From positions 89,192-153,191 of the forward strand of contig CALAJN010000002.1 of NCBI GenBank assembly GCA_937922675.1: a stretch of 64,000 nucleotides of DNA, in the 5' to 3' direction. The first letter of the stretch is position 1. The number at the start of each line of letters is the position of its first letter. This DNA is from an uncultured Granulosicoccaceae bacterium (GTDB lineage Bacteria > Pseudomonadota > Gammaproteobacteria > Granulosicoccales > Granulosicoccaceae). Of the stretch, positions 1 to 64,000 are shown in pieces. A program made the translations under genes and the position numbers. The notes below the pieces were generated by a model. It was not told where the DNA came from, did not search any database, and saw nothing but the letters and a program-made list of their open reading frames with translations.

Positions 1-2
1 CA

Positions 3-482
3 CAGGATTCGAGCTTCAAGGGGCGCAAGCTTGCCGACGACAGGCGCCTGCTATGTGCTTCACCGGACTATCTTGCCGCTCACGGTAGACCGGAGCATCC
101 GAAGGATCTTGAGCAGCATCAGTTGATTGCGTTCCGAGAGCAGACAGGTCGACGACTGCTGGGCCCGGCAGGTGAGAAAGCCTGCTTTGACCCACGCCGC
201 ACGGGTTGTCGATTGATCATTGACGATGGCGCCAGTCAAAAACTCGCGACCATGGCGGGTGTCGGTATTTCAATCAATTCTGAGTGGAGCGTTCACAGCG
301 AACTTGCCAATGGCACACTCGAGCACGTATTGCCGGACTATCAGGTCGACGATGCTTCTGTGTTGTGGCTGGTGTACCCGAGCTCTAACGTGCTGACTGC
401 CAAGGTGCGTGTCTTCATTGATTTTTTACTCGAGCGGATAGGGCAATCGCCCACTTGGCTCATGAGCAAAAACAGTGAGTAA
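3..482 (+). CDS. LysR-family transcriptional regulator, C-terminal part (5' truncated)
   Basis: The reading frame is open from the window edge to a TAA at 480-482. It encodes the effector-binding half of a LysR-type regulator. The early residues KLADDRRLLCASPDYLAAHG match the usual LTTR stretch in which the protein describes its own substrate pocket, and GRPEHPKDLEQHQLIAF follows as in the AaeR/DmlR-type subgroup. The N-terminal winged helix lies outside the window, so the target genes and the effector cannot be judged. The gene ends directly before a tRNA on the opposite strand. Family assignment is firm; the specific role is unknown. Confidence 0.85.
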   Translation, partial: QDSSFKGRKLADDRRLLCASPDYLAAHGRPEHPKDLEQHQLIAFREQTGRRLLGPAGEKACFDPRRTGCRLIIDDGASQKLATMAGVGISINSEWSVHSELANGTLEHVLPDYQVDDASVLWLVYPSSNVLTAKVRVFIDFLLERIGQSPTWLMSKNSE

Positions 483-559
483 TGGCGTCCCGGGAGAGAT
501 TCGAACTCCCGACCTGCCCCTTAGGAGGGGGCTGCTCTATCCAGCTGAGCTACCGGGAC
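483..559 (-). tRNA. tRNA-Arg (anticodon CCT)
   Basis: Read on the minus strand, this folds as a complete tRNA. The acceptor strands GTCCCGG and CCGGGAC pair over 7 bp. The anticodon stem GCCCC/GGGGC carries the loop CTCCTAA, so the anticodon is CCT. The T loop is TTCGAAT. A discriminator G is followed by a genome-encoded CCA (483-485). It reads AGG codons. The gene lies between two protein genes and abuts the stop of the LysR gene. Confidence 0.95.
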
Positions 560-581
560 GCGTGCCCCAAGTGTAGCGCCG

Positions 582-1580
582 TCAGCCGGCTTCGAGCAGT
601 TCTGCGATCACCTTGGCTACATATTGGTCCAGCCAGCGGCGCGAGCGTTTGGGAGCGCCAGCGAGTCTGCCGGAGCCTGTGCTACCCAAAAAGCCGACAT
701 GCCCGCCGTGCTCGGGTACGTCAAGCGTGGTGCCGGGTGCGAGCTCCGAGGCCTTGGGCAGAATGGCGGGTGTGAAGAAAGGGTCGTCTGCTGCGCACAG
801 TAAACGAGTGGGTTTTGCGATTCCGCCAAGCCACTTTCGGGCGCTGCACTCGCTGTAGTAGTGGTGCACGTCGCGGTAGCCATGCAGAGGTGCTGTCAAC
901 GCGTTGTCAAAACGCCAGAAGGTGTTCAAGTCAGGACTTGCCGGTGGCAGATCAAGCTCCGGGTAGGCGCAGCGCTTGGCCTCGTGTTGCGACCTCATCA
1001 GCCCCAACAAATGGCGCTGGTAGATGCGCGTAAAGCCTGTGTCGAGTTTGTCGGCACCAACGGACAAGACCAATGGTGGACAGATGGACACTGCCGCATC
1101 AAACGGGCTAGCGTCACCTGTTTGCCCCAGGTGCACCAGCAAGGCGTTGCCGCCGAGCGACCAACCGACAGCCGCCAGAGGCTCATCGGGAAAGCGTTGT
1201 CGAAGGAGTTGGCCGAGTCGGTTGACGTCGTCGGTTGCACCCGAGTGATAGGAGCGTGCCAGTCGGTTGGGCTCGCCACTACAGCCACGCCAGTGCATCA
1301 GTGTCACCCGGTAGCCGCTTGCGGTCAGTGTGTTGATCGCGCCGCTGACATAGGCCGACGACACACAGCCGGCAAGGCCATGAAAAAGGCAGACGGTGGC
1401 GCGGGGTGTTGCTACCGCATGGGCGTGAGCGAGGTCCAGGAAGTCACCGTCTTCAAGCTCCAGTCGTTCGCTGGTAACGGTCGGCAGGGGCGGCTTGAGC
1501 AGACGCGCGGCAAGAATGGTTTGCACATGCGGGTTGCGCAACCACCACGGCGGTCTAAATTCATGTGTCACATGCCGCAC
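582..1580 (-). CDS. YheT-type alpha/beta hydrolase
   Basis: A 332-residue alpha/beta-hydrolase of the YheT/ABHD1-3 (COG0429) family. Visible motifs are the N-terminal family signature PPWWLRNPHVQTI, the oxyanion region HGLAG, the nucleophile elbow GWSLGGN (Ser), an acidic residue in the DDPFF segment, and a C-terminal catalytic His in HGGHVGF. Members are esterases of uncertain physiological substrate. The frame stays open into surE on the other strand, but homology begins at RPPWW. I chose the GTG at 1580 because it follows a G-rich ribosome-binding site (GGGGGG) by 7 bases; a second GTG at 1571 is possible. The gene is divergent from surE. Confidence 0.88.
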   Translation of the reverse strand: MRHVTHEFRPPWWLRNPHVQTILAARLLKPPLPTVTSERLELEDGDFLDLAHAHAVATPRATVCLFHGLAGCVSSAYVSGAINTLTASGYRVTLMHWRGCSGEPNRLARSYHSGATDDVNRLGQLLRQRFPDEPLAAVGWSLGGNALLVHLGQTGDASPFDAAVSICPPLVLSVGADKLDTGFTRIYQRHLLGLMRSQHEAKRCAYPELDLPPASPDLNTFWRFDNALTAPLHGYRDVHHYYSECSARKWLGGIAKPTRLLCAADDPFFTPAILPKASELAPGTTLDVPEHGGHVGFLGSTGSGRLAGAPKRSRRWLDQYVAKVIAELLEAG

Positions 1581-1604
1581 CTGAAAGCCCCCCGATCCCA
1601 CTGA

Positions 1605-2378
1605 ATGCGTATTTTGCTCGCCAATGATGACGGATATCTCGCCCCAGGTATCCAAGCGATGCGTGTTGCACTTGACCCGCTGGGTGAAGTCACGACGGTG
1701 GCGCCGGACAGGAACAAGAGCGGCGCAAGTCACTCCTTGACGCTATCTCATCCGATTCATGTACGAAATCACGGGGAGCGCGTCTGGTCGGTTGAGGGCA
1801 CCCCGACAGACTGCGTCAATATCGCCTTGTCAGGTCTGCTCGACGAGAGGCCGGACATGGTCGTAAGCGGTATCAATGACGGCCCCAACATGGGTGATGA
1901 TGTGTTGTATTCAGGTACGGTCGCTGCGGCCATCGAGGGGCGTCACCTGGGCGAGCCAGCGATAGCGGTTTCGATGGCGAGCTTTGAGCCTCAGCACTTT
2001 GCCTGTGCGGCGCGCGCGGTGGTCGATATCGTCACACACCTGCGCGAGGTGCCGCTGCCGACAGACACCATTCTCAACATCAATGTGCCCGATCTGCCGT
2101 ATGAGCACATGAAGGGTTTCAAGGCGACGCGCCTGGGATCGCGCCATCCTTCCGAGAACGCAACTCGCATGATGAGTCCGCGCGGAGAGACCCTGTTCTG
2201 GATCGGCGCTGCCGGTGACGTATCCGACGCAGGCGAGGGCACAGACTTTAGCGCCACCGAGGCTGGCTGGATTTCGGTGACGCCCTTGACCACAGACCTG
2301 ACAAGACGGGATGGCATTGCACCGGTTTCGGACTGGTTGACTCGCCTCAACACCGGTACGAAAGGAACAGCCACATGA
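1605..2378 (+). CDS. surE: 5'/3'-nucleotidase SurE
   Basis: SurE, 257 residues, the usual length. It is a metal-dependent phosphatase acting on nucleoside 5'- and 3'-monophosphates and short polyphosphate. The start MRILLANDDGY carries the paired Asp residues that bind the divalent metal. DRNKSGASHSLTL supplies the next metal/phosphate residues, and GTPTDCVN and SGINDGPNMGDDVLYSGTV are the core signatures. It opens the conserved surE-pcm-nlpD-rpoS series and overlaps pcm by 4 bp (ATGA), implying translational coupling. Confidence 0.97.
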   Translation: MRILLANDDGYLAPGIQAMRVALDPLGEVTTVAPDRNKSGASHSLTLSHPIHVRNHGERVWSVEGTPTDCVNIALSGLLDERPDMVVSGINDGPNMGDDVLYSGTVAAAIEGRHLGEPAIAVSMASFEPQHFACAARAVVDIVTHLREVPLPTDTILNINVPDLPYEHMKGFKATRLGSRHPSENATRMMSPRGETLFWIGAAGDVSDAGEGTDFSATEAGWISVTPLTTDLTRRDGIAPVSDWLTRLNTGTKGTAT

Positions 2379-3046
2379 TTGCCACAGCCGCAGACATTCG
2401 CGGAATCGGTTTTACCTCGCAGCGCACACGAGACCGTATGGTCGAGCGGCTTGAGCAGAGCGGCATTCAAGACCCCGATGTGCTGGCTGCCTTTGCACAT
2501 GTACCGCGCCACCTGTTCGTCGACGACATGTTGCAGACCCGTGCCTATGAAGATGTGTCGCTACCGATTGGTGAGGGTCAGACCATATCGCGTCCCTGGG
2601 TTGTCGCTCGCATGACAGAGATCCTGCTCGAGGATGGTCCGGTATCGCGGGTGCTCGAGGTGGGCACCGGATCGGGTTTTCAGGCGGCGATACTCTCTGG
2701 TCTGGTGGATGCGGTGTTCAGCGTAGAACGTATTCGCATGTTGCACGAGCGAGCACGGCGGCGGTTCAAGGCGCTCGACTACCGAAACGTGCACACACGC
2801 CACAGCGACGGCGGCTGGGGTTGGGCCAGTCAGGGACCCTTCGATGGCATCGTTGTCACGGCCGCACCCGAGCGCGTGCCTGCGCCCCTGCTCGAGCAGC
2901 TCGCCGTGGGCGGGCGCTTGGTGTGCCCGGTGGGAACCCGTCGTGGCGCTCAGTCATTGACGGTGATCACGCGCACGCACGCCGGCTTCTCCGAGCGCAC
3001 CGAGTCTGACGTGACCTTCGTGCCTTTCCTGACGGGCAAGTCGTGA
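2375..3046 (+). CDS. pcm: Protein-L-isoaspartate O-methyltransferase
   Basis: Pcm uses S-adenosylmethionine to methylate L-isoaspartyl residues in aged proteins so that they can revert to aspartate. The protein has 223 residues. The SAM-binding glycine loop is visible as LEVGTGSGFQAAIL, preceded by the family motif LPIGEGQTISRPWVVARMTE. The start overlaps the surE stop, and nlpD follows after a short gap. This order is typical of gammaproteobacteria and supports a stationary-phase maintenance role next to rpoS. Confidence 0.96.
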   Translation: MIATAADIRGIGFTSQRTRDRMVERLEQSGIQDPDVLAAFAHVPRHLFVDDMLQTRAYEDVSLPIGEGQTISRPWVVARMTEILLEDGPVSRVLEVGTGSGFQAAILSGLVDAVFSVERIRMLHERARRRFKALDYRNVHTRHSDGGWGWASQGPFDGIVVTAAPERVPAPLLEQLAVGGRLVCPVGTRRGAQSLTVITRTHAGFSERTESDVTFVPFLTGKS

Positions 3047-3070
3047 ATCAGTGACTACACTTTGCACCTG

Positions 3071-4105
3071 ATGAATCCTTGCACCCGGACAGCAACAGTG
3101 GCAGCAGTGCTTGAATTTCCGCGGTGCGCTGCGGCCTCACGAGGCACTCTGTTGGCTTGTGCCCTGGCGCTTGTCGGTTGCGCGAACGTGTCCACAGACT
3201 CGGTGGAGTCGCGTCTGGAGAGGTTGACGCTGCAACCCAATATGTACGTGGTGCAAGCAGGCGACACCCTGGAGACGGTCGCATTTCGCTACCAGCTGGC
3301 GCCAGCGGATCTTGCTGCGCTGAATCCGGGAATCTCCCAGTACCTCGTGCCAGGAGCGCGCATCAATGTACGGCCTGGAACGCAGTTGTCGGCCGAGTTG
3401 CGTGCAGCCTCTCGGGTGCCGTCCAATGCGGCATCAATTATCGCGGCAGCTCCAGCGGCTCCGCCTGCTGCGGCGTCGACAGGTACAACGCGAGGAGTGC
3501 CTGCGGAGTCGACAGTGACCACGGTCTCAACCTTCGAGCCCGGCATGAATTCAGCGCAGGCGCCAACGATTGCGCAGCCGCGAGCAGGGGAGATCATCAT
3601 CGCCGAGGCGGCGTTTGATTCTGTGACCGGTGGGTATCCGGGTGAAGAGGTCGTCACCGATGAGTTTGATGTACTGGCGCCTTCAAATGGCTACACGCCA
3701 GTGCCGTCTGCTGATACGGCTGCAGCGACAGGATCAAACTGGGTATGGCCTACCGAAGGACAGGTCGCGCGTGGTTTTGCTCCAGAGCGCATCGGAGGCC
3801 AAGGCGTGGATATTGCCGGTGTACCAGGGCAGAACATTGTGGCAGCGACAACCGGCACGGTTGTTTACTCGGGCAAGGATCCATCAGGTGCGGGTGGCAG
3901 TCTGGTCATTCTGAAACACGCCGACGATCTGATGACCACCTACTCGCATGCAGACAAACTCTTCGTAACGGAAGACGACATCGTTCAAGCGGGCGATCCG
4001 ATTGCGAGTCTCGGGTGGAATGACGCCTCGGAGTCAGTGCTGAGTTTTGAAGTCAGACGAGCTGGATCCCCCTTGGATCCACTGAGTTTTGTTACCGCTC
4101 GTTGA
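3071..4105 (+). CDS. nlpD: Murein hydrolase activator NlpD (LysM and degenerate M23 lipoprotein)
   Basis: A 344-residue lipoprotein. The signal peptide ends in a lipobox-like LACALALVGC, giving Cys as residue 1 of the mature protein. A LysM domain follows (about residues 58-100, with VVQAGDTLETVAFRYQL), then a low-complexity Ala/Pro/Thr linker, and a C-terminal M23/LytM domain. The LytM domain lacks metal ligands. The usual first His is absent (GGQGVDIAG), and the final HxH-type position reads LSFEVR. This matches NlpD, which activates an amidase rather than cutting peptidoglycan itself. A TTG lies just upstream at 3062; I prefer the ATG at 3071. In relatives the main rpoS promoter lies inside nlpD. 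Confidence 0.93.
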   Translation: MNPCTRTATVAAVLEFPRCAAASRGTLLACALALVGCANVSTDSVESRLERLTLQPNMYVVQAGDTLETVAFRYQLAPADLAALNPGISQYLVPGARINVRPGTQLSAELRAASRVPSNAASIIAAAPAAPPAAASTGTTRGVPAESTVTTVSTFEPGMNSAQAPTIAQPRAGEIIIAEAAFDSVTGGYPGEEVVTDEFDVLAPSNGYTPVPSADTAAATGSNWVWPTEGQVARGFAPERIGGQGVDIAGVPGQNIVAATTGTVVYSGKDPSGAGGSLVILKHADDLMTTYSHADKLFVTEDDIVQAGDPIASLGWNDASESVLSFEVRRAGSPLDPLSFVTAR

Positions 4106-4132
4106 CACTTGGCGCCTTGCGAGGCGGTATAG

Positions 4133-4168
4133 CTGTATGTAATAACAGCTAGCTGTTGAAACATACAG
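4133..4168. repeat. Nested palindrome in the nlpD-rpoS intergenic region
   Basis: CTGTATGT (4133-4140) is mirrored by ACATACAG (4161-4168). Between them lies the perfect 14-bp palindrome AACAGCTAGCTGTT (4144-4157), separated from the outer arms by three unpaired bases on each side. As RNA this would form one long interrupted hairpin in the rpoS leader; as DNA it could hold one or two dimeric regulators. No run of T follows, so it is not an intrinsic terminator. Confidence 0.6.
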
Positions 4169-4297
4169 CATAAGTTCTCTGGTTTCTCCAAACATTTGTT
4201 AACTCAAGGTGGTTACGCCGCAAACTTAAAGTAACTTGTCATAACCTTCTTCCTAACGCGCACATGCGCAGCGATTCACTGACTCCCGGGTACGCCA

Positions 4298-5254
4298 ATG
4301 GCCACGATGATGCAAGAAAGCTGGAACCGTTCACTGGTCACCGAGCCGCGGGAGCGCCCGCCGGAATCTCGCAGCAAGGAAAAATTGCCCAAGAGTCAGC
4401 TGAAGGATGCATCGCGCAAGGAGATGGACGCTACGCGTCTGTACCTGAAGGAAATCGAGCATTCGGAGTTGTTGACCGCTGACGAGGAAAAGAGCTACAC
4501 CCGACTTGCACAAGCGGGTTGTGAGAAGTCTCGCGCCAAGATGATCGAATGCAATTTGCGTCTGGTTGTCAAGATTGCGCGTCGATACATGAATCGTGGT
4601 CTTGCGCTGCTTGACCTGATCGAAGAGGGCAACCTCGGTCTGATTCACTCTGTGGAAAAATTTGACCCCGAGCGAGGCTTTCGCTTCTCCACTTACGCCA
4701 CCTGGTGGATTCGCCAGACCATCGAGCGTGGCTTGATGAACCAGACTCGCACGATCCGACTGCCGATTCACGTCGTCAAGGAGATGAACGTCTACATCAA
4801 GGCTGAGCGTCGTCTGCAGCAGTCACTGGATCGCGAGCCGACGGCCGAAGATATTGCCCAGATCACTGAAAAGCCGGTCGCTGATGTCATCCGCCTGATG
4901 GGTCTGCGTGATCGCGTCACGTCAGTTGATGTAGCGGTTGGCAAGGACGGTGAGCGTTCCTTGCTCGATATCATCCCTGACGAGAACAACCTGGACCCGT
5001 CCGAGGCTCTGCAGGACGAGCGGGTCAACGGCAATATCGACAAATGGTTGTCTTCACTCGAAGACAAGCAACGCGAGGTGCTGGTTCGTCGTTTTGGCCT
5101 GCACGGTCACGAAAAAAATACACTCGAAGAAGTGGGCAAGGAGCTCGGTGTTACTCGAGAGCGCGTTCGCCAGATCCAGATGGAGGCGCTCAAGCGCCTG
5201 CGCCGCACTCTCGAGGGCAGCGGGTACTCGGCCGACACCTTGTTCACTGCCTGA
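4298..5254 (+). CDS. rpoS: RNA polymerase sigma factor RpoS
   Basis: A group 2 sigma-70 factor of 318 residues, the stationary-phase/general stress sigma factor. Visible parts are region 1.2 ([21 protein letters not shown]), region 2 with [34 protein letters not shown] and the -10-recognition segment [16 protein letters not shown], then region 3, and region 4 ending in [21 protein letters not shown]. The long region 1.1 of RpoD is absent. With the NlpD neighbour this identifies RpoS rather than another group 2 factor. The 190-bp gap upstream holds a strong palindrome that may affect expression. Confidence 0.96.
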
Positions 5255-5339
5255 GGCTTTGCTTCAGCCCTTGGCTCCAGGTCTTTGCATGACACGTATT
5301 TTCAGCTGAACCCTGAAGTGGCCAGCCCGGTGCGAGACC

Positions 5340-5747
5340 TCAGGGCTGCTCAATTTGCAGCAATGCGGCCGCCACGGGGCGGCTTTCGTTGACCAATACG
5401 CTGTAGGTGCGGCAGGCAGCCCGCGTGTGCATGGCCTCAAGGGCGATGCCGCGAGCTGCCATTTCCGCTATCAGGCTCATTGGCGGGAAGCGGTGAGTCG
5501 ATCCTGTCCCGAGCAGGCAGATCTCTACAGTCTCCTCGCCTTCCGGTGGGTGCAGCAGGTCGCTGAAGTGCGCAAGCGTCAGCTGTTCGAGAGGATTTGG
5601 CCCCGTGGCGGGTGAATACCAGTCCTCTATAACCTGCGACGGTGTCACCAGAATGTGTCCGGTATAGGCGGTGCCATCCACCGCCAGCGATCCCGGGCCA
5701 TAGCCGCTGATCAATCGTTGCTCGGCAGATTCGAGTTGCATCTTCAT
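5340..5747 (-). CDS. Mth938-like (DUF498/NDUFAF3-related) domain protein
   Basis: A 135-residue single-domain protein of the Mth938/XCC1710-like family. Matching features are SGYGPGSLAVDGTAYTGHILVTPSQVIEDW near the start, the central VEICLLGTGSTHRFPP, and the late GIALEAMHTRAACRTYSVLVNE. The eukaryotic relative NDUFAF3 is a complex I assembly factor; the bacterial role is not established. It stands alone, convergent with rpoS and divergent from hom. An internal ATG at 5741 is an alternative start. Confidence 0.85.
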   Translation of the reverse strand: MKMQLESAEQRLISGYGPGSLAVDGTAYTGHILVTPSQVIEDWYSPATGPNPLEQLTLAHFSDLLHPPEGEETVEICLLGTGSTHRFPPMSLIAEMAARGIALEAMHTRAACRTYSVLVNESRPVAAALLQIEQP

Positions 5748-5845
5748 ATCGGCGTATCATACCGGCCCGCGAGGCTTGGCCGTGGACACCTTCGTGTCGC
5801 CCCGAGGCTGGCCCTCCTCATTAGCTATGTAGCAAGATTTCTTAC

Positions 5846-7147
5846 GTGAATGCAGTGAATATCGGCCTGCTTGGCCTTGGAACGGTTGGCCAGGGCACCG
5901 CGACGATCCTTGCCAGGAACGCTGAGGAGATCACGCGCCGAGCCGGCGTGCCGATCCGTGTAGCAGGGGCTGTGGTGCGCGATGTGGCCAAAGCCGAAGC
6001 GTGGACGGCGGCGGCCGGACTCTCGTTTCCGATTACAACCGATGGCGATGCCCTGATCAACGATCCTGACATCCAGATCGTCTGTGAGTTGGCAGGTGGT
6101 GAGGAGCCAGCTCACCGCTGGACACGTGCCGCGCTCGAGGCGGGCAAGCATGTGGTGACAGCCAACAAGGCGCTGATTGCCACCCATGGCAATGAGCTTC
6201 TGGCGCTGGCTCGCGATAAGCGGGTGTCTCTGCGATTTGAGCCGGCTGTGGCTGGGGGCATCCCGGTCATCAAGGCGCTCAGTGAAGGCCTTGCCGCCAA
6301 CCGGATTGAATGGCTTGCGGGCATTATCAACGGTACCGGCAACTTTATCTTGTCCGAGATGGCGAGCCGTGGTCGCGACTTTGCCGATGTGCTCGCCGAG
6401 GCGCAGTCGCTTGGGTATGCCGAGGCAGACCCGACCTTTGACGTGGAGGGTATCGATGCGGCACACAAGCTTGCGATCCTCGGCGCCATCGCCTTTGATA
6501 CACCGATCGACTTTGATTCGCTGTGTATCGAGGGCATCAGCGGTATTACCGGTGTTGATGTCGCCTTTGCCGAGCAGCTCGGCTACCGCATCAAGCATCT
6601 GGGTGTGGCGCGTCGGCGCGAGCACGGGGTGGAGCTTCGGGTGCATCCAGCGTTGATACCCATGAAACGATTGCTTGCCAATGTGGACGGGGTCATGAAC
6701 GCAGTGGTCATCCACGGTGATGCTGTGGGGTCTACCTTGCACTATGGCGCGGGAGCTGGTGCAGAAGCTACAGGCTCTGCAGTGGTTGCAGACCTTGTCG
6801 ACCTGGCGCGCGGTGGTAGCGAGCCAATCAGCCTACCGAGTACTGTGCCCGACAAGCGTGCCGCCCTTGAGCCTGGCGATTTTTCCTGTCCGTTTTACTT
6901 GCGCCTTGAAGTGACTGATCAGCCTGGTGTCATGGCGGCTGTTGCCGCCATTTTTGGCACGCTGGAGATCAGTATCGAGGCCATTTTGCAAAAGGAGCCT
7001 GCAGCGCACGAGGACACCACCGTGCCACTGATATTGCTGACGCGTACGGTCACTGAAGCGCGTGTCCGTGATGCCATCACACAGCTGGAGGCGCTCGAAG
7101 ACATCGTCTCCCCTGTGGTGTTGTTGCGCGTCGAGACGCTTGATTAA
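5846..7147 (+). CDS. hom: Homoserine dehydrogenase
   Basis: NAD(P)-dependent reduction of aspartate semialdehyde to homoserine, in threonine/methionine synthesis. The 433-residue protein shows the Rossmann glycine motif GLGTVGQGTA at the N terminus, the catalytic-domain motifs ANKALIA and AGIINGTGNFIL, GYAEADPTFDVEGIDAAHKLAIL, and a C-terminal ACT domain (from about residue 350, FYLRLEVTDQPGVMAAVAAIFG) for threonine feedback. The start is GTG. thrC follows 24 bp later, so this is a hom-thrC unit without a fused aspartokinase. Confidence 0.96.
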   Translation: MNAVNIGLLGLGTVGQGTATILARNAEEITRRAGVPIRVAGAVVRDVAKAEAWTAAAGLSFPITTDGDALINDPDIQIVCELAGGEEPAHRWTRAALEAGKHVVTANKALIATHGNELLALARDKRVSLRFEPAVAGGIPVIKALSEGLAANRIEWLAGIINGTGNFILSEMASRGRDFADVLAEAQSLGYAEADPTFDVEGIDAAHKLAILGAIAFDTPIDFDSLCIEGISGITGVDVAFAEQLGYRIKHLGVARRREHGVELRVHPALIPMKRLLANVDGVMNAVVIHGDAVGSTLHYGAGAGAEATGSAVVADLVDLARGGSEPISLPSTVPDKRAALEPGDFSCPFYLRLEVTDQPGVMAAVAAIFGTLEISIEAILQKEPAAHEDTTVPLILLTRTVTEARVRDAITQLEALEDIVSPVVLLRVETLD

Positions 7148-7171
7148 ACCTCTCTACTTGTTCATATCATC

Positions 7172-8299
7172 ATGCGCTACCAGGGTCTGATCGAACGCTA
7201 TCGCGACCGCCTGCCAGTGGATGACACAACACCCGTTGTGTCCTTGTGTGAAGGCGATACGCCGCTCATAGAGTTGCACAATCTCACTGGCGAGCTCGCA
7301 GCTGAAACCGGTGGTGATCCGGTGCGAATATTCGTCAAATACGAGGGGCTCAATCCTACGGGCTCTTTCAAGGATCGCGGCATGACCATGGCGGTCAGCA
7401 AGGCGGCTGAGAAGGGCGCCAAGGCGATTGTCTGCGCCTCGACGGGCAATACCTCGGCAGCTGCTGCTGCCTATGCAGCGCGCGCTGGCATGACAGCCTT
7501 TGTCCTCATTCCGGAGGGCAAGATTCCGATGGGAAAGCTTGCTCAGGCAATCGCGCATGGCGCTGTGGTCCTGCAGATACGCGGCAACTTTGATGACGGT
7601 ATGCGTCTTGTCAAGGAGGTCGCAGGTGAGGCCCCGGTGGAGATCGTCAACTCCATCAATCCCTACCGCTTGCAAGGGCAGAAGACTGGCGCGTTCGAGA
7701 TCATCGAAGCGCTTGGGGACGCACCTGACTATCACTGTATTCCGGTGGGCAATGCCGGCAATATTTCCGGCTACTGGATTGGTTATTCCGAGATGGCCGG
7801 TTGCAATACTGCCAGCTGCACGCTCTGTAACGGCGAGTGCCCCTACCTTGAACAACCCAAGACCCGTAAGCGTCCGGTCATGGTCGGTTACCAGGCAGCA
7901 GGGGCTGCTCCGTTCATGCGTGGCGCGCCGGTAGAGGCACCCGAAACCCTGGCTACGGCTATCCGCATCGGTAACCCGCAGTCCTGGGATCTTGCCAGGG
8001 CAGCGATAGAAGAGTCAGGGGGCTGGTTTGATGAGGTCACAGATGATGAGCTGCTGGCAACGCAATCCCTGCTCGCCACGCGTGAGGGGGTGTTTTGTGA
8101 GCCTGCCTCGGCGGTCTCACTCTGCGGCGCAGTGCGCGACATCCGTGCCGGTCGTATTCCGGGTGGCAGTACGATTACCTGTACGCTCACAGGCCATGGG
8201 CTCAAGGACACCGCCACAGCAATTGCCGGGCGGGAGACGGTAGAGACGGTCGATGCAGATCTTGCATCAGTCAAAGCCGCTATCGTCGGGCGCTTGTAG
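7172..8299 (+). CDS. thrC: Threonine synthase with a four-cysteine insert
   Basis: A PLP enzyme converting O-phosphohomoserine to threonine. At 375 residues it belongs to the short ThrC class. The PLP lysine is in NPTGSFKDRGM, phosphate is held by ASTGNTSAAAAAYA, and VGNAGNISGYWIGY is the glycine loop. Directly after that loop comes a segment with four cysteines (C211, C216, C219, C223; spacing C-x4-C-x2-C-x3-C) before the family sequence resumes at GYQAAGAAPF. I do not know this cluster from standard short ThrC proteins. Its spacing suggests metal binding or a redox switch, which is inference. It pairs with hom. Confidence 0.93.
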   Translation: MRYQGLIERYRDRLPVDDTTPVVSLCEGDTPLIELHNLTGELAAETGGDPVRIFVKYEGLNPTGSFKDRGMTMAVSKAAEKGAKAIVCASTGNTSAAAAAYAARAGMTAFVLIPEGKIPMGKLAQAIAHGAVVLQIRGNFDDGMRLVKEVAGEAPVEIVNSINPYRLQGQKTGAFEIIEALGDAPDYHCIPVGNAGNISGYWIGYSEMAGCNTASCTLCNGECPYLEQPKTRKRPVMVGYQAAGAAPFMRGAPVEAPETLATAIRIGNPQSWDLARAAIEESGGWFDEVTDDELLATQSLLATREGVFCEPASAVSLCGAVRDIRAGRIPGGSTITCTLTGHGLKDTATAIAGRETVETVDADLASVKAAIVGRL

Positions 8300-8326
8300 C
8301 CAGCTGGCAGCTAATGCGCTCGCCTG

Positions 8327-9016
8327 TCAGTAATCAAACAGACGCGCAAACCGTTCGTGTGCACCATCGGTATAGTGATCGAGGAGTGCGCTGTAGGCTT
8401 GCCGGGTGATTGTGGTCGCGCCGAGGGACAGCAGGTGGTCGTTTTCCAGCTGGCAGTCGATGACGTGATGGCGTCCGGTGCCAACCAGATGGGCAAGGGC
8501 GACCTTGGAGGCATCACTGGCGCGCGCGAACATCGACTCACCGATAAACACTCGGCCGAGTTCGATACCGTACAGGCCACCAACCAGGGTGTCGTCTTGC
8601 CAGACTTCAACTGAGGTTGCGGCACCGACGGCTGCAAGCTCGCTGTAGGCGTCGAGCATAGCCAAGGTAATCCAGGTGCCGCTCGAACCGGCACGAGGTG
8701 CGCCGCACTGTTGCATGACATCGCGAAAGGCTGCGTTCTCTGTGACTCGATAGCGGCCGGACCGCAGGGTCTTGCGAAGACTGCGCGAGATTTTCAGCTC
8801 CTCGGGCCAGATCACGCAGCGTGGATCCGGTGACCACCATAGAATAGGCTCCCCTTCCTCGTACCAGGGAAACACACCGTGGCGGTAGGCACTGAGCAGG
8901 CGGCGCGGCGCCAGATTGCCGCCAGCCATCAACAGACCATTGGGCTCTGATAGCGCCTCGGCGACATCAGGAAAGGGTGTTGTGTGGTCGGTGGGAGCGA
9001 GGAAAGCAATAGGCAC
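8327..9016 (-). CDS. aat: Leucyl/phenylalanyl-tRNA-protein transferase
   Basis: Aat attaches Leu or Phe from charged tRNA to proteins with N-terminal Lys or Arg, marking them for ClpAP (N-degron pathway). The protein has 229 residues and a GTG start. Motifs include FPDVAEALSEPNGLLMAGGNLAPRRLLSAYRHGVFPW, PILWWSPDPRCVI, LVGGLYGIELGRVFIGESMFA, and the late HLVGTGRHHVIDCQ. In Pseudomonas, aat sits near trxB, ftsK and lolA, as here, although the usual arginyl-transferase neighbour is replaced by a COG3146-type gene. Confidence 0.95.
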   Translation of the reverse strand: MPIAFLAPTDHTTPFPDVAEALSEPNGLLMAGGNLAPRRLLSAYRHGVFPWYEEGEPILWWSPDPRCVIWPEELKISRSLRKTLRSGRYRVTENAAFRDVMQQCGAPRAGSSGTWITLAMLDAYSELAAVGAATSVEVWQDDTLVGGLYGIELGRVFIGESMFARASDASKVALAHLVGTGRHHVIDCQLENDHLLSLGATTITRQAYSALLDHYTDGAHERFARLFDY

Positions 9017-9057
9017 GAGTAGACCTTCTTCTGGTGCGCGGCCCGGATGAGCCTGGC

Positions 9058-10275
9058 TCAGGTAAGGGTCACATCTTGTCGGAACGGTAGCAAATCGGTC
9101 AGGCCACTGCAGCGCTGCTGAACAAACGGGCGTTCCTCCTTGAGAAAGTTTTCTATTGCGTCGCGAAAACCGGAGTGAAATACCGCATGCGCTGACCGGG
9201 TCAGTGTGGGCTGAAATCCACGCGTGATCTTGTGCTCGCCCTGGGCACCTGGTTCAAAGTGCTGGATGCCGTGTTCAATACAGTGCTCGATGCCCTGGTA
9301 GTAGCAGGCCTCGAAATGCAAACTGTGGTACTCACGACGACAGCCCCAGTAGCGCCCATAAAGCGTATCGCCTCCTTGAAACATGACCGAGCAGGCCACG
9401 GGGCGATCAGGTGTTTCATCGCTTGGGTCATAGGCAAACACAATCAAGGTGTGCGTCCCGAAGGTTGCTCCCATGCTTTTGAAAAACGCCAGGGTCAGCG
9501 ATGGATTTCCCCACTTGCGGTCAAACGTCGAGCAGTAGAAACGGTGCACGTCGGCCCACTCATCCTCTGACAAGGACTCGCCAAAGCGACGCTCAAGGCG
9601 CAGGCCAGCATCGCTGACGTGGCGTCTTTCGCGCTTCAAGGTCTTGCGACGCCTGGAGGTACAGGCGGCTAGAAAATCATCAAAACTTGCATAGTCGGCA
9701 TTGCTCCAGTGGTATTGGCAATCGATGCGCGCCAGATGCAGCGCATTGTCGCCGTCACACAGCAGGGTCTGCTCGCGTTCGCTGACAAACAGGTGATGAA
9801 CGCTCGATAAGGATTCGCTGTCGGCAAACTGCAATATCGCACGCGATAACAAGCGCGCTACAGGCTCCCATGGCTGGTCTTCGCGGACCAACAGGCGCGG
9901 GCCGGTCGCAGGGGTGAACGGGATGCCGACGACCAGCTTGGGGTAGTAGGGCTCATCGTGTCTCTGATAGGCATCGGCCCAGGCCCAGTCGAAGACGAAT
10001 TCGCCGTAGCTGTTGGTCTTGATATAGGCCGCTGCACCGCCAATCAGCTCCTTGTTCTCGAACAGCAGAAAGTAGCGCGGATACCAACCTGTGACCTCAC
10101 CCAGACAGCCCGTTGCCTCGAGTGAATGCAGGAACTCGAAGCGCAGGAAAGGATTGCCGTCCTGATTCAGCGCGTTCCAGTCAGTCGCCGCGACGTCGCC
10201 AAGCGAGCCGCGGACCTCGATTTGCACGCCGTCCGTCGGATAGCTGTCAGTCTCGTTGCTGTTTTCGTCGTCCAC
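9058..10275 (-). CDS. COG3146/DUF482 GNAT-like N-acyltransferase
   Basis: A 405-residue protein of the COG3146 (DUF482, 'peptidogalycan biosynthesis/recognition') family, which folds like tandem FemAB/GNAT acyltransferases. Signatures are WNALNQDGNPFLRFEFLHSLE near the start, YGEFVFDWAWADAYQRHDEPYYPKLV, and the late YWGCRREYHSLHFEACYYQGIEHCIEHGIQHFEPGAQGEHKI. The acceptor substrate is unknown. The start is a GTG. It lies 18 bp after trxB and 41 bp before aat on the same strand, so the three are probably co-transcribed. Confidence 0.87.
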   Translation of the reverse strand: MDDENSNETDSYPTDGVQIEVRGSLGDVAATDWNALNQDGNPFLRFEFLHSLEATGCLGEVTGWYPRYFLLFENKELIGGAAAYIKTNSYGEFVFDWAWADAYQRHDEPYYPKLVVGIPFTPATGPRLLVREDQPWEPVARLLSRAILQFADSESLSSVHHLFVSEREQTLLCDGDNALHLARIDCQYHWSNADYASFDDFLAACTSRRRKTLKRERRHVSDAGLRLERRFGESLSEDEWADVHRFYCSTFDRKWGNPSLTLAFFKSMGATFGTHTLIVFAYDPSDETPDRPVACSVMFQGGDTLYGRYWGCRREYHSLHFEACYYQGIEHCIEHGIQHFEPGAQGEHKITRGFQPTLTRSAHAVFHSGFRDAIENFLKEERPFVQQRCSGLTDLLPFRQDVTLT

Positions 10276-10293
10276 CTCGTTCAGTACGCGGCC

Positions 10294-11319
<1,026 letters not shown>

Positions 11320-11354
11320 CTACACTTTAGTATTCTACCGGCCGTTCAGGCCCG

Positions 11355-11375
11355 CGCGAGTATGACTCGCGTTTT
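11355..11375 (+). terminator. Hairpin with a short T run before ftsK
   Basis: CGCGAG and CTCGCG pair over 6 bp around TATGA, followed immediately by TTTT. It lies about 30 bp before the ftsK start. It could be a weak terminator or leader attenuator on the plus strand. The T run is short, so confidence is limited. Confidence 0.35.
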
Positions 11376-11404
11376 CCCTTTCGCAACGCGACTCCGGCTC
11401 AGGT

Positions 11405-14400
11405 TTGGCTCAGGCAACCCGAAAACGACCCAAGGCAGCGGCCAAGAAGAAGGCGGCTGCACGCAAGAAGACCGCTGCTCGGTCCAGCACGCGCATTACC
11501 TCGCGCAAGGCAACCGCAACGCGCACGGCGACACCAAGGACGGCCAAGTCTGCGGCCAAATCTGCGGCCAAATCTGCGGCCAGGGCCACGGCTGGCGCTC
11601 GCACTGCAGCCCGGCCAGGTAGTCAGCGCAGACTCGCTACTGCCACGCTCGCCAACACGGTGGCGTTGGGGCAGATGGGGCGACTGCTCAAGGAAGTCGC
11701 TGCCATTGTCTGTCTCTTTGCAGCGCTCATCGGGGTACTGGCGCTGGTCAGCTTTCATATAGACGATCCGGGTTGGTCGCACACCGGTGACGGCGCATCC
11801 GTACGCAACAGTGTGGGCCGGGCAGGCGCCTGGTTTGCCGACGTCGCCTTCTACCTGCTTGGGTACATGGCCTATCTGATACCGCTGATTGCGGCGGTGT
11901 CTGCCTGGATGCTGTTTAGCGGGGAAAAAACGCAAAAGAGCGGTTATCAACCGTTCCTGTTTGTGCGTGTGATCGGTGTCGGTCTGATGCTCGCTGCAGC
12001 CAGCGGACTTGCTGACTTGCACTTCGCCGTACCCGATGGAGCCTTGCCGCGCGGCACCTTTGGCGGTGGCATTCTTGGCACCGCAGTCGCCTGGCGTCTG
12101 GTTGCCAACTTTCAGCATCTGGGTACCACGTTGTTATTGCTTGCCGCCTTCTTTTGCTCGCTGACCCTGGCCTTTGGTACGTCCTGGTTGCAGCTGGTCG
12201 AATCCATCGGTGCATGGATGGGGCGTGCTGCCAACAAGTGTGTGGCGCTCTTTCGGGTTGACCCGGAGGCACAGGCGGAGAAACAGCGCCAGCGCGCGGC
12301 AGATGAAGTCCGGCGTGCTCGCTTTGCCGAGGCTGTGCCGGGCGCGACCGACGCCTTGTTGGCAGACACGGACGGTATAGCGATTGATGCCGATTCGCGT
12401 GGCGCTTCCGGTGGTGGCCTTCAATCGGTGTTTGAGCGTGTTGGCACAGGTCTGCGGCAACTGGTCCATGGACCTGACCTGCCCATCGGTACAGGCGTCG
12501 CATCAACAGGTGCAGCCGCGGCAGCCTTGTCACGCTCGCGCCACGACGGTCATGATGAGCTGATGTCTGCCTCGCTGGATGCAGCAGGGCGCGAGCTTGC
12601 CAGTAGCGGTGATGCTCCGATCGATCAGGTGTTCGGTGACGCAGTGGCGCAGGAACCTCGGGCCCCAAAGCCTGCTCAGAGGCGTCGGGTAGTTGATGAC
12701 CTGGATCCGCCGTTTGATGTTGAACCAACAGCACCCGGCAGATCCAGCAAGGCCCGGGCGGAGCCTGGCCCCGAGAGCCTGACGCATACACCACCACCCG
12801 CTGCTGAAGATGCACCGCAGCCGGTAGAGGATGTCGCTGCCCGCTCAAGGAAGATCGCGATCAAGCAGCGCGCCTATAACGACGAGCGCCAGGCCAAGCT
12901 GTATCTCGATGTGCCTGACTCGGATCTACCTCCCTTGTCGTTGCTGGATGCACCGGAGCCACAGACCACGGGTTTTACCGAGGAGGAGCTGCGCGGACTG
13001 TCTCTCTTGCTCGAACAAAAGCTTGCCGAGTTCCGCATCAAGGTCGATGTGGTGGCGGTACAGCCCGGACCTGTGATCACACGCTTTGAAATGCAACTCG
13101 CGCCCGGTATCAAAGCCAGCAAGGTCACGGGGTTGTCGCAGGACATTGCACGTTCCCTGTCCCTGGTGTCTGTTCGGGTGGTCGAAGTCATTGCCGGCAA
13201 AAGCACCATCGGCATCGAAGTGCCCAATGAGCGTCGCGAGATCGTGCAGTTGTCAGAGATGCTGATGAGTGAGCAATACGCTCGTCAAACCTCGCCTTTG
13301 ACGCTTGCGCTCGGCAAGGACATTTCGGGCCATTCGGTGACGGCTGACCTTGGAAAGATGCCCCACCTGCTGGTGGCGGGTACCACAGGATCCGGTAAAT
13401 CGGTTGCGGTGAACTCGATGTTGATCAGCCTGCTGTACAAGGCAACCGCCAAGGATGTACGGCTGATTCTCATTGATCCGAAAATGCTCGAGTTGAACGT
13501 CTATGACGGCATACCGCACCTGCTCGCGCCGGTGGTCACGGACATGTCCGAGGCGGCCAATGCGCTTCGTTGGTGTGTGGGTGAGATGGAGCGTCGATAC
13601 ACGGTCATGGCGGAACTCAAAGTGCGCAATATTGCGGGCTACAACAAGAAGATTCAGGAAGCGATTGAACGTGGCGAGCCACTGACAGATCCCTTGTGGC
13701 AGGCCGAGTTGTCACTCGATCCCTCGGGCCCACCGCCCGAGCTTGAGCCGATGCCGCTTATCGTGGTCGTCGTCGATGAGTTTGCCGACATGATGATGCA
13801 GGTAGGCAAAAAAGCCGAAGAACTCATCGCTCGCATCGCGCAAAAGGCACGTGCGGCCGGTATTCACTTGATCCTTGCCACACAGCGACCGTCCGTGGAT
13901 GTGATCACCGGTTTGATCAAGGCTAACGTTCCAACGCGTATCGCGTTTCAGGTGTCGACCAAGATCGACTCGCGCACCATTATCGATCAAGGTGGTGCCG
14001 AGACCCTGCTCGGTCATGGCGACATGCTGTATCAACCTCCCGGCGCATCGATAACACAACGGGTGCACGGTGCATTCGTGGATGACCATGAGGTGCTCGC
14101 TGTAGTGGCTCACATCAAGCAGACGGGTGAGCCGCAGTACATTGAAGCCATTCTGCAAGAGAACACCGCACCTATTCCTGGCATCTCCGGTGGCGAGGCT
14201 GCCGGTGAGGGCAACGAGTTGGATGCTCTCTATGACCAGGCCGTGGCAGTAGTGACCGAGTCTCGCCGCGCGTCAATCTCTTTTGTTCAGCGCAAGCTGA
14301 AGATCGGTTACAACCGCGCGGCGCGGATGGTTGAGGACATGGAGGCGGCCGGTGTGGTAAGCCCTGATCACAATGGCAAGCGCGAGGTGCTCGCACCACC

Positions 14401-14410
14401 GCCTGTCTAG
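11405..14410 (+). CDS. ftsK: DNA translocase FtsK
   Basis: A 1001-residue divisome-linked motor that pumps DNA towards dif and activates XerCD. It starts with about 75 residues of Lys/Ala/Arg/Thr repeats, then four membrane helices (about residues 97-265), an acidic/Pro linker to about residue 470, the alpha/beta motor with Walker A GTTGSGKS and Walker [15 protein letters not shown], and a C-terminal gamma winged helix ([25 protein letters not shown]). The only start that includes the basic leader is a TTG at 11405; an in-frame stop at 11363 limits anything further upstream, and the first in-frame ATG lies beyond the basic leader. Synteny with trxB and lolA supports the call. Confidence 0.95.
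11541..11583. repeat. Tandem 12-bp repeat in the ftsK N-terminal tail
   Basis: The unit tctgcggccaaa/g is repeated about three times in frame and encodes [12 protein letters not shown]. It lies within a longer Lys/Ala-rich tail resembling histone H1 C-terminal domains. Such a repeat can change length by slippage without breaking the frame. Confidence 0.7.
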
Positions 14411-14422
14411 GTCACAAGCGCG

Positions 14423-15184
14423 CTACCCGTAGGCGGTCAGCCATTGCAAGGTCGGCTCGGTGGCGCCTCGGGGTTTGTACTCAGCACCCAGTGGCATTGA
14501 GTAGCCAATCTCGTCGATGATTGCGAATACGTGCGCGTAGTTGAGTTCTCCATGATCCGGGGCACCGCGGTCGGGCACGCTTGCGAATTGCACATGCCCG
14601 ATGCTTTCCTGCAGGCGCTCCAGGCGGTTGCCGACATCGCCCTCCATCAATTGCACGTGATAGCAATCGAACATCAGCTTCACATTGCTTGCAGCGACCT
14701 CACCAATGATCTCCATGGCCTGGTCGGTAGTCTGTAGAAAATAGCCGGGGGCGTCGTAGTGGTTGAGCGGTTCGATCAACACCGTGATGTTGGCGGCTGA
14801 CGCCCTGGTGCAAGCGTATTTCAGGTTCTCGACGAACGTCTTGTGAGCACTTTCACCACGAGCAAAGCCTGCCATCACATGAACATTTCGTGCGCCAATA
14901 GCCTCGGCATAGCTCACCGCCTGATCGATGGCTGCACGCGCCTCGGTGGCGCGGTCGGGCAGGGCAGCCAGCCCGTTGTCACCGGCCTCCACGTCGCCGC
15001 GATTCGTGTTCAGTCCCAGCATGAGCATGCCGGTTTCACTGAGCGCGGTGTTGACCTCGGCCGGGTCAAACGCATAAGGCCAATGACACTCGACAGCAGC
15101 AAAACCTGCTTTGCCGGCCGCGCGAATCGCCTCGGGTAGAGGTAACTCTGTCCAGAGAAAACCAAGGTTGGCCGAAAATTGCAT
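14423..15184 (-). CDS. otnI: 2-oxo-tetronate isomerase (hydroxypyruvate isomerase family)
   Basis: A 253-residue TIM-barrel isomerase of the Hyi/OtnI family. In the tetronate pathway OtnI interconverts 2-oxo-tetronate and 3-oxo-tetronate. Family motifs are MQFSANLGFLWTELPL, GFAAVECHWPY, a metal-binding Glu in ITVLIEPLNHYDAPGYFL, LMFDCYHVQLMEGD and GHVQFASVPDRGAPDHGELNY. I place the start at the ATG at 15184, which overlaps the otnC stop as TGATG. It is the last gene of the ltnD-otnK-otnC-otnI operon. On sequence alone it could be hydroxypyruvate isomerase; context favours OtnI. Confidence 0.9.
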   Translation of the reverse strand: MQFSANLGFLWTELPLPEAIRAAGKAGFAAVECHWPYAFDPAEVNTALSETGMLMLGLNTNRGDVEAGDNGLAALPDRATEARAAIDQAVSYAEAIGARNVHVMAGFARGESAHKTFVENLKYACTRASAANITVLIEPLNHYDAPGYFLQTTDQAMEIIGEVAASNVKLMFDCYHVQLMEGDVGNRLERLQESIGHVQFASVPDRGAPDHGELNYAHVFAIIDEIGYSMPLGAEYKPRGATEPTLQWLTAYG

Positions 15185-15828
15185 CAGTCGTTCCACTCCA
15201 CATTAAAGTGCGTTACCAGGTCTTGTACTTGTGTCTCATCAAGCATTCTTGCAGGCAAACCGCGCATCAACATGGCCAGGCGTGCGGTGTCCTCCAGTTC
15301 CTCGATCGCGTTGCAGGCCGCCTCGACATCCTTGCCTGCTACAACGGGCCCGTGATTGGCAAGCATCACAGCAGAGCGTTTGCCAGCGAGTCCTCGCAGT
15401 GCCTTGCCGGCAGCCGGGTCGCCCGGCCGATAGAAAGGTAGCAACTTGACCTTGCCGAGTTTCATGATGGCGTAGGGAGTCATGGGCGGTAGAAAATTAT
15501 CGGCATCTACCTCAGGCATCATGGACCAGGCCACCGAGTGACAGGAATGCAGATGGACAACCGCTCCTGCGGTACTGCGTGTGTCGTAGAAAGCTGCGTG
15601 CAAGGGCATTTCCTTGGTGGGTGGGTCGCCGTCGACAAGTACGCCATTGACATCGAAGTGCGACAGTCTGGCAGGGTCGAGTCTTCCAAAACTCGTGCCT
15701 GTGGGAGAGACCAGCAAACCGCCGTCTGCTGTTCGAGCAGAGATATTGCCTGTGCTTCCGCCGGTCAAGCCGCGATCAAACATGGACTTTGCCAGCAGGC
15801 ATATCTGTTCGCGCAGGGCTGTGCTCAT
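15184..15828 (-). CDS. otnC: 3-oxo-tetronate 4-phosphate decarboxylase (class II aldolase family)
   Basis: A 214-residue class II aldolase/adducin-fold protein. OtnC decarboxylates 3-oxo-tetronate 4-phosphate to dihydroxyacetone phosphate. SNISAR-type phosphate loop: TGGSTGNISART. The Zn-binding HxH is in VVHLHSCHSVAW, a catalytic acidic residue is in the TKEMPLHAAFYDT region, and MLANHGPVVAG carries the third His. It lies between otnK (22 bp gap) and otnI (overlap). Confidence 0.92.
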   Translation of the reverse strand: MSTALREQICLLAKSMFDRGLTGGSTGNISARTADGGLLVSPTGTSFGRLDPARLSHFDVNGVLVDGDPPTKEMPLHAAFYDTRSTAGAVVHLHSCHSVAWSMMPEVDADNFLPPMTPYAIMKLGKVKLLPFYRPGDPAAGKALRGLAGKRSAVMLANHGPVVAGKDVEAACNAIEELEDTARLAMLMRGLPARMLDETQVQDLVTHFNVEWND

Positions 15829-15850
15829 TGTCGTAGGCTCGTGCTTTGAC

Positions 15851-17095
15851 TCATGTACGTGCGCCGCTCAAAATGCTTGAGGCCTTCTCAAAAAAATCAT
15901 GACTGCCGAAATTTCCAGACTTCAATGACAATACAAGTTTGTCACTTGCACGCAAGGCCGGGACGCCCGGGCTTATCTCGGGGCCTATCTCGAGCTGCTT
16001 TAGCGACAAACCCGCAACCACCGCGCTCGAGGTTTCACCACCGGCGGTCAGTAGTTTGCGAACTCCGGCAGCGGTAACCAATCGCGCGACCTCGGCAAAG
16101 AACTGCTCGATGACTTCAGCGCTTTTCTCACGGCCATAACGTTGCTGTGCGGCTTTCACCACTGCTGGCTCGGCCGAGCTGTAGATCAGCGGTATGCCTT
16201 CCTTCTGGATCGCCCATTCAGCGGCTTTTTCGGCGGTGTGTGAGCCGTCAAAAAGGCTGTCTGCTGAAATTTCAAGTAGAGGGTGATTCTTGCTGTGATG
16301 TTCTATCTGTCCACGTGTAGCCGTCGAACACGAGCCTGACAACACCACACAGGTGCCACTCTCGCCCTTCCAGCGCGTACCGGATTGCGCGGTAATACCG
16401 AAGTTTGCGGGCAGTCCGAGTGCGGCACCCGACCCACCTGTGACCAATGCCATGCCCTTGGCGGCACGGCCGATCTCCAACAGATCCTGATCTCGCATTG
16501 CATCCACCACAATCAATCGCTTGCCCGCAGCAGTTTCGCCAGCCAGTGCATGGCGAATCTGATCGGCCCCCGACAGCACAGTCGATGCATCCACATGACC
16601 GACCGGGCCCGTGGATTGCGCTGCGAGAACGCGACGGATATCGGCATCTTGCATCGGGGTCAGTGGGTGGTCCTGCATACCGCTTTCATTAAGCAGCACG
16701 TCATTGACAAACAGATGACCTTGATAGATCGACCGTCCGGTGCCCGGGAACGCCGGGCAGACAATGACCGTCTTGGCCGCCAGCCTGTCTGCCAAAGCCT
16801 CCGAGACAGGGCCGATATTGCCTTTTGCTGTGCTGTCAAAGGTTGAACAGTACTTGAAGTAGATCTGCTCGCATCCCTGCGCGAGCAGCCAGTCAAGGGC
16901 TGCCAGGGATTGCGCAACGGCATCTGCAGCGGCTATGGAGCGAGTCTTCAGTGCGACAACGCCAGCCTGCACAGCGTCATTGGCAGGTTGGTCCGGCACG
17001 CCGCTGTACTGCACAACGTGCATGCCCTCCTTGGCCAGGGTGTTGGCAAGGTCACTGGAGCCTGTAAAGTCATCTCCTATACAGCCGAGCAGCAT
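15851..17095 (-). CDS. otnK: 3-oxo-tetronate kinase (DUF1537 four-carbon acid sugar kinase)
   Basis: A 414-residue four-carbon acid-sugar kinase. OtnK phosphorylates 3-oxo-tetronate at C4 using ATP. The N-terminal substrate domain begins LLGCIGDDFTGSSDLANTLA with the typical paired Asp, and QIYFKYCSTFDSTAKGNIGPV follows. The C-terminal nucleotide domain contains VLSGSCSTATRGQIE and LLTAGGETSSAVVAGL. The start overlaps the ltnD stop as TGATG. The combination with LtnD, OtnC and OtnI makes the pathway assignment strong. Confidence 0.93.
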   Translation of the reverse strand: MLLGCIGDDFTGSSDLANTLAKEGMHVVQYSGVPDQPANDAVQAGVVALKTRSIAAADAVAQSLAALDWLLAQGCEQIYFKYCSTFDSTAKGNIGPVSEALADRLAAKTVIVCPAFPGTGRSIYQGHLFVNDVLLNESGMQDHPLTPMQDADIRRVLAAQSTGPVGHVDASTVLSGADQIRHALAGETAAGKRLIVVDAMRDQDLLEIGRAAKGMALVTGGSGAALGLPANFGITAQSGTRWKGESGTCVVLSGSCSTATRGQIEHHSKNHPLLEISADSLFDGSHTAEKAAEWAIQKEGIPLIYSSAEPAVVKAAQQRYGREKSAEVIEQFFAEVARLVTAAGVRKLLTAGGETSSAVVAGLSLKQLEIGPEISPGVPALRASDKLVLSLKSGNFGSHDFFEKASSILSGART

Positions 17096-17994
17096 CAGGC
17101 ATCTCCAGGTAGGGTCAGGCCAGCGTTACGCGCATAAACCTTTGCAACTGCCGCGTCGTCTTCTGCACCGAGGCCTGATCCGGAGGCGGCCAGAAACTGT
17201 TGTAATGCCGCGGCTGTGAGGGGCGCCCCAAAACGTGCTGATTTGGCGATATCGAGAACGATGCCAAGGTCCTTCGGCCAGATGTCGACCGAAGAACGCG
17301 GGCTGTAGTCACCCTCGACAATGTGCGGTGCACGGTTTTCCAGCATCCAGCTCGTGCCGGCGCACTGGCTGATGACTTCGAGGAACTTGTCAGGCTTCAC
17401 ACCCTGGGTCATACCGAATGTCAGCGCTTCTGCCATGGCCGCTATATGCACTCCCGCGAGCAGTTGATTGACCGCCTTCATGGCAGAGCCAGCACCAACC
17501 TCGTCGCCCAGGTTGAAAACCGTTTGAGCCATGGCATCGAGGGCAGGGCTTGCGCCATCAAACGCTGCTGCAGCGCCCGAGGCCATCACGCTCAATTGTC
17601 CATCAGCAGCCTTCGCAGCACCGCCAGAAATGGGTGCGTCGAGATAGTGCAGGCCGAGGGCCTCGCAGCGCGCTGCCATTTCCCTGGCGAAAGCCGGTGC
17701 GACGGTGGCACAGGCGATGATGGTGGCACCTTTTGCAAGCTGTTCTGCCCAGCCGTCGCTACCGAACAGCACCTGCTCGACTTGCGCCGCGTTGAGAACG
17801 ACCAACACCAGGCAGTCGCAGCGCGCTGCCGCCTCGCCTTGCGATTCGGTTTGCCCGCCCTCGGCCGCGAAGCGTGCGCTTGTTTCAGGGTTGATATCAA
17901 AGCCCTGTACCACATGCCCGGCGCGCAGCAGAGACTGAGCCATGCCATAGCCCATTGATCCGAGACCGACGACGGAGGTGCGTTGAGTGGCCAT
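17095..17994 (-). CDS. ltnD: L-threonate dehydrogenase-like beta-hydroxyacid dehydrogenase
   Basis: A 299-residue member of the 3-hydroxyisobutyrate dehydrogenase family. In this context it oxidises L-threonate to 2-oxo-tetronate with NAD+. The Rossmann motif is VVGLGSMGYGMAQSLL, the substrate-binding signature is YLDAPISGGAAKAADGQLSVMASG, and the catalytic Lys is in GSAMKAVNQLLAGVHIAAMAEAL. The frame is open far upstream, but homology starts at the ATG at 17994. It is first in the operon and divergent from an ABC transporter across about 200 bp. No regulator gene is adjacent. Confidence 0.9.
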   Translation of the reverse strand: MATQRTSVVGLGSMGYGMAQSLLRAGHVVQGFDINPETSARFAAEGGQTESQGEAAARCDCLVLVVLNAAQVEQVLFGSDGWAEQLAKGATIIACATVAPAFAREMAARCEALGLHYLDAPISGGAAKAADGQLSVMASGAAAAFDGASPALDAMAQTVFNLGDEVGAGSAMKAVNQLLAGVHIAAMAEALTFGMTQGVKPDKFLEVISQCAGTSWMLENRAPHIVEGDYSPRSSVDIWPKDLGIVLDIAKSARFGAPLTAAALQQFLAASGSGLGAEDDAAVAKVYARNAGLTLPGDA

Positions 17995-18199
17995 ACTGGA
18001 GTCGGTGAGTTGCGCGTGATGTGCTTGAGCCCACATCGTAACAGGGCGACTTCGGGTGCCGTATCGGCTGATCATCGAATAATTCTTTGTGTCCGTGGCT
18101 TGTGCCGTCAGGTCATGCCCCAATGACGTTCGGGGTCTGTCCAAGTGCTTGTCGGCGAGATAGACTTTTGCCCACTTGACACAATTGGAGCTCACATCG

Positions 18200-19201
18200 A
18201 TGTTTTTGAGATCACTGCTTGCCGCCGGCGGCCTGTTTGCTGCAGTCACGGCTCACGCGGCCACCGACATGCCCTTCGCGCTGGACTGGAAGTTTGAGGG
18301 TCCCTCGGCCCCGTTCTTCATGGCCATTGACGAAGGCTTTTTTGCAGAGTCTGATCTGAACGTCGAGATTACCGCGGGCTCAGGCTCCCTCGACGCCATA
18401 CCGAAGGTCGCCACTGGCGCGTTCCCGGTCGGGTTTGCCGATATCAATTCCCTGGTTCGCTTTCTCGACCAGAATCCCGGCGCACCTGTCACGGCGGTGA
18501 TGATGGTGTACGACAAGCCACCGTTCGCCATTGTCGGGCGCAAGAGTCTTGGGGTTTCGGCGCCCGCGGATCTGGAGGGCAAGGTACTCGGTGCACCGCC
18601 ACCAGATGGTGCTTGGGCGCAGTTTCCGATCTTTGCTGCCGAAACCGGGATCGATGTGGATGCGATAACGGTAGAGCCTGTTGGCTTCCCGACGCGCGAG
18701 CCGATGCTGGCAGAGGGCAATGTTGCCGCTGTCACCGGCTTCTCGTTCTCCTCATTCTTGAACCTGGTGCGTCTTGGGGTGCCCGAAGACGACATCTCCA
18801 CTATCCTGATGGCCGACCACGGGGTGGATCTCTACGGCAATGCCATCATCGTCAATACCGACTTCGCGCAAGCCAATCCGGATGCGGTAAAGGCGTTTCT
18901 GGCAGCGGTTGGCAAGGGCTGGGCTGCGGCTATCAGTGACCCTGAAAGCGCCACCAAGAGTCTGATGGAGCGCAACCCGGCAGCCGATGCCGAGCTTGAG
19001 CAGCGTCGCTTGCAACTCGCCATCGACGCCAATGTGGTCACCGAGTACACGACGGCCAACGGCATGGGCGGTATTGATGCTGATCGTCTGGCCAATGCCA
19101 TTGAGCAAATTCGCCTGACCTACGAGTTCCAGAACGAGCCCGATGCGGGATTGTATTTCACTGATACCTTCCTGCCGGAAGGTGGATTTGCTCTGCCCTG
19201 A
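18200..19201 (+). CDS. ABC transporter substrate-binding protein (NMT1/THI5-like)
   Basis: A 333-residue periplasmic binding protein with a cleavable signal peptide (about 22 residues, ending AHAA). It belongs to the NMT1/THI5/SsuA/TauA-type family, as shown by LDWKFEGPSAPFFMAIDEGFF, AGSGSLDAIPKVATGAFPVGFADIN and GKVLGAPPPDGAWAQFPIFA. This superfamily binds sulfonates, nitrate or pyrimidine precursors. The ligand cannot be read from sequence. It is followed by its ATPase and permease. Because it is divergent from the threonate operon, an acid-sugar ligand is a hypothesis only. Confidence 0.88.
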   Translation: MFLRSLLAAGGLFAAVTAHAATDMPFALDWKFEGPSAPFFMAIDEGFFAESDLNVEITAGSGSLDAIPKVATGAFPVGFADINSLVRFLDQNPGAPVTAVMMVYDKPPFAIVGRKSLGVSAPADLEGKVLGAPPPDGAWAQFPIFAAETGIDVDAITVEPVGFPTREPMLAEGNVAAVTGFSFSSFLNLVRLGVPEDDISTILMADHGVDLYGNAIIVNTDFAQANPDAVKAFLAAVGKGWAAAISDPESATKSLMERNPAADAELEQRRLQLAIDANVVTEYTTANGMGGIDADRLANAIEQIRLTYEFQNEPDAGLYFTDTFLPEGGFALP

Positions 19202-19220
19202 TTGCCTGGCGCCTGCGTCC

Positions 19221-20033
19221 GTGGACAAATTAATCGAAATCAGGGACGTCCGCCACGCCTATTCAACAGCCTCGGGGCCGCTCCCGGTACTGGCAGGGCT
19301 CGAGCTGTCGGTGCGCGAGGGCGGCTTCACGGCGGTCGTTGGGCCGTCGGGTTGCGGCAAGTCCACGCTGACGCGGCTGGTTGCTGGCCTGATGATCCCG
19401 GACAGCGGCGACGTCTATCTGCATGGGGAACGAGTCACAACGCCTCGCGCGACGGTGGGCATGGCGTTCCAGAATCCGGTATTGCTCGAATGGCGCACGA
19501 TCTTGCAGAATGTGTTGCTGCCGCTTGAGATCGTGCCAACCACACTATCGCAGCGTGCCAAGGAGGAGCGTGCGCGCTCGCTGTTGGCGCTGGTTGGCCT
19601 GGAGGGTTTTGAGGACAAGCGACCATCAGAGCTGTCAGGCGGGATGCGTCAGCGAGCCTCACTGTGTCGTGCGCTTGTACATCAGCCTGAGGTCCTGATT
19701 CTCGATGAGCCTTTTGGTGCGCTCGATGCTTTCACGCGCGAGGACCTCTGGCAGATCATGCATGAGCTCAAGGCGCGCGAGCCCTTTACGGGTATCTTGA
19801 TCACGCATGATTTGCGCGAGTCGATCTTTCTTGCCGATCAGGTGGTGGTGCTGTCCGGTCGTCCGGCACGCACGCAATACGTGCTTGATGTGCCATCAGA
19901 AGCACCGCGGGATCTGGACATGATGTACACCGCGGAGTCGGCAGACATGCTTGCCACCTTGCGTGACCAGATTCGCATAGCGCGGGAAGGCGAGGCCCAG
20001 GTGGCGCAAACATCGAGTGGAGCATCCCAATGA
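19221..20033 (+). CDS. ABC transporter ATP-binding protein (TauB/SsuB type)
   Basis: A 270-residue nucleotide-binding subunit. Walker A is GPSGCGKST, the Q loop is AFQNPVLLEWRT, the signature is ELSGGMRQRASLCRAL, Walker B is VLILDEPFGALD, and the switch His is in GILITHDLRES. The start is taken as the GTG at 19221 because the upstream frame is the tail of the binding-protein gene. It overlaps the permease by 4 bp (ATGA). Confidence 0.93.
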   Translation: MDKLIEIRDVRHAYSTASGPLPVLAGLELSVREGGFTAVVGPSGCGKSTLTRLVAGLMIPDSGDVYLHGERVTTPRATVGMAFQNPVLLEWRTILQNVLLPLEIVPTTLSQRAKEERARSLLALVGLEGFEDKRPSELSGGMRQRASLCRALVHQPEVLILDEPFGALDAFTREDLWQIMHELKAREPFTGILITHDLRESIFLADQVVVLSGRPARTQYVLDVPSEAPRDLDMMYTAESADMLATLRDQIRIAREGEAQVAQTSSGASQ

Positions 20034-20791
20034 GCATGCGCAAGCTGCTGGTTCCGCTGATCGCTCTTTTGGTATTTCTGCTGTTGTGGGAGGCCCTGGT
20101 CTGGTTTAACGACTGGCCAAACTACAAGATGGCGTCGCCTTCAGATTTGTTGCCGGCCTACCAGCGGTATTGGGGCTTGTTCTTGACCATGGGCTGGCAG
20201 ACGTTATGGCGCACGGTAGTGGGATTGTTGCTCGCCGTTGTCGTCGGTGTGCTGCTCGGCATGGTCATGGGTTTTTCACGCACGATGCGTGATGCGCTGT
20301 ATCCCTTGTTGGTCGGGTTCAACGCAGTCCCCAAGGCGACGGTTGTGCCGATTGTCGCGTTGCTGTTTGTCGGCGCTCACGACTTCAACACGATTCTGAT
20401 CGCGTTCATGATCTCGTTTTTCCCGATCGCGGTCTCGGTCTCGATTGGTCTGTCTACTCTGGAGCCAGAGTACCGCGACATCCTGCGCTCACTTGGCGCC
20501 TCACGCTTCACCATCTTCAGAAAGATTGCCCTGCCCAAGACCTTGCCCGAATTTTTCGGAGCCTTGAAGGTGGCTGTGACACTGGCCTTTATCGGCACCA
20601 ATCTGATGGAGATTGTCTCACCGCACGGGCGAGGTCTTGGTGCCTTGTTTGATTCTGGCAAGACCAACTCGGACTACCCCTTGATGTTTGCGGTGCTCAT
20701 CGCGCTCGCCTTTCTCGGCATCGTCTTGTACTACGTGGTCGTGGCCCTGGAAAATATCTTTGCAGGTTGGGCTGAGCGCGCTCAGGACTAG
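20030..20791 (+). CDS. ABC transporter permease (TauC/SsuC type)
   Basis: A 253-residue inner-membrane permease with about six helices. The EAA loop that contacts the ATPase reads YRDILRSLGASRFTIFRKIALPKTLPEFFGALKVA. The first helix (LLVPLIALLVFLLLWEALVW) starts close to the N terminus. The start codon overlaps the ATPase stop, showing a three-gene operon with the binding protein. Substrate unknown. Confidence 0.93.
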   Translation: MSMRKLLVPLIALLVFLLLWEALVWFNDWPNYKMASPSDLLPAYQRYWGLFLTMGWQTLWRTVVGLLLAVVVGVLLGMVMGFSRTMRDALYPLLVGFNAVPKATVVPIVALLFVGAHDFNTILIAFMISFFPIAVSVSIGLSTLEPEYRDILRSLGASRFTIFRKIALPKTLPEFFGALKVAVTLAFIGTNLMEIVSPHGRGLGALFDSGKTNSDYPLMFAVLIALAFLGIVLYYVVVALENIFAGWAERAQD

Positions 20792-20944
20792 CGTTCTGCT
20801 GAGGGTGGGGAACAAGATCAGTCGCCTGACGTCTTAATGCTTGAACGCTGATCCCGCTCTGCGCCTTCGGTCTGTAGGGGTGCTTCACAGGCGGTAATGC
20901 ACACACAAGGGATGACAGTCGATTCGCATGCCACACTCTGTCCC

Positions 20945-21577
20945 ATGAGAACCTTTTATCGGACGACTTTGCTGCTCCTGTCGGGCGCAATCCCTGCTGC
21001 AGCGATTGCCGATACGGCCGCGCTGGACAATTTCATGGCCGAGGTCAATGCCTTTTCGGCCCGCTTTGAACAAACCCTGTATGACGCAGATGGCGATACG
21101 CTTCAGACGTCTTCGGGCACTGTGGTGCTCGAGCGCCCAGCGCGTTTTCGTTGGGAATATGCGGCACCTGACAGCGGTGCCAGCGGCCAGGTTCTCGTTG
21201 CCGATGGCGAACGCGTATGGCTCTATGACCCGGATCTCGAACAGGTGACAGTCAACCAGATCGATGAGCGGGTAGCCGGCACGCCCTTGGTAGTGTTGAT
21301 GGGAACCGAGCCACTGGACAGCGTATTTACTGTTGAGTCTCTTGGCAGCTCGGACGGTATTGACTGGTTTGAACTCGCCCCGATGACAGCGGATGGGGAT
21401 TTTGATGCCGTGTTTGTGGGTCTGGATGACGGCGAACTTGCGGCCATGGAGCTGCGTGACAGCTTCGGGCAGGCCACCCAGATTCGTTTCAGCGACTTCG
21501 ACGCAAACATCGATCCGGAGGACGAGTTGTTCAGTTTCGTCGCACCGCCGGGTGTCGACGTGATCGGCGCTGACTGA
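20945..21577 (+). CDS. lolA: Outer-membrane lipoprotein carrier protein LolA
   Basis: A 210-residue periplasmic chaperone that carries lipoproteins from LolCDE to LolB. It has a signal peptide (ending AAAIA) and the family motifs FSARFEQTLYDADGDTLQTSSG, PARFRWEYAAP, LVADGERVWLYDPDLEQVTV and a late QATQIRFSDFDAN. An upstream in-frame GTG/ATG-type start would add a non-signal extension, so I use the ATG at 20945. Together with ftsK and rarA this is the conserved gammaproteobacterial order, interrupted here by 6.4 kb. Confidence 0.95.
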   Translation: MRTFYRTTLLLLSGAIPAAAIADTAALDNFMAEVNAFSARFEQTLYDADGDTLQTSSGTVVLERPARFRWEYAAPDSGASGQVLVADGERVWLYDPDLEQVTVNQIDERVAGTPLVVLMGTEPLDSVFTVESLGSSDGIDWFELAPMTADGDFDAVFVGLDDGELAAMELRDSFGQATQIRFSDFDANIDPEDELFSFVAPPGVDVIGAD

Positions 21578-21581
21578 CCAC

Positions 21582-22916
21582 ATGCTCACTGACCGTCGCG
21601 GGCACGCGATCAGCACGGTTGAGCCTCGGGCGGCGGTAGCCCTTGATGAAGCGATAGCGCATCTGGTCGGCCGCCGTTCAGCCTTGACGCCAACACTTGC
21701 ACGCGTTCGCGAACTGGACCCTGACTGTGTGATGGGGCAGGTGCTCACCGGGATGATGGGATGTGGCGTGCGCAAGCTGTCGGGACTTGAAGCCGCACGT
21801 GAGGCATATGCTGCGGCAGCCGCGCAGCGCGACCAGGTATCCGCGCGAGAGCGCTTGTACGTCGATGTTCTCGAGAGCGCGATTGCCAGAGAGCCCGATG
21901 CAGTTGTCGAGCGCTTGTCGGCGATTCTTGAACATTGCCCGACTGATCTGCTTGCTTCGGTGCTCTTGCAAGGCGAGTTGTTCTGGACCGGAGACATGCA
22001 GCGTGCAGAGGCCGAGTCCGCGCGTGTGGATGCGTTCTGGTGCTCCTCGATAGAGGGGTATGCAGACTGGCTGGCGCTGCGCGCCTTTGATCTGGAGGAG
22101 ACCGGGGATCTGGCTCTTGCCGAGCGTCTGGGACGTGAATCAGTTGAGCGTGATCCGAATAACCTGTGGGGTGCTCATTCGGTGGCTCACGTGCTGGAGA
22201 TGAAGGGCGAAAGCGCTGAGGGTATTCGTTGGCTGGACGAGCTCAAGGGCGGTTGGGATGCCGGTGGTCCGATGAAGTATCACCTGTGGTGGCATCGTTG
22301 TTTGTGCCATATCGAACAGGGCCAGTTTGAGGCGGCGTTGGAGATTCACGACACCTGGATACGCAACTCCGAGTTGCCATTTCAGAAGGCGCTGCCAGAC
22401 TTCTACCTCGACATCCAGAACGGCGCATCCAATCTGATTCGTCTCGAGCTTCAAGGGATAGATGTCGGTGAGCGTTGGCAGGTGCTTGCCAATGCGATAG
22501 AGGGCAGTTGGGATGATCTATCAAACCCTTTCACAACCCTGCATGTAGCAATGGTGTTGGCTGCGACCGGTCAGCTCGGGCGCCAGCAGGCATTGCTCAA
22601 CAACGTCAATGCGCTGGCAAGCGAGCAACAGAGCGCATTGGCGAGGACGTATCGCGGCGTCCCTGTGGTGCTCGAGTTCATTGCTGCGCATCGAGCGGGC
22701 AGGCATCAGCAGGTGGTTGCCTGTGGCGCATCGTCGCGCGCGTCCCTGTGGCAGCTCGGTGGAAGCCATGCCCAGCGTGATGTGCTCTTTCAGCTCTTGT
22801 TCGATTCGGCGCGGCGCTGCCAGGATTACGCACTGATCACGAGCATTCACAGTGATCTGGAGCGTATCGGGTTTGTCCACCCGCTCGGGCGTGTTGCCTA
22901 CAGGGATGCCGCGTGA
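21582..22916 (+). CDS. TTC38-like tetratricopeptide repeat protein
   Basis: A 444-residue helical-repeat protein resembling TTC38/StaR-like proteins. The recognisable core is DPNNLWGAHSVAHVLEMKGESAEGIRWL followed by YHLWWHRCLCHIEQGQFEAALEIHDTWI, typical of this family. Repeats of the HVLE-type and WHLAL-type run across residues 160-270. No enzymatic motif is visible and the function is unknown. It is inserted between lolA and rarA: 4 bp after lolA, and overlapping the rarA GTG start by 4 bp, so it is part of this operon. Confidence 0.82.
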   Translation: MLTDRRGHAISTVEPRAAVALDEAIAHLVGRRSALTPTLARVRELDPDCVMGQVLTGMMGCGVRKLSGLEAAREAYAAAAAQRDQVSARERLYVDVLESAIAREPDAVVERLSAILEHCPTDLLASVLLQGELFWTGDMQRAEAESARVDAFWCSSIEGYADWLALRAFDLEETGDLALAERLGRESVERDPNNLWGAHSVAHVLEMKGESAEGIRWLDELKGGWDAGGPMKYHLWWHRCLCHIEQGQFEAALEIHDTWIRNSELPFQKALPDFYLDIQNGASNLIRLELQGIDVGERWQVLANAIEGSWDDLSNPFTTLHVAMVLAATGQLGRQQALLNNVNALASEQQSALARTYRGVPVVLEFIAAHRAGRHQQVVACGASSRASLWQLGGSHAQRDVLFQLLFDSARRCQDYALITSIHSDLERIGFVHPLGRVAYRDAA

Positions 22917-24292
22917 CCTCGACACCTGGCCTGTTTGATCAGGGCGAGGCGGTGCTCGCAGACGTCCACGACACGGTAGCGGTGGACCTTGCAACGCGTC
23001 CGCTGGCCGATCGCTTGCGACCTTCTACCCTGGACGAGTTTTGCGGGCAGTCTCACCTGCTTGGCGAGGGCTCGAGCTTGCGTATGGCACTCGAGCAGGA
23101 CCGCCTGCATTCGATGGTGTTCTGGGGGCCACCCGGTACCGGCAAAACGACGTTGGCTCGCATGATCGCAACCCACTGCGATGCACATTTCATGAGTCTT
23201 TCTGCGGTCTTGTCCGGGGTGAAAGACATTCGCGAGAGCGTGGCCAAGGCGCGTGATCTCCGTGAACGGACCGGTCGCCGCAGCGTGTTGTTTGTTGACG
23301 AGGTTCATCGTTTCAACAAGGGTCAACAGGACGCTTTTCTGCCTCACATCGAGGACGGCACTCTGCATTTTGTCGGCGCAACGACTGAGAATCCGAGTTT
23401 TGAATTGAACAACGCCTTGTTGTCGCGCGTACGGGTTTATGTGTTGCGCTCGCTCGAGACAGACGACTTGCGCCGCATCATCGACCGCGCGCTCGATGAT
23501 GAGCGACGCGGGCTCGGCGGTAATGTCGCGATGTCTGAACCCGATCGCGACACGCTTGCAGCATTGGCCGACGGTGATGCACGCCAGACACTCGTTCTGC
23601 TTGAACTCGCTGCGAGTTGTGCGCGTGAGCAAGAGGGTCAGAGAGTGATTGACGAGGCGGTTCTGCGTGAGGTCACACGCGATTCCCTGCGTCGTTTTGA
23701 CAAGGGCGGGGATGCTTTCTATGACCAGATATCCGCCTTGCACAAGTGCATGCGAGGCTCTGACCCCGACGCGGCCCTGTATTGGTACTGCCGCATGCTC
23801 GACGGTGGGTGTGACCCCTTGTACATTGCTCGGCGGGTTCTGCGTTTTGCCAGTGAGGATATCGGCAATGCCGACCCTCGTGCAGCCGAGCTTGCGGTAT
23901 ATGCCTGGCAGTCGTATGAGCGTCTCGGCTCACCAGAAGGGGATCTGGCCATTGCCCACGCTATCGTGTTTGCCTCGGTAGCTGCCAAGAGCAACGCGGT
24001 CTATAACGCCTTCAAGCGTGCCAGGCAATTTGTCTCCGAGCATGGCTCAGACCCTGTTCCGATGCACTTGCGTAATGCCCCCACGAGCCTGATGAAGGAT
24101 CTGGGACATGGGGATGGGTATCGCTACGCTCACGATGAGGCGGACGGATTTGCCGCAGGTGCCAACTACTTTCCGGAGTCGCTCGACGCACCAGTGTTCT
24201 ATGAACCTGTGTCACGCGGGCTCGAGATCCGGATTGCAGAACGCCTGGCTGATCTGCGGGCACGCAATGCCGCGGCCAACAAGTCTGGCTGA
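22913..24292 (+). CDS. rarA: Replication-associated recombination protein A (RarA/MgsA)
   Basis: A 459-residue AAA+ clamp-loader-like ATPase that acts at stalled forks. Motifs are ADRLRPSTLDEFCGQSHLLG, Walker A WGPPGTGKTTLARMIA, Walker B VLFVDEVHRFNKGQQDAFLPHIE, sensor 1 GATTENPSFELNNALLSRVRVY, and the C-terminal tetramerisation part with DPDAALYWYCRMLDGGCDPLYIARR and ASEDIGNADPRA. The start is a GTG overlapping the preceding stop. Confidence 0.96.
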   Translation: MTSTPGLFDQGEAVLADVHDTVAVDLATRPLADRLRPSTLDEFCGQSHLLGEGSSLRMALEQDRLHSMVFWGPPGTGKTTLARMIATHCDAHFMSLSAVLSGVKDIRESVAKARDLRERTGRRSVLFVDEVHRFNKGQQDAFLPHIEDGTLHFVGATTENPSFELNNALLSRVRVYVLRSLETDDLRRIIDRALDDERRGLGGNVAMSEPDRDTLAALADGDARQTLVLLELAASCAREQEGQRVIDEAVLREVTRDSLRRFDKGGDAFYDQISALHKCMRGSDPDAALYWYCRMLDGGCDPLYIARRVLRFASEDIGNADPRAAELAVYAWQSYERLGSPEGDLAIAHAIVFASVAAKSNAVYNAFKRARQFVSEHGSDPVPMHLRNAPTSLMKDLGHGDGYRYAHDEADGFAAGANYFPESLDAPVFYEPVSRGLEIRIAERLADLRARNAAANKSG

Positions 24293-24339
24293 GACCGCTA
24301 GACTGTGTAAAAGCTTGCATTGCATTCAGGGAATTTGAC

Positions 24340-24774
24340 ATGTTCAAAGCGTTGAGAGGCTCATCGCCCGGCGTACTGTTCACACGGTGGCTGATCGCGG
24401 CGATCGTGGTCTTTGCTACCTACAACCCTACCGGTACATCCATAGGCCATTGGGTGTTTACCCATGAAAACCCGATGGATGCGTGGGTCGTGCTGGTTGC
24501 AATCATCACGCTGCTGGCCAATATCGCGCTGCTGATTGCAGCCTGGAAGGCCTTGGGCAAACTCGGCGCGATCATCGTCGGGGTGCTGTTTGCCGCCATT
24601 ATCTACCTCTCCTTGCAGGAGGGCTGGGTCTCAACAGGCAACACTCAATCGTTTGAATGGCTCGCGCTCATTCTCGTCAGCGTCTTTCTTGGCATTGGCC
24701 TCTCGGGAGCCATTCTGTGGCGAAGAGCCACAGGACAGGTCGTTACCGATGAAGCGCCTGACGTTGATCACTGA
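24340..24774 (+). CDS. DUF6524-like small membrane protein
   Basis: A 144-residue membrane protein with four predicted helices (about residues 16-33, 46-67, 74-92 and 105-126). The motif FATYNPTGTSIGHWV between helices 1 and 2 matches, as I recall, the uncharacterised DUF6524 family. Function unknown. It follows rarA after 47 bp on the same strand and is convergent with a TPR gene. Confidence 0.7.
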   Translation: MFKALRGSSPGVLFTRWLIAAIVVFATYNPTGTSIGHWVFTHENPMDAWVVLVAIITLLANIALLIAAWKALGKLGAIIVGVLFAAIIYLSLQEGWVSTGNTQSFEWLALILVSVFLGIGLSGAILWRRATGQVVTDEAPDVDH

Positions 24775-24805
24775 CAGACCGCAATCGACATTCCTTGCCT
24801 TGAGC

Positions 24806-24824
24806 GATCATTGAATCAATGATC
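24806..24824. repeat. Perfect 19-bp palindrome between convergent genes
   Basis: GATCATTGA and TCAATGATC flank a single A. It covers the stop codon of the minus-strand TPR gene and follows the plus-strand membrane gene by about 30 bp. It may act as a bidirectional RNA hairpin, but it is AT-rich and lacks a clear T run. Confidence 0.45.
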
Positions 24825-25886
24825 TGTCATCAGTCCTGGCAGGTCTTGTTCAGCGGCGTCTATCAGCGATTGCGACTGATCTCGAAGGGATGCGATTTCA
24901 GTTTCATGGCTGGCTGCATCGCGAGCCTCCAGAACATCGGCAAGGGCGATCATCATTTGCGGTAGACCTGTTCGCGCGACGATGTCCCGATAACTGACCT
25001 CCGCTTGCTCCAGACGTCCTTGCAGCGTATCGACTTCCGCGACGTGCTCTTCAATGAGCCAATAGCCAGGAAAGGTCTCGTTGGCCATGGTGAAGTAGTG
25101 GTGCGCCTCGTCCAGCTGTTGCTGCTCCAGATGCACAATCCCACGTTGCAGTTGCATCCAACCAAGAGCATAAGCCGACGTGCCGAGGAATCGCTCGCTT
25201 GCGACTTCCAGCCATTGCTCTGCTGCTTGATAGTCGCTTTGTGCAGAATGCCAATGAGCCATTCGCACGGCGCTGATCATGCTTGGAGCGGATGCGTTCA
25301 GTTGCTGATAAATCGCACCGGCTTCAACGTGGTTTTCGGTTTGCATGAGAGCATCGGCACGCAGACCCTTGATCCGCAGCGCGGTGGCCTGATCGACCAA
25401 CAGGGCATTGCCCGCGATATCAAGATCGCTCATCGCTTGATCAAAGCGGTGCACCGCAACATTGATACCCGCTCGTGTCAGAAACGGCCCGGCTTTGTCG
25501 CCGGACAAGGCAAACGCTCTGTCAATGGCGTCAAGCGCAGCACGATAGTCTGTGGCATTGCCTGAAAGGCGTGCACGGTCAAGGCGTGCTGATGCGAGTC
25601 TTTCAAGGTGTAGCCACGAACGCTTGTTGGCACGAACGAGCCTCTCGATTGAATCGATGGTGGCGTCTACCCGCGCAAGCTCTTCATCGAAGGAGCCGCT
25701 TGTTCTCACGGCCCCGGCGGCTGGAACCTCGCCGGTAGTGCCTGTGTCAACCGGAATTGAAGCTCGGTTGGCACTTGCCGGCGCCGGCGCTGATATCAGC
25801 ACGCTCGTGCACAACAGCGCCGCTCGCAGCCAAGGTGCAGGTGATAAGGGGAGAGGCTTCCTTGCCATCGTATCTGCTGTACTCAT
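24816..25886 (-). CDS. Secreted TPR-like protein
   Basis: A 356-residue exported protein. An N-terminal signal peptide (helix around LRAALLCTSVLISAPAPASA) is followed by helical repeats of TPR type, for example DYQAAEQWLEVASERFLGTSAYALGWMQLQRG and QQQLDEAHHYFTMANETFPGYWLIEEHVAEVDTLQGRLEQAEVSY. No enzymatic motif is seen. It lies 10 bp after the DUF4331 C-half gene on the same strand, so it is probably the third gene of that operon and may act with the two DUF4331 proteins in the periplasm (inference). Confidence 0.78.
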   Translation of the reverse strand: MSTADTMARKPLPLSPAPWLRAALLCTSVLISAPAPASANRASIPVDTGTTGEVPAAGAVRTSGSFDEELARVDATIDSIERLVRANKRSWLHLERLASARLDRARLSGNATDYRAALDAIDRAFALSGDKAGPFLTRAGINVAVHRFDQAMSDLDIAGNALLVDQATALRIKGLRADALMQTENHVEAGAIYQQLNASAPSMISAVRMAHWHSAQSDYQAAEQWLEVASERFLGTSAYALGWMQLQRGIVHLEQQQLDEAHHYFTMANETFPGYWLIEEHVAEVDTLQGRLEQAEVSYRDIVARTGLPQMMIALADVLEARDAASHETEIASLRDQSQSLIDAAEQDLPGLMTDH

Positions 25887-25896
25887 CCCCGTCGAA

Positions 25897-26508
25897 CTAC
25901 GGCTGGTGTGGCGCTGCTACGAATGGGAAAGCATCCCCGAACGCGAGGTCGTTTGCAGCCGGGTTGAGCACGCCGACCAGATCGCCCGGGGTTTGCGGTG
26001 GCTCGTCTCCGGTGAGTTCAAGCAGGGCGACAGCCAGAGTGACGTCAATGACTGGATCGGTCAACAAGCGTCCGTTCGGGAAGCCGCTGGCAGTAGTGGT
26101 GTCAATTTTAAGGGTGTCGGGCAGGATCAACGGCACAGCAAACTGCGCACAGGTACCCGTGCCGTCGCCCACTACCGTGCAGGGAGTTAGCCCAAGGTCA
26201 GTGAGCTGCTGATCAAGCGCGCCGTGCAGAAATGTAAGGCTTCCCAGGATTTCGGGTACGAAATCACCCGCGCTATCGTTGACGGGGTCCGCCATGTTGT
26301 AGGCATCCGTGCTCTCGATCAGGGCTGTCGCAATTGCAGGCATGCCCATTCGGTCCACGCGGGTGAATGTTTCGATCGCGTCTGTCGAGAAGGCAAACGG
26401 CTCAGCCTCTGGGGTATCCGCTCCATCGTCGTCATCACTGCTGCAAGCGGCCAGTACAAACAGTGGAAGAGTCAATGCAACTACTGATAGTTTCTTTAAG
26501 GTTTTCAT
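25897..26508 (-). CDS. Lipoprotein equivalent to the C-terminal half of DUF4331
   Basis: A 203-residue lipoprotein (lipobox around FVLAACSSDDDD). The mature part matches the end of DUF4331 proteins: RVDRMGMPAIATALI, the late LPDTLKIDTTTASGFPNGRLLTDPVIDVTLAVALLELTG, and the terminal FPFVAAPHQP. The N-terminal DUF4331 half (DHxEAP start) is absent here but is encoded by the gene directly upstream, 9 bp away. The pair therefore looks like one DUF4331 protein split into a soluble periplasmic half and a lipid-anchored half. Function unknown. Confidence 0.75.
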   Translation of the reverse strand: MKTLKKLSVVALTLPLFVLAACSSDDDDGADTPEAEPFAFSTDAIETFTRVDRMGMPAIATALIESTDAYNMADPVNDSAGDFVPEILGSLTFLHGALDQQLTDLGLTPCTVVGDGTGTCAQFAVPLILPDTLKIDTTTASGFPNGRLLTDPVIDVTLAVALLELTGDEPPQTPGDLVGVLNPAANDLAFGDAFPFVAAPHQP

Positions 26509-26517
26509 GATGATGTC

Positions 26518-27141
26518 TTATTGAGAGGCGGTAGTGGCCCAGGTTTGAAGCGCGCCGCCACCTGGCATGACAGTCTCCACGGGCAGTTGCACGGCAAGCA
26601 CTGTGATGTTGAGGCCGGCTACATCGTCCTGAGTCGGGTCGAAGGAGATAACGCCGGTGGATATCGTCTCGTTGAACCCGCTTGCATTGAAGAAGAAGGG
26701 ATCGTCGGCGAGGCCAGCGTAGGCTGCGATATCGTCACCTGACAGAACAGTGTCCACGGCGCCTTCGATCAGTGAGGTATCCGAGGCATCGGAGACGCGC
26801 AGGCCCCAATCTCCGTCAACATTCTGTGCAAAACGCACATACAGATCGAAGTCGGATACCGCGTCCGGGGTCTCCGAGGTGTCAAAGTGCATTCCGTACA
26901 GCACGCTCTCATCGAAGGCCGCTTCCATGCCGGGCGCGCTGAAAGTACCAAAGGTCACGATCAGGTTCAGCTGCCCATCCGCATGCCAGGCGTAATAGTC
27001 ACCAATGTCAGCTGACAGCTGAGCGGTTGCGCCAGGCGCTTCCTGGTGGTCGGCTGCCTGCAGGCCGCACGAGGCGATCAAGGCCAAGCCGGCGGCTAGC
27101 GACCTCGCTTTGGTCCGTGGTAGGGCATTTCGTTGTTGCAT
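26518..27141 (-). CDS. Exported protein equivalent to the N-terminal half of DUF4331
   Basis: A 207-residue secreted protein. The signal peptide ends near CGLQAADHQEAPG. The following residues (DHQEAPGATAQLSADIGDYYAWHADGQLNLIVTF) match the family opening, in which a His-x-Glu-Ala-Pro segment precedes a D-x-x-D-Y-A-type motif. The protein stops about where the second half of DUF4331 would begin. I use the ATG at 27141; a TTG lies 12 bp upstream. It heads the operon with the C-half lipoprotein and the TPR gene, and is divergent from an ECF sigma gene. Confidence 0.75.
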   Translation of the reverse strand: MQQRNALPRTKARSLAAGLALIASCGLQAADHQEAPGATAQLSADIGDYYAWHADGQLNLIVTFGTFSAPGMEAAFDESVLYGMHFDTSETPDAVSDFDLYVRFAQNVDGDWGLRVSDASDTSLIEGAVDTVLSGDDIAAYAGLADDPFFFNASGFNETISTGVISFDPTQDDVAGLNITVLAVQLPVETVMPGGGALQTWATTASQ

Positions 27142-27221
27142 GTCTGAGCTCAATCTCTGTTCGCATGAATTCGCCCTTGTGTGCCGGGCAACCTCAGTCT
27201 ACGGGCAAACATGAGCGCGAG

Positions 27222-27257
27222 ATGCACCAACTGTATTTTTTTCTGCTGCAGGTGCAT
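27222..27257. promoter_or_regulatory. Inverted repeat in the divergent DUF4331/ECF sigma promoter region
   Basis: ATGCACC (27222-27228) and GGTGCAT (27251-27257) are exact complements separated by 22 bases that include a run of T. The pair lies between two divergent transcription units. It could be an operator or a hairpin in the sigma-gene leader. No consensus is assigned. Confidence 0.35.
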
Positions 27258-27279
27258 ACACTACAGGCCGCCGCGACTG

Positions 27280-27927
27280 ATGCTGTCCTTGTCGCGACAA
27301 TGTGCCGACGCGACAAGTGATAACTCGCTACCTTTGCAACAGACTGCTGCCCCGATAGTGAAAGACAAAGCTGATAACGACGAGCTTCGCGGGCTCTTGC
27401 AAGCCGCGGCAACAGGTGACCGGCGCGCCTTTGAAGCCTTGTATTTGCATACCAGCTGGCCTCTGTATCGCATTTTGCTGCGTATGTTGAAAGTGGAGGC
27501 CATCGCACAAGAAGCCTTGCAGGAAGTTTTCATCAAGATCTGGCAGCGTGCTGATCACTACGATCCCGATCTCTCGGTCCCCATGGCATGGATGTCGCGC
27601 ATTGCACGAAACCAGGCCATAGACACGATGCGTTATCAACAGATAAGAGTTGATCTGGAATTGGACAATGGCGAGCGATTGCTTGAACAGCTGGTGGATG
27701 CATCACCGGGCCAGCGCCCGGACGACTTTGATTCAGCGCTACCGCTGCTCCATTGTCTGGAGCAACTCGCACCAACACCTCGTTCCTGTGTGGTGCGAGC
27801 ATTTTGCGAGGGTTACTCGCAGGAGGAGTTAAGTGCGCAGACTGGCGCTCCGATTGGCACTGTCAAGAGCTGGATCCGGCGTAGCCTGAGCGCACTGCGC
27901 CGTTGCCTGGATCAGTTTCATGAGTAG
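27280..27927 (+). CDS. ECF RNA polymerase sigma factor (SigK/RskA-linked type)
   Basis: An extracytoplasmic-function sigma factor. Region 2 is RAFEALYLHTSWPLYRILLRMLK through EALQEVFIKIWQRADHYDP and MAWMSRIARNQAIDTMR. Region 4 ends GYSQEELSAQTGAPIGTVKSWIRRSLSALRRCL. The ATG at 27280 gives 215 residues; a GTG at 27358 gives 189, closer to the usual length, and neither has a clear ribosome-binding site. The stop overlaps the anti-sigma start, so the two are translationally coupled. Likely released by an envelope signal sensed by the anti-sigma factor. Confidence 0.9.
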   Translation: MLSLSRQCADATSDNSLPLQQTAAPIVKDKADNDELRGLLQAAATGDRRAFEALYLHTSWPLYRILLRMLKVEAIAQEALQEVFIKIWQRADHYDPDLSVPMAWMSRIARNQAIDTMRYQQIRVDLELDNGERLLEQLVDASPGQRPDDFDSALPLLHCLEQLAPTPRSCVVRAFCEGYSQEELSAQTGAPIGTVKSWIRRSLSALRRCLDQFHE

Positions 27928-28792
27928 TACTGACAAGGAAGAGTGGTGGCTTGTCGAAGCGGGTGAGTACGTTCTCGGTACCCTGCGTGGTCCAGAGCGC
28001 GATCTGTTCGAAAAGTTACTTGAGCGGGATAGCGATGCCAGATCCATGGTGTACTTCTGGGAGACTCACCTGGCAACGCTGGACTCCGTGCTGGCGCAAC
28101 AATCCGCGCAATCAGTCGCTACATCGGTACCGAGGTTTGTCTGGGAGGAGATAACACGTCGTTTGGACGACTTGGTCCCGTCAGCTGCCGACACCACATC
28201 AATCTCAAAGCGTGCGGTCAAACTCCATGTCAACGGGATAGACAGTGCCGCAAATCGCTTGCCTCTGTGGCGCTTTGCAGCCGTCGCCTCGATGGTTGCA
28301 AGTGTCGCTCTCGGGGCACTTGTACTCAACCAGTTCAGACTCAACCCGGTCATGTATGCGTCCGAGAATCCCACTGGCAATCCTGTTGGTGCGGACATAC
28401 CTGCCGTATCGGCAGGCGTCGCCGATGACCTTGATGTAGTGGCCGTTCTGAGTGACGAAGAGGGCGCTGTATTGTGGCTTGTGGTTGCGGATGAGACAGA
28501 CGGTAGTCTGCGCGCGATCGCTCTGCAAACTCCGGCACAGTCGGACACGCAGTCACATCAGTTGTGGGTGTTGCTTCCTGACGACGGCGGAGTTGAGTCG
28601 GTTGGACTGTTACCCTACCGTGATGGCTCGTCCAGGACTTACCAACTGTCGTCCGAGGCAGCGCTGGAACGATTGAGGGCCGGGGTAGCATTTGCGATCA
28701 GTGTTGAACCTGCTGGCGGCACCAAGAGCGGCGGCCCGACCGGGCCTGTCATCAGTTCAAGCGCATTCACTCGGGTAGACGACGCCTTGTAA
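27920..28792 (+). CDS. RskA-type anti-sigma factor
   Basis: A 290-residue membrane anti-sigma factor. The N-terminal cytoplasmic domain (about residues 1-90) carries AGEYVLGTLRGPERDLFEKLLERD and VWEEITRRLDDL, as in RskA-type regulators. One membrane helix is at about residues 113-132 (LWRFAAVASMVASVALGALVL). The periplasmic C-terminal domain matches the anti-sigma-K module (VAVLSDEEGAVLWLVV, HQLWVLLPDDGGVESVGLLP). The gene overlaps the sigma gene by 8 bp. Release would require regulated proteolysis, by family analogy. Confidence 0.88.
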   Translation: MSSTDKEEWWLVEAGEYVLGTLRGPERDLFEKLLERDSDARSMVYFWETHLATLDSVLAQQSAQSVATSVPRFVWEEITRRLDDLVPSAADTTSISKRAVKLHVNGIDSAANRLPLWRFAAVASMVASVALGALVLNQFRLNPVMYASENPTGNPVGADIPAVSAGVADDLDVVAVLSDEEGAVLWLVVADETDGSLRAIALQTPAQSDTQSHQLWVLLPDDGGVESVGLLPYRDGSSRTYQLSSEAALERLRAGVAFAISVEPAGGTKSGGPTGPVISSSAFTRVDDAL

Positions 28793-28913
28793 GGCAGGCA
28801 GCGTGGAGTACGTGCCGCAACCGATCATGGAGTGGTTGAAGCACAGAGCTACCATCATTCTCAGAAAGCCTGGTGTACTCAAGTCAACAGATGCCCTGTT
28901 GCGAACTGTTGTA

Positions 28914-28929
28914 CCTGCACCAGTGCAGG
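28914..28929. repeat. 16-bp palindrome CCTGCAC-CA-GTGCAGG
   Basis: Two 7-bp arms, CCTGCAC and GTGCAGG, separated by CA. It lies in the 252-bp gap between the anti-sigma gene and the GNAT gene, where I find no other gene. It could be an operator site or a tight hairpin. There is no T run after it. Confidence 0.4.
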
Positions 28930-29044
28930 CACGTTGGGAACTCGGCAGCAGCGCACACAAGGCAATAGATTGCGCATGGACATCACAGGCGCTTGCGACG
29001 TTAAGATCACACCTGCCTCTGTCCAGGGATGAGCGTGTACCCAA

Positions 29045-29530
29045 ATGATTGTCACCTGCCGTGAGCTTGACTACACCGATGCTCGCGATGCGACGCTGTT
29101 GATCCATCTGCTCGATGCCTATGCGCGCGACCCCATGGGTGGAGGCGCGCCGCTGTCGGCCAGCACACGTGAGCAGCTTGCCGAAGTTCTGGCGAATACA
29201 CCAAACGCGTTCTCGGTTGTCGCTGAATATGAGGGGCGAGGGCTTGGTTTGGCCAATTGCTTTACGTCGGTGTCAACCTTTGCTGCCAAGCCCATTGTGA
29301 ACATCCACGACGCCTATGTCGTGCCCGACGCCCGAGGGCAGGGCGTGGTTGACGCCTTGTTTACCGCCATAGAAATGGCCGCATCCTCACTCGATGCCTG
29401 CAAGATCACACTTGAAGTGCTGGAGGGCAATGCACGTGCTCAAGCGGTATACCAGCGACTCGGGTTCAACGGTTATGCGCTTGACCCGACCATTGGTAAT
29501 GCCTTGTTCTGGGAAAAGAAGCTTGCCTAG
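29045..29530 (+). CDS. GNAT family N-acetyltransferase
   Basis: A 161-residue GNAT protein. The acetyl-CoA motif A is VNIHDAYVVPDARGQGVVDALFTAIEMAA (V-x-D-x-R-G-Q-G-V type loop), followed by motif B KITLEVLEGNARAQAVYQRLGFNGYAL. The substrate is unknown. It converges with queG; the two stop codons overlap by 4 bp. Confidence 0.9.
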   Translation: MIVTCRELDYTDARDATLLIHLLDAYARDPMGGGAPLSASTREQLAEVLANTPNAFSVVAEYEGRGLGLANCFTSVSTFAAKPIVNIHDAYVVPDARGQGVVDALFTAIEMAASSLDACKITLEVLEGNARAQAVYQRLGFNGYALDPTIGNALFWEKKLA

Positions 29531-30651
29531 ATTTTGTGAGTGTCATGCTGCGTGATAGCCCAGCTAACGGCCTCAGCTACCACTTCGGACTCATGCGCCC
29601 GGCGGCTATCGAGTGCGCGCAACGTGTCAGGGGAGGTGGGCGCATTGCCAAGGGCTATGGCAATGTTGCGTAGCCAGCGTTCGTATCCGATACGGCGTAT
29701 GGGCGAACCCTCAAAGCGGCTCAGAAACTGCCGTTCGGTCCAGGCAAACAGTTCGGTCAGCGTGACCGTATCCAGACTGTGTCGCGGAGCAAAGGCCGGC
29801 TCCCCGCGTGGTGTGAACTTGTCAAAGGGGCACACCAACTGACAATCATCACAGCCATAGATTCTGTTGCCCATGGCCTGACGGAACTCGACAGGTATCG
29901 GTCCCTCAAGCTCGATAGTGTGATAGCTGATACAGCGACGTGCATCGACCTCACGCTCGCCGACGATAGCCTGAGTCGGACAGGCTTCAATACAAGTGCG
30001 GCAAGACCCGCAATGGTCCTCTGTGGTTGCGAGATCTACGGGCAAGTGCAGGTCGGTATACAGCTCGCCGATGAAAAACCAGCTGCCGGCGTTCGGTGAA
30101 ATCAGGTTGGCATGTTTGCCAATCCAGCCGAGTCCTGCCTTCTCAGCCAGTGCTTTTTCCAGCACGGGCGCGCTATCGGTAAACGCTCGATAGCCAAACG
30201 GCCCAATCTTGTTTTCTATACGTGTGGCCAATGTTTGCAAGCGGTTTCGCAGCACGCGGTGATAGTCGCGGCCAAGTGCGTAGCGCGATACGTAGGCGCG
30301 GTGGGTTGCCTTGAGATTCTCGTGTGCATCTGCTGCATCAGGAGGGAAGTAGTCCTGACGCACGGAGATCACACGCACCGTGCCAGGCACCAGATCCGAG
30401 GGTCGGCTTCGGCGGGTGCCATGTCGCTCCATCCATTCCATCTCGCCATGGCGCCCGGCATCGAGCCAATTCAACAAGTGCACTTCGTGTGCGGCAAGAT
30501 CGGTGTCGGTGATGCCAACAGCAGACAAGCCCAGGTCCAGGCCCCAGCTCTTGATCTCTTTTGCCAGTTGCGCAAGTTCGGCGGTACCAAGGCGCTCACA
30601 GGCTCTGGGTGCGGTTGAACGTGTTGCCGATTGATCTGCGTCTGTCTGCAC
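29527..30651 (-). CDS. queG: Epoxyqueuosine reductase QueG
   Basis: A 374-residue cobalamin- and Fe-S-dependent enzyme making queuosine in tRNA from epoxyqueuosine. The two 4Fe-4S cysteine sets are visible: CGSCRTCIEACPTQAI and the later GCDDCQLVCPFDKF. Upstream motifs YALGRDYHRVLRNRLQ, FTDSAPVLEKALAEKAGLGWIGKHANLIS and the tail WLRNIAIALGNA are typical. The start is a GTG at 30651. The 245 bp upstream, to the next minus-strand gene end, contain no gene I can support. Confidence 0.95.
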   Translation of the reverse strand: MQTDADQSATRSTAPRACERLGTAELAQLAKEIKSWGLDLGLSAVGITDTDLAAHEVHLLNWLDAGRHGEMEWMERHGTRRSRPSDLVPGTVRVISVRQDYFPPDAADAHENLKATHRAYVSRYALGRDYHRVLRNRLQTLATRIENKIGPFGYRAFTDSAPVLEKALAEKAGLGWIGKHANLISPNAGSWFFIGELYTDLHLPVDLATTEDHCGSCRTCIEACPTQAIVGEREVDARRCISYHTIELEGPIPVEFRQAMGNRIYGCDDCQLVCPFDKFTPRGEPAFAPRHSLDTVTLTELFAWTERQFLSRFEGSPIRRIGYERWLRNIAIALGNAPTSPDTLRALDSRRAHESEVVAEAVSWAITQHDTHKI

Positions 30652-30896
30652 GCGCAGTGCTCACGCTCAAGGGAAGTTGGCCGCTCTTTTACCAGATCCT
30701 GTGGTCCACTGCCTTGCAGCGTATGCGTCCCGCTGTGTTTCAGTGCAAGGTACCGGCCTGTTGTGATCGGTTCTCCGAGGCAGTAGGCATCACGCTGTAT
30801 TGCGAACAGGCGCTCGGCGGCTGGTGACGACTATTCAGATCAAGAGGTAACGAAAGCCTCGATCAGTCCTGATGGGCTGGTTGGGCGCGAGTCGGT

Positions 30897-31670
30897 TTAC
30901 CCTGGCTCGTTTTGCGTGATCGTCACACCGTCTGGAAAATGCCCGCTTTTGTACCAGACGAGGGTGCCAGGGGTGCCAGCCCATGACTGCCAGGCAGGTA
31001 CCGGGTTTCGGATCCAGCTGCCGGCGGGGTAGGTGCCGCTGGAGTCGTGAAGTGCTCCGCTCAGCACATAGAGTTCCTCTCCGATCGGATCCAGATTGGG
31101 GTGAAAGGCAGCGGTTGTGTGCCAGCGCACCAGCATGACAGTGCTGGTCCCGTGCCCATGCAGTGGCAGGACCTCCACACCGCCAACCGGCCCCTCGAAC
31201 CAGGCTGCGTCGTCGTTGGTATCCATGCGGCGAACCTCGGTATCGGTGGACTCGATCTGGCCGATGGCAACGGTGACCAGCGACTCCTCGAGCAGCGTGA
31301 TGGCGCGGATCTCTCCCGGGTCCCGTGGTAGTCGCAGATAGGTGCCTGGGCCAAGTCTTTCATCGCCGAGAAGAACGCTTCCGCGTTGCACAAACATCTC
31401 GATTCCATGGTCAGCACCGATTACCGCGCCGGTCTGCAGTGGCTGCAGTACGGCGACGAGTCGGCCATCCTTACGGCTCAGCTCGAGCAGTCGGATCTCC
31501 AGCTCGTGGTTGGTGTCCTGCAGCCACTCAGGCTCGCCAGGCAGGCAGACCTCGCGCAGGCGGTGATCAGCTGCGACATCGGCGGACGCTGCAAGCAGCC
31601 AGGTCGGCAATGCTGTCGAGGAGGCAGGCGGCTGTGCCTTGCGCTTGTCTGTGGCGGGTCTGGGTGACAC
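30897..31670 (-). CDS. ChrR-like double-cupin protein
   Basis: A 257-residue protein with two cupin-like halves related to the C-terminal domain of the anti-sigma factor ChrR. The second half is clearest: GTSTVMLVRWHTTAAFHPNLDPIGEELYVLSGALHDSSGTYPAGSWIRNPVPAWQS. The zinc-binding anti-sigma domain of ChrR is absent, so it is more likely a stand-alone sensor or enzyme. The start is a GTG. It is divergent from lexA across 134 bp holding the lexA operator; whether it is also LexA-controlled is unknown. Confidence 0.78.
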   Translation of the reverse strand: MSPRPATDKRKAQPPASSTALPTWLLAASADVAADHRLREVCLPGEPEWLQDTNHELEIRLLELSRKDGRLVAVLQPLQTGAVIGADHGIEMFVQRGSVLLGDERLGPGTYLRLPRDPGEIRAITLLEESLVTVAIGQIESTDTEVRRMDTNDDAAWFEGPVGGVEVLPLHGHGTSTVMLVRWHTTAAFHPNLDPIGEELYVLSGALHDSSGTYPAGSWIRNPVPAWQSWAGTPGTLVWYKSGHFPDGVTITQNEPG

Positions 31671-31749
31671 GTGAGTGAGCCTGAACGGTCTGCTGGGACT
31701 TGTCTGTGGAGTTCCGTTCTGGAGGTAGCGGCGAGTGCACGCAAAGCCG

Positions 31750-31778
31750 TTGAAAATTCTCCAAACGTTCTCTATGAT
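31750..31778 (+). promoter_or_regulatory. Sigma-70 promoter of lexA
   Basis: TTGAAA (31750-31755) and TATGAT (31773-31778) are separated by exactly 17 bp. The -10 hexamer differs from the consensus at one position and the -35 at one position (TTGACA). The spacer and -10 box are covered by the palindromic operator, so a repressor bound there would block the promoter. Confidence 0.7.
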
Positions 31779-31800
31779 CGAAAGAGAACTTTTGGAGAAT
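31756..31800 (+). promoter_or_regulatory. Large palindromic LexA autoregulatory operator (inferred)
   Basis: Twenty bases at 31756-31775 match the reverse complement of 31781-31800 at 18 of 20 positions, around the 5-bp centre GATCG. Each arm carries two TTCTC elements 11 bp apart (31757 and 31768; mirrored as GAGAA at 31784 and 31795). This is neither the CTGT-N8-ACAG box of Escherichia coli nor the GAAC-N4-GTTC box of Gram-positive bacteria. It ends 4 bases before the lexA ATG and includes the GGAG ribosome-binding site, so it spans promoter and translation start. Confidence 0.7.
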
Positions 31801-31804
31801 CTTT

Positions 31805-32605
31805 ATGAGTGAAGGCCCACCGCTGACGCATCTGGAAGCCCGTGTACTGGCAGCCATCGAGCGCCACATCCGGGCCGAAGGTGTCGCGCCAACCATCGCT
31901 GAACTGGCATCGGACTTACGTCTGAAGTCCAAGGGCACCGTGCATCGCTACGTGCAGTCACTCATTGGCAAAGGCCGGTTGGAGCGTCACGGCAACGGGT
32001 GGCGCGGGTTGCGCATCGTGGGCCTGGATGTCCCCGGGTATCGCTCCAACGTCCATCCCTTCCCGAGTCGCCGCAAATCAGATCAGGTGGCCAATGAACC
32101 GACGGCTGAGCAGCGCAGCATGGTGGTCACGCCGCTGGCATTGCCGGCCAGCGTGGAGTCAGACGTGTCCGAACCTGTTGCATTGCCAGCAGAAGGCAGA
32201 CACGCAGGAGGTTCGAGTGCCGAGCAGGGCATGCGCATACCGCTGCTGGGACGAATTGCCGCCGGCATGCCCATCGAAGCCATAGAAGATCAGCACTATC
32301 TTGATCTGGCTGCTTTTTTCATCGGCCCGGATCGCTACGCCCTGCGAGTCACTGGGGATTCGATGATGGATGTCGGCATACTCGATGGCGATACGGTGAT
32401 CCTGCGCAAACAGGAGACGGCAAACACTGGAGACATCGTTGTGGCGCTGATCGATGGTCAGGAAGCAACGCTGAAACGCCTCGGCTCCGTACGCGACGGC
32501 AAAGTGGAACTCATCCCCGAGAACGCTGCGATGGAGACGATGCTCTACCACCTTGATCGCGTCAGTTTTCAGGGCGTGTTGGTCGGGCAGCTGCGGAATT
32601 ATTGA
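31805..32605 (+). CDS. lexA: LexA-type SOS repressor
   Basis: A 266-residue self-cleaving repressor. The N-terminal winged helix (residues 8-70) reads LTHLEARVLAAIERHIRAEG-VAPTIAELASDLRLKSKGTVHRYVQSLIGKGRLERHG. The C-terminal S24 domain has the Ala153-Gly154 cleavage site (GRIAAGMPIE), nucleophile Ser186 (GDSMMDVGI) and base Lys224 (ATLKRL); spacing matches Escherichia coli LexA (A84-G85, S119, K156). The linker between the domains is about 70 residues longer than in that protein. The recognition helix also differs, consistent with the unusual operator. RecA-triggered cleavage is expected by family. SRAP and nth genes lie close downstream. Confidence 0.92.
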   Translation: MSEGPPLTHLEARVLAAIERHIRAEGVAPTIAELASDLRLKSKGTVHRYVQSLIGKGRLERHGNGWRGLRIVGLDVPGYRSNVHPFPSRRKSDQVANEPTAEQRSMVVTPLALPASVESDVSEPVALPAEGRHAGGSSAEQGMRIPLLGRIAAGMPIEAIEDQHYLDLAAFFIGPDRYALRVTGDSMMDVGILDGDTVILRKQETANTGDIVVALIDGQEATLKRLGSVRDGKVELIPENAAMETMLYHLDRVSFQGVLVGQLRNY

Positions 32606-32695
32606 ACCCGGTGCCGGGCGAGCCGACTGATGCTGCAATCGCTACACTCGAGCTTACAGTACCCGACTACTATCTACCTGCAACTGCAAGCCTCC

Positions 32696-32905
32696 ATGTC
32701 TGACACCGATCTCATTCATGCCCTCAAAGTGGCCTTTACCTACTTGCCACAGGCCATGGACGTCAATGAGTACGACTTTCCCGGACGCGTAGACAAAACA
32801 CTTGCCGACATCGAATGCGTGCGTGAGGCTTTGCTGGCGCAAGGTATCGACCCGGACGAGGTAGCAGGGGAGTTTGACCTCGGCGCGCCCGAGTCGAGCC
32901 TGTAG
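32696..32905 (+). CDS. Small acidic hypothetical protein
   Basis: A 69-residue acidic protein starting MSDTDLIHALKVAFTYLPQ and containing VDKTLADIECVREALLAQGIDPDEV. The composition and frame look coding, with a helical, soluble pattern. I do not recognise a family. It follows lexA by 90 bp on the same strand and ends before the convergent SRAP gene. An upstream TTG-type start at 32630 would add unlikely sequence. Confidence 0.55.
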   Translation: MSDTDLIHALKVAFTYLPQAMDVNEYDFPGRVDKTLADIECVREALLAQGIDPDEVAGEFDLGAPESSL

Positions 32906-32923
32906 GTCGCGTGTCGCTCACCC

Positions 32924-33613
32924 TCAAAACAAGGGCAGGTTGCGAGGCGGTGCGAGGCACTCCGGACCTTCGTTTCTGGCGCTGTTGACGTAGTCTCCCA
33001 CACGCTCCACAGCGAGCTCGATCTTCGAGGGCTCTTGTATGGCGTGTTCGCAAAGATCATCCTCACTCATCCATCGCCGCGCCGCGGTCGGTGTGAGCAT
33101 GACTGGCATGCGATCGTGGATGTCGGTGAAGTGTGAGTCCGCAGCACGGGTCAACAAGCACAAGGCCGGCAGTGGTTGCTCACTACCGGCCGGCGGGGCC
33201 CAGATACCGGCGACGAGCAGGCCCGGTCCGGCGCATGGGCGGATGTAGTAGGCGTGGCGTTGTCTGGCGCTGCGCTGCCATTCGTAAAATCCGTTGATCG
33301 GAAGGATGCATCGTCTGGTGCGGGCGTGCTCGCGAAAGCTTGGCTTGTCGAACACGGATTCTGAACGTGCGTTGATCAAGGGCGGCTGCGTTCCCTTCCA
33401 GGGCGCCTTGATTCCCCAGTGCATTCTGACGATGGACCTGTCGCGGGTCACCGCGTCGAGCGAGCGAGTCGGCGCGACATTCCATCGCGGTATGCGTGCT
33501 GTGGGCGCGGGCTCGGCTACGTCCGGGGCCTGAGGCCTGGTCGTGTGCTCGATAATCGACGCGATCAACTCGTCGAGCCCCTCCAGGTCGCTGACATTTA
33601 CTCGTCCGCACAT
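32924..33613 (-). CDS. SOS response-associated peptidase / abasic-site cross-linker (SRAP, YedK-like)
   Basis: A 229-residue SRAP protein. Family members form a covalent thiazolidine link between Cys2 and abasic sites in single-stranded DNA. The gene starts MCGRVNV, so Cys2 is present after Met removal. WNVAPTRS carries the conserved Asn, INARSESVFDKPSFREHARTRRCILPINGFYEWQ the Glu, and DIHDRMPVML the His. The start at 33613 is set by the need for Cys at position 2. It is divergent from nth across 22 bp, so their promoters must overlap into the coding regions or be shared. Confidence 0.92.
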   Translation of the reverse strand: MCGRVNVSDLEGLDELIASIIEHTTRPQAPDVAEPAPTARIPRWNVAPTRSLDAVTRDRSIVRMHWGIKAPWKGTQPPLINARSESVFDKPSFREHARTRRCILPINGFYEWQRSARQRHAYYIRPCAGPGLLVAGIWAPPAGSEQPLPALCLLTRAADSHFTDIHDRMPVMLTPTAARRWMSEDDLCEHAIQEPSKIELAVERVGDYVNSARNEGPECLAPPRNLPLF

Positions 33614-33635
33614 GCGGTGATGATAGTTTGAACCG

Positions 33636-34280
33636 ATGAACGCTGACAAACGCCGAGAGATTTTTCGACGACTCGCTGAGGAGAGACCTCATCCTGTGCC
33701 GGAGCTCGACTATACGAGCCCCTTTGAACTGCTGGTCGCTGTGATCCTGTCGGCTCAGGCAACTGATATCAGCGTCAATCTGGCCACCGGCAAGCTGTAT
33801 CCGGTGGCAAACACGCCTGAGACCATGCTTGATCTTGGAGTTGATGGCGTGATCGAGCACATCCGCACCATCGGTCTGTTCAACAACAAGGCGAAAAACG
33901 TGATCGAGACCTGTCGCATTCTGCTGGAGCAACATGACGGTCAGGTGCCGGCAGATCGCAAGTCGCTGGAGGCCTTGCCCGGTGTGGGCAGAAAAACCGC
34001 CAACGTGGTGCTTAACATTGCATTTGGCCAGCCCACGCTGGCTGTGGATACACATGTATTTCGTGTCTCCAATCGCACAGGCCTGGTCAGGGGCAAGACG
34101 GTGGATGAGGTGGAGAAAAAACTGTTGCGTCATGTGCCCAAGGACTATCTGATGGACGCGCATCACTGGTTGATTCTGCATGGGCGCTACACTTGTGTGG
34201 CGCGCAAGCCCAGATGTCCGAGCTGCGTTATTCGTGATGTGTGCGAATTTCGTGACAAGACACGTGACGTCACTGCTTGA
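33636..34280 (+). CDS. nth: Endonuclease III
   Basis: A 214-residue DNA glycosylase/AP lyase for oxidised pyrimidines. The helix-hairpin-helix and active-site region reads LEALPGVGRKTANVVLNIAFGQPTLAVDTHVFRVSNR, containing the catalytic Lys and Asp. A 4Fe-4S cluster motif is at the C terminus (CVARKPRCPSCVIRDVC, spacing C-x6-C-x2-C-x5-C). It is divergent from the SRAP gene and close to lexA, forming a small DNA-repair neighbourhood. Confidence 0.96.
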   Translation: MNADKRREIFRRLAEERPHPVPELDYTSPFELLVAVILSAQATDISVNLATGKLYPVANTPETMLDLGVDGVIEHIRTIGLFNNKAKNVIETCRILLEQHDGQVPADRKSLEALPGVGRKTANVVLNIAFGQPTLAVDTHVFRVSNRTGLVRGKTVDEVEKKLLRHVPKDYLMDAHHWLILHGRYTCVARKPRCPSCVIRDVCEFRDKTRDVTA

Positions 34281-34329
34281 CCTGCAGGAGTCATGGACGC
34301 TAGGGTCACCCAATGAGAGGTGTCACGCC

Positions 34330-35826
34330 ATGACTCAGACTCCGACTGCTACCGCCTTCGTGCAGGACAGCACGGATGTTGGACGTCCGCAAGTGGTAAG
34401 CCGGAATCGTGAGTCAACAGAGCGCGACTCGGGCTTTGATCGCCTGCTCGCCAACGCAGCCATCCTTGTCGTCGACGATGAGCTTGGCATCTGCAACTTT
34501 CTCAAGCGGGCTCTTGAGCCTCGCTGCGCGATGATCGAGGTCGCCTCCAGCGCCGAGGAGGCAGAAGCTCTGCGGCTGCGCTTCCACTTCGATGTGTTAA
34601 TCGTGGATATTCGCCTGCCGGGCTTGTCGGGTCTCGATTGGCTGGCTCATTTGCGCGAGCGTGGTGTGCGCACGCATGTGATCTACATGACCGCTTACGC
34701 GGACCTGAACATGGCGATAGAGGCCATACGTCACGGCGCGCATGATTTTGTGCTCAAACCGTTTCGTATCGAGGAGATGACATTGGCCTTGGGTCGGACC
34801 CTGACTCAACGTCAAGTACTACGCGAGAACTCGTTGCTCAAGCTGCAGTTGCAACAATTGCAGCGCGATCAGGGCGTGGTCGGCGAAAGCGCCGCCATCA
34901 GAGAAACGCTGGAGCTTGCGCAGCGTGTTGCTCCGACCCCGACGACAGTACTGATCGAGGGTGAAACGGGCACCGGAAAGGAACTGGTCGCGCGTACGGT
35001 GCATCAGCTGGGGCGGCGTTCCGGAGCATTCGTTGCCGTCAACTGCGGAACGGTTCCGGGCGAGTTGTTCGAGAGCGAGTTGTTCGGTCATGTGCGTGGC
35101 GCGTTCTCGGGTGCAGTGCAGTCGCGCGAGGGCCTGGTGGTGCATGCGGAGCGCGGCACGCTGTTTCTCGACGAGATCGGTGAGTTACCGTTGTCAATGC
35201 AGGCAAAATTGCTCCGGGTACTTGAAGAGAGAATGATACGTCCTGTAGGTGCGGAGCGAGAAATACCTGTGGATGTTCGCGTGCTTGCTGCGACCAATCG
35301 TGATCTTGCGGCGATGGTTGAAGAGGGTACGTTTCGACAGGATCTGTATTTCCGGCTCAACGTGTTGCCCATCAAGGTGCCACCCTTGCGTGACCGGCTA
35401 GACGATCTACCGCTACTGGTGAGTCACTTCATCGAGCGCCTGACGGCAGAAATGCGCGTTGATCCGGTGGAGCTCATGCACACCGACTACGAACGATTGC
35501 GTGCCTGGCGATGGCCTGGCAACGTGCGCGAGCTTCGCAACATTATCGAAAGAACCCTCCTTCTCGGGCGCTTGCCGGCTGACAGCTTGCGCCACGCCTC
35601 ACATGATAATGCCGCGCAAGACACAGGCGTGGACGGCGCGCTGACCGAAGCTCTTGCAACAGGCTACCCGCTCGACTGGCCCATGGAGGCGGTGGAGCGA
35701 GCGCATATGCAGTCCGTATTGGCGTCCCACGGCAACAACAAGTCTGCCTCGGCACGGCAACTTGGAGTGTCGCGCAAGACGCTCGAGCGCAAGGAACAGA
35801 TTTGGGCGCGCGAAACCGAAGCTTGA
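34330..35826 (+). CDS. NtrC-family sigma-54-dependent response regulator
   Basis: A 498-residue response regulator. An N-terminal REC domain (about residues 37-155; phosphoacceptor Asp in FDVLIVDIRLPGLSG) is followed by the AAA+ sigma-54 activator domain with Walker A EGETGTGKELVAR, the sigma-54 contact loop GAFSGA, Walker B GTLFLDEIGELP, and a C-terminal Fis-type helix-turn-helix (NNKSASARQLGVSRKTLERK). The start is the ATG at 34330; the open frame upstream lies inside nth. It overlaps the histidine kinase gene by 25 bp, so they form a pair. Targets unknown; the TRAP transporter 5 kb downstream is a candidate. Confidence 0.93.
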   Translation: MTQTPTATAFVQDSTDVGRPQVVSRNRESTERDSGFDRLLANAAILVVDDELGICNFLKRALEPRCAMIEVASSAEEAEALRLRFHFDVLIVDIRLPGLSGLDWLAHLRERGVRTHVIYMTAYADLNMAIEAIRHGAHDFVLKPFRIEEMTLALGRTLTQRQVLRENSLLKLQLQQLQRDQGVVGESAAIRETLELAQRVAPTPTTVLIEGETGTGKELVARTVHQLGRRSGAFVAVNCGTVPGELFESELFGHVRGAFSGAVQSREGLVVHAERGTLFLDEIGELPLSMQAKLLRVLEERMIRPVGAEREIPVDVRVLAATNRDLAAMVEEGTFRQDLYFRLNVLPIKVPPLRDRLDDLPLLVSHFIERLTAEMRVDPVELMHTDYERLRAWRWPGNVRELRNIIERTLLLGRLPADSLRHASHDNAAQDTGVDGALTEALATGYPLDWPMEAVERAHMQSVLASHGNNKSASARQLGVSRKTLERKEQIWARETEA

Positions 35827-37973
35827 TCGGCAGCTTTTGGCCGTTTGGTGGTATTCGCTATCGTCTGCTTGCGCTCGTTCTTGTCCCGCTGCTGTTACTC
35901 GCTGGTACTGTGGTGGCGATTGCGGCGAACTGGTCAACAGACGTTACCTATCGTCTGCTGTTTTCACGAGTGACCACCGACCTGAGAGTCGCTCGGGATA
36001 GTTTTGTCAGACTGCAGAGCGATGCGCTTGCAGAGCTCGAATCGCTTGCCTCGAGTTCCGCGCTCGGTGATGCGCTGGCAACAAGTGATCATGCGCGATT
36101 GGCTGCAATCATCGAAAGCGAACAGACAATGGCGGGGTTTGATTTTCTGCGTCTGCTCAATGCCACCGGAGATCAACGCTTCAGCGCAGGCGCATGGGTG
36201 GCACACGCGCTGCGTACCTCGCCGCTGATTGATGCTGTGATCGGTGGCGTGCAGGAGGGGCGGCCACGTGGTCATGCGGGGATCGAGATCTATACCAGCG
36301 CGCAGTGGCGCGAGGGTGATCGTCCCCTGGTCGATCCTGCACAAGTGGTGTTGCCACTGGTTGACACACCACGGGCGGCACCGGATGCGCGTGCAGTTGC
36401 AGGGGCTGTCGAGGATCGCGCCATGATGATCCTTGCTGTCTTCCCGGTAGTGCAGGCAGATGGCCAACGCATTGCCTTGCTGCAGGGAGGGGTGCTGCTC
36501 AATCGCAACAGCGATATTGTCGATACGGTGCGTGATCTTGTCTACGGGCCAGGCAGTGTGTCACCGGGTGGGCGGGGCACGGTGACCATCTTCCTCGATG
36601 ACGTGCGTATCAGTACCAACGTGCCTTCGACCGACACAGAGCGCGCCCTTGGCACCCGGGTATCCGCTGAGGTGAGGCGTCGGGTGTTGAGCGAGGGCAA
36701 GCTCTGGACCGACCGCGCCTTTGTTGTCAACGACTGGTACATATCGGCCTATGAGCCGATCATCGACTCGGCGGGCAATCGCGTCGGCATGCTGTACGCA
36801 GGTTTTCTCGAAGCGCCTTATCGATCTGATCTGCAGCGCGGCATATTCGCTATCGCAGGGGTGGTACTCGCCGGTTGTGCCTTGGCAGCGGTTGCTGCAT
36901 CGCTCGGGGCGCGATCAATCTATCGCCCCATTGAGCGAATGGCGGCAGTGGCGCGAGCGACCGCTGCCGGCAAGACACGACGTATCGGCACGCTGGAAAC
37001 ATCTGACGAATTTGATGCACTGGCAACCCAGTTCGATGCGATGCTCGATGCACTGGCGGCCCAGCGCGCACGAATAGAAGAAGACGCTCGCAGTCTTGAG
37101 CGTAAGGTGGCAGAGCGTACCGAGGCACTCGAAGAGCGCAATGTCAGCCTTCAAGAGTCAATCGATCTATTGCGACAGACACGCGAGCGCCTTGCCACCG
37201 CAGAACGTCTGGCGGCCCTTGGCGAGCTGACCGCAGGCGTCGCGCATGAGATCAACAATCCGACGGCGGTGATTCTTGGCAACATGGACATCCTTGTACA
37301 GGACATGGGCCCTGTGCGTGAGCAACTGAGCGTGGAGATTGATCTGATCGTTGATCAGGTCTATCGCATCCGCTCGATAACCGACCGATTGCTGGCCATG
37401 TCCCGGCACAAAAGCAACGCTGCTGGCTCACCGTCAAACGAGGACCAGGCTTGCCCTCTGGCTGAGGTGGTAAAAAAATCTCTGCTGCTGGTGCGTCAGG
37501 ATCTACCGCAGCGAGTCAACCTCATCGAACGACATGAGGATGATGCAGTGGCTGCTATCGAGCCCGATGCGTTGAGTGAGGTGCTGGTAAACCTGCTCAG
37601 CAACGCTATCGAGGCGGCCGGTGATAACGACCGTGGGTGCCTGTCGGTGCCGTGTATCGAGCTCCATAGCCGGCGTGCCGGTGACCGGGTGCTGCTCAGT
37701 GTGCGTGATGATGGGCCGGGTATTGATCCACTCGTGCTGCCGCGCGTTTTTGATCCCTTCTTTACCAGCGGCAAAGCGTGCGGCACGGGTCTCGGCTTGT
37801 CGGTCAGTCATGGCATCGTGCATCGAGCCGGTGGCCGAATTGACGTGACCTCGGAGCCAGGGGAGGGAGCCTGCTTCACTATCGAGCTGCCCCGTGCGGC
37901 GAATGGACCGTGCGCGGACCAAAACCTTGAAGTATTTGGCAAAAAAGCGCCGCTTTCAACGGATCCGGCGTAA
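35802..37973 (+). CDS. Membrane sensor histidine kinase (NtrB/DctB-like)
   Basis: A 723-residue sensor kinase. An N-terminal helix (about residues 20-43) leads into a periplasmic Cache-like sensor domain (to about residue 345, with YISAYEPIIDSAGNRVGMLYAGF), a second helix (about 349-370), a HAMP domain, a coiled coil, the HisKA box ELTAGVAHEINNPTAVILG, and HATPase motifs NLLSNAIEAA, DDGPGI and GTGLGLSVSHGI. The TTG start at 35802 has AAGGA 6 bp upstream; the alternative TTG at 35823 has no such site. It lies within the end of the response regulator gene. Confidence 0.92.
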   Translation: MGARNRSLIGSFWPFGGIRYRLLALVLVPLLLLAGTVVAIAANWSTDVTYRLLFSRVTTDLRVARDSFVRLQSDALAELESLASSSALGDALATSDHARLAAIIESEQTMAGFDFLRLLNATGDQRFSAGAWVAHALRTSPLIDAVIGGVQEGRPRGHAGIEIYTSAQWREGDRPLVDPAQVVLPLVDTPRAAPDARAVAGAVEDRAMMILAVFPVVQADGQRIALLQGGVLLNRNSDIVDTVRDLVYGPGSVSPGGRGTVTIFLDDVRISTNVPSTDTERALGTRVSAEVRRRVLSEGKLWTDRAFVVNDWYISAYEPIIDSAGNRVGMLYAGFLEAPYRSDLQRGIFAIAGVVLAGCALAAVAASLGARSIYRPIERMAAVARATAAGKTRRIGTLETSDEFDALATQFDAMLDALAAQRARIEEDARSLERKVAERTEALEERNVSLQESIDLLRQTRERLATAERLAALGELTAGVAHEINNPTAVILGNMDILVQDMGPVREQLSVEIDLIVDQVYRIRSITDRLLAMSRHKSNAAGSPSNEDQACPLAEVVKKSLLLVRQDLPQRVNLIERHEDDAVAAIEPDALSEVLVNLLSNAIEAAGDNDRGCLSVPCIELHSRRAGDRVLLSVRDDGPGIDPLVLPRVFDPFFTSGKACGTGLGLSVSHGIVHRAGGRIDVTSEPGEGACFTIELPRAANGPCADQNLEVFGKKAPLSTDPA

Positions 37974-38085
37974 CACATCGCCACACTTACATTACAGTTT
38001 TTGCAGCAGCGCCCGTTGACTGTTTTTCTTCTGCCATGAGCATCTACTCTTTGTCAGCAGAAACCTACAACTGATCAGAACACCC

Positions 38086-40251
38086 GTGGCGCGTGCCTAC
38101 CCACTGACCGACCTCGTCAAGCTCGTAAGAGCCTATGGCGTGCTCGCGGGTACATCGGATGAAGAGCGCGTCATTGCCGGAGCCATCAGCCGCCGCTGGA
38201 TCGCCTCGGAAGTGGAACACGCGGTGCCCCTGGCAACCTTGCCACCTGCTTTGTTCCGGACACCGCGCGGACGCGATTTGTTGGCAGCAGAGTTGTTCGC
38301 GGATCAGGACATCGACCCCGAATCACTCAAGCCCGATGAGCTCGATATCGCCACGCTGGCAGCGGGACACACCATCAACTCCAATCGGCTGCCCAAGCTC
38401 GAGCCAATCATCCACGAGGCGGTGTTGTCAGCCAACATCTTGCTGGGTGTCAAACTATACGGGGCGCATGGCAAGGGCCAGCCTGCGATAACACATGATC
38501 TGATCGTTGCCACCATGCTGCAGGGCGCCTTGGGTAAACCCAATCGTTTCAGCGGTATCACGCCGGTGGATCACGAAATCGTGGACGACACCTTCGTGTA
38601 CAGCTGGTTTGGCGATGGTGTCGCCGCGCTCGCTCGCCAGCTGGCTGACTGTCTGGCCAACTTCGACGAGGCTTTGGCCAAGGGTGAACCTGTGCCGGCA
38701 ACCGTCTCGCCTGAATTCGCAACAGCCATCGCCGCCATCGAGGCCAGTCGGCTGAGGCTGACAGCGCGTGCGGCCGGCGACCGCATCATCAGTTTTCTGG
38801 ATGAAGCAGGGCGCCGGGAGCTTGCAGCCAACGGCTTTGATTGTGAAGCTGATTTCCCGGAGCGTGCCTGGCTGCGACGAGATTATGACCGTGCGGTGGC
38901 GGCGTTTGACCAGCCAGGTTGTGACCACTACGCACTGCGCGAGCCGATTCGTAACACGTTGCTGATGGCCGTCCAGGACGTGCTGGCCGATCCTGACAAG
39001 CGTGATCGTCTGTCGGGGCGTCGTGGCAAGGCCACTCACGAGATGCACATCAATCTGCCGGTCATGGAATATTTTGTGGCGGCAGAATCTCCCAATTCCA
39101 TCGAGACTGTGCACATAGCCAGTCTTGAGATGATGCGCGCTCTTGAACGCGGACGGCGCAAGTCCCTGTCGAGCATGAGTGCGCATGCGTTTCGCATCGC
39201 AGCGCTTGCCGAGCGAGTCTGCGGGCGTGCGCTTGAGCCGTTGATCGTCACGGTGGCCATGCTCCATGATGTCGTCGAAGATGGCGGCGAGCAGGTCACA
39301 GGCTTCGGACACTCGCTCAGGCGTATCCAGTTTCGTTTTGGAGGCCCGATCGCCGCGATGGTATCGGAGCTGACGGATTCGGCGGTGTCGTCAGCGGGCG
39401 CTCACAAGGCTCGCCTGACCCTGGAGCAACCGCATTTGCTCTCACCCCATGAGCAGTTTGATGTGGGGCGCTTCACGTCGATGAAGTTGAAACCGACTGA
39501 AGCCGAGGTGCCCTATTCACTCGCCGGCATCGTCATCAAGCTACTCGATACGGTCACATCGCTTGAAGAGGGCATACGTGATCCTGAGCTCATGCGAGGG
39601 CACTGGCGCCACTCCGGTGCGCGCATCTACTGGGCCGAGCGAGATCGCGGAGAGATTGTGCGGCCGTTGATCGAGCGGCTCCTGATCGAACTTCGCGCCA
39701 GCCAGAACGACCCTCTCTACGGCGACCGACCGCATCACGTGAATCTTGTGCAGCTCAAGGCGGGACGGGCAATCGTCGACACGGTGCTCCAGTGGCAGGA
39801 TCTCTACGCGACGCAAAACCTGGCCATTCTGGCGCGAGAGTACGGGCTGTCAGAGGCGCAACGCGACGTGCTGATTCAGGCCTTCAACGATCGAAATGTG
39901 GATGAGGCCTGGCTGCGCCGGGAAATCCTTGAGAATCTGCTGGACGACAATGCGCTGCTCGAATCCATGCAGGCCGGTCGAATAGCGGCTCTGGGATACT
40001 CCAGTTTGTATCGCAAGGATGCAAAGCCGGGCGATGCGCGTGATGAGTCCACCTTTTTGAGGTACCGGGCCAGCGCATTGCGGCGCAACGAGATCCGTCA
40101 GGAGCTTGGCCTGGATACCGCCGAAAAGCTCGCCGGGCTGGATCTGCGACGTGAACAGGTGCTGCGTGCCTACGATCTCGCCGTGCAACGTGAGGTCGAT
40201 CTGTCGTCCGATCACGCGAGCGCAATGCCGCTTGCTGCCACCGGTAGCTGA
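38086..40251 (+). CDS. Large protein with an embedded SpoT-like HD hydrolase domain
   Basis: A 721-residue protein, GTG start. Residues 360-500 align by eye with the HD domain of RelA/SpoT: H367 in SAHAFRIAALAE, H394-D395 followed by E398-D399 in MLHDVVEDGG, FGGPIAAMVSELTD, and D488 in VIKLLDTVTSLEE. These occupy the positions of the manganese-binding and catalytic residues of the (p)ppGpp hydrolase. I see no synthetase, TGS or ACT domain. About 350 residues before and 220 after are unrecognised, helical and soluble. The last part has KLAGLDLRREQVLRAYDLA. It may be an HD phosphohydrolase on a nucleotide or alarmone; the substrate is unknown. It follows the kinase gene by 112 bp. Confidence 0.7.
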   Translation: MARAYPLTDLVKLVRAYGVLAGTSDEERVIAGAISRRWIASEVEHAVPLATLPPALFRTPRGRDLLAAELFADQDIDPESLKPDELDIATLAAGHTINSNRLPKLEPIIHEAVLSANILLGVKLYGAHGKGQPAITHDLIVATMLQGALGKPNRFSGITPVDHEIVDDTFVYSWFGDGVAALARQLADCLANFDEALAKGEPVPATVSPEFATAIAAIEASRLRLTARAAGDRIISFLDEAGRRELAANGFDCEADFPERAWLRRDYDRAVAAFDQPGCDHYALREPIRNTLLMAVQDVLADPDKRDRLSGRRGKATHEMHINLPVMEYFVAAESPNSIETVHIASLEMMRALERGRRKSLSSMSAHAFRIAALAERVCGRALEPLIVTVAMLHDVVEDGGEQVTGFGHSLRRIQFRFGGPIAAMVSELTDSAVSSAGAHKARLTLEQPHLLSPHEQFDVGRFTSMKLKPTEAEVPYSLAGIVIKLLDTVTSLEEGIRDPELMRGHWRHSGARIYWAERDRGEIVRPLIERLLIELRASQNDPLYGDRPHHVNLVQLKAGRAIVDTVLQWQDLYATQNLAILAREYGLSEAQRDVLIQAFNDRNVDEAWLRREILENLLDDNALLESMQAGRIAALGYSSLYRKDAKPGDARDESTFLRYRASALRRNEIRQELGLDTAEKLAGLDLRREQVLRAYDLAVQREVDLSSDHASAMPLAATGS

Positions 40252-40621
40252 TCGGGCTGAAGTGCCGAGGCGACGGTGTCGCGCGAGTCGCCATACGGTC
40301 CGTAGGCCTGTGGTGAGCGAGCAAAGTGAGCGCCCCGGCGGCTTTGCCCAGTACGGTCTCATTAAATTTGTCGATGGGCCCACAAACCTCCCCAGCGTTG
40401 CATTCACATGCGGAACAATTTATGTTCCAGTGGTGCATATGGTGAACCGCGCAGCGGGTCTCGAACGCGTAAGCACGCACACAGAGGCTCCGGTTGACCG
40501 GGTGCTCGCCATCGCCGTTTGATGTGCGGTGAGAGAAGCGTCAACTGATCGATCTTGTATGCCGGTTGAGTTGCGGCATGAGCTACGGACCGGACAAATA
40601 CTCCCTGGAGGAAAAACAAAC
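40252..40621 (+). promoter_or_regulatory. 370-bp leader/promoter region of the TRAP operon
   Basis: No gene can be supported here. It contains an inverted repeat GGAAC (40412-40416) / GTTCC (40424-40428) with a 7-bp AT-rich centre, about 195 bp before dctP, which may be an operator. A GGAGG ribosome-binding site lies about 10 bp before the dctP ATG. I looked for a sigma-54 -24/-12 element because of the nearby NtrC-type regulator and found no convincing match. Confidence 0.4.
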
Positions 40622-41632
40622 ATGATGAAAAAAGTGACTTTGGCCGCAGCTGTCGCTGTAGCCATGACCAGTGCCACAGCGATGGCCGATACCACCACCC
40701 TGCGTATTCAGACGCACTTCTCGCCTGAAACGCACAACGGCAAGGCCGCTGCCAAGTGGGCAGAAGATGTAACTGCGATGTCCGGTGGCGATATCGAACT
40801 CGAGATGTTTTATTCATCCTCGGTGGTCAAGTCAGTAGAGACCTTTGACGCAGCCGTCAACGGCATCCTCGACTGCGATATGACCGGTGGCTCCTACCAG
40901 GTCGGCAAGGACAAGGCGTTCCAGTTCACCGGCGATTTGATGGGTGGTTACTCCAACCCCTACCAGATGCTTGGTTGGATGTTGCACAACGGGGGCCGTG
41001 AGGCGGTCAACGAGTTGTACAACAGTTACGACATGCAGTTTGTGGGTTGGTGGGTACCGGGTCCGGAGTCTCTGTCCTCAACCAAGCCCATCCGCAATGT
41101 GGGTGACTTCAAGGACTGGAAATTCCGTTCTCCCCCGGGACTTGCCACGCTGGTATTTGCAAATCTTGGTGCCTCACCGATCGTCATGGATTTCACCGAG
41201 ATCTTTACCGCTCTCGAGACCGGTCTGATCGACGGTGCGGATGCGGCCAACGTGAGCACCAACGTCGGCCTTGGTCTGTACGACATCGCCGAGCACACCA
41301 ACTACCCGGGTTTTCACTCCATGCCTGCCGATCACCTGGCGTGCAACAAGAAGGTCTGGGACGAGATGCCCGATGCACACAAGCGCATTCTCGAGGTCTC
41401 CATGGAAGCGCTTGCTCTGCGTATTGCCACCGAGACCGAGATCATGAACGCCAAGACCGCGCAAGAACTGGAAGCCAAGGGCATCAATCTCTACGACTGG
41501 GCGCCTGACGATCTCGCTGCTTACCGCGATGCGGTCAAGGCGGGTTGGGAAGAGTACGCGGACAACGATCTGGCCAAGGCCTTGTTGCAGTCGCACATCG
41601 ACTTCCTCGTCGATCAGGGTGCAATGCAGTAA
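40622..41632 (+). CDS. dctP: TRAP transporter solute-binding protein (DctP family)
   Basis: A 336-residue periplasmic binding protein with a signal peptide (MMKKVTLAAAVAVAMTSATAMA). The mature part opens TTTLRIQTHFSPETHNGKAAAKWAEDV. The conserved ligand-carboxylate Arg region is FKDWKFRSPPGLATLVFANLGASPIVMDFTEIFTALETGLIDGAD. The family takes up C4-dicarboxylates, keto acids or sugar acids; the aromatic-rich GGYSNPYQMLGWML segment suggests the keto/sugar-acid branch, but this is a guess. GGAGG precedes the ATG. A strong terminator separates it from dctQM. Confidence 0.92.
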   Translation: MMKKVTLAAAVAVAMTSATAMADTTTLRIQTHFSPETHNGKAAAKWAEDVTAMSGGDIELEMFYSSSVVKSVETFDAAVNGILDCDMTGGSYQVGKDKAFQFTGDLMGGYSNPYQMLGWMLHNGGREAVNELYNSYDMQFVGWWVPGPESLSSTKPIRNVGDFKDWKFRSPPGLATLVFANLGASPIVMDFTEIFTALETGLIDGADAANVSTNVGLGLYDIAEHTNYPGFHSMPADHLACNKKVWDEMPDAHKRILEVSMEALALRIATETEIMNAKTAQELEAKGINLYDWAPDDLAAYRDAVKAGWEEYADNDLAKALLQSHIDFLVDQGAMQ

Positions 41633-41663
41633 TCGTTTCCTTGACTATGGTTTGAGTGGTACG

Positions 41664-41692
41664 AGTGGGGCCTTTGGGCCCCACTTCATTTT
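41664..41692 (+). terminator. Intrinsic terminator/attenuator between dctP and dctQ
   Basis: AGTGGGGCC (41664-41672) and GGCCCCACT (41677-41685) form a perfect 9-bp GC-rich stem with a TTTG loop, followed by TCATTTT. Placed between the binding protein and the permeases, it would let dctP be made in excess over dctQM through partial termination and by protecting the dctP mRNA end. Confidence 0.85.
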
Positions 41693-41765
41693 CGCAAGAA
41701 TTTTTTTCGGTATCAGTTCTTTGCGGTATACAAGAGCGGCAGTAGCCGTCACGTGAGGGTGGAGC

Positions 41766-42374
41766 ATGATTGAACACGAGCGAAAGGGAATCGTTGATGC
41801 AATTACCTGGCGATTCAGTCGAGTAGCGATGCTGATGCCGGCCGTGCTGGTAGTCATCATGATGTACGAGGTATTCATGCGGTACGTGCTCGAGAGGCCC
41901 ACGGTATGGGTGACTGAAATGAGTCTTTGGATGGGCGGCTGGATTTACCTCACCGCTGGCCTCTATTCGATGCAGCAGCGTTCGCATATCCGTATCACCT
42001 TGCTCTACGACGTGGTGCCTCGTTGGTTGAAGCGGCTGTTCAATATCATCTCGGTACTCCTGATCGTGTTGTGGGCTATTGCCACGGTATGGGGTGGGTT
42101 TAACGAGGCCTGGGATGCGCTGATCAATTGGGAGCGCTTCGGCACGGCCTGGGATCCACCCATCCCGGCGACAACGCAGCCCCTGATACTGGTCGTGATG
42201 GTGATTGTGGCTATTCAAGCGGTCTCCAATCTGTTCACCGACTGGAACGATGATGATCGTCCCCAAGCGGTCGACGAATTTCAGGCAGAGATAGAAGAAC
42301 TCAAGCGCGCCCAGGGAGTAGATGGCATGGACGTTGACGGCACTGGTGTCAATAACCGACCTGAAGAGCGCTGA
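41766..42374 (+). CDS. dctQ: TRAP transporter small permease (DctQ)
   Basis: A 202-residue membrane protein with four helices, the usual DctQ layout: about residues 21-42, 54-70, 95-117 and 138-158. VFMRYVLERPTVWVTEMSLWMGGWIYLTAGLYSMQQRSHIRITLLYD is the family core. The charged C-terminal tail (about 40 residues) is longer than usual. It overlaps no gene; dctM starts 10 bp later. Confidence 0.92.
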   Translation: MIEHERKGIVDAITWRFSRVAMLMPAVLVVIMMYEVFMRYVLERPTVWVTEMSLWMGGWIYLTAGLYSMQQRSHIRITLLYDVVPRWLKRLFNIISVLLIVLWAIATVWGGFNEAWDALINWERFGTAWDPPIPATTQPLILVVMVIVAIQAVSNLFTDWNDDDRPQAVDEFQAEIEELKRAQGVDGMDVDGTGVNNRPEER

Positions 42375-42384
42375 GGACAGGTCA

Positions 42385-43968
42385 ATGGATATTGGAACTA
42401 TTTCGTTAGTACTGCTGGTCTCACTGCTGGCACTGCTCGCTATCGGCATGCCGCTCGGTTTTGCCTCCGGCATCATGGCGGTTGCCGTCTTGATGATGAA
42501 GTTCGGACCGGACTTTTTATTCTCCGACTTTGGGCGCGGGCCGCTCAACATCCTTGTGCAGCGCATGTACGGGCTCACCACCGACTATGTCCTCATCTCG
42601 GTGCCACTGTTTATCTTCATGGCGACCTTGCTTGAACGCAGCGGCATCGCAAGGGACATGTACACCTGTCTGAGTAAATGGCTCAGTCGCACGCGCGGTG
42701 GTATTGCCCTGGTCACCTCCGTGATGGCGGTGGTCATGGCAGCGATGTCGGGAATTATCGGTGGGGAGGTCGTGCTGCTCGGGCTTATCGCGCTGCCGCA
42801 GATGCTGCGTCTGGGTTATGACCAGAATCTCGCGGTTGGCACTATCTGCGCGTCCGGCTCCCTCGGCACCATGATCCCGCCATCGATCGTCTTGATCATG
42901 TACGGCTTGATCACCGAGACATCCATCCACGCACTGTTCAAAGCGGCGTTTGTGCCCGGTTTCATTCTCGCGATCCTTTACATGGTGTACATCGTTATTC
43001 GCACGAGGATAAACCCGTCGCTAGCACCACTCCCGGAGCCCGGCCCGGATGACATGACCGGACGCACCAAGGCTGTCTATGGCGCCACACTGATCACGGG
43101 CCTTGTAGCCTTCGCGCTGCTGGTGCTCATCGTCCGAGCCTTGTTTCTCGACTATTTTGACAACATCACCGAAGAGCATTCGATGGTGGGCGGCGACTTC
43201 ATGCGCAACGCAGGCATCGCCGCAGGCGCTCTGATGGCCCTCATCCTGTTCGGTATCCGACCCAAACGTGCATGGGCCGCCTGGCAAGCGGGCAAGGGCA
43301 TGGTCGCTCCGCTGCTCATCGTCTTTATCGTGCTAGGTTCGATCTACGGGGGTGTCACTGGCATCACCGAGGCGGCCGCCATGGGTGCCGCAGCGGTGCT
43401 GGTGTTGATCATCTTGCGTGGCGAGTTCTCGTTCAGCCTGATTCACGAGGCCTTGATGCGCACCTTCAAATCCACTGGCACGATCATCTGGGTCACCTTC
43501 GGCGCGACAGCCCTTGCGGGCGCATACACCATTTCGGGTGGTCCTACCTATGTCGCTAATCTGATCATCGGCGCAGAGCTACCCACGCTGGGTGTGTTGA
43601 TGATGATGATGCTGATCTTTCTCTTCCTCGGTGCCTTCATGGACTGGGTGGGGATCGTGCTGCTGGTCATGCCGGTGTTTCTGCCGATTGTGCTGAAACT
43701 ACCCATCGCCGAGATCGGTGTGTTCAGCCCCTTCGTGGACGCTCGCACCTTTGTGCCGATCTGGTTTGGCATCCTGTTCTGCGTAAACATGCAGGTGAGT
43801 TTTCTCTCGCCCCCGTTCGGCCCTGCTGCCTTCTACCTCAAGTCGGTCGCACCGCCGCACATCACGCTGCCGGCAATTTTCCGCGGCTTCCTGCCGTTCA
43901 TCGGCATCCAGTTGATCGTGTTGATGGCTGTGCTGTTCTTTCCCGAGCTGACGATGTTTTTCCGTTGA
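42385..43968 (+). CDS. dctM: TRAP transporter large permease (DctM)
   Basis: A 527-residue membrane protein with about 12-14 helices, the sodium-coupled transport subunit. Motifs are ISVPLFIFMATLLERSGIARDMY, GGIALVTSVMAVVMAAMSGIIGGEVVLLGLIALPQML, and GSLGTMIPPSIVLIMYGLITE. The hydrophilic loop around residues 225-300 is longer than in short DctM proteins, as in the FcbT3-like branch. The start is the ATG at 42385, after a GAGGA-type site; the open frame upstream lies inside dctQ. Confidence 0.93.
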   Translation: MDIGTISLVLLVSLLALLAIGMPLGFASGIMAVAVLMMKFGPDFLFSDFGRGPLNILVQRMYGLTTDYVLISVPLFIFMATLLERSGIARDMYTCLSKWLSRTRGGIALVTSVMAVVMAAMSGIIGGEVVLLGLIALPQMLRLGYDQNLAVGTICASGSLGTMIPPSIVLIMYGLITETSIHALFKAAFVPGFILAILYMVYIVIRTRINPSLAPLPEPGPDDMTGRTKAVYGATLITGLVAFALLVLIVRALFLDYFDNITEEHSMVGGDFMRNAGIAAGALMALILFGIRPKRAWAAWQAGKGMVAPLLIVFIVLGSIYGGVTGITEAAAMGAAAVLVLIILRGEFSFSLIHEALMRTFKSTGTIIWVTFGATALAGAYTISGGPTYVANLIIGAELPTLGVLMMMMLIFLFLGAFMDWVGIVLLVMPVFLPIVLKLPIAEIGVFSPFVDARTFVPIWFGILFCVNMQVSFLSPPFGPAAFYLKSVAPPHITLPAIFRGFLPFIGIQLIVLMAVLFFPELTMFFR

Positions 43969-43998
43969 GAGCAGGCAGCACTGCAGGTGTGCTGATGG

Positions 43999-44463
43999 TC
44001 ACAGCTTCGTCAGAAGCGATGCCATCTCGATGGCTGCAAGGGCTGCCTCGGCACCCTTGTTGCCTGCCTTGCTACCGGCGCGCTCAATGGCTTGTTCCAT
44101 GGTCTCCGTAGTGATGACACCAAAGGCTGCCGGCACGCCGGTCTGCCACGACACATTGGCAATACCCTTGCTCGCTTCGCTTGCGATGAGATCAAAGTGA
44201 ATGGTGCCGCCGCGTATCAGCACGCCGAGGCACACCAGTGCGTCATACTTGGCGCTTTCTGCCATGACCTTGGCCGCAAGCGCAATCTCGTAGCTACCTG
44301 GCACAGTGACAACAGTGATGTCATCGTCGGCGACATCGTGCTGTTTGAGAGTGCCGATCGCGCCTTCGAGCATACGCTCTCCCATGAAGTCGTTCCAGCG
44401 GCAGCTGACAATGCCGATCTTCATGCCGGTGCCAATCACTGAGCCTTGGATGTGTTTAGTCAT
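43999..44463 (-). CDS. ribH: 6,7-dimethyl-8-ribityllumazine synthase
   Basis: A 154-residue lumazine synthase, the penultimate step of riboflavin synthesis. Motifs are IGIVSCRWNDFMGERMLEGAI, VPGSYEIALAAKVMAESAKYDALVCLGVLIRGGTIHFDLIASEASKGI, then VPAAFGVITTETMEQAIERAG with GNKGAEAA. The frame is open upstream to 44607, but the family start is the ATG at 44463. It is last in the rib operon; nusB, often next, is absent. Confidence 0.95.
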   Translation of the reverse strand: MTKHIQGSVIGTGMKIGIVSCRWNDFMGERMLEGAIGTLKQHDVADDDITVVTVPGSYEIALAAKVMAESAKYDALVCLGVLIRGGTIHFDLIASEASKGIANVSWQTGVPAAFGVITTETMEQAIERAGSKAGNKGAEAALAAIEMASLLTKL

Positions 44464-44497
44464 GTTGTGCCTCGGGTACGTGTCAATTAGGTAGCGC

Positions 44498-45814
44498 TCA
44501 GAGCGCGGTGCGATTGGAATCGGTATCAAACGTATGGCCCATACGTTCCGCCTTTGTGTCGAGATAGTCGCGGTTATGTGCCTGTGAGTCGATGACCAGA
44601 GGCACACGCTCGCTAACGGTAATGCCGGCGTTTGTGAGCGCAGCCGATTTTGCCGGGTTGTTGCTCAGTAGACTGATGTCATTGACCTCAAGTGCGCGCA
44701 ACATGGCAGATGCGACACCATACTCACGTGCGTCTTCGGGAAACCCGAGGGCGGTGTTTGCATCTACGGTATCAGCCCCGGCATCTTGCAACTCATAGGC
44801 CCGTATCTTGTTGCCAAGTCCAATGCCGCGTCCTTCCTGACGCAGGTACAAGACGAGACCGCTGCCGACCTCTGCAATGCGTGCGAGCGCGGTTTGCAAC
44901 TGCTCACCACAGTCGCACCGCAGTGAGCCAAAGACATCTCCGGTCAAACATTCGGAATGTACCCGGACCAGGACAGGTTCATTCGATGCGCTGATTGCCC
45001 CCAGGGTCAGTGCACTGTGCTCAAGGCCTTGAGCATCGCGGAAGACGATAATTTGAAACTCTCCGTGCGCGGTCGGCAAACGGCTTCGTCCAACTTCGCT
45101 GATCTCGACTGACGAAGGACTCGTGGTGTTGTTAACCTCGCTGACTTCTTGCTCACGGCGCCACTGGGCTATTTGTTCAACCGAGATAACCGGCAGCTCG
45201 TGCTGTTGTGCGAACTTCAGCAACTCGGGCAAGCGCATCATCTCTCCGTCCTCTCGCATAACCTCACAGATCACCGCGGCCGGTGTGAGACCTGCCAGTC
45301 TTGCCATATCGACACTGGCCTCGGTCTGGCCACGTCGCTCGAGCACGCCGCCATCCTTTGCGCGCAGTGGAAACATATGTCCTGGCATCGCAATGTCATC
45401 TGCCGTGCTGGCGGGGTCAATGAGTACACGAACGGTCTCTGCGCGGTCCGGTGCTGATATGCCGGTGGAGACACCGCGAGCAGCTTCTACAGAGATCGTG
45501 AATCCTGTGCCGAATCCGCTACGGTTCTGAGCTGTTGGTACCATCATGGGAATTTGCAGTCGATCAATCAGCGTGCCTTGCATCGCCAGACACACGAGCC
45601 CGCGACCGTGCACTGTCATGAAGTTGATCGCTTCACTGCTTGCAAAGTCTGCGGCAACCACGAGATCCCCTTCGTTCTCACGATCCTCGTCGTCAACGAT
45701 GATCACTTGACTACCTCGCGCAAACGCCTCTATGGCCTGCTGAAGAGGTGTCAATAGAGACGGCGTCGAAACAGACGCTGCCGACGTACTCGGCGTTGTT
45801 TTCGTGTCGTTCAT
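44498..45814 (-). CDS. ribBA: Bifunctional DHBP synthase / GTP cyclohydrolase II
   Basis: A 438-residue fusion enzyme. The N-terminal RibB domain makes 3,4-dihydroxy-2-butanone 4-phosphate ([49 protein letters not shown]). The C-terminal RibA domain opens [26 protein letters not shown] with the zinc cysteines, then [22 protein letters not shown] and [12 protein letters not shown]. Both catalytic sets are present, so both activities are likely. It lies 5 bp after ribE. Confidence 0.96.
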
Positions 45815-45819
45815 GCGCT

Positions 45820-46446
45820 TCAGTTTTGCTCTTGAGCGTTTGTCACGCCTGCTGCATACGGCATGACAAGGCGTTCAACGTATTTGCCCAGCACATCGAC
45901 CTCGACGTTGACCGCATCCCCAATGGCGCGGGTGGGCAAGACGATGTGTGCCTGGGTATAGGCGACCAGTGTGACGTTGAACCAGTTGTCGCCCACATCC
46001 ACAACGGTGAGGCTGGTGCCATCTATCGATACGTAGCCCTTGGTGACGATATAGCGCATGAGATCCTGCGGCACTTCAACGTGTACCCACAAGGCATCGG
46101 CGTCTTTTCGGAACTCGGTGATCACGCCAGTGCCATCCACGTGACCCTGGACAAAGTGCCCGCCCATGCGTGTAGAGGGCGTGACGGAGCGCTCCAGATT
46201 CACAGAAGCACCCGTAACCAGAGTGTCCAGGTTGGTGCGCGCACGAGTCTCCGGTGCCAGACCTGTAGTAAATCCAGTGTCATCGAGCGCCGTGACGGTC
46301 AGGCACACGCCGTTGACAGCGATGCTGTCACCGAGCGCCGTGCCCTCAAGCACGCGCTGGGCGTCCACCACAAGCCGAAAACCTCCGTTTTCGTCAGCAG
46401 CGCAGCTGCGTACGCTACCCATCTCTTCCACTATCCCGGTAAACAT
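45820..46446 (-). CDS. ribE: Riboflavin synthase
   Basis: A 208-residue riboflavin synthase alpha chain made of two similar beta barrels. The N-terminal barrel starts MFTGIVEEMGSV and contains GDSIAVNGVCLTVTALDDTGF; the second contains GGHFVQGHVDGTGVI and YVSIDGTSLTVVDVGDNWFNVTLV. It dismutates two lumazine molecules to riboflavin. The start overlaps the ribD stop as TGATG. Confidence 0.96.
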   Translation of the reverse strand: MFTGIVEEMGSVRSCAADENGGFRLVVDAQRVLEGTALGDSIAVNGVCLTVTALDDTGFTTGLAPETRARTNLDTLVTGASVNLERSVTPSTRMGGHFVQGHVDGTGVITEFRKDADALWVHVEVPQDLMRYIVTKGYVSIDGTSLTVVDVGDNWFNVTLVAYTQAHIVLPTRAIGDAVNVEVDVLGKYVERLVMPYAAGVTNAQEQN

Positions 46447-47675
46447 CAGGCGGCCTCAGTTTTTGTTGGTGTACTGCTGGAGCGTTGACCCAGTCGTGGC
46501 GCAAGTACGCTGGCAGCCTGACGTTGCACAAAGCCCTGGATCATCAGGTCCGCACCGACGGGTGTTGCGATAACGTTTTCCAGTCGCGTGGCGTCGTCCA
46601 GGGTGTCGGCACCGAGCCCGCTGAACGCTGCTGGCGCTTCGCTGCCGCCGATCAACATCGGGGCCATGAACGCGACTACCTCATCAATCAGGCCTGCGTC
46701 CATGAAACTGCCATGGATGCGAGGCCCGCCTTCAAGAAGCAGACTTTGCACACCACGTGAGCCCAGTTCCTTGATCAATGCGCGTGGGTCTGGTCGAGTG
46801 TCGCCAACGGAACCTGGCAGGGCGATCACGTCGGCACCGACGCTGCGCAAGGCTTGCTGACGCGCCTCTGAAACGCCTTCATTGACAACAACGATCGCAC
46901 GCCTGTCAGGATTGGCCGAGAGCAACTGTGCATCCAGTGGGAGCCGTGCCTGGGTATCGAGCACGATAGGGGTAGGGTGGCGCACATCGCCGGCGCGACA
47001 ATCTCCTTCAGGCAGCCGCACCGTGAGTGCAGGGTTGTCAGCGAGCACAGTTTCTATACCGACGAGGATGGCATCTGTGGCTTGTCGAAGGCGATGCCCG
47101 GCTCGGCGCGCATCGTCGCCGGTGATCCATTGACTGTGTCCGGTGCGCGTAGCGATGCGACCATCCAGACTGGAGGCAGACTTGGCGATGACCCAGGGAC
47201 GCTGTGTTTCGACATGGTGCAAGAAAAAACGCGCAAGTCTGCGCGCGGCTGCTTCTGCCACACCACTGACAACCTCGATACCAGCGGCAGCTAGTCGGTG
47301 GGCGCCCCCGGAGGCGATCGGATTGGGGTCGGTCACGGCGTACACCACGCGAGCAATACCAGCGTCAATCAGTGCGGCGGTACAGGGTGGTGTTCTGCCG
47401 GTGTGGTTACACGGTTCCAATGTGACGTAGGCGGTAGCACCGCGCGCTCGCTCGCCGGCATCACGCAAGGCATCGGCCTCTGCGTGGGCTTGACCGACAC
47501 CACGATGCCAGCCTTCGCCAACGATGCGATCGTCTGCCACGACGACAGAACCAACGGGCGGGTTCGGACTGGTGCAGCCGGTGGCGCGCCTGGCGAGATC
47601 GATAGCACGCAACATCCAGCGCTCATCTGCGCTGGCGGTAGCCTGAGCCGTATTGTCTGTCGTGCTGGTCCGCAT
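46446..47675 (-). CDS. ribD: Riboflavin biosynthesis protein RibD (deaminase-reductase)
   Basis: A 409-residue bifunctional enzyme. The deaminase domain (about residues 20-160) has the zinc motifs HAEADAL and TLEPCNHTGRTPPC. The reductase domain has SLDGRIATRTGHSQWITGDDARRAGHRLR, DAILVGIETVLADNPALTVR and LLLEGGPRIHGSFMDAGLIDEV. GGGAG-type ribosome-binding site (GGGAG) lies 9 bp before the ATG. It is the first gene after the FMN riboswitch, and is about 40 residues longer than the usual RibD, mostly at the C terminus and a short N-terminal leader. Confidence 0.95.
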   Translation of the reverse strand: MRTSTTDNTAQATASADERWMLRAIDLARRATGCTSPNPPVGSVVVADDRIVGEGWHRGVGQAHAEADALRDAGERARGATAYVTLEPCNHTGRTPPCTAALIDAGIARVVYAVTDPNPIASGGAHRLAAAGIEVVSGVAEAAARRLARFFLHHVETQRPWVIAKSASSLDGRIATRTGHSQWITGDDARRAGHRLRQATDAILVGIETVLADNPALTVRLPEGDCRAGDVRHPTPIVLDTQARLPLDAQLLSANPDRRAIVVVNEGVSEARQQALRSVGADVIALPGSVGDTRPDPRALIKELGSRGVQSLLLEGGPRIHGSFMDAGLIDEVVAFMAPMLIGGSEAPAAFSGLGADTLDDATRLENVIATPVGADLMIQGFVQRQAASVLAPRLGQRSSSTPTKTEAA

Positions 47676-47841
47676 GACCGTTGCTCCCGCCCGGTGGATC
47701 CGGGGTTCAGATCACGGTAAGGGGCGTCAGCAGCAGGAGCTACAGATGCGAGCAAGACCACGGGCGCACCTTGCGGTAGTGTCCCGGCCGGTCAAGCGTC
47801 ATCACACAGGCGCAAGACTCACGTCTGCGCATTCCTGGCAC

Positions 47842-48033
47842 CACGCTTCTCTCATCCGGACTTTAACCGTCGGCTCCGGACTCTGACCGGATCAACCGCT
47901 CGGGCCGCACCCTTGAAAAACACAACGTCGGCAGGCGAGGCCGTTGCGGGTCACGGGCTTGGCGATGCTGTGAGTCGAAGACTCGCTGCTTGCCCTACCG
48001 TCGGTGGGGAATTACACCCCGCCCCGAAACGTG
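47842..48033 (-). ncRNA. FMN riboswitch (RFN element)
   Basis: On the minus strand the conserved RFN blocks appear in order: TTCGGGGCGGGGTG, AATTCCCCACCGACGGTA, AAGCCCGTGACC, GATCCGG, GTCCGGAGCCGACGGTTAA and AGTCCGGATGAGAGAAG. The closing P1 stem pairs CACGTTTC (48033-48026) with GAAGCGTG (47849-47842), one G-U pair included. Two variable stems are expanded, one with the mini-hairpin GAGTC-TTC-GACTC, which makes the aptamer about 190 nt. A further hairpin at 47810-47830 lies in the expression platform, and ribD begins at 47675. FMN binding should reduce rib expression. Confidence 0.95.
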
Positions 48034-48041
48034 CTAGCTCA

Positions 48042-48070
48042 ACGATACCCGGACGGGCGACACGACGCAA
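48042..48070 (-). promoter_or_regulatory. Sigma-70 promoter of the rib operon
   Basis: Read on the minus strand, TTGCGT (48070-48065) and TATCGT (48047-48042) are separated by 17 bp. Transcription would start about 7 bases further on, at around 48035, which places the first base of the RNA at the start of the riboswitch P1 stem. Confidence 0.6.
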
Positions 48071-48109
48071 TGCGCAGAGTGTGACCCAGGCCGTACAGCC
48101 GGGCAGGCA

Positions 48110-49225
48110 TCACATCTGGCTTGATGAAAGATCGGGCCGCTGTGCATCCAGCTCGGTCGCAACGTCGGAATCTCGGGTATCGAGCTCAAGTTCTCGGTCA
48201 ACTTCGTCCAATTGCCCAAGCTCGCCACCCGGGTTTGTGGCATCGAGTTCAAATTCGGCAAATACCGGAAAGTGATCCGAGCCGATGTGTGGCATGCGTT
48301 CAAATTTCACCAATTTGAAATGGCGAGACACCAATACATGATCCAGCGGCCAACGAAGCCAGGCATGGTCGGCATGGAACGTACTCGCGAGGCCACGTCC
48401 AACACGCGGATCCAACAAGCCACTGATCTGTCGAAGCAATTTGGCTGTGCGAGACCAGGGGGCATCGTTCAGGTCTCCTGCCAGGATCACTGGTACATCG
48501 AGTGCTGCTATCTGGTCAGCGAGCAACAACAGCTCGACGTCGCGCTCTGTGGATCTCAGATTCTCACCGGGTGCCGGTGGTCGTGGATGTGCCGCGAACA
48601 GCTGGATTTTTTGCGCGTCAGAGCCTATCTCAAGTGTGGCAGTGATCGATGGAACATCTCCCTGGACAACATAACGAATTGTTGCGTCCTCGAGTGCAAG
48701 CCGGGAGTACACATGCATGCCGTACAGATTGTCCTGGGGGCAGGCGACCCTGTATGGCCAATCAGATAGAGCGGCGTCGAGTTGCTCTTGCCACCATGCG
48801 TCTGTTTCGAGTGTGATCAGTATGTCCGGTCGCATTTGGCCGACCACATCGAGCAACCCTTGCGCGCTACGATTCTCCATCAGCACATTGCTTGACAGTA
48901 CGCTCACCCGAGCTCTTCGACTGTCGTCTTTATTGCTCTGCGCCGACGCAATCTCGACTCGATGGAGACGGGTGTAAGGCCAGATCCTGACAAGCTGAAA
49001 ATACAGGCTTGGTAGAAGGAGTACCGTCCACCAGAGAGACGGTGCGCCCCGAAAAATGTGTGCGACAACAAGGACAAACAACAACAGCAGACCGACGACT
49101 GCGTACTGTATGCGAGGAAATTCCTGCGCTCTTATGCTCCAGTGGCGCATATTCAACGCCGGCACTATCGACAGCAGTGCCAGGCTCAACACCAGCAATC
49201 CGTATACTGTAGAAAGGATGGTCAA
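48110..49225 (-). CDS. YafD-like membrane endonuclease/exonuclease/phosphatase family protein
   Basis: A 371-residue protein with three N-terminal membrane helices (about residues 3-24, 40-60 and 63-82) and a C-terminal EEP (DNase I-like) domain. EEP motifs are SVLSSNVLMENRS, DILITLETDAWW (Glu metal ligand), FAAHPRPP, VILAGDLNDAPWS, and the terminal GSDHFPVFAEF (Asp-His). The domain therefore looks catalytically complete and would face the periplasm or cytoplasm depending on topology. The start is a TTG. The acidic tail after the EEP fold (about 35 residues) is unusual. It lies upstream of the rib promoter on the same strand. Confidence 0.85.
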   Translation of the reverse strand: MTILSTVYGLLVLSLALLSIVPALNMRHWSIRAQEFPRIQYAVVGLLLLFVLVVAHIFRGAPSLWWTVLLLPSLYFQLVRIWPYTRLHRVEIASAQSNKDDSRRARVSVLSSNVLMENRSAQGLLDVVGQMRPDILITLETDAWWQEQLDAALSDWPYRVACPQDNLYGMHVYSRLALEDATIRYVVQGDVPSITATLEIGSDAQKIQLFAAHPRPPAPGENLRSTERDVELLLLADQIAALDVPVILAGDLNDAPWSRTAKLLRQISGLLDPRVGRGLASTFHADHAWLRWPLDHVLVSRHFKLVKFERMPHIGSDHFPVFAEFELDATNPGGELGQLDEVDRELELDTRDSDVATELDAQRPDLSSSQM

Positions 49226-49380
49226 CGGTAAAACGTCGCGGGCAGGTTATACAACTTGACGGTACCCGCTGGAGTGGGGTGAGACAATCGTGGCGCAGCG
49301 CAGAGCTTAACCTACCCACCTGCACGACGCCATGCCGAGCGCCCAATGCAGGTCGTCTGCCTCGTTCCCACGGTGTGTGG

Positions 49381-49672
49381 CTCCTTGGCGTGCTGATTGG
49401 CGGGGATCGCGGTGCGCTGCATGAGCTGGTTGAAATTGACCGCCGCCCTGCAAGGCTCTGACGCTGATAGCCTGCGTCGGGGTGCTCACTCAATGAAATC
49501 CAGTGCACAGGATTTTGGCGCCGCAGACCTTGCCTCTCAAGCGGCCACACTGGAGGCACGCGCTGCGTCGAACTGGCCTGAATCCGCAGCAGCGGATGTG
49601 GCATCCCTGAAAGGGGCCTTTGATTTGGCCAAGGCTGATTTGACCGAGTGGCTTGAGCACGATCGCACATGA
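49381..49672 (+). pseudogene. Frameshifted Hpt (histidine phosphotransfer) domain remnant
   Basis: The reading frame from about 49489 encodes a clear Hpt core, GSDADSLRRGAHSMKSSAQDFGAADLASQAATLEARA, with the phosphoacceptor His in AHSMKSSA. The preceding Hpt helix (LIGGDRGALHELVEI) is in a different frame at 49396-49440, so a frameshift or small deletion at about 49440 has broken the gene. The domain is on the plus strand while its REC partners are on the minus strand. It stops at 49672, about 30 bp from the truncated end of a REC domain. Confidence 0.7.
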
Positions 49673-49699
49673 CAACAGATGAGTCGCTCCCCCCCCGCG

Positions 49700-49921
49700 C
49701 GGGTCCTGCTTCATTTTTTTGAGTACCTCAAAGCCATCAACCCCAAGCATGAAAATATCGAGTAGTACCAGATCGAAACGCTGCTCGTCCAGTGCTTTCA
49801 GAGCATCTGCACCACCGGCAACTTCAGTTGCTTGATGACCAAGGGCTTTTACCGCTAGTGAAAACTTGCGTCGCGCGGTCGCTGAGTCATCAGCAACCAG
49901 TATGCTTCCTGACTCACGCAC
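49700..49921 (-). pseudogene. Truncated REC (receiver) domain
   Basis: From a GTG at 49921 the frame encodes the first 74 residues of a receiver domain: SILVADDSATARRKFSLAVKALG, with the acidic pair, and the phosphoacceptor Asp in FDLVLLDIFMLGVDGFEVLKKM. Homology ends at about 49700, so the conserved Thr/Ser and Lys of the second half are missing. The frame stays open across the Hpt remnant but the sequence there is antisense Hpt. The start overlaps the stop of the preceding REC fragment. It is a 3'-truncated gene, not a working receiver. Confidence 0.7.
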
Positions 49922-50493
49922 CTGCCAGTTTCTCGCTTTGGTGCGCAGCAGCTGCCTCGAGACTGGATACCAGTTCTTCGATGCGTAGTGGTTTACTGAC
50001 ATAGGGGTCCATACCTGCCGCCAGATACCGTTCGCGGCCTCCCTCCATTGCGTTTGCTGTTGCTGCAACGATAAACGGGCACGCGAGCCTGGCATCCAGC
50101 TGCCTGTTATGCCGAGTCGCATCAACGCCGTCCATTTCAGGCATTTCGATATCCATCAGGATAAGATCAACGGGTTGCTGGCGTTGAGCCTCTACTGCCT
50201 CACGCCCTGTGTTCACAACTACCGGCTCGTAGCCGAGGCGCTTGTATATCAAAGTGCCGAGCTTGCGGTTTGTTCGGTTGTCATCGACCAGCATGATCGA
50301 CAAGGGTAGCCGTTCGGCCACACTGGCGTGGTAGGGGTTGTCAAACGCGGTAGTGCGCCTTTTCGGCAAGCGACAAGGCGATATCGAGATCGTCTGCATC
50401 CTGGTCAGAGTAGACCGGGGTTGTACTCAGTCCGAACAGCGGTGCCAGAGTGAGAAGACGGCGCGAGGAGACGATCAAACTGAACAGTCGCAT
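49914..50493 (-). pseudogene. Collapsed hybrid sensor kinase: signal peptide joined to a REC domain
   Basis: An ATG at 50493 opens a 50-residue frame with a convincing signal peptide (MRLFSLIVSSRRLLTLAPLF) and then DADDLDIALSLAEKAHYRV, ending at a TGA (50341-50343). Immediately after, in another frame, a complete receiver domain runs to 49914: the linker LPLSIMLVDDNRTNRKLG typical of hybrid kinases, phosphoacceptor Asp in VDLILMDIEMPEMDG, AATAN and the Lys in YVSKPLRI. The sensor, HisKA and ATPase parts that would normally lie between are absent. The simplest reading is a hybrid kinase reduced by an internal deletion and frameshift. Confidence 0.6.
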
Positions 50494-50746
50494 GCACTCG
50501 ATAAAAAGCAAGAATACGTTCCGTTGCTGTACGCATCATAGTGCCAGCGAGTGCCGTGGTATGCCTGGCCAAAGGACGAGGAGGCCGGTTGTCGGAATCG
50601 TGTGGATGGATACGATTCTGTACCGGTATGCGCTTGTGCGATTGCCGAAGGACCTTAATAATCTGTGAGCTCGCGTCATGCACCCGGCCAACTGAAGTCG
50701 GATATTGTTGTCAACACAGCGAACGCGAGACGACCGGGCAAACCCT

Positions 50747-51775
50747 ATGAAATACCTTGCAATCATTGTTTTGAGTCTGAGCTTTCACCTGGCTCAAGCC
50801 TCGGGAGCTACTCCTGATTTTGCAGAGCTCTACCAAACACATTCAGACTCGGTCGTAACGGTGTACACCACAACGGTGTCCAGGCAAGGAAACATGCCTC
50901 GCACATCGCGAGGTGTTGGCTCAGGTGTCGTGATTGAGCAAGATAGAATATTGACAGCCGCTCACGTCGTTGATGGGGCGCAGGTCATTGATGTCGCTTT
51001 TGTGGATGGTGCACGCATCAAGGCCGATGTGATCGCCTCCTTGGAGTCGAGCGATATCGCCTTGCTAAAACTCCGACAAAGTCACCCGGATCCTCAGATT
51101 GCGACCCTGGCGGATTCAGATCTGGTGCGTGTTGGTAGTCCGGTTTTTGTCATTGGCGCCCCCTTCGGGATCTCCCAAACACTCAGCGTGGGTTTTTTGT
51201 CAGGGCGAATGGAGCGGGGTCTGCACGCGGGTGGGGCACCTATCGAGTTTCTTCAGACAGACACAGCGATCAACACGGGTAATTCTGGTGGTCCGATGTT
51301 CAATGCTGATGGCGAAGTGATCGGCATAGTCAGTTTCATCTTGACCAAGAGCGGTGGCTTTGACGGTATCGGCTTTGCCACATCCAGCAACACCGCCAAG
51401 CAAGCCCTGTTGTCCAGCTCCGGTGTCTTGGCAGGCTTCGAGGGCATCATGCTTGATGAACGCATGGCCCGTGCGCTCAATTACCCGGCTCCTGGCATGC
51501 TGGTGCAGCGGGTCGTCGGCGACTCCATTGTGGGCGTGGCAGGTTTGCGTGCCGGTGAAGTGCATGCAGACATCGAAGGGCAGAGTCTGCTGTTGGGAGG
51601 CGATCTCATTCTGGAAATCAACGGCATGGTGTGTCGAACGCCGCATGACTTCGAATTGGTCAGAGACACCTCATTGGAACTACACGCAGAGGACTCGTAC
51701 AGCATCAGCGTATTCAGGGAAGGAAGGGTAGTCGAGCTGATCGCTGGTGCTCCGCTGGGGGGACTTTTTGACTGA
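50747..51775 (+). CDS. HtrA/Deg-like periplasmic serine protease with PDZ domain
   Basis: A 342-residue exported trypsin-like protease. The signal peptide is at residues 1-19 (ending HLAQAS). The catalytic triad is visible: His in LTAAHVVDGA, Asp in ESSDIALLKL, and Ser in INTGNSGGPMFNADG. A single C-terminal PDZ domain follows (about residues 225-330, with GMLVQRVVGDS and GGDLILEINGMVCRTPHDFEL). It is shorter than DegP, closer to DegS in layout, but has a cleavable signal rather than an anchor. It stands beside the broken kinase genes. Confidence 0.9.
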   Translation: MKYLAIIVLSLSFHLAQASGATPDFAELYQTHSDSVVTVYTTTVSRQGNMPRTSRGVGSGVVIEQDRILTAAHVVDGAQVIDVAFVDGARIKADVIASLESSDIALLKLRQSHPDPQIATLADSDLVRVGSPVFVIGAPFGISQTLSVGFLSGRMERGLHAGGAPIEFLQTDTAINTGNSGGPMFNADGEVIGIVSFILTKSGGFDGIGFATSSNTAKQALLSSSGVLAGFEGIMLDERMARALNYPAPGMLVQRVVGDSIVGVAGLRAGEVHADIEGQSLLLGGDLILEINGMVCRTPHDFELVRDTSLELHAEDSYSISVFREGRVVELIAGAPLGGLFD

Positions 51776-51861
51776 GCAGTCGAGATCAGTTTTTGGCAGT
51801 GTTGCGCAGCCAGGGTTTAGGTGATAATGCGCGACCACGCCATGTTTCAAGTAGGAGTATT

Positions 51862-52800
51862 ATGTTCCGGACACGCCGATCAGCCTGCTATCAGTGCGCG
51901 TCGATCCGACGAATGACGCTTGGAGGTGTCGTCGCATTGGCAGCATGGTGTGGCGGGGACGCATTGGCGCAAGATATCCTCAGCGTGGATGAGCTACGCA
52001 GCCTGCTTGACTCGCAAGCCGGGGAAATAGCCTCCTTGCGTGATGCACTCGGCTCGCGCTCGGATGCTCTGGAGGAAGCTCGTGCCGAGCTGGACGAGGC
52101 CTCCAGCGCCAGGCAGGTAGAGCTCGACAATGCTAATTCGCGGCTGGCGGCAGCGGCGCAAGCACTGGCTCGTTATCAATCGGATCAGGCGTCATCCAGG
52201 TCGGCGCTTGTAACCGTTACTGAGCAGAATGAGAGCTTGCAAGCAGAGCTTGCCAGCGCGAACTCACGCCTCGCAGCGGCCGAGCAAGCCTTCGCTTTAT
52301 ACGAGCTCGAGATAGCGGCTCTCAAGGCAGAAACTCAGGCGCACAGTGCTGCTAACGCGTCGCTGTTGCAAGAAATTGATCAGGCACTGCTCGATAGCAA
52401 CGTTCAAGGGGCCGCGGTTTCCTCGCGAGCCGATGGTGTCGTTATCGCTCTTGCCAGTGAGTCGCTGTTCGACTCGGGCAAGGGTCAACTCAATGCAACA
52501 GGTCAGGCCCTGGTCGGCAGTGTCGCCGATGCCATTGCACACCTTCACAACGATATTGCAGTGGAAGGGCACACCGATACCAAAGGCGTGGGTGTCAACC
52601 TCGAGAGACCTTTCGGCAACAACTGGGAGCTATCTGTGGTGCGTGCAGCGAGTGCTGTGAATTACATGCATTCAAACACGGGCATAGACCCCAAACGCCT
52701 CTCGGCACGCGGGTTTGGTGAGCATCGCCCCGTTGCCTCCAATGAAACGGTTGCAGGTCGTGCCGCTAACCGCCGTGTTGAAGTTATCGTTTTGCACTGA
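51862..52800 (+). CDS. OmpA/MotB-domain envelope protein with coiled coil
   Basis: A 312-residue protein. A signal peptide (about residues 19-36, ending GDALAQ) is followed by a long coiled coil (about 40-175) that contains two similar segments, ANSRLAAAAQALARYQSD and ANSRLAAAEQAFALYELE. The C-terminal OmpA-like peptidoglycan-binding domain has ASESLFDSGKGQLNATGQALV, VEGHTDTKG, NNWELSVVRAASAVNYM and ARGFGEHRPVASN. Asp and Arg for diaminopimelate binding are present. AGGAG precedes the ATG. It likely tethers to the cell wall. Confidence 0.88.
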   Translation: MFRTRRSACYQCASIRRMTLGGVVALAAWCGGDALAQDILSVDELRSLLDSQAGEIASLRDALGSRSDALEEARAELDEASSARQVELDNANSRLAAAAQALARYQSDQASSRSALVTVTEQNESLQAELASANSRLAAAEQAFALYELEIAALKAETQAHSAANASLLQEIDQALLDSNVQGAAVSSRADGVVIALASESLFDSGKGQLNATGQALVGSVADAIAHLHNDIAVEGHTDTKGVGVNLERPFGNNWELSVVRAASAVNYMHSNTGIDPKRLSARGFGEHRPVASNETVAGRAANRRVEVIVLH

Positions 52801-52848
52801 TACCGTCTATGCCAAAGCAACAGGCCGTGGCGATAGCCCTTGACACAC

Positions 52849-53715
52849 ATGAACCTGAGCCTCCCTGCATGGGTCGCTGACTGGCTGGGCGACATACTAC
52901 ATAAGAGCCAGGCCAGCGGCGCTTCATGGATTGCTGAGACCAGCCACGGCCGGCGCTTCCGCCTTGTCAGCTTGTGCATACCAAACGCGCAGGACCTGGA
53001 CGACGAGCACCTCTCGGTCGCTTGCCGGGATGCCTATCTTGGCTTACGTGACATCGTCGGTGATCATTCGTTGGTGCGCGTCTGGAATGGCATGCCGGAT
53101 ATACTCGATGAGGCCTCCAGGCTTCGCGATCGCTACATGGTGTTCAATGCCGGGCGTTATGCCGCTTTCAAGCAGTGGTTCGGTGGACGCGGGCCTGAGG
53201 CATTCGCCGCATTGATGCCCGCCGCAACCGGTGTTGGACATGCGTCCCCTGATCTCATCATTCATGCGCTCGCTGACACGCATGCAGGCACTGCGGTGGA
53301 AAACCCACGCCAACAAGCGGCCTACCGCTACTCTCCCAGGTATGGGCCGCAGTCCCCGTGTTTCAGTCGGGCAACTCGCGTTGTCGGGCCAACCGACGAG
53401 AGTCAGGCATATGTGCTGCTGTCTGGTACTGCGAGTATCGTCGGTGAAGACACGGTGCACGCCAATGACCTTGCCTCACAGCTTGATGAGACGATAACCA
53501 ATCTTGATGTGTTGATTCAGGCTGCGGGAGGGCAGGGTGTTCAGAGCATGCAGGAGATGCGTGTTTATCACACCAACGCGGTGTCAACTATCGAGCTGCT
53601 GCAACTGCTGGATGCCAGCCCAATCGGCTCGGTGCCTGCCATGGAGCTCTACCCTGTGGTGTTGTGTCGCGACAATTTGCTGGTAGAAATCGAGGGCATC
53701 GCGACTGTATCGTGA
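52849..53715 (+). CDS. FkbO/Hyg5-type chorismatase
   Basis: A 288-residue chorismatase family protein. Members split chorismate to 3-hydroxybenzoate (Hyg5/XanB2 type) or a dihydroxycyclohexadiene acid (FkbO type) plus pyruvate. Family motifs are LVRVWNGMPDILDEASRLRDRYMVFNAGRYAAF, MPAATGVGHAS, VENPRQQAAYRYSPRYGPQSPCFSRATRV and LLSGTASIVGEDTVHANDLASQLDETITNL. An in-frame stop 15 bp upstream limits the start to ATG 52849 or TTG 52840, so the N-terminal part is about 40 residues shorter than in FkbO and XanB2. No ubiquinone, pigment or polyketide genes lie nearby, so the product and use are open. Confidence 0.83.
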   Translation: MNLSLPAWVADWLGDILHKSQASGASWIAETSHGRRFRLVSLCIPNAQDLDDEHLSVACRDAYLGLRDIVGDHSLVRVWNGMPDILDEASRLRDRYMVFNAGRYAAFKQWFGGRGPEAFAALMPAATGVGHASPDLIIHALADTHAGTAVENPRQQAAYRYSPRYGPQSPCFSRATRVVGPTDESQAYVLLSGTASIVGEDTVHANDLASQLDETITNLDVLIQAAGGQGVQSMQEMRVYHTNAVSTIELLQLLDASPIGSVPAMELYPVVLCRDNLLVEIEGIATVS

Positions 53716-53727
53716 ACTCATCAGACG

Positions 53728-54228
53728 TCAGCTGTCAGTGTCACGTTCGGCTGTATCCAGGGTGTTGATCTGATTTGCTTCACGGCGCCGCGCCTGCAGT
53801 GCGATCAGCACGGGCACGTACGCTGTCAGGGCGGTCAACCACATGGCCATGATCAGCACGGGCAGATCGACGTCGGGTGCCTCGGGCGGTGCCTTCGCAT
53901 GCCAGAGCAGGAGCAGCCATAGCCCGATCAGTGACAGGATGCTGATCACCCAGGCCACGCCGAACCAGCGTGTCACGCGGCCGTGTTGTGGCCCCAGACC
54001 ACGATCTCGAGCCGCCCTTGCCAGATACCAGGCGGGCAGCGCACCGATGAGCACGGGTGCGCTCAGCCAGGTCGCGCCCGCCAGGATACGTCCAACGCTG
54101 TCGGCTGCCGGCGCACCATAGGCCGCAAGACTGTTTGCAGCGATGACCGCAGCACTGCCAGCCCAGGTGAGCACGGCTATGGCGAGCATGTTTGAGCCCG
54201 AGGCGATATGGGATCTGAGTGTTGTCAT
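53728..54228 (-). CDS. Hypothetical four-helix membrane protein
   Basis: A 166-residue membrane protein with about four helices (residues 14-34, 48-66, 86-106 and 122-143). A short basic loop (RAARDRGLGPQHGRVTRWFG) separates helices 2 and 3. I do not recognise a family. It converges with the chorismatase gene (12 bp between stops) and is followed by an IlvD-like gene further upstream on the same strand. Confidence 0.65.
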   Translation of the reverse strand: MTTLRSHIASGSNMLAIAVLTWAGSAAVIAANSLAAYGAPAADSVGRILAGATWLSAPVLIGALPAWYLARAARDRGLGPQHGRVTRWFGVAWVISILSLIGLWLLLLWHAKAPPEAPDVDLPVLIMAMWLTALTAYVPVLIALQARRREANQINTLDTAERDTDS

Positions 54229-54339
54229 ACGGATGTCAGAGTTTGCCGCGAAGTCACAGCCCGAGTCTATTGCTTGAACAGCCCGTGATCTTCGTTGGCG
54301 TAGACCGACAGGCTTGTCCTTGTCCCGGGCAGACCGTGC

Positions 54340-56211
54340 TCAGAAGCTCTTCTGCGAGCCCTCGCGAAAACGATTGCCAGGCACAAAGCCTGAGCGTTCG
54401 GCCGCGCGTTCACGGGGCACCCACAACTCACGGTCGGGGTGCATGCCCGCACCTTGTACCGCAGACACTGCCGAGCGCCGCATGCGGTTGAGCAAACGTG
54501 TATCGACGTCACCACACGAAGGGTGTACGCCATAGTTGGCATCGACGACATTTTGCCAGGCTGCCTTGCGAGCATCGCGCGTGGTGCTGTCATTCAGCGG
54601 TGTGCAATCAATGGTGTTGCTGTTCAGATCGACAACAATCTCATCACCGTTTTCAACCAGCCCGATTGGCCCTCCAATTGCTGCTTCCGGGCCGACGTGA
54701 CCAATGACAAGCCCGACAGACCCACCTGAGAAGCGTGCATCGGTCATCAGTCCGACCACAATACCCTTGTCGCGGCACAGGGTTGTAATACGTGAGGTGG
54801 AATCAAGCATCTCGGGCATGCCGGGTGCGCCACTGGGCCCCTCATAACGCACGATCACCATATCATGGTGTTGGAAGGTCTCGGGCGCATTCTCAAGTGT
54901 ATCGAGCAAGCCTTGTTCACCATCGAACACACGTGCACTACCCACAAAACGATTGTCTTCAAGCCCACCCTCAACGCCTGCAAGCTTGAGCACTGCACTG
55001 TGATCAGGGCAGAGATTGCCGCCGAGCATGCGCAGCCCGCCTGTCGGTTTGAAAGGCTTTTCTACCGGGTATACAACGGTGCCATCAGGCTCGCTCGTTG
55101 CGAGGCGTTCAACCTGGTCTGCAAGCGTCTCGCCTGTACAGGTGAGTGTGTCACCGTTGAGCAGTCCTGCTTCGAGTAGTGCGCGGACGATCACTTGCAC
55201 ACCGCCTGTCTCATCGATATCAACCATCGAGTAGCGACCGTAAGGGCGTGCGTCTGTCAGCACGGGCACCACGTGCTCCGAGAGGTGATTGAATTCTTCC
55301 GGGGTCACGATATCGCGCCAGAAATCGCCAAAGCCCGCAGCGCGCGCAATCTCGGGGGCGTGCAGCATCACGTTGGTGGAGCCACCCACAGCCATGGCAA
55401 CGATCAGGGCATTGCGGATGGCATCGCGCCCGACGATATCGCGTGGCGTGTGTCCACGCGCAATCAGCCCTTCAAGGTATTCGACGAGCTCTGCGGGGAA
55501 GGCCTCAAGGCGACGCTGATCATCTGATGGCGGTGCGACCATGTGCAACGGTTGCATGCCAACTACCCCGATAAAGGTCTGCATGGTGTTGTAGGTGAAC
55601 ATGCCACCGCAGCTACCGCGTCCAGGGCAGGCCTCGCGCGCTACACGGTCTTTCAAGCGGGCATCGGAGCTACCGGCAATCTGGTAGGCACTGATGATGT
55701 CGATAGGCTGTTCCGTAACTGAATCGCGACCGGGTCGGATCGGGCCATCAGACATGATGATGGCAGGGGCATCGTGCTCAAGCAGCGCGGATAGTGTGCC
55801 CACCGGAGGCTTGTCGCAGGCGACGACCGCTAACACGCCACCGAGTCCACTGGCGCTCAAGTGCTCACACAGGGTGTCGTGCGTGACCTCGCGGCCAATC
55901 AGGGAGTAGCGCATCTCGCGCGTACCGTTACGCATACCGTCCGAGGTCGCCACCGTGTACTCCGGTTGCACGAGGCGCAAGCGCGCCTGCCCTTGACCTT
56001 GACCGATGCGAAGTCGAAGGGCCTCGTGGATGGCCTCGACCTTGTCCTGCACGCCGAGATAGCACTGGCTATCGCCGCGTGTGCCGACCACGCCGACGGA
56101 TGGCTCGTGGATCAGCTCAAGATCAGTGTTCAGTTCGCGCGCCACCCCGTAGGTCTGGGCATTGCGGCCGGGGTTGTGATCGAAGCGGACGATTCTCGTA
56201 CGGTCGGACAT
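54340..56211 (-). CDS. IlvD/Edd family dehydratase (dihydroxy-acid dehydratase-like)
   Basis: A 623-residue Fe-S dehydratase of the IlvD/Edd family. Cys residues at expected cluster positions are in RGDSQCYLGV, VVACDKPPVG and CPGRGSCGGMFTYNTMQ. Other motifs are VAMAVGGSTNVMLHAPEIARAAG, the substrate segment YEGPSGAPGMPEM, and FSGGSVGLVIGHVGPEAAIGGPIGLVENGD. The first motif is unusual: classical IlvD has an NEITPCN-type sequence there. It may be the branched-chain amino acid enzyme or a sugar-acid dehydratase. Start ATG 56211; an upstream TTG is less likely. It is separated from acsF by about 160 bp on the same strand. Confidence 0.8.
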   Translation of the reverse strand: MSDRTRIVRFDHNPGRNAQTYGVARELNTDLELIHEPSVGVVGTRGDSQCYLGVQDKVEAIHEALRLRIGQGQGQARLRLVQPEYTVATSDGMRNGTREMRYSLIGREVTHDTLCEHLSASGLGGVLAVVACDKPPVGTLSALLEHDAPAIIMSDGPIRPGRDSVTEQPIDIISAYQIAGSSDARLKDRVAREACPGRGSCGGMFTYNTMQTFIGVVGMQPLHMVAPPSDDQRRLEAFPAELVEYLEGLIARGHTPRDIVGRDAIRNALIVAMAVGGSTNVMLHAPEIARAAGFGDFWRDIVTPEEFNHLSEHVVPVLTDARPYGRYSMVDIDETGGVQVIVRALLEAGLLNGDTLTCTGETLADQVERLATSEPDGTVVYPVEKPFKPTGGLRMLGGNLCPDHSAVLKLAGVEGGLEDNRFVGSARVFDGEQGLLDTLENAPETFQHHDMVIVRYEGPSGAPGMPEMLDSTSRITTLCRDKGIVVGLMTDARFSGGSVGLVIGHVGPEAAIGGPIGLVENGDEIVVDLNSNTIDCTPLNDSTTRDARKAAWQNVVDANYGVHPSCGDVDTRLLNRMRRSAVSAVQGAGMHPDRELWVPRERAAERSGFVPGNRFREGSQKSF

Positions 56212-56373
56212 CGCTGGTTTCAAGTTCAAGGCAGAAAAGGGGAGGCAAGGCAGAAAAGGGGCAGGCGCAGCCGGCTCCAGGCCTTATTCTGACTCACAAC
56301 CTGACGTAGCAGCACATATTAAACTCAAGCGTCTTCCGACTTGTACGAGATCAGGCGCCACGCGATCGCGGCC

Positions 56374-57525
56374 TCAGTAAGACGGCTCCATACGCGTGCT
56401 CGCCGGTACATCGTGACGAATAGCCGGGATCGTGTAGATAGACACAAAAGCAGCTGCTGCCTTGGCCATGCCTACAACCCGGGTAAAGGTTCCGCCAACG
56501 CCGCCGCGCTTCTTGCCGTCGCTCACGTTTAGCGAAGCGCGTTGCAAGCGCTCAAGTCCCTTTTGCCAACGCGGGTGTTCAAGATCGAGCGTAATCGGGA
56601 AGATCTGCGTGCTGATTGCGGACGTCTTTTCGAACACCTCCTTCGCATACCAGTCAGGATCAATGCCAAGCGCCTTGTGAAAGGCTGGGCGTTGATGATC
56701 GCGCACGTACATGGTTGAGTACACAGCGGTCAAAAAGAACTTGATCCACAAGACGTTATGTCCGCTGGTGAGTTTGGGATCGGTCTTCATCAGCAGTGCA
56801 AACGCTTCGCCGTGACCAAATTCGTCATTGCACCACTGCTCGAACCACTTGAATATCGGGTGAATTCTGTACTCGGGATGCTGCTGCAGGTGCCGATAGA
56901 TGGTGATGTAGCGGGCGTAACCGATCTTTTCTGACAGGTAGGTGGCGTAGTAGATGAACTTGGGTCGGAAGTAGGTATATTTCTTGGCCTGGGTAAGAAA
57001 GCCCAGGTTCACCGCGATCCCGGCCTCGCGCAGGGCATCGTTGATAAAGCCTGCGTGGCGAGCTTCATCGCGTGCCATCAAGCCAAACAATTCAGTGATG
57101 TCCGCATTGCTGCCGCGGCGCTTCATTTCCTTGTAGAGCACGCAGCCGGAGAACTCGGCCGTGCACGAGGAAATCAAAAAATCAATGAGCTCCTTTTTCA
57201 GCTGAGGCTCCATGCCATCCCAATCAACGGCTTCCCAACCCTCGCCCTTGCGAAAGTGTTTTTTGTTCGGGTCCGCCTTCATGCGCCCGATCAGCTCATC
57301 CCAATCGGCGCGCACGCTCGATACGTCCACGCGGTCCAGCTCATCGAAATCGGTGGTGTAGAAGCGCGGCGTCAGCAAGGTGTCCTGCATGGCGACCTCG
57401 GTGGCCTGATCGCTGTTGGCAGCGCCCAGATCCTCGGCAGCTGGATCGCGATCGAGCACGGCGGTAGCGCCTTCAGCTGCCGCTCGTTTGCCGTCGGCCA
57501 GATTGCGCGGGTCAAATTCGATCAC
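56374..57525 (-). CDS. acsF: Mg-protoporphyrin IX monomethyl ester oxidative cyclase
   Basis: A 383-residue AcsF, the oxygen-dependent enzyme that closes ring E in (bacterio)chlorophyll synthesis. The rubrerythrin-like di-iron ligands are visible: Glu in LISSCTAEFSGC, E-x-x-H in MARDEARHAGF, and a second E-x-x-H in WCNDEFGHGEAF. TLLTPRFYTTDFDELDRVDVS near residue 50 and KKYTYFRPKFIYYATYLSEKIGYARYITIYRHL are family signatures. The GTG at 57525 overlaps the stop of the small upstream gene (GTGA), so the two are coupled. No other bch, puf or puh genes are in the window. This implies aerobic bacteriochlorophyll synthesis. Confidence 0.95.
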   Translation of the reverse strand: MIEFDPRNLADGKRAAAEGATAVLDRDPAAEDLGAANSDQATEVAMQDTLLTPRFYTTDFDELDRVDVSSVRADWDELIGRMKADPNKKHFRKGEGWEAVDWDGMEPQLKKELIDFLISSCTAEFSGCVLYKEMKRRGSNADITELFGLMARDEARHAGFINDALREAGIAVNLGFLTQAKKYTYFRPKFIYYATYLSEKIGYARYITIYRHLQQHPEYRIHPIFKWFEQWCNDEFGHGEAFALLMKTDPKLTSGHNVLWIKFFLTAVYSTMYVRDHQRPAFHKALGIDPDWYAKEVFEKTSAISTQIFPITLDLEHPRWQKGLERLQRASLNVSDGKKRGGVGGTFTRVVGMAKAAAAFVSIYTIPAIRHDVPASTRMEPSY

Positions 57526-57818
57526 AGTGTGGCCTCCTCGCTGAAGGAAAATTCGCAAAGCTCCATGAATTCGAGATCACCTGTCAGCCGAGTCCAGGCT
57601 CGCTGCAGCGCTGTGGCGCGCGTGATGGTAGCGGTACGCGACTCGATCACCACTTCGCCGTAGGGCGCCATGATTTCCGTGCCGTGTACCAGCACCTCGT
57701 CCCCCGGATGCACAACCGCGCCATTATCAAACTTGACGTGGGCGTGGAGACTTTCAAAACAATGACTTACCTCAACCGTACAGGGCGCGGTCTCGCGCTC
57801 ACGAGTGAAGATCCCCAT
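57522..57818 (-). CDS. Small protein coupled to acsF, BciE-like candidate
   Basis: A 98-residue soluble protein (MGIFTRERETAPCTVEV to CEFSFSEEATL) with HVKFDNGAVVHPGDEVLVHG and YGEVVIESRTATITRATALQRAWTR. GGGGGA precedes the ATG by 6 bp, and its stop overlaps the acsF start. In alphaproteobacteria the small cyclase subunit BciE is encoded beside acsF and has about this size. Position and length support a BciE-like role; I cannot confirm sequence homology. If it is BciE, this cyclase would belong to the AcsF plus BciE class. Confidence 0.6.
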   Translation of the reverse strand: MGIFTRERETAPCTVEVSHCFESLHAHVKFDNGAVVHPGDEVLVHGTEIMAPYGEVVIESRTATITRATALQRAWTRLTGDLEFMELCEFSFSEEATL

Positions 57819-57856
57819 GGTGTTTCCCCCGGCTGGCAGACAAATGGCGGACGAAG

Positions 57857-57874
57857 TGTCCAGTCTGGTTGACA
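57857..57874. promoter_or_regulatory. PpsR/CrtJ-like site (TGT-N12-ACA)
   Basis: TGT at 57857-57859 and ACA at 57872-57874 (reading TGTCAACCAGACTGGACA on the minus strand) match the palindromic PpsR consensus with exact 12-bp spacing. The site begins at the last base of the putative -10 box and extends over the transcription start. The motif alone arises by chance about once in 4 kb; its place within 100 bp of an acsF operon is the argument. Confidence 0.5.
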
Positions 57875-57902
57875 TTCTAAGCGGCTCGGTCGAACTGAAC
57901 AA
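57874..57902 (-). promoter_or_regulatory. Candidate promoter of the acsF operon
   Basis: On the minus strand TTGTTC (57902-57897) and TAGAAT (57879-57874) are 17 bp apart. The -10 box matches the consensus at five of six positions; the -35 is weaker. It lies within the end of the thioesterase gene and about 56 bp before the small gene's ATG, directly next to the PpsR-like site. Confidence 0.45.
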
Positions 57903-57912
57903 GCCCGAGGCA

Positions 57913-58452
57913 TCAGGATCCGGGGTCGGGCGCAGCGCGCCGGGCATGCAGGGCCTTGACCCAGTCGGCAACGACAGGCTCGAGCGCAGGGCTCGGCTCG
58001 CTGTGCCCGGCGAGTGTCAGCACGTCGCTGATGCTCGGCTTGGGTCCGCGCCTTGCGAGAAATCGCCCTTCAAGCCAGATCTCGTTGACGACCTCACCGC
58101 GGCTTTCAAATACCTGCTGGATATAGAACGAGCGCTCGTCCCAGCCCAGAATGCGCGTGGTAATCGTGTAGTGCTGCCACAAAGTGAGAGAGCGACGAAA
58201 GCGCACCATGGCCCCGGTCACCACCGGGTACCAGGTGCGTTCACGAATTGGCCACAAAGTGTCGGAGCGCAACATCAGATCGGTGCGGGCGAGATCTGCC
58301 ACCGTCAGATATACCCCGTTGTTCATGTGCATGAACACATCAAGATCATTCGGCCAGACCCTGAAGTGGCTGACGCATGGCCCGACAATGCTGCAGCGTG
58401 CCCGGCGACGGTGACTCAGCATCAGCCAAAGTAGTCGAAAGATGTACTTCAT
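57913..58452 (-). CDS. Acyl-CoA thioesterase-like hot-dog protein (THEM6/YbgC type)
   Basis: A 179-residue hot-dog fold protein resembling THEM6 and FadM-type thioesterases. Motifs are VSHFRVWPNDLDVFMHMNNGVYLTVADLARTDLMLR, in which the Asp-x-x-x-His-x-N segment sits at the catalytic place, and ERSFYIQQVFESRGEVVNEIWLEGRFL. An N-terminal hydrophobic stretch (FRLLWLMLS) may be an anchor. It lies upstream of the acsF operon on the same strand, but its end overlaps the putative acsF promoter, so co-transcription is not required. Confidence 0.82.
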   Translation of the reverse strand: MKYIFRLLWLMLSHRRRARCSIVGPCVSHFRVWPNDLDVFMHMNNGVYLTVADLARTDLMLRSDTLWPIRERTWYPVVTGAMVRFRRSLTLWQHYTITTRILGWDERSFYIQQVFESRGEVVNEIWLEGRFLARRGPKPSISDVLTLAGHSEPSPALEPVVADWVKALHARRAAPDPGS

Positions 58453-58488
58453 GTGACGTTCTGCAAATGCATGGGTAGAGAGTCTGGA

Positions 58489-59421
58489 TCAGATCAGGCG
58501 GGTGGCAAGACTTGTCCACAACGGCAGGCTCAACAGGCTCAAAGCAGTAGATTGCATCACGACCATGGCTACCTGGTTTCTATCACCGCCGTAGCGTGCG
58601 GCGAGCAAATGCGCTGCCGATGCGGTCGGCAAGGCAGAAAATACAAGTACGGTAGCCGCGGTAATACCGGTCACTCCGAGCAAGGCAAACGCTGCCCAGA
58701 CCAGCAGCGGCAGAACCAACAGTTTGATCGCGTGTATCGGCAGTGCAAGTCGTGGCGGTGGCCACAGACGAGTTGATGCGAGCGCGGCGCCAAGTGACAA
58801 CAGCACTATGGGAATGGCGGTATTTGCGAGCCGCTCGATCAGAGAAGAGACATGGGCTGGCATCGTCTTGCCGGACACTGCCACACCGATGCCCGCAACA
58901 CTTGCGAGTAAAAACGGGTTCAATATCACTTCACGAGTCAGGTTCAGACGCGATAAAGCCTGACCCTTTGTCAGCAGAACAATGGCATAGATGTTGGCTA
59001 GCGGTATGCCAAGTCCGACCACAATAGCGAGTGCCGCGGTAACCTCGCTAGCGTGCTGTGTAAACGCACCTGCGGCAACAAAACCCAGCGCGGTATTGAA
59101 GCGCCAGCCGTTTTGCATGGTGCCGGCGTCGTTGTCAGAGGTGTCGGCGCTCCGGGTGCTTCCCGATAGGCGTCGTACAATCAGCGTCAGAGCAAAGCCG
59201 AGCGTCACGACCGCGCAGCCAAGCGAGCCAAACAGCAGCACTTGCGAGCCCTCGATCGGGCGTTGCGATGCAGCGCCAAACAGCAGAGCAGGGTACAACA
59301 GGTAGAAACAGAGCTTGTCGATCTGTTGCCAGCCATCCGGGCGCAGCAGACCCCTGAGCAGATACCCGAGAACGATGATGGCAAGATCCGGGGCGAGGTG
59401 CCACAACACCATCAGGGACAT
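58489..59421 (-). CDS. AEC family auxin-efflux-type transporter
   Basis: A 310-residue membrane protein with about ten helices. DLAIIVLGYLLRGLLRPDGWQQIDKLCFYLLYPALLFGAAS at the N terminus and the second-half NPFLLASVAGIGVAVSG and NTAIPIVLLSLGAALASTRLW are typical of AEC carriers (Pfam Mem_trans), as is LVFSALPTASAAHLLAARYGGDRNQVA near the end. Substrates of bacterial members include malonate and malate. I use the ATG at 59421; a TTG lies 12 bp upstream. It precedes the thioesterase by 36 bp. Confidence 0.88.
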   Translation of the reverse strand: MSLMVLWHLAPDLAIIVLGYLLRGLLRPDGWQQIDKLCFYLLYPALLFGAASQRPIEGSQVLLFGSLGCAVVTLGFALTLIVRRLSGSTRSADTSDNDAGTMQNGWRFNTALGFVAAGAFTQHASEVTAALAIVVGLGIPLANIYAIVLLTKGQALSRLNLTREVILNPFLLASVAGIGVAVSGKTMPAHVSSLIERLANTAIPIVLLSLGAALASTRLWPPPRLALPIHAIKLLVLPLLVWAAFALLGVTGITAATVLVFSALPTASAAHLLAARYGGDRNQVAMVVMQSTALSLLSLPLWTSLATRLI

Positions 59422-59617
59422 GTCCGGTGCCAATTGGGACGATCGTCTGCCGCGGGTCTGTGGTCGGTGAAGTTCAAGATCGAGGTCTCGGTCGGGCGCA
59501 GTCGTCTGGCTGTGGCAGGTAGGGTAGCGCAGAGCGGTACGTCAGAGCCTTGGGCAGCTTGGCGGAGTATCGCCTGCAAGGTTGTTGTACGCTTTACGTT
59601 TTTTTCGCTGCCGTGTG

Positions 59618-60529
59618 ATGATCCCCAGAATTGACCTTCGACAATTGCTCGACATCCTGCATCCGGGTCATTACGCCGCGCGTGCAGAGGCCCGCGAGGG
59701 GGCCATGGAAATCGGCTTTCTTACCTTTTACGGCACCTCGTTGACTGCTGCTCGAATGCAAACGGTACTGGAGGCGTATCGGGCCTTCTTTGCACTGCCG
59801 CCCGAGGTGAAGGCCCGCTGGGATATGTCGGCGACCGGATCTAATCGGGGGTGGGGATCACCCGGGTCCGAGCAGGTGGATCCAACGGCCAACCCGGATT
59901 TCAAGCAGGTGTTTGATTGCGGTTATGAGTGGCAGGGGAATGAACTACCCGCCTACGCGCCCAATTTATGGCCGGATCAGCCCGCAGAATTTCGAACAGT
60001 CCTCGAGGCCTACTACACCGATGCACTCGCGCTGGCTATGGAGATTCTGTGCGCCGTGGTGGACTGCGTCGGGTCTGATTGCACCTTCTTTCGTGACAAG
60101 TTTGATCTGCCCATGGCGCTTTTGCGTGGTAATCATTACCCTCCGCGCCCGGCTGACTCGGGGCCGAGAGATTTTGGTATCGCAGCTCACACCGACTATG
60201 GGTGTCTGACACTGCTGGCAACCGACGGCACTCCGGGCCTGGAGGTACGCACGCGTGATGGTGGCTGGATACCGGTGAGTGCGCCACCCGGCGAGTTCAT
60301 CATCAACTTTGGCGAGATGCTCGAGATGTGGACAGGCGGCAAGATCGTCGCCACACCACACCGCGTTATCGGAGGTGATGAGGAACGCTTGTCCGTGCCG
60401 CTGTTCTTCAATCCACGTTTTGATACCAACGTGGCCCCCCACGGCACCGACAAGACCATCCGTGCGGTGGATCACCTTCAGAGTCGGTTTGACGAGACTT
60501 ACCTTCATTTGCGCAAGAAGAGCGCATGA
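59618..60529 (+). CDS. 2-oxoglutarate/iron-dependent oxygenase (isopenicillin N synthase family)
   Basis: A 303-residue 2OG-Fe(II) oxygenase. The N-terminal DIOX_N-like region has GFLTFYGTSLTAARMQTVLEAYRAFFALP. The iron triad is HTDYG (His, Asp) and TPHRV (His), and RLSVPLFFNP carries the 2-oxoglutarate Arg. The start is the ATG at 59618 and the frame upstream is not homologous. Bacterial members hydroxylate or oxidise small metabolites; the substrate is unknown. It is divergent from the AEC gene and followed by a patatin gene 28 bp later. Confidence 0.9.
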   Translation: MIPRIDLRQLLDILHPGHYAARAEAREGAMEIGFLTFYGTSLTAARMQTVLEAYRAFFALPPEVKARWDMSATGSNRGWGSPGSEQVDPTANPDFKQVFDCGYEWQGNELPAYAPNLWPDQPAEFRTVLEAYYTDALALAMEILCAVVDCVGSDCTFFRDKFDLPMALLRGNHYPPRPADSGPRDFGIAAHTDYGCLTLLATDGTPGLEVRTRDGGWIPVSAPPGEFIINFGEMLEMWTGGKIVATPHRVIGGDEERLSVPLFFNPRFDTNVAPHGTDKTIRAVDHLQSRFDETYLHLRKKSA

Positions 60530-60557
60530 CGCATTTGGCCACCACGCGGCTTCCCCG

Positions 60558-61586
60558 ATGACAGATCACAAGAAAATCAATCTCGCCTTGCAGGGTGGAG
60601 GAGCTCATGGCGCCTTTACCTGGGGCGTGCTTGATCGCATCCTCGAGGATGGACGGCTTGAAGTCGATGCAATATCCGGTACCTCAGCCGGTGCGATGAA
60701 CGCAGTGGCTTTTGCTGCGGGTTTCGCAGAAGCCGGGGCGCAAGGCGCAAGGGACAAGCTTGCAGAATTCTGGCGGGCCATGTCCAACGCTGCCAAAAGC
60801 AGTCCGATCAGGCGTACGCCGCTTGACGTCTGGATGGGGAACTGGAGTCTTGATCAATCCTGGGGTTATCACGCAATGGATGCGATGTCCCGAGTATTCT
60901 CCCCCTACCAACTCAATCCGCTCAACATGAATCCGCTCAAGGATGTGCTCGAGAGCTGCATTGATTTTTCAGTGATTCAGCACGCGGATAGCATCAAGCT
61001 CTACATCTCTGCTACCAATGTCGAGACCGGCAAGGTCAAGGTATTTGATAGTCACACGCTGACCTCCGACATGGTGATGGCCTCGGCCTGTTTGCCGATG
61101 GTGTACCAGGCCGTACAGATCGATGGTGTGCCTTACTGGGATGGTGGCTACATGGGCAACCCGTCGCTCTTTCCGTTTCGTAGCGGCGATTCGTGCGCGG
61201 ACATCGCCGTTGTCCAGATCAATCCCATCGAGCGCAAGGGTACGCCCAGCACCTCGCATGAGATACAGAACAGAATCAATGAGATTGCCTTCAACTCCAG
61301 CTTGCTCAAGGAGCTGCGTGCAATCAATTTCGTCACCCGCCTGATCGATGAGGGCAAGCTGGACGAGTCGAACTACCGCCGCGAGAACATCCACATCATC
61401 GAGAATCAGGAAGAGCTCATGCCGCTGGGTGCCTCATCCAAGATGAACGCGGAGTGGGCCTTTCTTACGCACCTGCGTGATCTTGGGATGCAGACTGCGC
61501 AGCGTTGGTTGGAACAAAACTATGCCGATGTCGGCAAGCGCTCAACAGTGGATTTGCGCGCGATGTTCATGGATACCGGCCCATGA
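60558..61586 (+). CDS. Patatin-like phospholipase
   Basis: A 342-residue patatin-family lipid hydrolase. The oxyanion motif LALQGGGAHGAF, the nucleophile elbow ISGTSAGAMNAVA (Ser) and the catalytic Asp in YWDGGYMGNPSLFPF are all present. There is no signal peptide. RssA-type layout with a C-terminal helical region (NRINEIAFNSSLLKELRAINFVTRLIDEG). The start is the ATG at 60558. It is probably co-transcribed with the oxygenase gene. Confidence 0.92.
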   Translation: MTDHKKINLALQGGGAHGAFTWGVLDRILEDGRLEVDAISGTSAGAMNAVAFAAGFAEAGAQGARDKLAEFWRAMSNAAKSSPIRRTPLDVWMGNWSLDQSWGYHAMDAMSRVFSPYQLNPLNMNPLKDVLESCIDFSVIQHADSIKLYISATNVETGKVKVFDSHTLTSDMVMASACLPMVYQAVQIDGVPYWDGGYMGNPSLFPFRSGDSCADIAVVQINPIERKGTPSTSHEIQNRINEIAFNSSLLKELRAINFVTRLIDEGKLDESNYRRENIHIIENQEELMPLGASSKMNAEWAFLTHLRDLGMQTAQRWLEQNYADVGKRSTVDLRAMFMDTGP

Positions 61587-61700
61587 CAGATTGCAGGCTC
61601 GTCAACAAGTATCGAACGATAAAAGTCTAGGGTTTTTCCTGTCGTCAGAGGTTCGGCTGTTGGTTAGTGTTGACTCACTCGGATCACCCGGTAGCTCGGC

Positions 61701-62132
61701 ATGGACACCCCAGGCATCTCGTCACGTACTTCCTCCCTCGGTCCGAACTCCGGGCGTGGGCAACACAACAGCCCTCCCGACGAGGGCGTGGCGGCGGAAA
61801 AGGGTCGTGCCCCTGCGCCCTGGGCCACAGGCGGCGGTGTATCCGTGCTTACTGTCATCGAAGCCGCCGCCCGCCAGGACAGATTCTTGATCCAGCCGCA
61901 GCGGCACACGTCTGATGCGGCCAGGTCCGCCGGCCCGTCCGTTGATCCGCAGGCGGAGTCGGCCAACCAGGCGTTTCAGCAGATGTTTGCCGACCACGCG
62001 GCCAAGCACGATGCCTTTCATGAGCTGATGCGCCAGGCGTTCGGGGAGAACTACGATTATCAGGCAGCCGAGGTTGTTCGTCTGCAATGCCTGGTTGGGG
62101 ACTTCGGCTGGATGCCGGACATCGTCGTCGTT
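61701..62132 (+). pseudogene. N-terminal fragment of a large secreted (RTX-type) protein
   Basis: About 144 residues. The last half, NQAFQQMFADHAAKHDAFHELMRQAFGENYDYQAAEVVRLQCLVGDFGWMPDIVVVD, resembles the conserved N-terminal module that I recall from large type I-secreted adhesin-like proteins, in which a FG-x-x-YD motif precedes a GDF-x-W-x-P segment and then a beta-rich domain. Here the homology stops at about 62132 and an acyltransferase fragment begins in another frame. The start at the ATG 61701 is a guess; the first 60 residues are low-complexity. I read it as the broken end of a larger gene. Confidence 0.45.
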
Positions 62133-62134
62133 GA

Positions 62135-62878
62135 TCCCTTATCCCTAAGTGGTCTGCAGAGCATCGCTATCAACTCTTGCGCCGCAGTTTTTCGCATACG
62201 GGGATGGGTGTCACCGAGACTCTTTGGGCCTGGGTCGGTTTGGATCGACGATCAGAACGTTTTCAGATAGAAGGGGCAGAGCATATGGATGCGGCTATCG
62301 CCTCGGGGCGTGGCGTGCTTGTTGTCGAACCGCAAACGAGCTGTATCGATGCGATGATCTGGCGGGTCAGCAGGCGTTGGGCTGTGTCTGCCGTCACGGG
62401 GCTCAAGGGCGACACACGTCCTGAGCGCTGGATCAACAAGCGGCGTGAGTGCGGTCTGCAAACTGTCTACGGCACTGACCAGCTGCGTCCGGTGATGCGG
62501 GCGCTCAAACGCGGCGAGGTCATCTGGATGTCGCCAGATGTTCCCATCCCGGTAGAGCGCGGTGGTGTGCGCACGCACTACTTCGGTCAACGCGCGATGC
62601 CCAGCTCGGCACCCGCACGTCTTGCTGCCATGACTGGCGCTAGCGTTTTGTCCTTGAGCCCGGTACGAAGTGACTGTGGGGCACGCTACAGGCTGTGTTT
62701 TCACCCGATTGCCTCATGTGGTCCGGACCCAGTCACAGCGACGCAACAACTTGCGTACCATCTGGAGCAGCTGGTGAGTTTGCACCCGGAGCAGTATCTG
62801 TGGAGCGCACGGCGGTTTGAACTCCGCCGTGGAACGGGCCTGCGTGATCAGTCGCTTCGCTCTGTGCCTGTTCGTTGA
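62135..62878 (+). pseudogene. Degenerate lipid A acyltransferase (LpxL/LpxM family) lacking its N terminus
   Basis: The frame encodes an LpxL/HtrB-like protein from IPKWSAEHRYQLLRRSFSHTGMGVTE onward to GTGLRDQ. It has the family motifs GLQTVYGTDQLRPVMRALKRGEVIWMSPDVPIP and THYFGQRAMPSSAPARLAAMTGASVL. The first 50-60 residues, including the membrane anchor, are missing; a TGA (62132-62134) precedes the homology. The catalytic H-x4-D/E motif is changed: the segment reads VVEPQTSCIDAM, with Gln in place of His. A TTG at 62177 is the only nearby start. Both defects suggest it is inactive. Confidence 0.65.
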
Positions 62879-62906
62879 AACATGAAAATCTGCGTGATGT
62901 ACACGC

Positions 62907-63932
62907 TCAGCAAACCGGCGCGTCTTCGCGAAGCAGCCCCCGGGATTTCAGGTCGCTCCACAGCGCGGCTGGAATATCGGCACGCGAGGCGGCAAGGTTA
63001 CTGTCCATCTCCGTCACGCCCTGACCCCCGGGGATGACAGCAACATGCGCCGGGTGTAGCAAGGGAAACTGAAAGGCTGCATCCACAAGGCGCACCTTGT
63101 GCGCCTCACACACAGCTTCGATAGCACGTACGCGCTCAAGAATGTGCTCTGGCGCCGGGTCGTAGTTGTAGAAAGCACCCGGGCGTGCGCCGGTGGCGAG
63201 AATGCCGGAGTTGTACGGACCACCCGTGACAATTGCGATGCCGCGCTTCTCGCACAGCGGCAGGAAAGTGTCCAGCGCTGTTTGCTCTAGCAGAGTGTAG
63301 CGGCCAGCGAGCAGGAACAGATCAAAGTCACCTCGCTCTGCAAGTGTTTGACAGACTTCCCACTCGTTGACACCACCACCAATAGCGCCGATCACACCTT
63401 GTTCACGAAGCGACAACATGGCATCGTAACCACGCCCCTGAAAGAATTCCTCGATCCGCATATCTGACATTTCCCTGGAACCGTGGGAGAACTCGCACAG
63501 GTCGTGGACATAGAGGATGTCGATGCGATCCACACCGAGGCGCGAGAAGGAGTGTTCAAACGAGCGCATCACCCCGTCGTAGCTGTAGTCGAAGTGTTCA
63601 CGGCGGCAGGGCACATCAAACCACTTGCCGACTCCTGTACGGTATTCGGCAGCGCAGGCTTGTATCAAACGCCCGACTTTCGATGACAGAACATACTCGT
63701 CTCGCGGTTTGTCGCGCAAGAAGGGGTTGAGCCGGGTTTCTGACAAACCCAGACCATAGAGCGGTGCGGTGTCGAAGTAGCGCACGCCGGCGTCCCACGC
63801 GGCATCGAGTGTGGCGCGCGCATCGGCATCGGAAATTGCCCTGTAGAGATTACCCAGTGGGGCGGTACCAAACCCCAGCTCGGTGAACGTGATGCCGCCG
63901 TTTTCGTGTCTGTCCCAGTGTCTGGTTTTCAA
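62907..63932 (-). CDS. Aldo/keto reductase (L-fucose/D-threo-aldose dehydrogenase-like)
   Basis: A 341-residue AKR with a TIM barrel. The N terminus LGFGTAPLGNLYRAISDADARATLDAAWDAGVRYFDTAPLYGLGLSETRLN has the catalytic Asp and Tyr; the Lys is in EYVLSSKVGRL and the His in DILYVHDL. The late segment HVAVIPGGQGVTEMDSN is the cofactor loop. It resembles pyridoxal 4-dehydrogenase and D-threo-aldose/L-fucose dehydrogenases. The start is a TTG at 63932, with GGAG 12 bp upstream. The last 68 bases of the window beyond it hold no recognisable gene. Confidence 0.88.
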   Translation of the reverse strand: MKTRHWDRHENGGITFTELGFGTAPLGNLYRAISDADARATLDAAWDAGVRYFDTAPLYGLGLSETRLNPFLRDKPRDEYVLSSKVGRLIQACAAEYRTGVGKWFDVPCRREHFDYSYDGVMRSFEHSFSRLGVDRIDILYVHDLCEFSHGSREMSDMRIEEFFQGRGYDAMLSLREQGVIGAIGGGVNEWEVCQTLAERGDFDLFLLAGRYTLLEQTALDTFLPLCEKRGIAIVTGGPYNSGILATGARPGAFYNYDPAPEHILERVRAIEAVCEAHKVRLVDAAFQFPLLHPAHVAVIPGGQGVTEMDSNLAASRADIPAALWSDLKSRGLLREDAPVC

Positions 63933-64000
63933 AAGCGTCAGGGCTCCGGTTGGGCTACAGACAGTACCACTCGTGCAACCGGCGTTCTGTCTGGTAGATG

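Follow-up and report, generated by a model that had tools for sequence, protein, structure and literature searches.

Which protein reads the near-perfect palindrome over the promoter of a gammaproteobacterial lexA gene, and does it mark an SOS system of its own? The gene lies in a 64-kb window (the whole stretch of DNA analysed here, C2:89192-153191 of genome G000, which comprises 3.63 Mb in 20 contigs), and the closest named matches to the LexA that it encodes come from Granulosicoccus, of the Gammaproteobacteria. A preliminary description of the sequence had taken the palindrome for one 45-bp operator with four half-sites, unlike any known SOS box and belonging to a separate LexA/SOS-box type, for which it suggested strong cooperative autorepression. 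Our analysis points to a different arrangement. The promoter very probably carries two inverted 17-bp direct-repeat boxes in front of a non-canonical lexA (lexA2), boxes predicted to be bound by LexA2 itself, which would repress its own gene until DNA damage occurs (Table 1).

Table 1 Features of the lexA2 locus, in window coordinates
Feature	Position	Strand	Basis or score
-35 hexamer TTGAAA, abutting the left box	31750..31755	+	Promoter search; register across left boxes
Left putative SOS box ATTCTCCAAACGTTCTC (type GTTCTC-N5-GTTCTC), coextensive with the 17-bp spacer of the promoter	31756..31772	+	25.4 bits
-10 hexamer TATGAT	31773..31778	+	Promoter search
Right putative SOS box, in inverted orientation (minus strand: ATTCTCCAAAAGTTCTC)	31784..31800	-	25.5 bits
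GGAGAA, resembling a Shine-Dalgarno sequence, within the right box and 5 nt upstream of the ATG	31794..31799	+	Sequence
lexA2, the genome's second LexA, 266 aa	31805..32605	+	TIGR00498, PF00717, PF01726
Winged-helix DNA-binding domain, divergent, residues 6-64	31820..31996	+	PF01726, alignment A1
Recognition helix SKGTVHRYVQSLI, residues 42-54	31928..31966	+	Placed against E. coli LexA; S-[KRQ]-x3-H-[RNK] signature
S24 self-cleavage domain (predicted activity), residues 146-260	32240..32584	+	PF00717, motif positions

LexA2 passes the LexA equivalog threshold of TIGR00498 (146.6 bits against a cut-off of 110.95), and its matches to PF00717 (93.2 bits) and PF01726 (37.9 bits) are both above cut-off. 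By motif, the protein carries an Ala153-Gly154 cleavage bond and a Ser186/Lys224 dyad, with which it would be expected to cleave itself. It is one of two S24/LexA proteins encoded in the genome, the other being LexA1 (gene at C8:179967), which has an E. coli-type helix, SPTAADDHL. The winged helix next to the palindrome had been described as divergent, and rightly so: its recognition helix, which we place by comparison with E. coli LexA, has the signature S-[KRQ]-x3-H-[RNK] and is unlike that of LexA1. The linker between the two domains of LexA2 (residues 73-145, window 32021-32239) is long, and variable in Granulosicoccus. Counted from the start of the HTH, LexA2 proteins of the genus have 221-286 aa (excluding that of G004, which is cut by a contig end) and LexA2-type proteins outside the genus 195-206 aa, except in G028 and G035.

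Downstream of lexA2 come a small ORF of 91 aa (32630-32905) and then a convergent gene of the SRAP type (SOS response-associated peptidase; 32924-33649, minus strand), with an endonuclease III-like gene (nth; 33636-34280, plus strand) beside it. The small ORF is conserved, at 46-63% identity in 13 of 15 relative loci, and matches no family in Pfam or NCBIfam at E 0.01. The SRAP-type gene is found nearby in 2 of 15 relative loci and nth in 12 of 15.

The palindrome is as conspicuous as had been claimed. Its arms, 31756-31775 (ATTCTCCAAACGTTCTCTAT) and 31781-31800, form an inverted repeat that matches at 18 of 20 positions, and a repeat search lengthens them to 31753-31773/31783-31803 (90% of 21). 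No second inverted repeat of such quality (arm of 20, at least 18 matches, gap of at most 12) occurs elsewhere in the 64 kb, and six first-order Markov simulations of 64 kb produced none of equal quality. The first letters of the elements are at 31757 and 31768 for TTCTC and at 31784 and 31795 for GAGAA, which confirms the 11-bp distance between the two elements of each arm. Between the inner two elements of the palindrome the distance is 16 bp, or some 1.5 turns; a common DNA face is thus limited to the pair inside each arm, and the idea that all four half-sites line up on one face had to be given up.

The overlap with promoter elements that had been noted earlier was borne out and can be stated more exactly. 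TTGAAA-17-TATGAT is the sole promoter-like match in 31600-32900 (mean of 0.3 in shuffles); the left box coincides with its spacer, and the right box overlies both the ribosome-binding site, with its Shine-Dalgarno-like sequence, and the region of the expected start. Scored with a weight matrix built from 84 boxes of other genomes, its own genome left out, the two boxes reach 25.4 and 25.5 bits, and the next best place in the 64 kb reaches 7.8. Each of them reads ATTC-N7-GTTC, the outer half-sites being ATTC, not GTTC. As the inverted repeat adjoins the ribosome-binding site, one might also think of a transcribed hairpin, an attenuator or terminator in the lexA2 leader. We give this almost no credence: a transcript from this promoter would not include the left arm, which precedes the -10 box, a search for terminator-like sites came up empty, and relatives with a single arm (see below) cannot fold a hairpin.

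To follow the boxes across species, we assembled 58 LexA2-type promoters, comprising 33 from 57 related genomes, 24 from the class, and that of G057 (the genome of L033). A search of 370 genomes of the class (in the GTDB sense) supplied the 24 class promoters, all from its 30 best matches; some Granulosicoccus loci were first met by motif search, and the list of 33 comes from a protein search. Rows were dropped for another helix type (G047:C5), for not being LexA by sequence (G031:C1, G017:C93 and G005:C38), or, in the case of G058, for a lexA upstream sequence identical to that of G182. Conservation in relatives, on which the preliminary description had staked its case, is extensive: GTTCTC-N-GTTCTC with a spacer of exactly 5, on either strand and with at most 2 mismatches in 12, is present in 54 of the 58 promoters. 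Other spacers (1-4 and 6-11) were found in 1-14 of the 58, and shuffled sequences gave 0.25-0.6. Four promoters fall outside the two-mismatch limit, among them that of G109, which has no box within three.

The two boxes do not always occur together. At up to two mismatches, the left box is present in 45, the right box in 41 and both in 32 of the 58 promoters (0.42, 0.20 and 0 in shuffles); at up to three, the counts are 48, 45 and 36 (2.2, 2.1 and 0.1), with 12 promoters having the left box only, 9 the right only and 1 neither. Among the 9 right-only cases, that of G019 is cut by a contig end and that of G035 has its left box outside the 130-nt frame, which leaves 7. The gap between the boxes is 10-11 bp in 27 of the 36 two-arm promoters and ranges from 7 to 18 bp overall. 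TTGnnn stands directly before and TAnnnT directly after 42 of the 48 left boxes (background, 46 of 5785 positions, those 42 included), showing that the left box fills the 17-bp spacer exactly. Together, the single boxes and the variable gaps identify the direct repeat as the conserved unit and the palindrome as an inverted arrangement of separable boxes.

These counts bear directly on the idea of a single 45-bp palindromic operator, in which four equivalent half-sites on one face would be bound cooperatively by a wholly unknown LexA type. The near-perfect palindrome of the window and the 10-11-bp gap kept by most two-arm promoters are what such an operator would predict, but we regard it as very unlikely, because the inner elements are off one face, the gaps vary and promoters with one box exist (12 left only and 7 right only, with about 2 per side in shuffles). 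The nearly constant within-box spacer, a core close to the alphaproteobacterial one and a lone box at recA in the lineage of G057 and G285, both described below, likewise argue for the 17-bp box, and against the 45-bp palindrome, as the unit.

We then considered whether LexA1, which is encoded in the same genome, or else some unrelated protein might be the regulator that uses this operator, lexA2 being no more than its target gene. CTGT-N8-ACAG-type sites are found there upstream of recA (CTGTAACTGTTTACAG), at an ImuB-like gene (CTGTAAATAAATACAG) and at lexA1 (CTGTAAATACAATCAG). The ImuB-like gene, identified by a weak PF00817 match, is on another contig than lexA2, and an ImuA-like gene, so named by sequence, follows lexA1. 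Both LexA types are present in 23 of the 27 genomes of the genus, the remaining four being 74-86% complete, and among the eight recA promoters read within the genus, seven have a CTG-N10-CAG site and none the direct-repeat box. At up to one mismatch, CTGT-N8-ACAG is present in 32 of the 34 canonical lexA promoters examined and in 3 of the 58 LexA2-type ones; the direct-repeat box is absent from all 34, and GAAC-N4-GTTC from all 58, the window's included. With such sites in place and both LexA types in the genus, this genome's general SOS genes are probably under the control of LexA1, a separate LexA of the canonical type, which would bind at these sites; the direct repeat is not the genome's general SOS box. 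Control of the lexA2 boxes by LexA1 or an unrelated protein is highly improbable, however: the box occurs with the LexA2 protein throughout the class sample and is missing from all 34 canonical lexA promoters, the stretch 30658-33437 of the window has no CTGT-N8-ACAG site at up to one mismatch, and recognition helix and box co-vary with the alphaproteobacterial-type pair.

Two perfect CTGT-N8-ACAG sites are present elsewhere in the window, at 4133-4148 and 4153-4168, 20 bp apart (CTGTATGTAATAACAG and CTGTTGAAACATACAG). They fall between genes that, judging by sequence, we take to be NlpD-like (3062-4105) and to encode an RpoS-like sigma factor (4298-5254), and rpoS may be under LexA1/SOS control here.

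To assess how far the direct-repeat box extends beyond lexA2, we searched the genome in several ways. A 16-mer at up to three mismatches gave 19 matches (50 for the reversed control), GTTCTC-N5-GTTCTC with one mismatch gave 16 (17 for the reversed control), and a 20-mer consensus at up to three mismatches gave the two lexA2 boxes only (control, 1). Of the 14 GTTCTC-N5-GTTCTC matches outside lexA2, three exceed 15 bits (25.9, 23.4 and 19.1), all within long ORFs; the best coincides with codons for ENIQRK in a ParB-like gene. Apart from the two boxes at lexA2, the consensus and mismatch searches of this genome yielded no strong intergenic site, and no strong box was found around its recA, imuB, lexA1 or dinB, although the motif had been expected at other DNA-damage genes. 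Weaker sites may still exist. The 57 relatives have 73 box matches (39 in the reversed control), 36 of which are at lexA2; the 37 left do not exceed the control. Nine of these that we opened are within ORFs (L061, L075, L162, L168 and L277-L281), among them a site common to G006, G016 and G013 in the start of an ABC-transporter ATPase gene. Judged by these sites, LexA2 in Granulosicoccus appears to control little beyond itself and to be nearly regulon-less.

Two other sites were recorded in passing. Three tandem 11-bp repeats (GAAAACGTTTTGGGAACGTTTTGGGAACGTT) at L063 1490-1531 (G008:C55), another of the relatives' matches outside lexA2, are intergenic, between genes presumed by sequence to encode an MFS-type transporter and a GalU-like protein. 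At L286 75-91 (G057:C89:4074), an exact GTTCTC-N5-GTTCTC box adjoins an apparent gene remnant that we take, by sequence, to be that of a tyrosine recombinase.

A connection between the box and recA was found in one lineage. The recA promoters of G057, G058, G285 and G371 carry GTTCTCTTTATGTTCTC, a single box; the LexAs of G057, G285 and G371 group together in a quick tree, and G058 is placed by its twin G182. A profile search found one LexA each in G285 and G371 (LexAs per genome were counted with the A1 profile only, and G057 and G058 are outside that count). The box is absent from 44 of the 48 recA promoters read, including those of most genomes with only the LexA2 type by profile. It was found in 2 of 20 promoters in one set, where G037 had no recA over the cut-off, and in 2 of 28 in the other, where G254 had none and the truncated recA of G276 was left out. 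These two counts led us to abandon the proposal that hosts of the LexA2 type have no other SOS LexA. With 44 of 48 recA promoters lacking the box, its link to SOS draws on LexA homology and on one lineage; other recA promoters in the class look different, which leaves room for additional LexA types. Judged by the genes that it accompanies, the direct-repeat box would be an SOS box in that lineage and, as far as seen, an autoregulatory site elsewhere.

Among the 28 recA promoters read from other Gammaproteobacteria (L248-L275), four have TAGTAAAAAATACT near TATTGACAT and no GTTCTC box (exactly in G148, G258 and G309, with one mismatch in G261). We take this arrangement to be reminiscent of the Xanthomonas LexA box, and it hints at yet another LexA in these four genomes.

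The closest precedent for the box is alphaproteobacterial. GTTC-N7-GTTC is the LexA motif reported for Alphaproteobacteria (PMC8565304, PMC3323433 and PMC3091678); the window core, ATTC-N7-GTTC, is one letter off it, and GTTCTC-N5-GTTCTC contains it. The claim that the half-site is not a known SOS box thus stands for CTGT-N8-ACAG and GAAC-N4-GTTC and falls for the alphaproteobacterial repeat, and in the same way the proposed separate LexA/SOS-box type is apart from the first two motifs and has a precedent in the third. Of the 58 LexA2-type promoters, 26 have an exact GTTC-N7-GTTC, and the number rises to 52 when one mismatch is allowed (1 and 94 of 1160 shuffles). In the same scan, as a positive control, exact matches were found in 11 of 16 alphaproteobacterial-type lexA promoters and in none of 34 canonical ones. 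Here, 'alphaproteobacterial-type' denotes the kinship 'same phylum, other class' together with the helix SKSGIHRL, taken as the alphaproteobacterial form. Four of these 16 promoters also contain the GTTCTC box at the threshold used above, so the box is not exclusive to the LexA2 type. The helix signature S-[KRQ]-x3-H-[RNK] is found in 57 of the 58 LexA2-type proteins (partly by construction, as the set was chosen by similarity to this domain), in 16 of 16 alphaproteobacterial-type and in 0 of 34 canonical LexAs.

To place LexA2 among LexA proteins, we built a tree of 37 of the 58 LexA2-type, 12 of the 34 LexA1 and all 16 alphaproteobacterial-type rows, with 5 others; after a first quick tree, we removed G028 and G164 for their long branches, and also one Firmicutes row. 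LexA2-type and alphaproteobacterial-type rows are on one side of a branch with support of 85/89, a branch that is not starred. The 16 alphaproteobacterial-type rows form their own clade (98/99), excluding all 37 LexA2-type rows, and the LexA2 type as a single clade is weakly supported (74/51). A warning from the tree program concerns long branches among the remaining rows, which join one another on the LexA1 side. Common ancestry of the LexA2 type with alphaproteobacterial LexA is suggested by this topology, and LexA2 would work like the alphaproteobacterial pair of LexA and box, yet from outside that clade.

The same kinship could also reflect horizontal acquisition of an alphaproteobacterial lexA that brought its box along. 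The common GTTC-N7-GTTC core, the helix signature and the joint branch would all be expected from such an event, and lexA transfer of this kind has reportedly occurred in Acidobacterium capsulatum, to judge by a title cited in PMC3323433. We nevertheless consider it unlikely. The alphaproteobacterial-type clade excludes every LexA2-type row in the tree; the LexA2 box has an extra conserved TC (GTTCTC), though 4 of the 16 alphaproteobacterial-type promoters pass too; and among the 13 loci of Granulosicoccus and Granulosicoccaceae, queG and a cupin gene remain upstream of lexA2 in 11 and nth downstream in 12.

In the mechanism that we favour, one LexA2 dimer would occupy each 17-bp box, as we infer from the spacing, core and helix signature held in common with alphaproteobacterial LexA and GTTC-N7-GTTC. 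Because the left box fills the -35/-10 spacer exactly, its occupation would exclude sigma-70 polymerase, and an occupied right box, over the start region and the Shine-Dalgarno sequence, would presumably add to the repression. RecA filaments would then cause LexA2 to be cut at Ala153-Gly154, residues that are present in the protein, and lexA2 would be derepressed. Having two boxes could make repression cooperative or stepwise; the loose spacing between them argues against one rigid complex.

On a wider scale, Gammaproteobacteria might harbour a class-wide second LexA lineage that resembles alphaproteobacterial LexA and has its own spacer-filling box, with present genomes representing successive stages of SOS rewiring: self-control only in Granulosicoccus, and recA taken over in the related lineage. 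We offer this tentatively, as a possibility somewhat short of an even chance. If it is true, the LexA2 of Granulosicoccus would be a damage repressor with no target but its own gene, in a genome that also encodes a canonical LexA.

In evolution, the DNA box of LexA has changed with unusual frequency. PMC8565304 speaks of 17 reported LexA motifs, with motif change following lexA duplication, and proposes a route in which a duplicated lexA diverges in motif and then takes up, or takes over, the SOS regulon. A genus in which two LexAs have unrelated boxes, beside a lineage with the box of the second type at recA, would allow a direct test of that route. Where the lexA of a gammaproteobacterium departs from the E. 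coli box, GTTCTC-N5-GTTCTC provides a usable motif for annotation of its SOS genes. The helix S-[KRQ]-x3-H-[RNK] and the 11-bp direct repeat also make a clean pair for asking how LexA reads a direct as opposed to an inverted repeat.

Compared with known systems, LexA2 combines familiar features in a setting of its own. With E. coli-type LexA (CTGT-N8-ACAG), represented in this genome by LexA1, it has the family and the S24 cleavage domain in common, but its winged helix and box differ. The Gram-positive LexA box, GAAC-N4-GTTC, contains the same GTTC tetramer, inverted there and direct in the LexA2 box. The LexA2 of Pseudomonas putida has the motif GTAC-N4-GTGC. In that species, LexA2 has been reported with a lexA2-imuA-imuB-imuC operon and control of its own gene (PMC3901139 and PMC5261740). 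A second LexA beside a canonical one and control of its own gene, here predicted, are thus common to both, but the lexA2 of the window is not joined to imuABC; the ImuA-like gene is behind lexA1 and the ImuB-like gene on another contig. Two LexAs with different boxes, and a related lineage with the box at recA, match the duplication model of PMC8565304; an origin of the present two LexAs by duplication is a candidate only. In the open-licence literature, with most subscription journals outside it, we found no report of this box in Gammaproteobacteria, which is no proof that it is unpublished. The closest parallel is the alphaproteobacterial LexA (PMC3323433, PMC8565304 and PMC3091678), which has the same 11-bp direct repeat, helix signature and box in the lexA promoter, with a GTTC core that the window boxes match but for one letter. 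LexA2 differs from it in belonging to a different LexA clade, found in Gammaproteobacteria, and in a box that is extended to GTTCTC-N5-GTTCTC and is doubled and inverted around the promoter in 36 of 58 cases.
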